NCBI GenBank assembly: GCA_031266075.1
Contig: JAISBS010000106.1
Coordinates: forward strand, 1 to 33,976
DNA: 33,976 nucleotides
Direction: 5' to 3'
Source of the DNA: Treponema sp.
Lineage (GTDB): Bacteria > Spirochaetota > Spirochaetia > Treponematales > Breznakiellaceae
The position numbers and the translations under genes were made by a program. This document shows positions 1 to 33,976 of this stretch, piece after piece; positions within the stretch are counted from its first letter, which is position 1; every line of letters begins with the position of its first letter. Under the pieces are notes generated by a model that worked only from the letters and a program-made list of their open reading frames with translations, did no database searches and was not told where the DNA came from.

Positions 1-773
1 TCCTCGAAGACGAACATCCGCTTCTTGATCTCCTCCGCCAGTTCCGGGTCCTCGTCTTCCAGGGCTTCAATGATCTGCTTCTCCGAAGCCCGGTCTACCA
101 GGTTGAGGATCTCCACGATACTTTCCACGCCGCCGGCGGTGGTGTAGTCTTCGCTGGACAGGGTGGAGAGTTTTTTCTCCAGAACCCGTTCCACCTCCCG
201 GAGCACTTCCGGGCTGGTCCGGTCCATGGTGGCAATACGGCGGGCCACGTCGCTCTGGACCTCGTGGGGGAGGTTCTGCAAAATGATCGAGCTTTTGTTC
301 GGTTCCAGGTAGGCCAGGATCAGGGCGATGGTCTGGGGATGTTCCTGCTGGATAAAGTTTAAGAGGTGGGCCGGGTCGGTCCGGCGGATAAAGTCAAAGG
401 GCCGGACCTGGAGGCTGGAAGTCAGGCGGTTGATGATGTCGATGGCCTTCTGGCTCCCCAGGGATTTTTCCAAAAGTTCCCGGGCGTAATCGATGCCCCC
501 GGTGGAAATAAACTGGTTCGCCATCATCAGTTCCTGGAATTCCTGGAGAATGGCGTCTTTCTGCTCCGGTTCAATGGTTTCCAGCCGGGCGATTTCAAAG
601 GTCAGGGTTTCTATTTCATCTTCCCGCAGATACTTGAAGATCTCCGCGGAAATTTCCGAACCAATGGTTACCAGGAATATGGCGGCCTTTTGGCGGCCCG
701 TGTATTCCTTGCTCCCTTTTTTCTTGGAGCCGCCGACCATGGTGCTTGCGGATGTGGCGCCTGTTTTTGCCAT
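1..773 (-). CDS. fliG: Flagellar motor switch protein FliG, 3' end outside the window
   Basis: FliG is the rotor protein that joins the MS ring (FliF) to the C ring and takes torque from the stator at the cytoplasmic face. About 257 N-terminal residues are visible; the usual length is about 340, so the torque-generating C-terminal domain lies beyond base 1. The middle domain is clear, with the EHPQTIALIL motif near residue 140 and the EDPELAEEIKKRMFVFE stretch at the edge. A Lys/Gly/Ser-rich N-terminal extension of about 20 residues precedes the first helix. The ATG lies 3 bp after the fliF stop, and its GGAGGAG ribosome site is inside the last fliF codons, so the two are translationally coupled. 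Treponemes carry two FliG paralogues; gene order points to the one in the basal-body operon. Confidence 0.95.
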   Translation of the reverse strand, partial: MAKTGATSASTMVGGSKKKGSKEYTGRQKAAIFLVTIGSEISAEIFKYLREDEIETLTFEIARLETIEPEQKDAILQEFQELMMANQFISTGGIDYARELLEKSLGSQKAIDIINRLTSSLQVRPFDFIRRTDPAHLLNFIQQEHPQTIALILAYLEPNKSSIILQNLPHEVQSDVARRIATMDRTSPEVLREVERVLEKKLSTLSSEDYTTAGGVESIVEILNLVDRASEKQIIEALEDEDPELAEEIKKRMFVFE

Positions 774-776
774 ATA

Positions 777-2483
777 CTACTCCTCCAGTATCCAGGTGCG
801 GATAAGCTGGGCCACATCCTCAGGATGTTCCTTGGCCATGTTGGTAACCGACTCCAGCAGTTCCATCCGGGTCCGCTCTTCCACGGAGATGGACACATCC
901 ACCCCCTCTTCTTCCGCGTTGGCGATAGCCCCTTCCCGGATCGCCGCTTCCCGGCGGGCCCGTTCTTCGGCCTCCAGCCGCCGCCGCCGTTCTATCTCCC
1001 GGGTGATCATCCGGAACGCGATAAAGGCGATAAGGAGGATCACCAGCCCGGAGAGGAAGATCAGAATGGTGGTCTGAATCTGCTTCTTCCTGAAATAGGC
1101 GGCGTCCTCTTCGGCAAACTCCTTCGTCCGGTCAAAGGGGATATTCTGGACAGTTACCGAATCTCCCCGCCCGCCATTATACCCCACGGCGTCCCGAATT
1201 AAAAGCTGGGCCGAGCGAAGTTCATCCGGGGGTACGGAAATATATTCCCGTTCAATAGTACCGTCGGGCAGAACCACGGGGTTTCCCTTTTCATCGTATT
1301 TCCACTTCCATTGTCCGTCGATGTTCACCGACACCGTTACCCGGTCAATCTGGGGGCTCCGTTCTTCCTGGGTTTTTTCGTTGTTGATAACTTCGTTATG
1401 GGTTCTGGTCTCCTGGCTCATCCTGCCGTAGAGGTTCGTCATATCCTTAAAGGCCGGGGGGGTCTGGCCTTCCACACCAGCGGGCCCTTCGGGGTTGAGA
1501 CCGGTGCCTTCCCAGGTGGTAGTGCCGGTACTTTCGGAAACAGTTACCGAATCCAGCAGTATTGAATCATCGTAGGGAAGGCCGGGGGTCTGGGCTTTTT
1601 TGGTGATGGGAAAGTACTCTTCCCTTTCTATGGCTTTTTTGGACATATCCATGGCGATTTTGAGGTTCAGATCCCGAACCCGGTCGGCAGTGTAGATTGC
1701 CTGGAGGGAGGTAAGGACGATGGCCCGGTACTGGGCTTCCTGCCGGAGGATAATCTTCTGTTCTTTCTCAATCTGGTTCAGCCGGTCCATGGCGGCCATG
1801 CCGGTAAAATCGTTGAGGATGAGCCCCGTCTGATCGGTGATGACAATGTTGTCGTCCCGAAGTCCCTCGACGGCGTATTTCAGAATCTTCTGGATCCCTT
1901 CGATTTTTTTGCGGTTTTGGGTAATGTCGCTCCCCGGTTTGGGAGTGATGATCACGCTGGCGGTTACGGGGTTCTGGTCAGAACGAAACAGTTCCCGCAC
2001 CGGGGCCACGATGGTTACATCGGCGTCGTCCACCTCGTCAATGGCCCTGATGTGATCGGTTACCATCTGCCTGATAGCCCGTTGAAGGTTGACGTTCCGT
2101 TCAAAGTCGGTGATGGTCCACCGCTCCCGGTCGAAGATCGCCCAGGGGTCCGTTCCCGAGGGAATCAGATCTTCCCGGATCAGGATGGCCCGCATCCGCC
2201 GGGCGGTTTTTTCATCGGGAACCTGCACAATCCCCGCGGCGGAGACCTGGGTCTTCACCCCTTCTTCATTGAGCCGGGTTACAATCTTGTCCAGTGCCGC
2301 TTCATCCCGGATGGGCGCGTCGATCACCGGCACCATGGTGGGCGCGGAGGACACCGAAAAGAGGGCCGCCAGCCCCCCGATAACCGCCACGGCCACCCCG
2401 ACCAGGATGATCCGCTGCACCAATGACCACTTGCCCCACAAATTTTTTATCTGGGCGGCAATTTTTTTTATCCACTCGGTCAT
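777..2483 (-). CDS. fliF: Flagellar MS-ring protein FliF
   Basis: FliF forms the membrane-embedded MS ring, the base of the basal body and housing of the export gate. The 568-residue product has a transmembrane helix at about 23-43, a long periplasmic region with the two ring-building domains, a second helix at about 468-491, and a charged cytoplasmic tail ending in EDVAQLIRTWILEE, the FliG-binding end. I chose the ATG at 2483 because GGGAGGGG lies 5 nt upstream. A TTG five codons earlier would place its own start over that ribosome site. It follows fliE by 24 bp and runs directly into fliG. Length and architecture are normal for the family. Confidence 0.96.
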   Translation of the reverse strand: MTEWIKKIAAQIKNLWGKWSLVQRIILVGVAVAVIGGLAALFSVSSAPTMVPVIDAPIRDEAALDKIVTRLNEEGVKTQVSAAGIVQVPDEKTARRMRAILIREDLIPSGTDPWAIFDRERWTITDFERNVNLQRAIRQMVTDHIRAIDEVDDADVTIVAPVRELFRSDQNPVTASVIITPKPGSDITQNRKKIEGIQKILKYAVEGLRDDNIVITDQTGLILNDFTGMAAMDRLNQIEKEQKIILRQEAQYRAIVLTSLQAIYTADRVRDLNLKIAMDMSKKAIEREEYFPITKKAQTPGLPYDDSILLDSVTVSESTGTTTWEGTGLNPEGPAGVEGQTPPAFKDMTNLYGRMSQETRTHNEVINNEKTQEERSPQIDRVTVSVNIDGQWKWKYDEKGNPVVLPDGTIEREYISVPPDELRSAQLLIRDAVGYNGGRGDSVTVQNIPFDRTKEFAEEDAAYFRKKQIQTTILIFLSGLVILLIAFIAFRMITREIERRRRLEAEERARREAAIREGAIANAEEEGVDVSISVEERTRMELLESVTNMAKEHPEDVAQLIRTWILEE

Positions 2484-2507
2484 ATTCCCCTCCCCCAATA
2501 CAGGTGA

Positions 2508-2885
2508 TTATCTCGTATTAATTAAATCCCTCCAGTCCTGTACCAGCCGGCTCAAAACATTTCTGGTAATGTTGAGCGACATGCCGGCCTTGGCCTGGGC
2601 AATGGTAATGTCATGGACATCTACCGATCCCGGCTCGGTTATCGCCTGCCGGGACAGGGCGCTGGCAAACTGCTGATCCCCGGAAACCTTGTCCAGAGCC
2701 TGGAGCATGGTCTTTTCAAAGACGCCGGATCGGATCACCGCGTCGGCGCCGGTTTTTTCTTTCAGTTCGATAATGTTTTTGCCTATGCTTCCCGGTGTGG
2801 CGGGATTGGCGGCAAAATGTTTCGGATGAGTCGTTGTCATGGTAACGATATGTCCCGTTACCGCATCGGCGTTATAAATCGTCAT
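2508..2885 (-). CDS. fliE: Flagellar hook-basal body protein FliE
   Basis: FliE is the small adapter thought to connect the MS ring to the rod proteins FlgB and FlgC. The 125-residue product has a poorly conserved N-terminus and the typical C-terminal helical part, with VDVHDITIAQAKAGMSLNITRN around residue 90 followed by LSRLVQDWRDLI. The ATG is 3 bp after the flgC stop, and GGGGGGAGG at the end of flgC serves as ribosome site. Its place between flgC and fliF is the standard order in spirochaetes and Firmicutes. Confidence 0.93.
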   Translation of the reverse strand: MTIYNADAVTGHIVTMTTTHPKHFAANPATPGSIGKNIIELKEKTGADAVIRSGVFEKTMLQALDKVSGDQQFASALSRQAITEPGSVDVHDITIAQAKAGMSLNITRNVLSRLVQDWRDLINTR

Positions 2886-2888
2886 TTA

Positions 2889-3350
2889 TTACCTCCCCCC
2901 AATATCCAGGGCCCGCTGGAACATGGTCTTGGAACCTTCGATAATTGAGGCGTTGGCCTCGTAGGCCCGGGAGGCGGAAATCATGTCCACCATCTCGGTT
3001 ACAATATCCACATTGGGCAGTTCCACGTATCCCGCCCGGGGCCCGGTCTTGATGGCGTCCGGGTGGGTGGGATCATATTTCAGGGGGTTTTCCGCGGCGT
3101 AGTCTTTCTGAACCTCCACCACTCGGACGCCCCGGCCAATACCGTTGTCCATGGATTCCGGCAGAAAGGGGGAACGCCAGTAGGGGCTTTCCACCCGGGG
3201 CCGCATGATCACCCGGCTTCTCCTGAAGGGGCCCCCTTCGGCGGTCCGGGTAGTATTCACGTTGGCGATATTGTCGGCGATCACATCGGAGCGGACCCGT
3301 TCGGCGCTCATTCCCGAAGCGGCGATATTTATCGAATTAAAAATTCCCAT
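2889..3350 (-). CDS. flgC: Flagellar basal-body rod protein FlgC
   Basis: FlgC is a proximal rod subunit exported to the periplasm by the flagellar secretion apparatus; it has no cleaved signal peptide. The 153-residue product starts with MGIFNSINIAASGMSAERVRSD, the rod N-terminal heptad helix with the ANxxT-type motif that follows (DNIANVNTT), and ends with VDMISASRAYEANASII plus the C-terminal helix, as in all FlgC. The ATG is preceded by AAGGAGG at 6 nt. The gap to flgB is 12 bp and to fliE 3 bp, so the three are co-translated. Confidence 0.96.
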   Translation of the reverse strand: MGIFNSINIAASGMSAERVRSDVIADNIANVNTTRTAEGGPFRRSRVIMRPRVESPYWRSPFLPESMDNGIGRGVRVVEVQKDYAAENPLKYDPTHPDAIKTGPRAGYVELPNVDIVTEMVDMISASRAYEANASIIEGSKTMFQRALDIGGR

Positions 3351-3362
3351 TCAGCGCCTCCT

Positions 3363-3782
3363 TTACCGTAACGCCTGGTTAATCTGGCTAAATTCAAAAG
3401 TTTCCGCCTGGGCCAGCAGGGTGTAAGTCAACTGGTTTTCCAGGGCGGCCATGAATTCCTGTTCCGGGTCCACGTTGTTTCCGTTGTTGTTGTAGGTACT
3501 GGTATAATCCAGCACCCGCCGGATCTGGACATCCCGGTAATCCCGTTCCTTCCAGTTGGGGATATGTTTGGGATTGGTAAGGGTCAGTTCCAGCGCGGGC
3601 TTCTGTTTTTCCGTGTCCAGCGCCCGTTTCAGCTCGCTTTCATAATTCACAATAGACCGCTTAAAGTTGGGGACATTGGCGTTGGCCATGTTATTGGCAA
3701 TTACGTCCCGCCGCACCAGATTGGCGTCCATGGCCCGGTGCAGCATATCCACGGTCTGGGAAAAACTGTTTTCAATCCGCAT
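3363..3782 (-). CDS. flgB: Flagellar basal-body rod protein FlgB
   Basis: FlgB is the most proximal rod protein. The 139-residue product has the N-terminal helix (FSQTVDMLHRAMDANLVRRDVIANNMANANVPN, residues 5-37) and the C-terminal rod helix ending NQLTYTLLAQAETFEFSQINQALR. The start at 3782 is set by GGAGGT 5 nt upstream; a longer frame beginning 36 bp earlier lacks a ribosome site. It is the first flagellar gene after hslU, with a 57-bp gap, the widest within the hslV-to-fliG stretch, where a flagellar promoter could lie. Confidence 0.95.
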   Translation of the reverse strand: MRIENSFSQTVDMLHRAMDANLVRRDVIANNMANANVPNFKRSIVNYESELKRALDTEKQKPALELTLTNPKHIPNWKERDYRDVQIRRVLDYTSTYNNNGNNVDPEQEFMAALENQLTYTLLAQAETFEFSQINQALR

Positions 3783-3814
3783 ACAAACCTCCAAAACAAA
3801 ACTTTTCTTCTTAT

Positions 3815-3842
3815 TCATCGGCTGTTTTTTGGGGAGAACTTA
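3815..3842 (-). promoter_or_regulatory. Possible sigma-28-type promoter for the flgB operon
   Basis: In the 57-bp gap between hslU and flgB the minus strand reads TAAG, then 16 bases, then GCCGATGA. This differs by one base in each box, and by one base in spacing, from the flagellar sigma-28 pattern TAAA-N15-GCCGATAA. The TAAG overlaps the hslU stop codon. The match could be chance. If real, it would let flg/fli genes be transcribed separately from hslVU. Confidence 0.35.
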
Positions 3843-5417
3843 CAAAATATATCTCCCCAAATCCTGATCCGCCGCCAGGTCGTTGAGTTTTTCGTTCACA
3901 TAGTCAACGGTGATGGGAATCTCCGCCGGGGTAATGTCCGGGGCCTCGAAGGAAAGTTCCTCCAAAAGGGATTCCATGATCGTGTGGAGCCGCCGGGCGC
4001 CGATATTCTCCAGCCGGGCGTTTACATCCGCCGCCAGCGCCGCCAGCCGTTCAATGGCTTCGGGGGTAAAGTCTATCTTGATCCCCTCGGTGGAAAGGAG
4101 GCCCGTGTACTGTTTGGTCAGGGCGTTTTTCGGCTCCGTAAGAATCCGCTTGAAGTCTTCTTTGTCCAGGGAATCCAGTTCCACCCGCAGGGGGAAGCGG
4201 CCCTGCAGTTCGGGGATGAGGTCCGAGGGCTTGCTGACGTTAAAAGCGCCGGCGGCGATAAAGAGGACATGATCCGTATTCACCGGCCCCCACTTAGTGT
4301 TCACCGTGGCCCCTTCCACAATGGGAAGAATATCCCGCTGAACCCCTTCACGGGACACATCCGGCCCGCCCCCCCGGTCTCCCTTGACGGCGATCTTGTC
4401 GATTTCGTCGATAAAAATGATGCCCGTTTCTTCCACCCGCTGGCGGGCCTCGTCGCTGACCCGGTCCCGGTCGATCAGTTTTTCCGCCTCCTCGGCCCGG
4501 AGGATTTCCCGGGCCCGGGCCACAGTAACGACCTTTTTCTTTTTGGTTCCCCCGAAAAATCCGGCGATCCCCGAAAGGCTCGATTCCAGATCTTCCATGT
4601 TCCCCCCCAACATTTCCATAGAGGGAAACTGGGGGTTCTGGTTTACCATAATCTCCACGGTCTTGTCGTCCAGTTTACCCGCCAGCAGCATATCCCGGAA
4701 TTTTTCCCGTGTGGATATGTCCCCGGCGCTTTTTCCGGTCTTTTCGGCGCCCTCGGCCTCCGCTTTTTCCCTCTCCGTCCCGGCTGCTTCGGCGGGAAGA
4801 GCCGCCGGGGCTTCCTCGTCCCCGGCCTGCCGGCTGAAAATTGCGGGAATCCCCACCTGAATCGCCGTCCCCATAAGGCCGGGACCGTTGGGGCTGTCGG
4901 GATTGATGGAAAAAGTTCCCATGGGCCGGACCACCGGCGCGGGCCGGGACTTTTCCCGGGTCTTTTTTCCCGTCCCCGGAAGGAGCAGATCCAGCAGGGC
5001 TTCTTCGGCCCGCCTTTCCGCCTCCGCGTTGACCGATTCCTGCATTTCCTGTTTCACCATCTGAACCCCCGCGGCCATGAGGTCCCGAACCATGGATTCC
5101 ACATCCCGGCCCACATAACCCACCTCGGTATATTTGGTGGCCTCCACCTTGATAAAGGGGGAACCGGCCAGTTTCGCCAGCCGCCGGGCGATCTCGGTTT
5201 TGCCCACCCCGGTGGGGCCTATCATGAGGATATTTTTGGGGGCAATGTCCTCCCGGATATCCGGGTCCAGTTTGAGACGCCGGATCCGGTTCCGCAGGGC
5301 TACCGCCACCGCCCGCTTGGCCTTTTTCTGGCCCACGATATATTTATCCAGTTCCGCCACAATCTGCCGGGGCGTCAGGCGGTCCAGTCTTGTTTCGTCC
5401 AGTTTTTTGCTTCCCAT
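3840..5417 (-). CDS. hslU: ATP-dependent protease ATPase subunit HslU (ClpY)
   Basis: HslU is the AAA+ unfoldase that feeds substrates to the HslV peptidase in the cytoplasm. Visible motifs are Walker [10 protein letters not shown] (residues 67-75), the [13 protein letters not shown] segment after the pore loop, Walker [11 protein letters not shown] (about 332-341), and the C-terminal LGRYIL, the tail that docks into and activates HslV. The protein is 525 residues, well above the usual 440-470. The excess is an Ala/Glu/Gly/Pro-rich, probably disordered insertion in the I-domain at about residues 149-235. The ATG overlaps the hslV stop codon by one base (TAATG). Confidence 0.96.
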
Positions 5418-5968
5418 TATTCAAGCACCTCCAGAGTTATCTGTGAATTGGTGTAGATGCAGATGTTTCCCGCGATTTTCAGGCTCCGGTCGGCGATTTC
5501 CGCGGCGGAAAAGGAACTTCCCTCCAGATAGGCCAGGGCCGCGGCATAGGCGTAATTCCCCCCGGAACCGATGGCCAGCGCGTCCGCCGCGGGTTCTATC
5601 ACATCCCCGGTACCGGAGATGAGCAGGGTCTTGGACAAATCCGCGGTCAGGAGCAGGGCCTCAAGCCGCCGGAGCGACCGATCGAGCCGCCAGTCCTTGG
5701 CCAGCTCCACCGCCGCCCGGAGGAGGTCGCCGGAATACTCCTTGAGTTTTACCTCGAAACGATCAAAGAGGGTAAAGGCGTCAGCGGTGGCCCCGGCAAA
5801 ACCGCAAAGCACCTTCCCGTCCATAAGGCGGCGGACCTTCCGGGCGTTGTTTTTCATCACCGTTTCGCCCATGGTTACCTGCCCGTCTCCGGCCATGGCG
5901 ACTTTGCCGTCCCGCCGCACCGCCAGCACTGTGGTGGATCGAATCTTTCCGCCGTATATTTCACGCAT
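5417..5968 (-). CDS. hslV: ATP-dependent protease peptidase subunit HslV (ClpQ)
   Basis: HslV is the proteasome-like threonine peptidase of the HslUV complex. The conserved core [23 protein letters not shown] begins at residue 12, so the first 11 residues ([11 protein letters not shown]) look like a propeptide removed to expose the catalytic Thr12; E. coli HslV loses only its Met, whereas several other bacteria carry a short leader. I chose the ATG at 5968, about 10 nt after AGGAG; a TTG 24 bp further up would include the ribosome site. At 183 residues it has normal length. hslV is first of the hslVU pair, preceded by a palindromic element. Confidence 0.93.
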
Positions 5969-6001
5969 ATTTTTATCACTCCTCATTTTCAACTAACTCA
6001 A

Positions 6002-6052
6002 GTCTGTCCGGAGAGTAACCTCGAACCGGAGGTTCGTACTTTGCGGACAGAC
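6002..6052. repeat. Palindromic element between xerD and hslV
   Basis: A perfect 9-bp inverted repeat, GTCTGTCCG (6002-6010) and CGGACAGAC (6044-6052), encloses an inner hairpin CGAACC-gga-GGTTCG (6022-6036). The unit is flanked by the 7-bp direct repeat CTAACTC at 5993-5999 and 6054-6060; the second copy covers the last codons and stop of the xerD-like gene. There is no T-run after the stem on either strand, so it is not a standard terminator. It could be a REP/MITE-like insertion with a target duplication, or an mRNA-processing or stability hairpin. Confidence 0.6.
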
Positions 6053-6053
6053 G

Positions 6054-6962
6054 CTAACTCCTGACTCCGCGCGCCCGGGCGTACACTTTTTTCAGCCGCT
6101 CGATTTCCACATGGGTATACCGCTGGGTAGTGGAAATACTGGCGTGGCCCAGCAGTTCCTGCACCACCCGGACATCGCAGCCTGAGTTGACCAGGTGGGT
6201 GGCGAAACTGTGGCGGAGACTGTGGGGGTGAATGTTTTTTTCCAGTCCCGACCGCTCCGCGTATTTACTGATGATCCACCGGACGCCGGGAACCGAAATG
6301 GCCCCGCCCTTGCGGTTCACAAACACCTTGTCCGTGGGGGCCGCGCCGTCAGGCCCCACGGCCTTGACCCGGCTGTTCCGTTCCACAAGATATTCCTCAA
6401 GGCTCTCCCGGGCCTCGGCGGAAAAAAACACGTACCGTTCCTTGTCTCCCTTGCCGATGACCCGGGCCCCGCCCAGATCGGCCTCCAGATTTGCCAGGGA
6501 CAGGGACACCAGTTCGGAAATCCGCAGGCCCGCGGAATACATCACCAGAATCAGGGCCTTGTCCCGAACGGGCCAGAGAATCCCCGCTGTATCGGGAAGT
6601 TCCGCAAAGCTGGCCATTTCCTCCTCCCGGAGATAGGACGGCAGGGCTCTGGGGGTCTTAAGGTTCCGTAAATTGCCGCAGGGGTTGTCCTGCCGGCGGC
6701 CAAAACGGATGAGCCAGCGGTAATAGCCCCGGATCGCCGAGAGGGCCCGGTTCACGCTGACCGAAGCGATCCCCTCGGCGCTGAGGTCGGCGATAAAGCT
6801 CTGAACTTCGTAGGGGCCGGCCCGCTCGGGGACAATGTCGTGGTTCCCGCAGTAGTTTTTAAAATGGGAGAGGTCTTTCCCGTAGGCATCGAGGGTCCGC
6901 GTTGAAACGCCCCGGACCGCCCCCAGATACTTCAGGTATTCCCCCATGGTGTCCTCATTCAT
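6054..6962 (-). CDS. xerD: Tyrosine recombinase, XerD-like
   Basis: Site-specific recombinase expected to resolve chromosome dimers at dif together with a partner Xer protein. The 302-residue product has an N-terminal SAM-like core-binding domain (about 1-90) and the catalytic domain with Arg147 (AGLRISE), Lys171, His247 and Arg250 (HPHSLRHSFATH), His273 (LLGHAS) and the nucleophile Tyr282 (TTQRYTHV). All catalytic residues are present. The start overlaps the topA stop by 8 bp. A second, similar recombinase lies at 10945-11862; which one is functionally XerC and which XerD cannot be decided from sequence alone. In Firmicutes the recombinase at this position (between topA and hslV) is annotated xerC/codV. 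Confidence 0.88.
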   Translation of the reverse strand: MNEDTMGEYLKYLGAVRGVSTRTLDAYGKDLSHFKNYCGNHDIVPERAGPYEVQSFIADLSAEGIASVSVNRALSAIRGYYRWLIRFGRRQDNPCGNLRNLKTPRALPSYLREEEMASFAELPDTAGILWPVRDKALILVMYSAGLRISELVSLSLANLEADLGGARVIGKGDKERYVFFSAEARESLEEYLVERNSRVKAVGPDGAAPTDKVFVNRKGGAISVPGVRWIISKYAERSGLEKNIHPHSLRHSFATHLVNSGCDVRVVQELLGHASISTTQRYTHVEIERLKKVYARARGVRS

Positions 6963-9183
6963 CCCTTGCCTCCGGGCCCGCGGGTGGTTCGTCGTCGGGG
7001 CTGTGGAGGTAATCGCAGTCCGGATTTATACAGGCTTTGTGGGAACCGTTTTTTTTGTCGTATTTTTCCACCATGAACTGGCCGCACTTGGGACAGCTCT
7101 GATTGGTGGGCTTGAAGTGGCTGATAAAATCGCAGTCCGGGTAATTCGTACAGCCGTAAAATTCCTTGCCCCGGCCTTTTGTTTTCCGGGCCACAATGTC
7201 CCCGCCGCATTTGGGGCATTTCGCCAGCGGTATGGATTTCGTGTTCCGGCATTCGGGAAAACCGGAACAGGCCAAAAAATATCCAAAGCGGCCCAGTTTT
7301 TTTACCATGGGCTTGCCGCATTTTTCGCACACATAGTCGGTAGGTTCGTCCAGGGAACCCTTGAAAGATTCCAGCGTCTTGCCCACCTCGTCCACTCTGT
7401 CTTTGAAGGGATCCCAGAATTCCCGGATCATGTCGGGCCATTGGAGCTGGCTTTCCTCCACCGCGTCAAGTTTGTCTTCCATAGAGGCGGTAAAGCCCGC
7501 ATCCACCACATGGGGAAAATATTCCACCAACATATCGTTGATGAGTTTCCCCAGCAGGGTGGGCACCAGTTGTTTGTTCGACCGGGTTACATAATAGCGA
7601 TCCAGCAACACCGAAATAATCGGCGCGTAGGTGGAAGGCCGGCCTATGCCTTTTTCCTCCAGCGTTTTGACAATGGAAGCGTCGGTGTAGCGGGGCGGCC
7701 CCTGGGTAAAATGCTGTACCGGGTGGAACTTGTCCACCAGCACCTTGTCCCCTTTGTTCAACACCGGATAGGGGTTCCCCTTTTCTTCTTTTGACGAGAG
7801 GAGTTTAATGACCCGGTAAAATCCCTTTTCGATAATTTTTGTTCCCGCCACCCGGAAGATTCCCTCCCCCGCGGCAATGTCCACGCTCACCGTCCGGGTT
7901 TTGGCGTTGTTCATCTGGCTGGACACAAAGCGTTCCCAGATGATCGTGTAGAGCCGCAGTTGATCCCGGTTCAGGTATTCCTTCATCTCTTCGGGGGTGT
8001 AGCTTACATAGGTGGGCCGAATGGCTTCGTGGGCGTCCTGGGCTTTTTTTCCCACCGAATATTCCGCCGCTTTTTCGGGGAGTTCCCTGGGAAAATTTTC
8101 CTTGATCCAGGCGCGGACTTCGTCAAGGGCGGTTACGGAGACCCGCACCGAATCGGTCCGCATATAGGTGATAAGCCCCACCCGTGAATTGCCGATGTTC
8201 ACCCCTTCGTAAAGCTGTTGGGCAACCTGCATGGTTTTTTTGCTGGTAAAGCCGAGCCGGTTCGCCGCGGTCTGCTGGAGCTGGGAGGTGGTAAAGGGGG
8301 GCCGGGGCCGCACGGTTTTGTCGGTCTCCCGGATGTCCTGGACAAAGCAATCGGCGTTGATAATCCTGTCGATAATCGCCTTGACTTCCGCTTCGGTTTT
8401 CAGTTCCGGCTTGTTTCCCTGCCAGGACACGAGCTGGGCGGTAAAGAAATGTTTCCCCACCCGGATATCCGCGTCCAGGGTCCAGTATTCCTCGGGGATA
8501 AAGGACTCTACTTCCTTTTCCCGTTCGCAGATAAGGCGCAGGGCCACAGACTGAACCCGGCCCGCGGAGAGGCCGTTCTTCACCTTCTTCCAGAGCAGGG
8601 GCGAAAGGTTGTAGCCCACCAGCCGATCCAGAACCCGGCGGGCTTTCTGGGCGTTCACCTTGGCCTCGTCAATAAGGCCGGGATGGGCTACCGCGGCCTG
8701 AATCGCCGCGGGGGTTATTTCGTTAAAGCTGATCCGCTGGATGGACACCTTGGCGGTTTTCGCGGTGATGGCGTTTCGCAGGTGCCAGGCGATGGCCTCC
8801 CCTTCCCGGTCATTATCGCTGGCCAGCAGCACCAGATCCGATTTTTTCGCGTCCCCCTGAAGTTCTTTCAGCAGTTTGGCCCGGCCCCGGACGGTGATGT
8901 ATTCGGGCACAAAATTATTTTCCGTATCAATGGCGGTCCGCGATTTGGGCAGATCGATCAGGTGGCCCATGGAGGCTTTGACGCGGTAATTGGGGCCGAG
9001 GTATTTTTCGATTGTTTTTGCCTTGGCGGGGGATTCCACAATCACGAGGATCTTCCGTTCTTCGCTTTTTTTGGAGGCCCCGCTCTTTTTCGCCCTTTTG
9101 GGCTTCGCCGCCGGTTTTTCCGCCGCCGTTTCCACTGCAGGCTTTGCCGCTTCCGTTTCCATTGCCTTTGTTTTTACCGCCAT
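6955..9183 (-). CDS. topA: DNA topoisomerase I (type IA)
   Basis: Relaxes negative supercoils by a single-strand passage mechanism. The 742-residue product opens with a Lys/Ala/Pro-rich, probably disordered extension (1-43), then the TOPRIM domain (ILVIVESPAKAKTIEKYL, acidic DNDREGEA at 123-130) and the catalytic Tyr340 in GLITYMRTDS. The C-terminus carries three four-cysteine zinc-ribbon modules (CEKCGKP...CSGFPEC, CPKCGGD...CTNYPDC, CPKCGQF...CINPDC) between about 605 and 730. The ATG at 9183 has AAGGA upstream. It lies between dprA (15-bp gap) and the xerD-like gene (8-bp overlap), as in many Firmicutes. Confidence 0.97.
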   Translation of the reverse strand: MAVKTKAMETEAAKPAVETAAEKPAAKPKRAKKSGASKKSEERKILVIVESPAKAKTIEKYLGPNYRVKASMGHLIDLPKSRTAIDTENNFVPEYITVRGRAKLLKELQGDAKKSDLVLLASDNDREGEAIAWHLRNAITAKTAKVSIQRISFNEITPAAIQAAVAHPGLIDEAKVNAQKARRVLDRLVGYNLSPLLWKKVKNGLSAGRVQSVALRLICEREKEVESFIPEEYWTLDADIRVGKHFFTAQLVSWQGNKPELKTEAEVKAIIDRIINADCFVQDIRETDKTVRPRPPFTTSQLQQTAANRLGFTSKKTMQVAQQLYEGVNIGNSRVGLITYMRTDSVRVSVTALDEVRAWIKENFPRELPEKAAEYSVGKKAQDAHEAIRPTYVSYTPEEMKEYLNRDQLRLYTIIWERFVSSQMNNAKTRTVSVDIAAGEGIFRVAGTKIIEKGFYRVIKLLSSKEEKGNPYPVLNKGDKVLVDKFHPVQHFTQGPPRYTDASIVKTLEEKGIGRPSTYAPIISVLLDRYYVTRSNKQLVPTLLGKLINDMLVEYFPHVVDAGFTASMEDKLDAVEESQLQWPDMIREFWDPFKDRVDEVGKTLESFKGSLDEPTDYVCEKCGKPMVKKLGRFGYFLACSGFPECRNTKSIPLAKCPKCGGDIVARKTKGRGKEFYGCTNYPDCDFISHFKPTNQSCPKCGQFMVEKYDKKNGSHKACINPDCDYLHSPDDEPPAGPEARDE

Positions 9184-9198
9184 TTTTTTTCCTTTTTC

Positions 9199-10176
9199 CT
9201 ACAGTTCAATATTCAGGGACCGGGCCAGATCCGCGGCCAGCCCCATTCCCGGGGAAACCGGTTCCCCGCCGTCATTGGCCGCCACGCCGGTCTGACGCGC
9301 CGGAACCGTCCAGTTCCATTCGGCAAGAATCTCCGCGGCGCCATGGATCACCTTCGCGCCTTCTTCCGCCAGCTTTGCGGTCCCCGCCCCCCGGGAAGAA
9401 ACGGTTCCCGCCGAGGCCGCCCAGAGGTCCCGCCCCTGTTCCAGGGCGCAACGGGCGGTGATCAGGGCGCCGGACCGGGCCGGAGCTTCCACCACCACCG
9501 TTCCCCGGGCCAGACCGGAGATGATCCGGTTCCGGGCGGGAAAACGCCAGGGCCGGGGCCCGGTTCCCGGCGAATATTCGCTCAGAACCGCCCCGCCATT
9601 TTCCAGTATCCGCGCCGCCAGCGCCCGGTTCCCCAGGGGGTAAATTTCATCCGCCCCGGAGCCGAGAACCGCAAAAGTCGGAGCCCCGCCATCCAGATTC
9701 CCCCGGTGGGCCATGGCGTCAATCCCCAGGGCAAGGCCGGAAACCACCGAAAGGCCCGCGGCCCCCAGTTCACGGGATAAGGCATGGGCCTGGGCCGCGC
9801 CTCCGGGGCTGGGCTGCCGGGTTCCCACCACCGCGACCAGGGGTTTTTCCGGGTCCGGCAGGTTCCCCCGGAAAAAAAGCACCGCCGGGGGATCGTAGAT
9901 CTCCCGGAGTTGGGGCGGATAACCCTCCGTGACCCAGGAGACCCAGCGAATTCCCCGGAGCCGGGCGTTCCGTTCATCCTGTTCCGCCTGCAAACGGAGC
10001 GCTTCCATACGCAAGGGCCGTTCCAAAGTACGGTTCAGCAGTTTTTCAAGGTCCCCTTTTGAAAGTATGGACAGTTCTTCCTCCCGGTCAAATTCCCGGC
10101 ATAATTTCAGCCGTTCCGGAACCCCAAGGCCAGGGATCCGGTTGATGATCAGATCCAGGAGCCCCCGTTCAGCCAT
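9199..10176 (-). CDS. dprA: DNA processing protein DprA/Smf
   Basis: DprA loads RecA onto incoming single-stranded DNA in transformable bacteria; its role in spirochaetes is not established. The 325-residue product has the Rossmann-like core: VAVVGTRQPS, SGLALGIDAMAHRG, VLGSGADEIYP, SEYSPG and the FPARNRIISGLARGTVVVEA signature, followed by a short C-terminal tail. The usual C-terminal winged helix is not obvious. I chose ATG at 10176, overlapping the upstream TPR gene stop by 8 bp, because the conserved MAERGLLDLIIN helix begins there; a longer frame reads 31 basic residues out of the upstream gene. No strong ribosome site is seen, so translation is probably coupled. Confidence 0.93.
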   Translation of the reverse strand: MAERGLLDLIINRIPGLGVPERLKLCREFDREEELSILSKGDLEKLLNRTLERPLRMEALRLQAEQDERNARLRGIRWVSWVTEGYPPQLREIYDPPAVLFFRGNLPDPEKPLVAVVGTRQPSPGGAAQAHALSRELGAAGLSVVSGLALGIDAMAHRGNLDGGAPTFAVLGSGADEIYPLGNRALAARILENGGAVLSEYSPGTGPRPWRFPARNRIISGLARGTVVVEAPARSGALITARCALEQGRDLWAASAGTVSSRGAGTAKLAEEGAKVIHGAAEILAEWNWTVPARQTGVAANDGGEPVSPGMGLAADLARSLNIEL

Positions 10177-10924
10177 AGAGCTGCCCCAACACGGTTTCCT
10201 TGTTTTTCTGGGCCTCCGCCTTTTGGGTCTGGTCTTTGGTCCGGGAAATAATCCGGTCGTAGAGTTCAACAGCCGCCGCGTTGTTTCCGGTTACATAATA
10301 GGCCCTGGCCAGCGCGAACATGGCGTTTATATCGGTGGACATAAGTTCCAGATACCGGGCCAGATGGGGAATCGCTTCCGCCGGGCGGTCCAGTTCAAAA
10401 ACATAAAGAATCCCCAGCCCGTACCGGGGCCTGGCGTAATCGGGCTCCAGCCTGATGGCCTGCAGGTAGGCCGATTCCGCCAGGGCGAAATACTTGTTCC
10501 GCTCCGCGCCGGGGGCCCCGGAGGAACCGGGAAAATCCAGCGCCGAGGCGGCCACAATGGCTGCCGAAAGACCCGTCAGGTAAAAGAGGGCCGGGTCCTC
10601 CGCGTTGTAGGCAATCGCCTTTTCCAGAGCCTCCAACGCGTCCCGGTGCATACTCCGGTCCGCCAGCCGGGTGGCAAGAATTTTCCAGTATACCCCGGTT
10701 TGAGCCCCCTCTTTTACGTTCAGTTCGATCTGATCCTCATAGGCGGCGATGGCAGCCCGGAGCCCCTCAATGGTTTCGGGGGGGGCGCCCCGGGGGCTGA
10801 GTTCGGCGATCCGTTTCGCCAAGTCCCGGTGGTTCTTGTTCGCCTCATAACGATACACCACCACTACCAGCGCGCCGATGATCAGCAGCACCAGAATTCC
10901 CCAAAAGGCGTCTTTTATCCGCAT
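10169..10924 (-). CDS. Membrane-anchored TPR protein of unknown function
   Basis: The 251-residue product has one N-terminal transmembrane helix (about residues 6-25, FWGILVLLIIGALVVVVY) followed by several TPR-like helical repeats (YWKILATRLADRSMHRDALEALEKAIAYN near residue 80; AESAYLQAIRLEPDYARPRYGLGILYVF near 150; AMFALARAYYVTGNNAAAVELYDRII near 205). The soluble part probably lies in the periplasm and may scaffold protein contacts. I chose ATG at 10924, just after a G-rich ribosome site (eight G then CAGGG). A GTG eight codons earlier overlaps the xerC stop and is the alternative. Position between xerC and dprA in the division block is suggestive only; I do not recognise a named family beyond TPR. 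Confidence 0.85.
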   Translation of the reverse strand: MRIKDAFWGILVLLIIGALVVVVYRYEANKNHRDLAKRIAELSPRGAPPETIEGLRAAIAAYEDQIELNVKEGAQTGVYWKILATRLADRSMHRDALEALEKAIAYNAEDPALFYLTGLSAAIVAASALDFPGSSGAPGAERNKYFALAESAYLQAIRLEPDYARPRYGLGILYVFELDRPAEAIPHLARYLELMSTDINAMFALARAYYVTGNNAAAVELYDRIISRTKDQTQKAEAQKNKETVLGQLYG

Positions 10925-10944
10925 ATCCCTGCCCCCCCCTTTTT

Positions 10945-11862
10945 TCACAAGCCGGGGCTTCGGCTTTTTTGGGCCCTTAGATTCGGCATATACCGGCGGT
11001 GGCTTTCCCGGAGCAGGGAAACATCCACATGGGTATAGATTTGCGTCGTGGCAAGATCCGCGTGGCCCAGCAGTTCCTGCACGGACCGGAGATCCGCCCC
11101 ACCGGTCAGCAGTTCCGTGGCGAAACTGTGCCGCAGGGCGTGGAGCCGGGAACCTGTCCCCGCCAGAGCGGTAAAGCGAGTGTAGTTTTTCCAGAGTCCC
11201 TTCCGGGAAAGCCGCCGCCCGCTCCGGCCAATAAAAAGGGCGGCGCTCCGCCGGGGGCCGGCGATCAGGGGCCGGGCTTCGCCGAGGTAGCGTTTCAGCC
11301 AGAACAGGGCCTCGGGCCCAAAGACCACCAGCCGTTCCTTGTTCCCCTTTCCGGTAACCCGGGCGATCCCGCCGGGAAGGTCCAAATCCTGCAGATTAAG
11401 GCCCACGGCCTCGGAAATCCGCAGGCCCGCGGAATAGATAAGCTCGTAGACCGCCCGGTTCCGAATTCCCAGCGGGGTTCTGGTATTCACCGCCGCCAAA
11501 ATCCGCGCCACCGCTTCTTTGGGCAGCACTTCGGGAAGACGGAGCCGCCGCCGGGGGTTTTCCAGAATCGCCGCGGGGTTATCCTTCCGAAGCCCCTCGT
11601 CCACGGCGAAGCGGAAAAAAGAGCGCAGGCAGGAGAGGGCCTTGGCCGCGGAACGGGAGTCAATCAGGTCTTCCAGCCGGCGGTATTCCAAATAGCGGCT
11701 CATGTCTTCCGGCGAGACCGCCGAAACTTCCAGGCCCTGGTTTTCCAGATATTCCAGAAAACGCCGGATCTCGAATTTGTAGGTTTCCGCGGTCAGGCGG
11801 GAACGCCGTTCCAGGGCAATGAGCCGGGAATAAAACCGGTCAAGGAGGACTTGATTTTTCAC
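10945..11862 (-). CDS. xerC: Tyrosine recombinase, XerC-like
   Basis: Second Xer-type recombinase, 305 residues, with N-terminal core-binding domain (1-95) and catalytic residues Arg148 (AGLRISE), Lys172 (GKGNKERL), His241 and Arg244 ([10 protein letters not shown]), His267 (LLGHAD) and Tyr276 (TTQIYTHV). Start is GTG at 11862, overlapping the ftsZ stop by four bases (GTGA), with only a weak purine stretch upstream, so translation is coupled to ftsZ. Together with the protein at 6054-6962 it would form the XerC/XerD pair acting at dif; having both in one transcription block a few kb apart is unusual, since they are commonly at separate loci. Assignment of C versus D is tentative. Confidence 0.86.
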
Positions 11863-13085
11863 AATCCGGTACTTCCGCTGGCGATTTTCCGTTCACGCTC
11901 CGGGCCGGCTTCGTACTGGCTGTCCCGGATCAGGGTGGGCACATCCAGGTCAATATCCGTGCTGTTCCGGTGGGACAGGAAACCCGAAGACCGCTGGGGC
12001 CGGTCCCGCATGTGTTTCCATTCCTCAATGTTGATAAAGTCCCCCCGCTGTTTTCCCCCCTCCGGGGACTGGGCCTGAAAACCCGTGGCGATCACTGTTA
12101 CCCGGATCCGGTCTCCCAGGTCAGGATCAAAGCGGATGCCGTGAATGATCTCCACCCCCGGATCCGCCTTGGCCCGGACGGCGTTTATCGCCTCATCCAC
12201 TTCCACCAGCGAGGTGTCTTCGTTCCCGGTAATATTGATAAGGATATGAGTGGCCCCTTCAATTGAAGTGTCTTCCAGCAGGGGGTTGTTAATGGCGTCC
12301 AGCGCGGCCTGCATGGCGCGGTTTTCCCCGCTGCCGTAGCCGATCCCCATAAGGGCGTCCCCCTGCCCCTTCATGGTGGATTCCACATCGGCAAAGTCAA
12401 CATTCACCACCCCGGTCTGGGTGATCAGATCGGAAATCCCCTGCACCCCCTGGCGCAGCACATCGTCAGCGATAAGGTAGGCTTCCGTCAAAGGGGTGCT
12501 GCGTTCCACAATCTTGAAAAGGTGTTGATTGGGAATGATGATGAGGGTATCCACCGCTTCCCGCATTTTTTTGATCCCCTCTTCGGCGAGCCGTTTTTTC
12601 ACCGGCCCTTCGTACTCAAAGGGCTTGGTTACGACCCCGATGGTCAGGGCTCCTTCTTCCCGCGCCGCCCGGGCGATCACCGGGGCGGAACCGGTGCCCG
12701 TGCCGCCCCCCATGCCGGCGGTAACAAACACCATGTCCGCACCCCGGACCGCTTCCATGATCAGTTCCCGGTCTTCATTGGCGGCCTTTTCGCCCGTCTC
12801 CGGCTTGCCCCCCGCGCCCCGGCCCCCGGTCAGCTTGCAGCCGATCTGGAGTTTCGTTTTCGCCTTGTTTTTCTGGAGATCCTGCACATCCGTGTTCACG
12901 GCGATAAACTCGACCCCCGAAAGACCGCAGTCGATCATGCGGTTTACCGCGTTGGATCCGCCGCCCCCGGCGCCGATAACCCGGATAATCGCCGGATTCA
13001 AATCTTCTTCAGCCGAACTCTCGAAAGCCAGGTCTTCCCGCCCAAAAAATTCCGGCTGCTCGTCCCGCACTGAGTAAATATTCAT
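11859..13085 (-). CDS. ftsZ: Cell division GTPase FtsZ
   Basis: Tubulin homologue that polymerises into the Z ring at midcell. The 408-residue product has the nucleotide-binding loop [15 protein letters not shown] from residue 36, the tubulin signature [10 protein letters not shown] (126-135), the T7 catalytic loop ([11 protein letters not shown]), and a variable linker ending in the conserved C-terminal peptide [13 protein letters not shown], which binds FtsA and other membrane anchors. A 30-residue acidic N-terminal extension precedes the core. Two ATG codons are adjacent; I chose the second (13085) because GGGAGG then lies 5 nt upstream. The gap to ftsA is about 40 bp, the largest within the division cluster. 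Confidence 0.97.
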
Positions 13086-13127
13086 CATGTCCTCCCAAAT
13101 CACTTGCCCTTTATAAAACTGCCAGAG

Positions 13128-14384
13128 TTAAAAAAACTCCTTTTGAAGCCATTCGGATAATTTGTCAAAAATTCCCTGCCCCTGTCCCCGGACCCGGATT
13201 TCCCCGCCCCGGTCCGCGGCGGTCCGCGCCTCCCGGTCACCGCCTTCAAGCACCAGTCCCACCGCGGTGGCGTATACGGGGCTCCGGTACTCTTCCACAA
13301 GCCCCCCCACGGGCAGCGGATTTCCCACCCGGACCGGCAGCCTGAACACCTGGTTCGCCAGTTCCGCGGCCCCCAAAAGCTGGGCTCCACCGCCGGTAAG
13401 CACCACCCCGCCCCCCAGGGGCCGGGAGAGACTGAGCTTGTCCAGTTTTTCTTTTGCCATCTTGAAAATTTCTTCCATCCGGGGCCGGATGATCGCCTGA
13501 ATCTGGGATCGGGGTATGGGCAGGGGAGCCCGGCCCCCCACGCCGGGGACAATAATATCATCGTCCCCCTCCAGCAAATCTTCCCAGCAGCAGCCCGCCT
13601 CCAGCTTGATCCGTTCGGCGGTCTCGAAAGAAATATTTTTGATAATCGAAATATCCCCCGTTACCTGGGAACCCCCGGCGGCAATCGTGGTGTTGGAATA
13701 GGGCGCTCCGCCGGAATAGACCAGTATGTCGGTGGTTCCCCCCCCCAGGTCGATAAGGGCCGTCCCCATTTCCTTTTCCTCATCCGTCAGAACCGAACGC
13801 CCGGCGGCCAGGGTCTGGAGGATCAGGTCGTTCACCCGGAATCCCGCCCGGTTCACGCATTTGATCAGGTTCTCCGCGCTGGTAACGGAACAGGTGATGA
13901 TATGCACCTCCGCCTCCAGCCGCACCCCGATCATGTCCAGCGGGTCCGCGATGCCCTTTTGATCATCCACAATATAGCTCTGGGGGATCACCTCCAGCAC
14001 CCGCCGGTCCATGGGGATCACCACCGCCCGGGCCGCTTCCAGTACCCGGGCAATATCTTCCCGGCCAATTTCCCGGGTCTCCCGGTTTTTGCCCGTTACC
14101 GCCACTACCCCCCGGGAATTGATCCCGTCGATGTGGTTCCCCCCGATTCCCGTCCAGCAACTCGTTACTTCCCGTCCGCTCATCATCTCCGCCGCCTCAA
14201 TGGCCGCGGCAACGGAACGGAGGGTGGCTTCGATATTAACCACCACCCCTTTCCGCAGGCCCGTAGAGGGGCAGATGCCCACCCCCGTTATTTCGAGAAT
14301 TCCTCGTTCATTGCGCTCGCCGATGACGGCGCATACCTTGGTCGTGCCTATATCGAGGCCGACAACAATTCCTTCAGTTGCCAG
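13128..14384 (-). CDS. ftsA: Cell division protein FtsA, apparent CTG start
   Basis: Actin-like ATPase that tethers FtsZ to the membrane. The 418-residue product shows phosphate-1 motif VVGLDIGTTKVCAVIGE (residues 8-24), phosphate-2 LIDLGGGTTDI, the adenosine-site motif VVLTGGGAQLLG, and a C-terminal amphipathic helix (FDKLSEWLQKEFF) that would bind the membrane. No ATG, GTG or TTG lies in frame before the first motif: an in-frame TAA stands just upstream, and the first GTG (14282) would delete phosphate-1. A CTG at 14384 is placed 6 nt after AAAGGAGG, so I take it as the start. It overlaps the ftsQ end by 11 bp. ATT five codons in is a weaker alternative. Confidence 0.93.
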   Translation of the reverse strand: MATEGIVVGLDIGTTKVCAVIGERNERGILEITGVGICPSTGLRKGVVVNIEATLRSVAAAIEAAEMMSGREVTSCWTGIGGNHIDGINSRGVVAVTGKNRETREIGREDIARVLEAARAVVIPMDRRVLEVIPQSYIVDDQKGIADPLDMIGVRLEAEVHIITCSVTSAENLIKCVNRAGFRVNDLILQTLAAGRSVLTDEEKEMGTALIDLGGGTTDILVYSGGAPYSNTTIAAGGSQVTGDISIIKNISFETAERIKLEAGCCWEDLLEGDDDIIVPGVGGRAPLPIPRSQIQAIIRPRMEEIFKMAKEKLDKLSLSRPLGGGVVLTGGGAQLLGAAELANQVFRLPVRVGNPLPVGGLVEEYRSPVYATAVGLVLEGGDREARTAADRGGEIRVRGQGQGIFDKLSEWLQKEFF

Positions 14385-15198
14385 AGGGGGCCTCCTTTAC
14401 CGTATATGATGCGAGACCGGAACGAAAATCAATTTCGCCAGGCATTGAATTTTTTGACTTAAACACGTCGAGCATAAGCATCACATACCGCAGGGTATCT
14501 TCATTCAAATTATTTTCCAGCCGAACCTTCACCGGGTTATGGAGAGGATAAAGGATCAGGTCAAAGCCGTCAAAGGGTTTCCGGTTAATCCGGATTTCCG
14601 AAACCGCCCCCAGCAGTTCCGGGGAAGAGGCGCCGATCTTCTCCAGGGCCTCCAGGAGGGAACCGAAGGCCGCGGGGAGCCGCGCTCCCGGAACGGGCTG
14701 TTCAAAAACCAGTCCCGATATAACCGGCAGATTTTGGGGAACCCCGTCCCCGCCGCCGGTTTTGAAGATCACCCCTTCCCGGTCAAAGTACACCGGAAGA
14801 ATCCCGCCGGGCGTTTCGGCCAGCGCCAGGGCCACCGCCTGCCGGGGCTCCAGATAAATCCGCAGCCGGTCGGGGAACCGTTTAATCACCCGGGCGGATT
14901 CTACCAGATAATACGTCGACAGGGCCTTTTCCGCCGCCGCCACATTCACCGTAAGCCACGAGGTGTCCTCGCCAATCCCCGCCATCTCAAGAACCGCCTC
15001 CCGCTCAAAGCCGGGGAAGGCGTTCACCTCCACGGTGGAAAGGGGCATACAGGGGCTTACCACAAAAAGCCAGATACATTCGGCCCCCAGAATCACCGCC
15101 GCAATAATGATCAGCCGTTTCAGGCCCCTTTCAAAACCCCGGGAGGCCGAAGGTCTGGCGGGCAGCACATCTTCGGAATAGATAAAATCACCGGCCAT
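14374..15198 (-). CDS. ftsQ: Cell division protein FtsQ/DivIB
   Basis: Bitopic membrane protein of the divisome core that recruits and regulates septal synthesis together with FtsL/FtsB. The 274-residue product has a 35-residue cytoplasmic N-terminus, one transmembrane helix (LIIIAAVILGAECIWLFVV, about 28-47) and a periplasmic region starting with the POTRA domain (STVEVNAFPGFEREAVLEMAGI... VESARVIKRFPDRLRIYLEPRQAVA). Start is ATG at 15198 with GGGAGG 6 nt upstream, overlapping the ftsW stop by 11 bp. An 8-residue longer frame lies inside ftsW and is less likely. FtsQ is poorly conserved, so recognition rests on architecture, POTRA-like sequence and position between ftsW and ftsA. Confidence 0.9.
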   Translation of the reverse strand: MAGDFIYSEDVLPARPSASRGFERGLKRLIIIAAVILGAECIWLFVVSPCMPLSTVEVNAFPGFEREAVLEMAGIGEDTSWLTVNVAAAEKALSTYYLVESARVIKRFPDRLRIYLEPRQAVALALAETPGGILPVYFDREGVIFKTGGGDGVPQNLPVISGLVFEQPVPGARLPAAFGSLLEALEKIGASSPELLGAVSEIRINRKPFDGFDLILYPLHNPVKVRLENNLNEDTLRYVMLMLDVFKSKNSMPGEIDFRSGLASYTVKEAPSGN

Positions 15199-16321
15199 AG
15201 GCTTCCTCCCGCCGGGACACATTCACGATAAGCCCCGCCATGATCAAGGTCGTCGCCAGGGAGGAACCCCCGGCGGAAAAGAAGGGCAGCGGAATTCCCG
15301 TGGCCGGCAGGGAGCCGGAAACCACGGCAATGTTCAGCAGAGCCTGGGACAGAATCATGGTCAAAAGGCCGCAGCAGAGCAGCCGCTTGAAAACCGAATC
15401 CGCCCGGAGCGCCCCCCGGTAGCCCCGGGCCGCAAAGACCGCAAAGAGGATAAAGAGGAGCAGCACCCCCAGGAAACCCGATTCTTCCGCAAAGGACGCA
15501 AAAATAAAATCCGAATGAATCTCCGGCACGCTGGCAACTTTCCGCGTCCCCTGCCCGATACCCTTGCCCCAAAAACCCCCGGACGCGATGGTAAGGATGC
15601 TGGATCTGACCTGATAGCCCGCGCCCTGGGGCTCCCAGTCGGGCCAGATAAAGCTGATAAGCCGCCGGAGCCGGTGTTCCTTGGTCAGGATCAAGAGGCT
15701 CGACAGGGGCAGCAGCATCACAATGGCGGCAAAGAAATACCGGAGCCTGACCCCCGCCAGGAAAAAAATCACCAGCGCGTTCACCGCCACAAAAACGGCG
15801 GTAGAAAAGTTGTTCTGCAAATAGATCAGCATAAAAAACAGGGCGGTGATCATCACCGGGGGCAGCACCCCGGATCCAAAAGAATCGAGGCTGTCCTTTT
15901 TTTTGTCAAATATGTGGGCCAGGTAGAGGGGCAGCACCAGCTTTACCAGTTCCGAAGGCTGGTAGGTCCAGGCCCCCAGGTGGATCCAGCGGCTGGCCCC
16001 GTTTTTTGACACCCCGATCCCCGGCACGAAAGTCAGGGCGCAGAGAAGCACCGCGCCAATCACCAGCGGCTTCATCAGTTTCCGCACCAGATTCAGATTG
16101 ATCCGGGCGGCGGCAAAAAAAATCACCAGCCCGGCCCCGCCCAAAACAAGCTGGCGGGAAATAAAATACAGGCCGTCGCCGAAAAACCGCTGGCCAAAGG
16201 CGAAGGACGATGAATACAGGGTTACCAGCCCCACCCCGGTCAGCAAAAAAACACTGGCGGCCAGCGCATGGTCCTGCCGGGGGGCGAGATTCATCGAACG
16301 TTCCGCATCAAACCGTTTCAT
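15188..16321 (-). CDS. ftsW: Septal peptidoglycan polymerase FtsW (SEDS family)
   Basis: SEDS glycosyltransferase that polymerises lipid II at the division site with a partner class B PBP. The 377-residue product is strongly hydrophobic with about ten membrane helices. SEDS hallmarks are visible: GASRWIHLGAWTYQPSELVKL near residue 110, YLQNNFSTAVF, the large extracellular loop ending GIGQGTRKVASVPEIHSDFIFASFAEESGFLG, and GIPLPFFSAGGSSL near the C-terminus. FtsW is preferred over RodA because of its place between mraY and ftsQ. The partner PBP (ftsI) is not in this cluster. The gap to mraY is 6 bp. Confidence 0.95.
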   Translation of the reverse strand: MKRFDAERSMNLAPRQDHALAASVFLLTGVGLVTLYSSSFAFGQRFFGDGLYFISRQLVLGGAGLVIFFAAARINLNLVRKLMKPLVIGAVLLCALTFVPGIGVSKNGASRWIHLGAWTYQPSELVKLVLPLYLAHIFDKKKDSLDSFGSGVLPPVMITALFFMLIYLQNNFSTAVFVAVNALVIFFLAGVRLRYFFAAIVMLLPLSSLLILTKEHRLRRLISFIWPDWEPQGAGYQVRSSILTIASGGFWGKGIGQGTRKVASVPEIHSDFIFASFAEESGFLGVLLLFILFAVFAARGYRGALRADSVFKRLLCCGLLTMILSQALLNIAVVSGSLPATGIPLPFFSAGGSSLATTLIMAGLIVNVSRREEAYGR

Positions 16322-16327
16322 GTACGC

Positions 16328-17407
16328 CTACTGAATCTTTAACATGGAGAGGGCGATAATCGCAAAGAGGCCCCCCAGAATCCAGAACCGGATCACCACT
16401 TTGGTTTCCGGCCAGCCCGATAATTCAAAATGGTGATGTATGGGCGCCATTTTGAATACCCGTTTCTTCCGCAGCTTATAACTTAAGACCTGAATAATCA
16501 CCGATACGATCTCTATTACAAAAACGCCGCCGATGATCAGAACCAGAATTTCCTTTTTTATGATGAGGGAAATGACGGCCACTACGCCGCCCAGCGACAG
16601 GCTCCCCACATCGCCCATAAACACTTCCGCCGGATGGGCGTTAAACCAGAGGAAGCCGATGCAGGCCCCCACCGCGGCAAGGCAAAAGACCGTCAGTTCC
16701 CCGGCTCCGGTAATGTAGGGAATCCCCAGATAGGCCGAATAGTCGGCCCGCCCCGAAATGTAGGTCAGGATCGCCAGCGCGATAAACACCAGAATCAAAA
16801 GGCCCGCCAGAAGCCCGTCCAGCCCGTCGGAAAAATTCACCGCGTTGGATTCTCCCATGATAAGGAGGATTCCGAAGGGTATCCAGAGGATCCCCAGATC
16901 CACCACGGGATTTTTGAAAAAGGGAACGTAGAGGGCCGTCGCTTTCTCATCCCCGGTAAAGTACAAAAACAGCATCACCCCCAGGGCCACAATAAACTGG
17001 CCCGCCAGCTTGCCCCAGGCGGGAAGCCCCACGGAATTGTGGCGGGTTACTTTCAGATAGTCGTCGATAAAACCGATGCCCCCAAAGGCCGCAAAAGCCC
17101 CCAGCGTAAGCCAGACCTTTTCGTTCCCAAAATCCATCCACAGGAGCATAGCGATCAACACGGAAAAAATGATGAAGATCCCGCCCATGGTGGGGGTTCC
17201 GAATTTTTTAAGGTGGCTTTCCGGGCCGTCTTCCCGGATAGACTGGCCGATTTTAAACCGCCTGAGAGCGTCGATGATCCGGGGGCCCAGCATGAAACAG
17301 AGAAGCAGGGTGGTCAGGGCCGCGTAGGCCCCCCGGAAGGTCAAATACAAAAATACGTTGAAGGGGGTGAAAAACTTTACCAGCGGATAAATATATTCAA
17401 GAAACAT
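16328..17407 (-). CDS. mraY: Phospho-N-acetylmuramoyl-pentapeptide transferase MraY
   Basis: Integral membrane enzyme making lipid I by transferring phospho-MurNAc-pentapeptide from UDP to undecaprenyl phosphate. The 359-residue product has about ten membrane helices and the catalytic motifs GIGFIDDYLK, MGESNAVNFSDGLDGLLAG and MAPIHHHFELSGWPETKVVIRFW. Start is ATG at 17407, giving MFLEYIYPLVKFFTPFN, with GGGGGG-type purines about 5 nt upstream. It overlaps the murF stop by 11 bp. The reading frame stays open upstream inside murF, but only the short form matches the family. Confidence 0.97.
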   Translation of the reverse strand: MFLEYIYPLVKFFTPFNVFLYLTFRGAYAALTTLLLCFMLGPRIIDALRRFKIGQSIREDGPESHLKKFGTPTMGGIFIIFSVLIAMLLWMDFGNEKVWLTLGAFAAFGGIGFIDDYLKVTRHNSVGLPAWGKLAGQFIVALGVMLFLYFTGDEKATALYVPFFKNPVVDLGILWIPFGILLIMGESNAVNFSDGLDGLLAGLLILVFIALAILTYISGRADYSAYLGIPYITGAGELTVFCLAAVGACIGFLWFNAHPAEVFMGDVGSLSLGGVVAVISLIIKKEILVLIIGGVFVIEIVSVIIQVLSYKLRKKRVFKMAPIHHHFELSGWPETKVVIRFWILGGLFAIIALSMLKIQ

Positions 17408-18839
17408 GAACGCCCCCCTGAACCGCCGGTTCCCGAATCGCCGCCAAAAGCCCGGAGAGGCGTTCCAGCGCCTTTCCCCGGGAACCTTTGAGTAAAACCA
17501 GATCCCCGGGCCGCGCATAGGCTTCCAAGGCTCCGGCCAGGGCCTCCATGGTCCCCGCGTGGTAAAAATCTTTTCCCCCGGCCTCGAGCAGCGCTTCCGC
17601 GGCGGCCCCCATCTCTTCCCCCAGCAGGAACACCCGGTCCGCGGCGGAAGCCGCCAGCGCCCGGCCAAGCCGCTCATGGCTCGCCGGGGCCTGATCCCCC
17701 AGTTCCAGCATGGAGGCCAGCACGTAAATTTTCCGGCCCGGCCAGTCAAGGCCGTCGCAGAAGGCCAGGGCCTCCGCCGCCGATTCGGGGCTGGCGTTGT
17801 AGCAGTCCCGGATCACCGTAACCGGCCCCCAAACAATTTCGCTCCGGCCAAAGAGGGGCCGCACCGATTCCAGCCCCTGCCGGATCGCCCTGTCTCCGGC
17901 CCCGGCCTCCCGGGCCAGGGCAATCGCCGCCGCCGCATTTTTCAGGTTGTGCCTTCCCGGCAGCCGGAAACGCGCCCATTCCCCGGCCCAGCGGATTTCG
18001 CTGCCCTCAAGACCCAAATCCCGGACGCCCCCCCATTCCGCACAGGCGGCGGCCCCGTAGAATTTCACCGTCCCCCGGACTCCTTCGGCAAGGAAATCCC
18101 GGAATTCGTCATCCGCGGGGACAAGGGCGGTTTCGGTTCCCGAAAAGCGCGAAAAAATATTTTTTTTCTCTTTAGCTATCCCCTCCCGGCTGCCGAGAAT
18201 ACCGATATGGGCAGACCCTATGTTGGTAATCAGCGCGACACGAGGTTCCAGTACCGAGGCCAGTTCCGCAATCTCTCCGGGGCGGTTCATGCCCATCTCA
18301 AAAATCCCCGCTTCGTGGCCGGTGCGGACTTCAAAAACCGCCAGGGGCAGGCCGGTTTCGGAATTGAGGTTCCCCGGATTATAGACCGTCTCTTTTTCCC
18401 TGCCGATAATGGCGGCGGCGATTTCCTTGACCGTCGATTTTCCCGCCGAACCTGACACCGCCATTTTGAGCAGCCGGGGGAATTTTTTCAGATAAAGCCG
18501 GGCCGCGTCCTGGAGCCCCCGGAGCGTGCCGGGAAGAACCACCAGCGCCCGGCCCCGCCGCTTCGCCAGATCCGCAAGCCCCGGCGTGGGATCGTTAAGC
18601 CTCGCTTCGGCGACCATGGCCGCGGCGGCGCCCCGGTCAAAGGCCGCTTCCACAAAGGCGTGGCCGTCCTGCCGCGCGCCCGGAAGGGCGGCAAAAAGGC
18701 TCCCCTCCCCCGCGAGCCGGGAATCGATACACACTCCACAGACGCCCCGGACAGCCCCCCCGGAAAAATCGATAACCCGCGCGCCGGGCAGTTCTCCCAG
18801 TTCGGCAAGAGTCAGCAGCAAGCCCCCGGCGGCGATCAT
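17397..18839 (-). CDS. murF: UDP-MurNAc-tripeptide--D-alanyl-D-alanine ligase MurF
   Basis: Cytoplasmic ligase that adds D-Ala-D-Ala to the UDP-MurNAc-tripeptide, the last soluble step of peptidoglycan precursor synthesis. The 480-residue product follows the Mur ligase plan: N-terminal UDP-binding domain (1-120), ATP loop SGSAGKSTVKE (129-139), the NLNSETGLPL stretch typical of MurF, FEMGMNRPGEIAELA, the ITNIGSAHIG motif, and the C-terminal domain with DCYNASPESAAEAL and LLKGSRGKALE. Its start overlaps the ftsL-like stop by four bases (ATGA). murE, murD, murG and murC, often found in this cluster, are absent here. Confidence 0.96.
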   Translation of the reverse strand: MIAAGGLLLTLAELGELPGARVIDFSGGAVRGVCGVCIDSRLAGEGSLFAALPGARQDGHAFVEAAFDRGAAAAMVAEARLNDPTPGLADLAKRRGRALVVLPGTLRGLQDAARLYLKKFPRLLKMAVSGSAGKSTVKEIAAAIIGREKETVYNPGNLNSETGLPLAVFEVRTGHEAGIFEMGMNRPGEIAELASVLEPRVALITNIGSAHIGILGSREGIAKEKKNIFSRFSGTETALVPADDEFRDFLAEGVRGTVKFYGAAACAEWGGVRDLGLEGSEIRWAGEWARFRLPGRHNLKNAAAAIALAREAGAGDRAIRQGLESVRPLFGRSEIVWGPVTVIRDCYNASPESAAEALAFCDGLDWPGRKIYVLASMLELGDQAPASHERLGRALAASAADRVFLLGEEMGAAAEALLEAGGKDFYHAGTMEALAGALEAYARPGDLVLLKGSRGKALERLSGLLAAIREPAVQGGVHVS

Positions 18840-19120
18840 TCCCCGCCCCCGGCAATCCGAATCTGCAGCACGTCTTCAGGGGCTATCCGTTCCAGTTTCA
18901 GCTCGTTTCGGGCGATATGCTCTATCCGTTCGGAAGACGAAAGCACCGCAATCCCCGCGATAAGCCTTTTGTTGCTTTCGATCCATTCCACCTGGGCGTC
19001 TTCCAGACGGCTAATCTCCCGCTCCAGACTGGTGTAGCGGCTGGACTGCCATGCGTTCAGCCCCAAAAAAAGAGGAATCGTCAAAACAATAATATACAAA
19101 AACGCCCGCCGCCGTATCAT
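18836..19120 (-). CDS. ftsL: FtsL-like septum protein
   Basis: A 94-residue bitopic protein: short basic cytoplasmic N-terminus (MIRRR), one membrane helix (AFLYIIVLTIPLFLGLNAW, about 6-24), then a heptad-like coiled coil (YTSLEREISRLEDAQVEWIESNKRLI) and an ERIEHIARNELKLERIAPEDVLQI ending typical of FtsL/FtsB-type proteins. FtsL pairs with FtsB and FtsQ to activate FtsW/FtsI. Sequence conservation in this family is very low, so the call rests on size, topology and location between rsmH and murF. AAGGA lies 6 nt before the ATG. Confidence 0.8.
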   Translation of the reverse strand: MIRRRAFLYIIVLTIPLFLGLNAWQSSRYTSLEREISRLEDAQVEWIESNKRLIAGIAVLSSSERIEHIARNELKLERIAPEDVLQIRIAGGGE

Positions 19121-19129
19121 ACGCTGTCC

Positions 19130-20074
19130 TTATCCATTTTCAAGCACCTTTTCCACAACCCGCAGACGGGCGCTCCGGGAAGGAGGGTTCCGCCGGATCT
19201 CGTCATCCCCCGCGGCAAGCCCCTTCCGGGTCAAAATATTGACGCTCCGACGCCCTTCACATCTACATATCGGCGCATCCGGAGGGCAGGTACAGTTCTT
19301 GTTCTGTTCCCGGAAAAAATTCTTGACTATCCGGTCCTCCAGCGAATGAAAAGTGATGACCCCGAGCCTCCCCCCCGGCTCGAGGACCCGTAAAGCCCCC
19401 TCAAGGAGATGGGGGAGCCGGGAAAGCTCCCCGTTTACCGCGATCCGCAGGGCCTGCATAGTCAGGGTCGCGGGATGTATACCGCCGGAACGGCCCGAAA
19501 CCGGAACCGCCTGTTCCACCACCTTTGCCAGCGCGGCGGATGTTCCGATGTTCCCCCGGCCCCGCTGTTCCACGATGGCGCGGGCGATCCGCCGGGAACG
19601 CCGTTCCTCCGCGTTGTGGTACAGCAGATCCGCCAGTTCTTTTTCGGGGAGCCGGTTCACCAGATCCGCCGCCGTGCTGCCGGAAGAAGTATCCAGCCGC
19701 ATATCCAGCGCCTCGTCTTTGCGAAAGCTGAAACCCCTGCCGCTCTTTTCATAATGAAAAAGACTCACCCCCAAATCGATAAGGATCGTATCGGGCCGTT
19801 TCAGCTCCCCCGGATAGGCGGCGAAAAAATCCTGGGCCCAGCCGGAATGGAAATGCAGACGGTCCCCGAAGGACGACAACCGCCGCCGGGCCACAGCCTG
19901 AATCTCCGGATCCGCGTCCACGCCGATTATTTTGAGGTCCGGGAACCGGGACAGAAAGGCTTCGCTATGCCCCCCCTCTCCCAGCGTGGCGTCCACCATC
20001 AGTTCCCCTGCCTTTCGGGGGGCGAGATACTCAATGGTTTCTTCCAGCAATACCGGAATATGCACAATTTCCAC
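19130..20074 (-). CDS. rsmH: 16S rRNA (cytosine-1402-N4)-methyltransferase RsmH (MraW)
   Basis: SAM-dependent enzyme that methylates C1402 in the ribosomal P site. The 314-residue product has the starting HIPVLLEETIEYL, the SAM loop VDATLGEGGHSEAFL, DLGVSLFHYEKSGRGFSF, ALRIAVNGEL and the C-terminal GVITFHSLEDRIVKNFFRE plus a Cys-containing segment before RSARLRVVEKV. The start is GTG at 20074 with AAGGGG 5 nt upstream. It follows mraZ by 12 bp, the usual order at the head of division clusters. Confidence 0.97.
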   Translation of the reverse strand: MEIVHIPVLLEETIEYLAPRKAGELMVDATLGEGGHSEAFLSRFPDLKIIGVDADPEIQAVARRRLSSFGDRLHFHSGWAQDFFAAYPGELKRPDTILIDLGVSLFHYEKSGRGFSFRKDEALDMRLDTSSGSTAADLVNRLPEKELADLLYHNAEERRSRRIARAIVEQRGRGNIGTSAALAKVVEQAVPVSGRSGGIHPATLTMQALRIAVNGELSRLPHLLEGALRVLEPGGRLGVITFHSLEDRIVKNFFREQNKNCTCPPDAPICRCEGRRSVNILTRKGLAAGDDEIRRNPPSRSARLRVVEKVLENG

Positions 20075-20086
20075 CGCAACCCCTTG

Positions 20087-20530
20087 TCAAAGAGAAAGAT
20101 GCCCCAGGGCTTCCACAATAGCCATGGTATTCGGCTCATTGGCCTCGTAGTAGGCCCGGTATTCATCCACCGCCCACAGTTCAACCCGCTTGCCGGTGCC
20201 GCAGATCATACAGTCCCGGCCCAGGGCCGCATATTCCCGGAGGCTTGGCGGCAGGGCAATACGGCCCGCCCTGTCAATTTCCACCGGCTGCGAGGGAACA
20301 ATAAAACGGTGCTGGGCCCAGGTAAGCTGCTGCATATTCAGGGTCGCCGAATTGAGGAGCTGTTCCGAAAAAAGCTCCCATTTTTCCGGCGGAAAGGCCC
20401 AGACGCATTTTTCCAGGCCCTTGGTAAGGACAAGTACATTTCCCTGCAGGCAGCCCCGCATCCGGGCGGGCAGACTTACCCGGCCCTTGTCGTCAAGCGT
20501 GGCTTTGCTCTCACCGGTCAACAGTTCCAT
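20087..20530 (-). CDS. mraZ: Transcriptional regulator MraZ
   Basis: MraZ is an AbrB-like DNA-binding protein that represses the division/wall operon it heads. The 147-residue product contains two MraZ half-repeats: KATLDDKGRVSLPARMRG near residues 9-26 and VEIDRAGRIALPPSLREYA near 83-101, the second with the conserved D-x-x-GR motif. Its ATG is at 20530; an AGGA about 9 nt upstream lies inside the fourth of five 10-bp repeats, so a bound repressor would cover both the transcription start and the ribosome site. It is the first gene of the 20-kb minus-strand block. Confidence 0.96.
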   Translation of the reverse strand: MELLTGESKATLDDKGRVSLPARMRGCLQGNVLVLTKGLEKCVWAFPPEKWELFSEQLLNSATLNMQQLTWAQHRFIVPSQPVEIDRAGRIALPPSLREYAALGRDCMICGTGKRVELWAVDEYRAYYEANEPNTMAIVEALGHLSL

Positions 20531-20580
20531 TCCACTTTATCCTATTTCATTCCTGTTAATCCCACTTTATTCCACTTCGT
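20531..20580 (-). promoter_or_regulatory. Five tandem 10-bp MraZ-type operator boxes
   Basis: Between the mraZ -10 element and its start codon the minus strand holds five head-to-tail units of exactly 10 bp: ACGAAGTGGA, ATAAAGTGGG, ATTAACAGGA, ATGAAATAGG and ATAAAGTGGA. Units 1, 2 and 5 keep AAGTGG; units 3 and 4 are degenerate. This matches published MraZ sites (TGGGN repeats with 5-bp spacers in E. coli, AAAGTG-based boxes in mycoplasmas). One-turn spacing fits binding of a ring-shaped MraZ on one DNA face. Confidence 0.8.
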
Positions 20581-20582
20581 CC

Positions 20583-20611
20583 ATTATTTATCGATATAAA
20601 TTTTCCGTCAA
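20583..20611 (-). promoter_or_regulatory. Sigma-70 promoter of the mraZ operon
   Basis: On the minus strand TTGACG (20606-20611), a 17-bp spacer and AATAAT (20583-20588) precede the operator boxes; each hexamer is one mismatch from consensus. The predicted start of transcription, around 20575, falls in the first MraZ box. Confidence 0.7.
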
Positions 20612-20642
20612 CCGTTAATTCAAGAAAAAAGTTATAAATAGT

Positions 20643-20660
20643 AAAAAAACTCGTTTTTTT
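20643..20660. repeat. A/T-rich palindrome in the mraZ divergent region
   Basis: Seven A and a C, a two-base centre, then a G and seven T form an 8-bp inverted repeat midway between the divergent mraZ and 20726 genes. It could act as a bidirectional terminator-like hairpin insulating the two promoters, or as a bent-DNA binding site. Nothing else is recognised between it and the flanking promoters. Confidence 0.4.
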
Positions 20661-20690
20661 GCTACACGCTCGTATAGCCTTTTGCGCGCC

Positions 20691-20719
20691 TTGCACACCA
20701 AAAAGCCTTTCATTATGCT
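20691..20719 (+). promoter_or_regulatory. Candidate promoter abutting the 20726 start codon
   Basis: TTGCAC (20691-20696), a 17-bp spacer and TATGCT (20714-20719) lie 6 nt before the ATG of the 84-aa gene. No Shine-Dalgarno sequence is present, so transcription would begin at about the A of ATG, giving a leaderless message. Confidence 0.45.
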
Positions 20720-20725
20720 TTTTTC

Positions 20726-20980
20726 ATGTTTATGAACGAATTTTTCATTGTTTTTCCCGAAGGGGACGTGCAGGAAGTCTCCCGGCGGATTCCCATAAAC
20801 GAGATTGTAGATATGAACGGCAACAGTCTGCCCCTGCCCCTCCCCACCAGCCGGATGATTGCCTACCGGGTAAGCCGGATCAAGACTGATGAAAACCGGG
20901 GCGGGAACGAAACGTACCATTTTCTGGAACTTTTAAGCGCCGAAGAGCTGAACCCCTACACCAGGCCGGGGGCGGAATGA
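20726..20980 (+). CDS. Conserved-looking small protein of unknown function (84 aa)
   Basis: I do not recognise this family. The product is acidic and soluble, with no signal peptide or membrane helix. It begins with a beta-rich stretch (NEFFIVFPEGDVQEVSRRIPINEIVDMNGN), has a central LPLPTSRMIAYRVSRIKT segment, and ends with NETYHFLELLSAEELNPY, which suggests a small folded domain. A second ATG lies two codons in. It has no ribosome site, and the putative -10 element is 6 nt upstream. Its stop (TGA) overlaps a possible ATG of the next frame, so the two plus-strand genes form a unit divergent from mraZ. Confidence 0.75.
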   Translation: MFMNEFFIVFPEGDVQEVSRRIPINEIVDMNGNSLPLPLPTSRMIAYRVSRIKTDENRGGNETYHFLELLSAEELNPYTRPGAE

Positions 20981-21006
20981 GGAACCGGCCTCTGGAGGGT
21001 CGGACA

Positions 21007-21735
21007 ATGAAGAACTCCATCGGCGCCAAAAACGAAAGCGGTCTCCACCGGGCCCTGAAATTCCGCTACGCCGGAATCCTGGGGGAAACCGAAGCTCCCG
21101 TAGGGGACTATGTGGCCGACGGCGTCAGCGGCGACGGGGAAATCATCGAGGTGCAGACCGGGAGCTTTGGCCCCCTAAAGACAAAAGTCCCGGAACTGGC
21201 CCGCCGGGGCCCGGTGCGGATCATCCACCCCGTTATCGTCAACAAATATATCGAAGTTTTTGACGGGGAAGAAAACAAACTCTATCGCCGGAAAAGCCCT
21301 CGGAAAGGCAATGAATGGGACCTTTTCAAAGCCCTGCTCTACGCCCCGGAACTGCCCCTGATTCCGGGACTCTGTATCGAACTGGCCCTGGTGGATGTGC
21401 GGGAAAAGCGGGTGGCGGACGGCGGAGGCTCCTGGCGGCGAAAAGGCCAGCGCATCGCCGGGCGGGAACTGGCCGCCTGGCGCGGCGCCGTCCTGCTCAA
21501 TTCGCCGGAAGATTACCGCCGGTTCATCCCCTTTGCCGCCGGGGAACGCTTCACCGTCAACGATCTGCGGGAAAAAGCCCGTATTCCCCGCCCCCTGGCC
21601 GCAAAAGCCCTGTATGTCCTGTATAAAATGGGGCTGGTAATGCGGGAGGGCAAAAAAAGAAACGCCTGGGTGTACCGGTTACGGGAGGAACGGGAGCGGG
21701 TGAAAAGGCAGGATACGAAAACCTCTGAAAACTGA
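21007..21735 (+). CDS. Nuclease-like protein with possible winged-helix C-terminus
   Basis: I do not recognise a named family. Residues 1-60 resemble a PD-(D/E)XK nuclease core: Glu in the first helix (KNESGLHRALKFRY), Asp in VGDYVADG, then the strand EIIEVQTGSF with a Glu-x-Gln pair, followed by a Lys-containing helix (LKTKVPELARRG). A middle region (VNKYIEVFDGEENKLYRRKSPRKGNEWDLFKALLYAPEL) precedes a C-terminal part (FTVNDLREKARIPRPLAAKALYVLYKMGLVMREGKKRNAWVYRL, about 178-225) that reads like a winged helix. ATG at 21007 follows GGAGG by about 10 nt and gives 242 residues. An ATG at 20977 overlapping the previous stop adds ten. Nuclease activity is inference. Confidence 0.78.
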   Translation: MKNSIGAKNESGLHRALKFRYAGILGETEAPVGDYVADGVSGDGEIIEVQTGSFGPLKTKVPELARRGPVRIIHPVIVNKYIEVFDGEENKLYRRKSPRKGNEWDLFKALLYAPELPLIPGLCIELALVDVREKRVADGGGSWRRKGQRIAGRELAAWRGAVLLNSPEDYRRFIPFAAGERFTVNDLREKARIPRPLAAKALYVLYKMGLVMREGKKRNAWVYRLREERERVKRQDTKTSEN

Positions 21736-21749
21736 AGTTTTCAGAGGTT
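21720..21749. repeat. Perfect 14-bp hairpin over the end of the nuclease-like gene
   Basis: Arms AACCTCTGAAAACT (21720-21733) and AGTTTTCAGAGGTT (21736-21749) are perfectly complementary around the two bases GA. The stop codon of the plus-strand gene lies in the left arm. Only a short TTTT follows on the minus strand and none on the plus strand, so it may work as a weak terminator or transcript-stabilising end. The tip AAAACT-GA-AGTTTT recurs in the hairpin at 26590-26621. Confidence 0.7.
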
Positions 21750-21784
21750 CCCCCGGAGGAGAGAAGGGGCGAGGGAGCCGCGGG

Positions 21785-21819
21785 GCGGATACGCCGCCGT
21801 CAACCGGCGCGTATCCCGC
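21785..21819. repeat. Imperfect G+C-rich hairpin
   Basis: GGATACGCCG (787-796) can pair with CGGCG-cg-TATCC (805-816), with further GC pairs outside. It is the first structure in the gene-free segment 21750-21992 between the convergent nuclease-like and flaA genes. No open frame or T-run accompanies it. Confidence 0.4.
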
Positions 21820-21862
21820 TCTTCAACTTCTTTCGCCTGCCTTCTCAGTCCCCAGTCAAATC

Positions 21863-21982
21863 AACAACCTCGCCCTAAAGGGACGAGGCATGTTGTTCTC
21901 ATAAGGTATTAGACTCAGGGTACATACCCTTTATAACGCCCTAAAGCTCCCCCGCGCAAGCGGGCTTTTGGGTATGTACCCT
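21863..21982. other. Palindrome-rich gene-free segment, possible structured RNA or transposon end
   Basis: Two structures sit here. The first (21863-21897) is a hairpin with CCTCG-CCCT against AGGG-a-CGAGG and outer AACAA/TTGTT pairs. The second (21917-21982) is a perfect 13-bp inverted repeat, AGGGTACATACCC and GGGTATGTACCCT, enclosing CCCGC-GCAA-GCGGG, a stem with a GNRA-type loop, plus AAAG/CTTT pairs. It starts 10 nt after the minus-strand flaA stop. The first hairpin recalls right ends of IS200/IS605 elements and their omega RNAs, but no tnpA or tnpB is present. It may be a relic, a non-autonomous element, or a 3' structure of the flaA mRNA. Confidence 0.5.
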
Positions 21983-21992
21983 TCGCTACGAA

Positions 21993-22721
21993 TCACCAGG
22001 CGTCGGACATATCGTCGGCGTCCCGGTTATCCTCGGCAAAGAGGTCCGTTACCGCCCGGAGATCGTCAAAGTAGATGTAGAAACTGCCATAGGCTTCCAT
22101 CGGCGCACAGTCGATGCGAAAACCGGTGATCTTGAGGCCCATCTGGTTGTTGTAGTGGTAATTCCGCTGGACGACGCCGGTCAGACCGTCTTCCGCCTGG
22201 GGGGGAATCGCCACGGTCAGTTTTTTCCAGCCCTGAAAATTGAGTTTCCCCATGTAAATTTCGTAATCACGGCCAAAAAAGTCCTGGATAAGAACTTTAA
22301 TTTCATGGTTGGCATTCCGGCCCACAATCCACATGGAAATGGTCTTGGTGATTCCCTCAACGGGAATGGGGCGGGTGGGATAAATGGTGAAGCTGTTGTA
22401 GCCCCGGTGGATAAAATCCACCCGGGTGCCCAGCACATACCGGTCCGGAATATTCATGCCCTCTTCGTCCGGAATGGCCTGCTTGGCAGCCGGTCCACCC
22501 GAAAAAAGCCGGGTAGTCGTATAGCCATCGTCGCCGGACATGGTGGAACGCCAGTAACCGTCATGCTCAAATTTATCAACCGAAACCTCTTTCAGAAGCT
22601 GCTGGGCCTCGTCAATGCCGAGCCGCTCCGGGTTGGCGGCGCCGACTTCAGTCCCGCTCTGCTGGGCCCCCGCAAAACCGGCGGCGGCAAGCAACAACGC
22701 AATTACGATAAACCGTTTCAT
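21993..22721 (-). CDS. Flagellar filament outer-layer protein FlaA, second copy
   Basis: FlaA proteins form the sheath around the FlaB core of spirochaete periplasmic flagella. The 242-residue product has a signal peptide (MKRFIVIALLLAAAGFAGAQ, cleavage near residue 19-20), then a FlaA domain with VLGTRVDFIHRGYNSFTIYPTRPIPVEGITKTISMWIVGRNANHEIKVLIQDFFGRDYEIYMGKLNFQGWKKL and GSFYIYFDDLRAVTD, ending with an acidic tail. Two ATG codons are adjacent; the second has AAGGAG at 7 nt. It lies 11 bp after the other flaA and is probably co-transcribed. As I recall, T. pallidum has an equivalent pair (TP0663/TP0664) beside fba. Confidence 0.92.
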   Translation of the reverse strand: MKRFIVIALLLAAAGFAGAQQSGTEVGAANPERLGIDEAQQLLKEVSVDKFEHDGYWRSTMSGDDGYTTTRLFSGGPAAKQAIPDEEGMNIPDRYVLGTRVDFIHRGYNSFTIYPTRPIPVEGITKTISMWIVGRNANHEIKVLIQDFFGRDYEIYMGKLNFQGWKKLTVAIPPQAEDGLTGVVQRNYHYNNQMGLKITGFRIDCAPMEAYGSFYIYFDDLRAVTDLFAEDNRDADDMSDAW

Positions 22722-22732
22722 CATTCAGCTCC

Positions 22733-23479
22733 TTAATTTGTGGTGACGCCGGTCCAGAGTTCCTGCACCCGGTCAGGATTGGCCAGTTCATCGCCGTCGA
22801 AGAGGGTTTCAAAGGTATCGGTAAGCACCTTGAACTGCTTGAAGTAGATGTAAAAATCCCCCACTTTTTCGGTGGGCTGGGTCCAGATCCGGAATTTCAC
22901 AAAAGACAAACCCGCATAGCTGGGAAGCACCCGCTTTGACTGGCGGATATTGGTGGGGACATTGGCCCGCAAATTTCTCCAGCCCGCATACCCGATGTTG
23001 CCCAGGCGGATGCCGTGAACCACTCCCTGAAAATCCCTGAGGTAGACTTCGATATAGAAATCCAGGTTCGATCCCCAGACCCAGAGGTCCATATACTGTA
23101 TCCGTCCGGGGATAGGTATTTCCGCGGGCCCCGCGTCTTCCCCGTCCGCGGCCAGCGTGGGATACACGTCGATCCAGTTATAGCCCCGGCGGTCAAAGCG
23201 CCCGTGGATGCCCAGGCTCTTGATGTCCTCCCCCTCGCGGTTATAGCCGAAAACAGCGATAGGCCAGGCGGCGACATAGGCCGTCTGCGGGTAGCTTTCC
23301 TCGTCGGTTTTGGTGGCGAATTTACTGGCGTCGGTCTTCCAGACATAGTCGGAATTCCCGTCAAAGGACTCCAGCACAATTGATGTAAAATCGACGGTAT
23401 TTTCGTCGGCAAAGGCCGGCAACGCGGTGATACATACCCAAATAATCAGGCATACGATTTTGAAACTGCCATGTTTCAT
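22733..23479 (-). CDS. flaA: Flagellar filament outer-layer protein FlaA, first copy
   Basis: First gene of the flaA pair. The 248-residue product carries a signal peptide (MKHGSFKIVCLIIWVCITALPAFA, cleavage after residue 24) and the FlaA domain: IVLESFDGNSDYVWKTDASKFATK, GIHGRFDRRGYNWIDVYP, RIQYMDLWVWGSNLDFYIEVYLRDFQGVVHGIRLGNIGYAGWRNLRANVP and VGDFYIYFKQFKVLTD. It shares this order of strand motifs with the second copy but diverges elsewhere, so the two are old paralogues. AAAGGAG lies 6 nt before the ATG, and a consensus sigma-70 promoter stands about 30 bp upstream, which suits an abundant structural protein. Confidence 0.93.
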   Translation of the reverse strand: MKHGSFKIVCLIIWVCITALPAFADENTVDFTSIVLESFDGNSDYVWKTDASKFATKTDEESYPQTAYVAAWPIAVFGYNREGEDIKSLGIHGRFDRRGYNWIDVYPTLAADGEDAGPAEIPIPGRIQYMDLWVWGSNLDFYIEVYLRDFQGVVHGIRLGNIGYAGWRNLRANVPTNIRQSKRVLPSYAGLSFVKFRIWTQPTEKVGDFYIYFKQFKVLTDTFETLFDGDELANPDRVQELWTGVTTN

Positions 23480-23511
23480 CCCTTACTCCTTTAACAGATA
23501 TCCTTGCCCCT

Positions 23512-23540
23512 ATTATATTTCTTTGCGCGTTCTTTGTCAA
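23512..23540 (-). promoter_or_regulatory. Consensus sigma-70 promoter of the flaA pair
   Basis: On the minus strand TTGACA (23535-23540), a 17-bp spacer and TATAAT (23512-23517) match the consensus in all twelve positions. Predicted transcription start is near 23505, giving a leader of about 25 nt with AAAGGAG. This would be a strong constitutive promoter. Confidence 0.88.
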
Positions 23541-23620
23541 ACCTTCCGGGGGCATTTCGGCGGTTTTTTTCGTAGAAATTTCCATAAAACAGAGGAACCG
23601 GGCCCCGGATTCCCCGCCGG

Positions 23621-24583
23621 TCAGGGGTGTAAAGATCCGGCGGCCCGCCGCAATTCCCGCGCCAGCCTCCGGTCGGCAATCCTTCCGGGGGGAAACACCG
23701 GTTTTGACGGGACCCCGTCCCCCTCCCCCCGCTTCGCCTGCCGCAGCGCCTCCCCGGCCAGGGCCCAGGGGGAATCGTCAAAGATGACGAAGGTCTCCCG
23801 GGAAGTCAGGGCCGGATCCAGCCAGGAAAAGAGGATCACCGGGATTTTCAGGTTCAGATTCAGGTATTCTGCGGCCCCGCCGGTCAAAATGACGCAGGAA
23901 GCGTCCGCCACCCCTTCATATTCGGCGGGCGAATTGAGAAACCGGGGCTGAATCCCGGCGCCCCGGGCCCGCAGCCCCGCCGAAAGGGCGCTTTTGTCCG
24001 CCGGGGACAAGGTCTGTTCCTGAAAAACCAGAATTTCCCTCCCCGCCGCCGCGTCCCCGCCGGGCCCCGGTTTTTCCGTGGCGGGGACCTGCCGGGACCG
24101 GGCCGCCAGAGCCGCGCAAAGCCCGGCCCGGTAAAAATCGTCCTGCCGCCGGGTCCTGACAAACGCCGGCTCCCCGGCCGCCCGGCCCCTCTCCGGCGGC
24201 CCGGCGGCGTCTCCGTCCATATCGGGCCGGGAATCCAGGATAACCACCCGCACCCGGGGATGCCGGGCCGCGTAACGCCGGGCCCCGTCCGCGTAACGGT
24301 AGGGAAAAATCACCCCGTAGGGCCGGGAAGCCGCCGCCTCCACCGCGAAGACGATCAGATCCGGCCCGGCGTTTTCCGCCGCCGGTGCGGGCTTTACCCG
24401 CCGGAACAGGGCGAAGGAGGCCCCGGCCTGCCGCTGTTTGATCCGTGAAGCGCCGTAGATTTCCATAAAAGGGGCGTCGGTAACGATGAGAACCGGGGAG
24501 CGGAACAGAAATATGAGCCCCGGCAGGGCAAGGACGAGAAAAAGCCCGGAAAAAAACAAGACCCGCCGATCCTTCCATTGCAT
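23621..24583 (-). CDS. Signal-anchored protein of unknown function
   Basis: I do not recognise a named family. The 320-residue product has a basic N-terminus and one hydrophobic segment (VLFFSGLFLVLALPGLIFLF, about 7-26), likely a signal anchor or uncleaved signal peptide, with the remainder in the periplasm. Alternating strand/helix stretches (PDLIVFAVEAAASRPYGVIFPY, VRVVILDSRPDMDGD, REILVFQEQTLSPADKSALSAGLRARG, ASCVILTGGAAEYLNLNLKIPVILFSWLDPAL) resemble a type 1 periplasmic binding-protein fold, which is inference only. Start ATG at 24583 has no ribosome site; a -10-like TATCTT lies 6 nt upstream. The frame stays open 165 bp further into the fba promoter region. Confidence 0.78.
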   Translation of the reverse strand: MQWKDRRVLFFSGLFLVLALPGLIFLFRSPVLIVTDAPFMEIYGASRIKQRQAGASFALFRRVKPAPAAENAGPDLIVFAVEAAASRPYGVIFPYRYADGARRYAARHPRVRVVILDSRPDMDGDAAGPPERGRAAGEPAFVRTRRQDDFYRAGLCAALAARSRQVPATEKPGPGGDAAAGREILVFQEQTLSPADKSALSAGLRARGAGIQPRFLNSPAEYEGVADASCVILTGGAAEYLNLNLKIPVILFSWLDPALTSRETFVIFDDSPWALAGEALRQAKRGEGDGVPSKPVFPPGRIADRRLARELRRAAGSLHP

Positions 24584-24589
24584 AGGGAA

Positions 24590-24619
24590 AAGATACCGGA
24601 ACCGCCTCCCCCCAGGCAA
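24590..24619 (-). promoter_or_regulatory. Candidate promoter abutting the 24583 start codon
   Basis: TTGCCT (24614-24619), an 18-bp spacer and TATCTT (24590-24595) lie 6 nt before the ATG with no Shine-Dalgarno between. Each hexamer matches consensus at four of six positions, so support is modest on its own; three other genes in the window show the same arrangement. Confidence 0.35.
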
Positions 24620-24640
24620 GGGCCGAAGTTCCCCTGTTCC

Positions 24641-24669
24641 TTGACCAAGCCTCCCCCATATCCTACTAT
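24641..24669 (+). promoter_or_regulatory. Sigma-70 promoter of fba
   Basis: TTGACC (24641-24646), 17-bp spacer, TACTAT (24664-24669). The leader of about 75 nt includes a G+C-rich inverted repeat, CCAGGCC-c-GGCCTGG at 24693-24707, and ends with AAGGAG before fba. Confidence 0.55.
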
Positions 24670-24748
24670 TGAAGAAGCACGAATGAGCCTGTCCAGGCCC
24701 GGCCTGGGGAGAGCCCCGAATCTTATCTCGCAAAACAAGGAGCGCCAA

Positions 24749-25747
24749 ATGACCAGCTATACCGATCTCGGCCTGGTGAACACCAGGGAGCTATTCAAAA
24801 AGGCGGTGAGCGGCGGCTACGCCATACCGGCTTACAATTTCAACAATATGGAACAGATGCAGGCGATTATTCAGGCCTGTGTGGAAACCAAATCGCCGGT
24901 GATCCTCCAGGTTTCCTCGGGGGCCCGGAAATACGCCAACCAGAACCTCTTGAAAAACATGGCAAAAGGGGCGGTGGAATACGCCCACGAACTGGGCCAT
25001 GACATTCCCATTGTCCTCCATTTGGATCACGGGGACAGCTTTGAACTCTGCAAGGACTGTATCGAAACGGGGTTTTCCTCGGTGATGATCGACGGCTCCC
25101 ACCTGCCCTATGACGAGAACGTGGCCCTGACCAAAAAGGTCTGCGAGTTCGCCCATTCCCGGAAGGATTACGTAACCGTGGAAGGGGAACTGGGCGTTCT
25201 GGCCGGGGTGGAGGACGACGTGTCCGCCGAACACAGCCACTACACCCAGCCTGAAGAAGTGGAAGATTTTGTAAAGAAGACCGGGGTCGATTCGCTGGCC
25301 ATTTCCATCGGCACCAGTCATGGCCGGGCCAAATTCAAACCCGAACAGTGTACCCGGGACGCCAATGGCATCCTTATCCCCCCACCCCTGCGCTTCGACA
25401 TTCTGGAGGCCATCGAAAAAAAGCTCCCCGGCTTCCCCATCGTCCTCCACGGCTCGTCTTCGGTTCCCGTTGAATATGTCCAGATGATCGAAAAATACGG
25501 CGGCAAGTTGACCGACTCGGTGGGTATCCCCGAAGAACAACTCCGCCGGGCCGCCAAAAGCGCGGTCTGCAAGATCAACATCGACTCCGACGGGCGGCTG
25601 GCCATGACCGCCCTGATCCGCAAGGTCTTTGCGGAAAAACCGGACGAATTTGATCCCCGGAAATATCTGGGCCCCGCCCGGGACGAACTGAAAAAGCTCT
25701 ACGCCCACAAAAACCAGAACGTGCTGGGCTCGGCGGGCCAGGCGTAG
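24749..25747 (+). CDS. fba: Class II fructose-bisphosphate aldolase
   Basis: Zinc-dependent aldolase of glycolysis, cleaving fructose 1,6-bisphosphate to glyceraldehyde 3-phosphate and dihydroxyacetone phosphate. The 332-residue product shows the class II pattern: AIPAYNFNNMEQMQAII, the catalytic/metal region PIVLHLDHGDSFELCKDCIETGFSSVMIDGSHLPYDENV, VEGELGVLAGVEDDV, AISIGTSHG, IVLHGSSSVP (metal His) and CKINIDSDGRLAMTALIR. ATG at 24749 has AAGGAG 6 nt upstream; the open frame extends further up but without homology. It is divergent from the unknown 23621-24583 gene. Adjacency to flaA genes is, as I recall, shared with T. pallidum. Confidence 0.96.
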   Translation: MTSYTDLGLVNTRELFKKAVSGGYAIPAYNFNNMEQMQAIIQACVETKSPVILQVSSGARKYANQNLLKNMAKGAVEYAHELGHDIPIVLHLDHGDSFELCKDCIETGFSSVMIDGSHLPYDENVALTKKVCEFAHSRKDYVTVEGELGVLAGVEDDVSAEHSHYTQPEEVEDFVKKTGVDSLAISIGTSHGRAKFKPEQCTRDANGILIPPPLRFDILEAIEKKLPGFPIVLHGSSSVPVEYVQMIEKYGGKLTDSVGIPEEQLRRAAKSAVCKINIDSDGRLAMTALIRKVFAEKPDEFDPRKYLGPARDELKKLYAHKNQNVLGSAGQA

Positions 25748-25760
25748 AAGCCCATTTATC

Positions 25761-25806
25761 GTGGTTTTTGTGTCTTTTTTCGTAGGAAAAAGACGCAAAA
25801 ATCCAC
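25761..25806. terminator. Bidirectional terminator between convergent fba and membrane gene
   Basis: GTGGTTTTTGTGTCTTTTT and AAAAAGACGCAAAAATCCAC form a long imperfect stem around CGTAGG, with T-runs inside the arms on both strands. It lies 13 bp after the fba stop and 15 bp from the stop of the opposing gene, the right place to serve both. Confidence 0.65.
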
Positions 25807-25821
25807 AAGCGCGACAGGCTC

Positions 25822-26430
25822 CTAGGCGCTTTTTACCGCGGATTGAATGACGGAAACCACCGCGGGGGCTAAAACAACCAGCAGCAGACAGAAGCCCGAA
25901 AGGGTCCGTTGGGAGAAAAAGGCCCAATAGGTTGTGGCCGCCAGGACGGGTATGGCCAGTATGGCAAGACCGGCAAGGATCAGCACCCAGGGGCGGGCGG
26001 AAGCAGCGATGCCGATAAAAAACGGAATCCCCACCGCAATGGCGGTCCAAAGCAGGGGAGCCAGCACCAGCAGCGCCGGGTCGTTCAGGGAACTCCAGCC
26101 CACCGAGCGGATGGCCGCCACAGGGATGAGCCAGAGCAGGGCGAAATTGGTAAAATCCGCGGCGCCCGACAAAAGCCGGAAGGCGGTAAACAGCAAATAG
26201 ACGAGGATGGGGATAAGGGCCGGCAGGGCTACAATGTCCACAAAGCCGCTCATCCAGCGGGAAAGACCGAAGCCGCCGGAGTGTATCAGGGGGCCGAAGG
26301 AAATCTGAAAAACCGCCGCCACGCCCCCCAGCAGAAGGGCCAGCGCTCCGCCGCTGCCGCCCTCGGCATCGCCAAGGGAGCGCCTGAACAGATAAAACAG
26401 GGGCGTCCACAAAAAGCAGAAAAGGCTCAT
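25822..26430 (-). CDS. Multi-pass membrane protein of unknown function
   Basis: The 202-residue product has about five or six hydrophobic helices (for example ALALLLGGVAAVFQISF, IVALPALIPILVYLLFTAFRLL, LVLAPLLWTAIAVGIPFFIGIA, WVLILAGLAILAIPVLAATTYW, LSGFCLLLVVLAPAVVSVIQ) joined by short polar loops with a FGPLIHSGGFGLSRW segment near residue 45. This resembles Yip1/DUF-type small inner-membrane proteins, but no family can be named with confidence. The ATG at 26430 has no good ribosome site; a promoter-like element ends 7 nt upstream. It is convergent with fba. Confidence 0.75.
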   Translation of the reverse strand: MSLFCFLWTPLFYLFRRSLGDAEGGSGGALALLLGGVAAVFQISFGPLIHSGGFGLSRWMSGFVDIVALPALIPILVYLLFTAFRLLSGAADFTNFALLWLIPVAAIRSVGWSSLNDPALLVLAPLLWTAIAVGIPFFIGIAASARPWVLILAGLAILAIPVLAATTYWAFFSQRTLSGFCLLLVVLAPAVVSVIQSAVKSA

Positions 26431-26437
26431 GGGGGCT

Positions 26438-26466
26438 ATTCTACCTCATGGGCCTTTTGCTTACAA
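26438..26466 (-). promoter_or_regulatory. Candidate promoter abutting the 26430 start codon
   Basis: TTGTAA (26461-26466), 17-bp spacer and TAGAAT (26438-26443, one mismatch) end 7 nt before the ATG. The -35 box overlaps the first hairpin of the palindrome chain at 26463-26621. Confidence 0.5.
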
Positions 26467-26621
26467 TAGAGGGAAGCTCTATTGTTCCGGCGTTTATTGG
26501 ACTTGTTCAATAACCCGGTTGGTTATCGCGGACTAAAGTCCGACACAAGTCTCGCAAAATGCTCCGCATTTTTGCTGCTTTTAAGTGGAAGTTGTTTAAA
26601 AACTGAAGTTTTTAAACAACT
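26463..26621. repeat. Chain of hairpins with a three-way-junction-like module
   Basis: Within this 159-bp gene-free stretch almost every base can pair. ACAATAGAG/CTCTATTGT (463-485) is followed by GACTTGT (500-506)/ACAAGTC (545-551) enclosing two hairpins, ATAACC/GGTTAT (510-526) and CGGACT/AGTCCG (529-542); then GCAAAATGC/GCATTTTTGC (554-575); then a perfect 15-bp stem AGTTGTTTAAAAACT/AGTTTTTAAACAACT (590-621). No coding frame of note is present. Candidates are an interspersed palindromic repeat, a structured RNA, or an insulator between the divergent membrane gene and the infC operon. Confidence 0.7.
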
Positions 26622-26644
26622 CTATTTCCCCCCATGGCGATCAC

Positions 26645-26674
26645 TGGACAAGGTCCCCATAAATTCGGTACAAT
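26645..26674 (+). promoter_or_regulatory. Sigma-70 promoter of the infC operon
   Basis: TGGACA (26645-26650), 18-bp spacer, TACAAT (26669-26674); each hexamer has one mismatch. The predicted leader from about 26681 is about 60 nt and can form a GCCCC/GGGGC stem before the AGGAGG ribosome site. Confidence 0.6.
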
Positions 26675-26743
26675 ACGGACAAGTAACCGGTTCCGCCCCG
26701 TTGAGCCGGGCATCGCGGTCTTGAGGGGCCAGTAGGAGGTCAG

Positions 26744-27271
26744 TTGTCGGATAAGGATTTACGAATTAACGAACAAATTCGGGTGCGGGAAGTCCGCCTC
26801 ATCAGGGATGAAGGAGACCAGGGTATCATGAGTACCCAGGAAGCCCTCGAAATAGCCAGGGAACAGGGTCTGGACCTGGTGGAAGTCGCCCCCCAGGCGG
26901 TCCCCCCGGTGGTCAAGATTCTGGATTACGGCAAGTTCAAATTCGAGAATGAAAAGAAAATCCGGGATTCAAAGAAGAAGCAAAAACTCCTGAAGCTGAA
27001 AGAAATCCGGATGCAGCCGAAGATCGACGACCACGATCTGGATTTCAAGTCCAAACACGTTCGGGAATTTCTTGCGGAGGGTAACAAGGTCAAGGTAACG
27101 ATTCGTTTCCGGGGCCGGGAGCTTGCCCATACGGAACTCGGGCTGGACGTGCTGAAAGACGTGTTGGCGCGTATCGAAGGGGACTATGTGATGGACAAGG
27201 CCCCGGCCATGGAAGGCCGTTTTATGTCCATGGTGTTGAGCCCCAAGGCCAAAAAACAGGGTCCCTCCTGA
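26744..27271 (+). CDS. infC: Translation initiation factor IF-3, TTG start
   Basis: IF-3 binds the 30S subunit, keeps it apart from 50S and proofreads start codons. The 175-residue product has the N-domain ([62 protein letters not shown]), a basic linker helix ([21 protein letters not shown]) and the C-domain ([23 protein letters not shown]). The start is TTG, with AGGAGG 4 nt upstream; no ATG or GTG is available before the conserved N-domain. A rare start codon is typical of infC and is known in E. coli to allow IF-3 to repress its own translation. It heads the infC-rpmI-rplT operon. Confidence 0.97.
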
Positions 27272-27306
27272 TTTTTTGAAACTTTGATAAAAAACGGAGC
27301 GGCATT

Positions 27307-27507
27307 ATGCCAAAGATGAAAACCAAAAAAAGCGCCGCCAAGCGCTATTCCTTTACCGGGACCGGCAAGGTTAAATACAAAAAACAGAACCTGCGCCATA
27401 TCCTCACCAAAAAATCGACCAAACGAAAGCGGAATCTCCGCCATCCGGGCATTTTGTCCGGCGATAACGTTTCGGTTATCAAAAAGCGGCTCCTCCCCTA
27501 CGGGTAG
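27307..27507 (+). CDS. rpmI: Ribosomal protein L35 (bL35)
   Basis: Small basic protein of the large ribosomal subunit. The 66-residue product has the family pattern [26 protein letters not shown], followed by [19 protein letters not shown] and the [15 protein letters not shown] ending. CGGAG lies 7 nt before ATG. The gap from infC is 35 bp. Confidence 0.97.
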
Positions 27508-27530
27508 GGCCTGTGTAAGCGAGGCAGATC

Positions 27531-27905
27531 ATGTCAAGAGCGGTAGACGGTTCCAAACGGAAGAACCATCGGAAAAAGATACTGAAACAGGCCAAAGGCT
27601 ATTGGGGCCGCCGGCATTCCAACTACAAAACCGCCAAGGACGCGGTAACCAAGGCCCTGTCCTACGCATACCGGGACCGGAAAGACCGGAAGGGCGATTT
27701 CCGCCGGATCTGGATCATCCGGATCAACGCCGCCTGCCAGTCCGAAGGAATTTCCTATTCCCGGCTCATGGACGGCCTGAACAAGGCGGGAGTAACCATC
27801 AACCGGAAGGCGCTGGCTTTTCTGGCCATGGAAGACGCCGCGGCTTTTAAATCCGTGGCGGATCAGGCAAAAAGCGCCCTGGCCAAAACCGCGCTGGGGG
27901 CCTAG
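27531..27905 (+). CDS. rplT: Ribosomal protein L20 (bL20)
   Basis: Binds 23S rRNA early in 50S assembly and in several bacteria represses its own operon. The 124-residue product shows the long basic N-terminal helix ([61 protein letters not shown]) and the globular C-terminal part ([31 protein letters not shown]). GAGG precedes the ATG at 6 nt. No clear L20-leader mimic is recognised in the infC leader. Confidence 0.97.
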
Positions 27906-27906
27906 C

Positions 27907-28344
27907 ATGGTCAGCCTTGAGCAGGTCAAACTCCTGGAAACCAAGGTCGCCAGGGCGATAGACTATGTCGAGCGGGTATCCGGGGAAAACGCCGTTTTAC
28001 AGGAAAAACTCGATTCCTACCAGAGACGGATTGATGAGCTTGAGGTTTTGGTACAGCGTTTCAAGGAAGATCAGGGCCGCATTGAGGACGGAATTCTGTC
28101 CGCCCTGGACCGGTTGAATCAGTTTGAAGACGCCATCGAAAAAAGCCTGGCCAACCAGGGCGTGTCCCGGGAGCTTCCGGCGGGAGAAAGCGGCCCCGCC
28201 CAAACCGGCCCGGTGGTCCCCGCCGGGGATTCCGGTATCGGAGAAGAGGCCGGACCCGCGGAACCGGAACATTGCCCCGAAGAGGGCGGCGCCGGGGAAG
28301 ATGGCGAAAAAACCGCGGAAAACGGGGAACTGGATATTTTTTAA
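27907..28344 (+). CDS. Coiled-coil protein, ZapB-like
   Basis: The 145-residue product begins with about 75 residues of strong heptad coiled coil (SLEQVKLLETKVARAIDYVERVSGENAVLQEKLDSYQRRIDELEVLVQRFKEDQ) and ends with a disordered Gly/Pro/Glu-rich tail. Size, coiled coil and its position directly before zapA suggest a ZapB-type Z-ring-associated factor, which would bridge ZapA to other partners. That is inference from context; sequence alone shows only a coiled coil. The ATG is one base after the rplT stop, so it is part of the same operon. Confidence 0.82.
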   Translation: MVSLEQVKLLETKVARAIDYVERVSGENAVLQEKLDSYQRRIDELEVLVQRFKEDQGRIEDGILSALDRLNQFEDAIEKSLANQGVSRELPAGESGPAQTGPVVPAGDSGIGEEAGPAEPEHCPEEGGAGEDGEKTAENGELDIF

Positions 28345-28353
28345 GGGGATTTC

Positions 28354-28656
28354 GTGCCAAACAGCGATCTTCGGCTGGATATACTGGGGGCCTCCTTTTC
28401 CATCACCGCCGATGAAGAGAGCGCCTATCTGGACGAAGTCCTCAGCCGGTACCGGCGGGCCGTTGAAGAAACCCAGGCGCGTACGGGTCTGACCGATCCC
28501 CTGAAAACGGCGATCCTCACCGGGTTTTTGCTCTGCGATGAAATCCACAAACTGAAAAACCGGGAGGGCGGCGAGGCCGAAGAAGCGGAAGCGCTTACCC
28601 GGCGGCTTATCGCCCGGATCGATGAAGCGCTGGGGAACAACGTTTTCTTCCCGTGA
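28354..28656 (+). CDS. zapA: Cell division protein ZapA
   Basis: ZapA is a small protein that bundles FtsZ filaments. The 100-residue product has the N-terminal beta-hairpin domain (LRLDILGASFSITADEESAYLDEVLSRYRRAVEETQ) and a helical C-terminus (DPLKTAILTGFLLCDEIHKLKN) suited to coiled-coil tetramers. The start is GTG with AAGGGG 5 nt upstream. FtsZ itself is coded on the other strand at 11859-13085, so two arms of division control flank this window. Confidence 0.85.
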   Translation: MPNSDLRLDILGASFSITADEESAYLDEVLSRYRRAVEETQARTGLTDPLKTAILTGFLLCDEIHKLKNREGGEAEEAEALTRRLIARIDEALGNNVFFP

Positions 28657-29921
28657 TGAACGGTCTTTTCCGGCTGAAAAATACGATAAAACACTACGAA
28701 TGGGGCTCCCCTTCCTGTATCCCCCGGCTTTTGGGGCGGGACGGCGAGGGCCGCCCCTGGGCGGAACTCTGGATGGGAGTGCATCCCGGCGGCCCCTCGG
28801 AAACGGAATTCCGGGGGGAAACCCGGAGCCTGGCGGACCTTATCGCCGGGAACCCGGAAGGTTTTTTGGGAAAGGCGGCGGCGGAAAAATTCGGCGGCCT
28901 CCCCTTCCTGTTCAAATTTCTGGCCGCGGCAAAACCCCTTTCCATCCAGGCCCACCCGAACCGGGAACAGGCCCGGCGGGGTTTTGACCGGGAAAACCGG
29001 GAGGGCATAGCCCTGGACGCGCCCCACCGGAACTACAAGGATCCCAACCACAAGCCGGAAATTCTCTACGCCCTGAGCCCCTTCCGGGCCATGTGCGGGT
29101 TCCGGGAGCCGGAGGAGACACGGCGGAACCTAGAACGGCTCCTTTCCGGCGCCCCTTCTTCCCTGCGGCGGGGCCTGGCCCCGCTGACAGCAGCCCTGGC
29201 CGGGACGAACGCCGGAGGGGGGGCGGAATCCGGGGCACTGCGGGCCTTTTTTTCCGCCCTCTTTGCCCTGCCCCCGGAACTCCGGCGGGAACTTTCCGGC
29301 CATATCACGAGCCGCCGGGAGACCGGGGCCGCCGATGCCGGGGCGGACGCCTGCATGACCGCCTTTGCGGAACGCTACCCCGGCGACCCGGCGGTCATCG
29401 CTCCCCTGTACCTGAACCTTCTGGAACTACAGCCCGGCGAGGCGGTGTATCTGGAGGCCGGGGTTCTCCACGCCTACCTCGAAGGCTTCGGCATGGAACT
29501 GATGGCCAATTCCGATAATGTCCTGCGGGGGGGCCTGACCCCGAAATATGTTGACCCGCCGGAACTGATGCGGATCCTCGATTTTTCCCCCCGGCGGCCC
29601 GCGATTTTGAAGCCCCCGGAACCGGAACCGGACTGGTACGCCTGCGCCGCCCCCTGCGAAGAATTTTCCCTCTCGGCGCTGAGGAGCCGGGGGGGAAGCG
29701 GGCTTTTCCCGGAAACAGGCCCGGCGATTCTGGCCCTCACCGGGGGAAAGGCCCGGCTTTTCCGGGGGGGGCAGGAACTGGATCTTTCGCCCGGCGAATC
29801 GGTGTTTATCCCCCCAGGGGAGCCCGGCGAGGCCCTGCGGTATTCCGGCTCCTTTCGCGCCTGCGTCGCCGCCCTGCCCACAGCAGGGGGAGGCGGGCCT
29901 GCGGCGGCGGGCGGGGCATGA
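28656..29921 (+). CDS. manA: Mannose-6-phosphate isomerase, class I
   Basis: Zinc enzyme interconverting fructose 6-phosphate and mannose 6-phosphate, linking glycolysis to mannose use or GDP-mannose synthesis. The 421-residue cupin protein shows the type I pattern: NTIKHYEWGS, AELWMGVHPGGPS, FKFLAAAKPLSIQAHPN (zinc ligands Gln98 and His100), the NHKPEILYAL segment (Glu135) and VYLEAGVLHAYLEGFGMELMANSDNVLRGGLTPKYVD with the third histidine. ATG at 28656 overlaps the zapA stop by one base; a GTG one codon earlier is an alternative. Its pairing with division genes is probably incidental. Confidence 0.95.
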   Translation: MNGLFRLKNTIKHYEWGSPSCIPRLLGRDGEGRPWAELWMGVHPGGPSETEFRGETRSLADLIAGNPEGFLGKAAAEKFGGLPFLFKFLAAAKPLSIQAHPNREQARRGFDRENREGIALDAPHRNYKDPNHKPEILYALSPFRAMCGFREPEETRRNLERLLSGAPSSLRRGLAPLTAALAGTNAGGGAESGALRAFFSALFALPPELRRELSGHITSRRETGAADAGADACMTAFAERYPGDPAVIAPLYLNLLELQPGEAVYLEAGVLHAYLEGFGMELMANSDNVLRGGLTPKYVDPPELMRILDFSPRRPAILKPPEPEPDWYACAAPCEEFSLSALRSRGGSGLFPETGPAILALTGGKARLFRGGQELDLSPGESVFIPPGEPGEALRYSGSFRACVAALPTAGGGGPAAAGGA

Positions 29922-30376
29922 CGATTTTTGTCGACGCCGATTCCTGCCCCCGCCCGGCCAGGGAACTGGTACTCCGGGCCGCGGCCCGGACGGGAGTCCG
30001 GGCGGTTTTCGCGGCGAACCGCCCCATACCGGGGATCGGCGGGAATGCGGCCATGGAACTGTGCCCCCCCGGCGAAGGTTCCGCGGACAACCGGATTGTG
30101 GAGCTGGCCCGGCCAGGGGACATGGTCATCACCAGGGACATTCCCCTGGCCCGGCGGCTGGTGGAAGCGTCCGTTTTGGTAATGGACGACCGGGGCCAGG
30201 TCTATACCGCGGAAAACATCCGGGAACGCCTTTCCATCCGGGACTTTATGGTGAACCTGGCGGAAAGCGGCCTGGGAATGGCGCGAACCGCCAATTACGG
30301 CAGACGGGAACTCAAAACCATGGCGGACAGCCTGGACCGGAATCTGACCCGTCTGATCCGGGAAAGCTCCGGTTAG
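29918..30376 (+). CDS. YaiI/YqxD family protein (UPF0178, DUF188)
   Basis: Small conserved protein with a PIN/NYN-like nuclease fold; its substrate is unknown. The 152-residue product has the family signatures IFVDADSCPRPARELVLRAAARTG, GSADNRIVELARPGDMVITRDIPLARRLVE, DDRGQVYTAENIRERL and the C-terminal LDRNLTRLI. Conserved aspartates (DAD near residue 6, D in ADNRI and TRDIPLA) fit a metal site. It overlaps manA by four bases (ATGA) and ends tail to tail with the opposing HD-GYP gene, sharing the bases of the two stop codons. Confidence 0.93.
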   Translation: MTIFVDADSCPRPARELVLRAAARTGVRAVFAANRPIPGIGGNAAMELCPPGEGSADNRIVELARPGDMVITRDIPLARRLVEASVLVMDDRGQVYTAENIRERLSIRDFMVNLAESGLGMARTANYGRRELKTMADSLDRNLTRLIRESSG

Positions 30377-31629
30377 GACATTTCGGGGTAGAGGCTCTGG
30401 ATTTGTTTGATGCTGGGGAGAATTTCAAAAAAAATGTCCACCAGTTCGGGATCGAATTTTGTGCCTGAAAGCTGGCGGATTTCGGTCAAGACCTGTTCTT
30501 CGCTCCAGGGTTCTTTGTAAACCCTTTTGGAACAGAGGGCGTCAAATACATCGGCAATGGCCACAATCCGTCCCGCCAGCGGGGTCTCCTCTCCCTTCCG
30601 TCCCAGAGCCTTCCCGGTGGTGGCGTCCGCCCGGATGACCGTTCCGGTAACCGGGTCAACCCAGCCGGGGTAGCCGGTGCCGTCCCAGTTTTCGTGATGG
30701 GTCAGGGCAATATCCCGGGAAATATTGTCCAGCGCCGACTGGGGATCGTCAAAAAGCCCGGCACCGTAGATCGTGTGGTGCTGCATGACAAGGTATTCCT
30801 CCGGGGTAAAGCGCCCGGGCTTTTTCAGAATAACATCGGAAATGGCCACCTTTCCCACATCGTGGAGCATGGCGGCGATTTTCAGGATATCCCGGAAATT
30901 GTCCCGCTCCGCCAGGGGAATCCGGTGATGATAGGCCCAGCGGTCGTAAATTTCCACCGCGTATCCGGCCACCCGGTTGACGTGGGTTCCCGTTTCCTTG
31001 GGATCCCGAAGTTCCGACATTTTAATCATCCGCAGGATCATGGCCCGGGTAACATAGGCCCGCTGGAGGGCTACGGTGGCATTGGCGGCAAAGTGGGTGA
31101 TCAACAGTTCATCGTCCGGGGAAAAAGAGACCGTGTTGTCGTCCCGGTCCTTGGAATTGATCACCTGGATGACCCCCAGCAGGCGGCCATCGGCGGTAAC
31201 CAGCGGAATCGTCAGAGTGGACGTGGTCTTGTAGCCGGAAATTTGGTCAAAGGAAGGGTTAAAGGAATAGGGCGCGCCGGAGGGAATATTGTACATATCG
31301 GGAACGTTGATCAGCTTTTTCGTCAGGGCGCAGTACCCGGCAATGGATTTTTCGTTGATCGGCACGGAAAAGACCGAATAGATCATCTTCTGCCCCGGAA
31401 GCAGTTTTTCTCTGGTGGTATCGTTCTGGGCGTATTTAATCATGAGCTTTTCAATCTGTATTCCGTTTTCTTCGCCGTTTTCTTTTACATAGATCGAGCC
31501 CGCATCGGCGCGGACCACCTTTCGGGCTTCGAGCAGTATCCGTTCCAAAAGCAGATCCAGATCCTGAATCTGGTTCAATTCAGAATCAAGACGGATTATG
31601 GATTTGAAATCCGTATATTCTCCCGCCAT
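30373..31629 (-). CDS. GAF and HD-GYP domain protein, probable cyclic-di-GMP phosphodiesterase
   Basis: The 418-residue product has an N-terminal GAF domain (about 20-190, with ILLEARKVVRADAGSIYVKE, IPLVTADGRLLGVIQVINSKD) and a C-terminal HD-GYP domain (about 200-400) with His256-Asp257 in MLHDVGKVAISD, HHTIYG, HHENWDGTGYPG (311-322, the GYP motif) and IADVFDALCSKRVYKEPW. HD-GYP enzymes degrade cyclic di-GMP or related dinucleotides; the GAF domain would sense a small ligand. No membrane segment is seen. GGGAGG lies 5 nt before the ATG. In spirochaetes cyclic di-GMP affects motility, which fits the flagellar genes nearby, but the link is inferred. Confidence 0.93.
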   Translation of the reverse strand: MAGEYTDFKSIIRLDSELNQIQDLDLLLERILLEARKVVRADAGSIYVKENGEENGIQIEKLMIKYAQNDTTREKLLPGQKMIYSVFSVPINEKSIAGYCALTKKLINVPDMYNIPSGAPYSFNPSFDQISGYKTTSTLTIPLVTADGRLLGVIQVINSKDRDDNTVSFSPDDELLITHFAANATVALQRAYVTRAMILRMIKMSELRDPKETGTHVNRVAGYAVEIYDRWAYHHRIPLAERDNFRDILKIAAMLHDVGKVAISDVILKKPGRFTPEEYLVMQHHTIYGAGLFDDPQSALDNISRDIALTHHENWDGTGYPGWVDPVTGTVIRADATTGKALGRKGEETPLAGRIVAIADVFDALCSKRVYKEPWSEEQVLTEIRQLSGTKFDPELVDIFFEILPSIKQIQSLYPEMS

Positions 31630-31717
31630 TCAAACCTCCCGGGAAACCCCGATCCATTAAATCCACGGCCACGATTCCAAAAACTGGCGTTTTGGGAAAG
31701 CTCCTTGCTAAACAAAC

Positions 31718-31744
31718 TTTATACGAAAACGAACAGAGACACAA
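31718..31744 (-). promoter_or_regulatory. Weak candidate promoter for the HD-GYP gene
   Basis: TATAAA (31718-31723) on the minus strand is a good -10; the best -35 is TTGTGT at a short 15-bp spacing (31739-31744). The leader would be about 80 nt. The rest of the 355-bp gap 31630-31984 holds a terminator, a possible very small frame and no other gene. Confidence 0.3.
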
Positions 31745-31792
31745 GAGAAGCGCCGGAAACCCCGGTTGGGTTTTCAGGGTTTTCCAGGAGGC

Positions 31793-31827
31793 AAAAAAAG
31801 CCCCGGGGAAAGGAGTAACCCCGGGGC
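31793..31827 (-). terminator. Rho-independent terminator after the PEGA gene
   Basis: On the minus strand GCCCCGGGG, a 10-base loop and CCCCGGGGC (31800-31827) are followed by seven T (31793-31799). It is a strong intrinsic terminator about 160 nt after the PEGA-protein stop, and separates that unit from the HD-GYP gene. Confidence 0.9.
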
Positions 31828-31866
31828 AAGGAAAAAGGAGGAACATGAAACTGTATCAGTCTGCAC

Positions 31867-31935
31867 TTATATAACACTGGCGGGGGTAAAACGTAACAAT
31901 ATTTTCGCAAAATTGCCGGGCCGGGCCCGCGCCAT
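31867..31935 (-). CDS. Possible 22-residue small protein
   Basis: Between the PEGA gene and its terminator an ATG stands 8 nt after AGGAGAGG and opens a frame of 22 codons (MARARPGNFAKILLRFTPAS plus two). It is basic with a hydrophobic middle. The only support is the ribosome site and its place upstream of the terminator; chance is a fair explanation. Confidence 0.2.
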   Translation of the reverse strand: MARARPGNFAKILLRFTPASVI

Positions 31936-31984
31936 TTTCAAAACCTCTCCTGCCGCGAAGTTCCGGCCCAATGAACCGGCCCGC

Positions 31985-33628
31985 CTAATAGAGAAGCCCG
32001 ATTCCCACCCCGCCGAAGCCCCCCAGGGCGGATCCGGCAAACCAGGCGCCGCCGGAAAGACTAAAGACCAAATTTGACGGAGGGGGGTACAATTTGAGTT
32101 CCCCCCCCAGGAACAGGCGGACGCTTTCCGTTTCCGGCGGTTCTGAAAAATTAAATTCCGGGCGGAGGGAAAAACCGCCGGTAAACCAGGGGCCCTGAAA
32201 AAGGAGCCCCCCGGAGAGCAGCAGCCGGGGGATGGCAAGGCCGGGGACAGGGACGCGCATACCGGGCCCAAAGAGGATGGTCAGGAATTTGAGGCGCCAG
32301 GAAAGGGGAACCGTAAGGCCGAAGCCTCCACCGGGGCCCAGGGGCGCCGTACCGTCCTCCATTTCCCAGGCGTATGAAATCCCCGCCGCAAGATCCAGGG
32401 GAAGCCCGCCGGCGTCCCGGAAAAAAAGCCATTTGGCCGACGCTGCCAGCCCCCAGGGGGTGGCGTCGCCGTCAAAATTCGGCAGGACGTTCATGTTCGC
32501 GGTCAATTCGAGCCGGGACGCCGGGGAAAAACGGATTCCCGCGTTAAAGGGCAAGGAGGAAAAGGCCCGTTCCTGCGGGCTGGTTTTCCCGAAAAAGAGG
32601 CCGGTCTCTATCTGGAAACTGCCGGTGGGAAGAACCGCGGGAACGGGCGCAAAAAGGAGCCCCGGCGTCAGCCCCTGGAGCGAAAGGGGATAGATATGGG
32701 CCGAGGCGTCTATTTCTGTTTCCAGGCGCAGGATGTAGGTCTGGGGCGGCGCGGCGTCCCGGACGAGGGATTCGGTTTCGATCCTGGCCTGATAGATCCC
32801 CGGGGGAAGCGGTTCGCCGCCGGGGTCGCGGCCATCCCAAACAACAGACTGGGACCAGGTACGAAAGGGGCCCAGGGGGGCCGTATACACTACCCAGCCC
32901 GCGGAATCCTCCACCGTTACGGTTCCCTGGCCGGGAGCGGAAACTTCAAAGTGGAATTCCGTACGGCCCAGGGAGCCCGGATTGACGGGATTGAAACGGG
33001 GCCGGATTACCTGGCCGCGATCCATGGTATAGGCCGCGGGCTTTAGGATGAATTCGACGGAGGAGATCCGGTTTTCTTCCACAAAAACCGTTCTTGCCGC
33101 GTCTTCCCAGCCGAAGGCCCGGACCCGGATAGTCCGGTAGCCTACCGGGAGGCTGATAACCGGCGTCTCCCCCGAGCCGGGGCGCAGGGTAACGCCGCCG
33201 TCGGTAAAAACCGCCGGATCCAGGGGGAGAATTTCCGGCGGGGGGCTTTCCCCGGACCGGCGAATCCGCAGCAGCACCTGGCCGACGGCTTCCTCCAGTT
33301 CTATGGAAACCAGCAGCCGGCTCGAAGCGGAAAGGACAATCTGAAAACGGCGTTCCCGGTAGCCCTCCTTTACCAGGCGGACATGGTATTCCCCGCTTCT
33401 GAGCCGTTCCAGGGTCAGGGGAGTCTCCCCCCGCTCCAGCCCGTCAATAAAAACTCTGGCCCCCGCGGGTTTGGTCCGGATTACCAGTCCCCGGCCCTGG
33501 ATTTCCTCAAAAGAATCGCCCACAATATCGCTGATATTCTGGGCTCCCAGGGGCGCCGGGAAAAACCAGGCTCCCAAAACCAGGGACAACAGCAGGGGAA
33601 GAACGCCGCGAAACGGGCAAAACCGCAT
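31985..33628 (-). CDS. PEGA-domain envelope protein with FlgD-like and beta-barrel-like regions
   Basis: The 547-residue product has a signal peptide (about 1-29, ...LPLLLSLVLGAWFFPAPLGAQ), a PEGA domain (about 48-113: GLVIRTKPAGARVFIDGLERGETPLTLERLRSGEYHVRLVKEGY), a second PEGA-like segment (about 150-195), a FlgD-type immunoglobulin-like stretch (VVWDGRDPGGEPLPPGIYQARIETE) and a C-terminal part from about 320 made of alternating strands (FQIETGLFFG, LELTANMNV, GGFGLTVPLSWRLKFL, VGIGLLY) like an outer-membrane barrel. The role is unknown; it may anchor sugar polymers or proteins at the cell surface. No ribosome site precedes the ATG; TATAAT lies 6 nt upstream. Confidence 0.85.
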   Translation of the reverse strand: MRFCPFRGVLPLLLSLVLGAWFFPAPLGAQNISDIVGDSFEEIQGRGLVIRTKPAGARVFIDGLERGETPLTLERLRSGEYHVRLVKEGYRERRFQIVLSASSRLLVSIELEEAVGQVLLRIRRSGESPPPEILPLDPAVFTDGGVTLRPGSGETPVISLPVGYRTIRVRAFGWEDAARTVFVEENRISSVEFILKPAAYTMDRGQVIRPRFNPVNPGSLGRTEFHFEVSAPGQGTVTVEDSAGWVVYTAPLGPFRTWSQSVVWDGRDPGGEPLPPGIYQARIETESLVRDAAPPQTYILRLETEIDASAHIYPLSLQGLTPGLLFAPVPAVLPTGSFQIETGLFFGKTSPQERAFSSLPFNAGIRFSPASRLELTANMNVLPNFDGDATPWGLAASAKWLFFRDAGGLPLDLAAGISYAWEMEDGTAPLGPGGGFGLTVPLSWRLKFLTILFGPGMRVPVPGLAIPRLLLSGGLLFQGPWFTGGFSLRPEFNFSEPPETESVRLFLGGELKLYPPPSNLVFSLSGGAWFAGSALGGFGGVGIGLLY

Positions 33629-33634
33629 ATCTTT

Positions 33635-33665
33635 ATTATATATTAAAAAACGGCAGGAAGCGCAA
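33635..33665 (-). promoter_or_regulatory. Candidate promoter abutting the PEGA gene start codon
   Basis: A perfect TATAAT (33635-33640) lies 6 nt before the ATG at 33628; the best -35, TTGCGC (33660-33665), is weak and 19 bp away (17 bp from an overlapping TATATA). The message would begin at or next to the ATG. Confidence 0.45.
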
Positions 33666-33794
33666 GTAACAAGCCCAGGCGCTCCGGAAGCTGTCCGAAC
33701 ACGTTTTTCAAAGACCGCTGCGCCGTTTTTCGGGAAACCCCGGGGCAGATGGGGCAGGATTCGGCGGATTTTTCATAGAAGGGACAAAAATGTC

Positions 33795-33842
33795 TTGAAC
33801 TTTTTTACGAATCGTGTTAGTTTTTTAACATTGCCCGGCAAT
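33795..33842 (+). promoter_or_regulatory. Possible promoter and palindromic operator before the right-end gene
   Basis: TTGAAC (33795-33800), 17-bp spacer and TGT-TAGTTT (33815-33823), a poor -10 with an extended TGn, are followed by the 13-bp palindrome ATTGCC-c-GGCAAT (33830-33842) where transcription would begin. The palindrome could bind a dimeric regulator. The remainder of 33641-33902 shows nothing else recognisable. Confidence 0.3.
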
Positions 33843-33902
33843 ATGCCTGTTGCCGAAACACCCGCATATTTCATGCGAAACCACGTGAAAGGAGCCGTTG
33901 CG

Positions 33903-33971
33903 ATGAACCAATCTCCTAATTCCTTGTTTAGTATAGAATTAGACCCCCCCCCCCCCCCCACATTTGTATAG
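33903..33971 (+). CDS. Start of an unknown gene, closed by a TAG after a poly-C tract
   Basis: AAAGGAG lies 8 nt before an ATG that opens MNQSPNSLFSIELD, then five prolines from a run of C, then TFV and a TAG at 33969-33971. With the run as written the product is 22 residues. One extra C would shift into a frame that remains open to the window edge; one fewer meets TAA. It may therefore be the 5' end of a longer, phase-variable gene, or a sequence or assembly error at a contig end. No homology is recognisable in so short a stretch. Confidence 0.4.
   Translation: MNQSPNSLFSIELDPPPPPTFV
33944..33959. repeat. Homopolymer run of 16 C
   Basis: Sixteen consecutive C lie 41 bp inside the reading frame at 33903 and 17 bp from the window end. 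It is the longest mononucleotide run I found in the window; the next is a run of eight C at 10932-10939. Confidence 0.9.
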
Positions 33972-33976
33972 GTAAT

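Follow-up and report, generated by a model that had tools for sequence, protein, structure and literature searches.

A modular, palindrome-rich MITE with IS5-like ends upstream of infC in a Treponema genome

Introduction

Why should nearly all of a short gene-free stretch in front of infC be able to pair with itself? The question arises from a 33,976-nt stretch of Treponema sp. DNA (contig JAISBS010000106.1, positions 1 to 33,976, forward strand; hereafter the window), in which a sequence-only reading had described a 159-bp chain of five hairpins with a three-way-junction-like module, and had proposed either a structured RNA or a family of interspersed palindromic elements. We find that positions 26499-26623 are a MITE, a non-autonomous DNA transposon related to the IS5 family, which is an "ordinary kind of element" of unusually modular hairpin build.

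Results

All the pairings claimed for the region are present in the sequence, and it folds with z = -5.76 and -5.78 on the two strands, none of 200 shuffled sequences being as stable. The features of the locus are the following.

26463-26485, +: separate hairpin ACAATAGAG/CTCTATTGT, perfect over 9 bp, outside the repeat, single occurrence in the genome
26496-26498, no strand: left target-site duplication ATT (from sequence and duplication statistics)
26499-26623, +: MITE copy of 125 bp, of the subfamily whose hairpin A holds an additional palindrome; about 40 own-genome copies, ends set from the flanking duplications
26499-26508, +: left terminal inverted repeat GGACTTGTTC, matching the ends of relatives' IS5-family elements (AGACTTGTTC)
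26500-26551, +: hairpin A, its 3' arm broken by a small palindrome (the three-way junction of the earlier reading); uninterrupted in other copies
26500-26506 with 26545-26551: stem GACTTGT/ACAAGTC
26529-26542, +: inserted palindrome module CGGACTAAAGTCCG
26554-26574, +: middle hairpin GCAAAATGC tcc GCATTTTTGC, with core AAAATGC/GCATTTT at 26556-26572
26590-26621, +: hairpin B at the right end, a palindrome AGTTGTTTAAAAACT/AGTTTTTAAACAACT with covarying pairs
26614-26623, -: right terminal inverted repeat, AGAGTTGTTT on the - strand (from sequence and aligned ends)
26624-26626, no strand: right target-site duplication ATT (same basis as the left)
26645-26674, +: predicted infC promoter TGGACA-18-TACAAT, just downstream of the insertion

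A search of the own genome (G000) with positions 26440-26640 as query returned about 40 substantial matches, most of them spanning query positions ~57 to ~188, that is, about 26496-26627 of the window. A congener (G001) holds about 40 copies too, and of 120 genomes sampled from the same bacterial family 65 gave matches at E <= 1e-8, which bears out the proposal of a family of interspersed palindromic elements. The order-level sample of 149 genomes, which consists partly of family members, gave 21 positives, all in that family, and we did not see the repeat outside the family among the sampled genomes. The left hairpin also occurs in named records; these are Treponema and Spirochaetaceae MAGs, which we take to come from the termite gut. 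Since some own-genome copies are 97-99% identical and several matches are cut off by contig ends that fall inside copies, amplification was recent. Five own-genome contigs (C11, C60, C97, C99 and C88) start or stop within MITE copies, and therefore the repeat probably breaks the assembly; on another (C66, 16141-17015) three copies lie inside 900 bp.

We oriented and de-duplicated copies from many contigs, obtaining 141, which start with GGACTTGTTC and finish with AACAACTCT apart from minor variants. Both flanks were present in 121, and in nearly all of these ANT forms the left flank and likewise the right. The base N is the same on both sides in 101 of the 121 copies against 57 expected, a value that none of 100,000 permutations reached, and the complete 3-bp flanks are identical in 96 (18 of 22 in the own genome). 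Positions further outward agree only about as often as expected, and the duplication is therefore 3 bp long. Read by hand, the window copy is GTTT-ATT-[125 bp]-ATT-TCCC, which places the element at 26499-26623. Its terminal inverted repeats are imperfect (GGACTTGTTC / AGAGTTGTTC, equal by eye at 8 of 10 positions), and no transposase gene was found in six-frame translations of the 125 bp.

The 159-bp stretch is thus paired as had been claimed but is not one unit, the repeat covering 26499-26623 and being flanked left and right by 3 bp of duplicated target. The outer 9-bp hairpin exists but does not belong to it, because the matches of other copies start at about 26496 and the own-genome search for this hairpin returned only itself; it could be a decayed MITE remnant or chance. 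Its tips, AATAGAG/CTCTATT, look like a MITE end beside its duplication, and the whole hairpin (ACAATAGAG-GGAAG-CTCTATTGT) overlaps TTGTAA, the -35 predicted for the divergent ORF 25822-26430 (- strand).

A motif similar to the predicted infC promoter lies upstream of infC in the congener and in several relatives; the insertion therefore sits just upstream of the promoter and, in agreement with the earlier reading, outside the predicted infC transcript. In the congener the infC upstream region is short, running from the divergent start to the infC promoter without the element, and thus provides an empty site. We saw no element in the infC upstream stretches of the other relatives that were read. 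By an ORF heuristic, 85 of 86 copies are intergenic, and their orientation relative to neighbouring ORFs shows no preference (27, 24, 17, 16).

In the basic unit of the family, ~109-110 bp long, hairpin A, with 16-bp arms, is followed by the middle hairpin AAAATGC tcc GCATTTT, then by a spacer, and last by hairpin B, whose arms measure 14-15 bp. In other copies (for example L027 and L021) hairpin A is perfect and uninterrupted, while the window copy, like 17 of the 30 own-genome copies inspected by eye, carries the palindrome CGGACTAAAGTCCG within the 3' arm, hence its three-way-junction look. The 7-bp stem enclosing two hairpins does pair, but it is a derived form of a single 16-bp hairpin and not the basic architecture, and the three-way junction characterizes a subfamily. 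Likewise, the 9-bp middle hairpin holds as a stem that is perfect for 7 bp and reaches 9 bp only with a bulge, whereas the perfect 15-bp hairpin was described correctly.

These modules vary extensively. The CGGACTAAAGTCCG module is loop-flipped or varied in other species, and other copies bear different modules at the hairpin A insert site or in the middle, where some have the middle hairpin swapped for other hairpins. The loops of hairpin B read TTCA in 8 cases against TGAA in 74, some being apparently flipped relative to the ends. Four related elements (L111, L116, L145, L236) keep the ends and have a different middle palindrome or added palindromes. In three places a palindrome stands alone, 36-39 bp long, with IS5-like ends and a matching ANT duplication of its own (L059 1047-1082, L087 654-689, L238 1747-1785); the one in L087 is near-identical to hairpin B. 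These solo palindromes are perhaps the smallest mobile units of the system.

To find partner elements, transposase loci were collected across the family with PF13586 and PF01609, and their flanks were scanned for MITE ends. This led to an 889-bp element (L207) with ends AGACTTGTTCGAGAACCC / AGACTTGTTCGACAACCC and the target duplication ATT/ATT. Two overlapping reading frames of L207 match HTH_Tnp_4 (PF13613) and DDE_Tnp_4 (PF13359) above cut-off; against the IS5-family model NF033581 they reach E = 4e-29, each frame alone lying below the curated cut-off. A run of A at the overlap would fit a frameshift. Further complete copies measure 888 bp (L212) and 894 bp (L213), both flanked by AAT/AAT, so that complete copies in relatives span 888-894 bp, about 890 bp; another copy (L215) has differing flanks, ACT/AAT. 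In a protein search, relatives turned up in 23 of 149 genomes, and many of their ends read AGACTTGTTYRNTAACC or close to it, adjoining ANT. Compared by eye, L207 and the left end of the MITE are alike at 15 of 18 positions. Similarity is limited to about the outer 17 bp, and therefore none of the sampled ISs yields the MITE by simple internal deletion.

The autonomous partners with MITE-like ends are thus IS copies that other members of the bacterial family carry. We did not find a DDE_Tnp_4 gene in the own genome, in the congener or in G180, while G179 has two; as the own genome is only 70% complete, absence there is weak evidence. The PF13586 search gave no matches in the own genome or the congener. 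The sole PF01609/DDE_Tnp_1 ORF of the own genome (L149, C4 7572-8120, 440 aa) was rejected as a candidate, no MITE-like ends lying nearby.

Elsewhere in the window, two 120-nt stretches (6106-6225 and 11024-11143) are 73% alike, and a 29-nt pair at 6514 and 11411 is 97% alike; these may be paralogous genes.

Discussion

Considering the repeat family, its duplicated target and the IS5 elements with matching ends, we hold it to be very likely that 26499-26623 is a MITE that a DDE transposase of the IS5 family inserted in trans at an ANT site. The insertion point lies between the divergent promoters of infC and of a membrane-protein gene. The MITE probably owes its movement to transposases of the IS5 type from related species, and the lineage found in relatives may have moved the window copy itself.

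A structured regulatory or small RNA, or a bidirectional terminator, that merely happens to be multi-copy is, on the other hand, very unlikely, even though the very stable fold would suit it and the arms do covary. Among 68 distinct core copies, compared with column shuffles and slid pairings as controls, 95.2% of cells pair (99% for the middle hairpin), and both sides have changed in 7 pairs and 62 cells, against 4.1 and 28 when shuffled and 0-3 cells when slid, so that covariation exceeds both controls; since the copies are related, these counts are not a formal probability. Selection on a transcript of one strand would make the wobble pairs of that strand outnumber those of the reverse. Mismatches were G.T in 18 and A.C in 31 cases (p = 0.09; 12 versus 14 as types per position), an unclear difference that indicates no clear wobble tolerance on either strand and singles out no strand. 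Moreover, the Rfam scan gave no match, a terminator-like site is absent, the copies lack orientation bias, and the target duplications and the empty site speak for mobility. The structured RNA of the earlier reading is therefore not supported. Covariation of the arms is to be expected wherever replication or repair keeps a DNA palindrome perfect, and alone it does not show an RNA. Because the copies lie between genes with no bias towards either strand, and the two mismatch classes do not clearly differ, we favour upkeep of the palindromes at the DNA level over a functional RNA. Template switching, or the demands of transposition on palindromic DNA, may have kept the arms complementary, instead of selection on a transcript.

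An element of the REP or IS200-IS605 type, which a Y1 tyrosine transposase moves in single-stranded form, would look similar: REPs and IS605-derived elements have terminal hairpins and spread between genes, as the present repeat does with its hairpins at both ends. However, IS605-type insertion leaves no target duplication, while here a 3-bp duplication is clear, and elements with the same ends encode DDE transposases, making such an origin extremely improbable. Finally, a chance cluster of inverted repeats before infC may account for the unique outer 9-bp hairpin, but for the region as a whole its probability is practically nil given a fold z of about -5.8 on both strands and dozens of copies elsewhere, and the nesting had rightly been called unlikely by chance.

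How the modular build arose is a separate matter. The solo palindromes with matching duplications and the loop-flipped or replaced modules fit a family of interchangeable mobile hairpins, in which each 36-44-bp end palindrome could transpose alone, larger elements would be composites with modules swapped or flipped, and the architecture would be kept by palindrome correction at the DNA level. We put this forward tentatively, as a possible but rather doubtful account; the solo palindromes may instead reflect internal deletion after insertion.

With the IS elements of its relatives, which belong to the IS5 family (HTH_Tnp_4/DDE_Tnp_4; perhaps ISL2-like, e.g. ISCaa3), the MITE has terminal repeats and the ANT duplication in common; in contrast to them it lacks a transposase ORF and shares only the ends. 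ANT duplications are, we assume, made by the ISL2 group of IS5. Elements of that group are ~915 bp long and have two overlapping ORFs joined by a -1 frameshift (PMC3196728). Prokaryotic MITEs in general have terminal repeats, lie between genes and are predicted to fold stably (PMC10969869), and short interspersed repeats have been described in Streptococcus pneumoniae as RUP and BOX (PMC3049150). The present family is likewise a short interspersed repeat, comparable to these and to QMITE2 of Coxiella, but here both ends are complete palindromes and copies exchange hairpin modules with one another. BOX is itself modular, and the sequences of RUP, BOX and QMITE2 are presumably unrelated to this MITE. 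REP/BIME and other extragenic palindromes also form palindrome chains between genes, but REPs are associated with tyrosine transposases (PMC2817692), whereas this MITE has IS5-type ends and a duplication of 3 bp.

A limited search of the open-access literature gave no description of this MITE family, and Treponema is absent from the text of a 2024 review of MITEs (PMC10969869). It is thus apparently an undescribed, IS5-related family, widespread in one family of spirochaetes and with its likely transposase partners identified. A striking folded region is thereby explained as mobile DNA, with the caution that covariation in such repeats is no proof of an RNA. The hairpin variants form a natural series bearing on the lower size limit of a transposon substrate and on the degree to which it can be palindromic.
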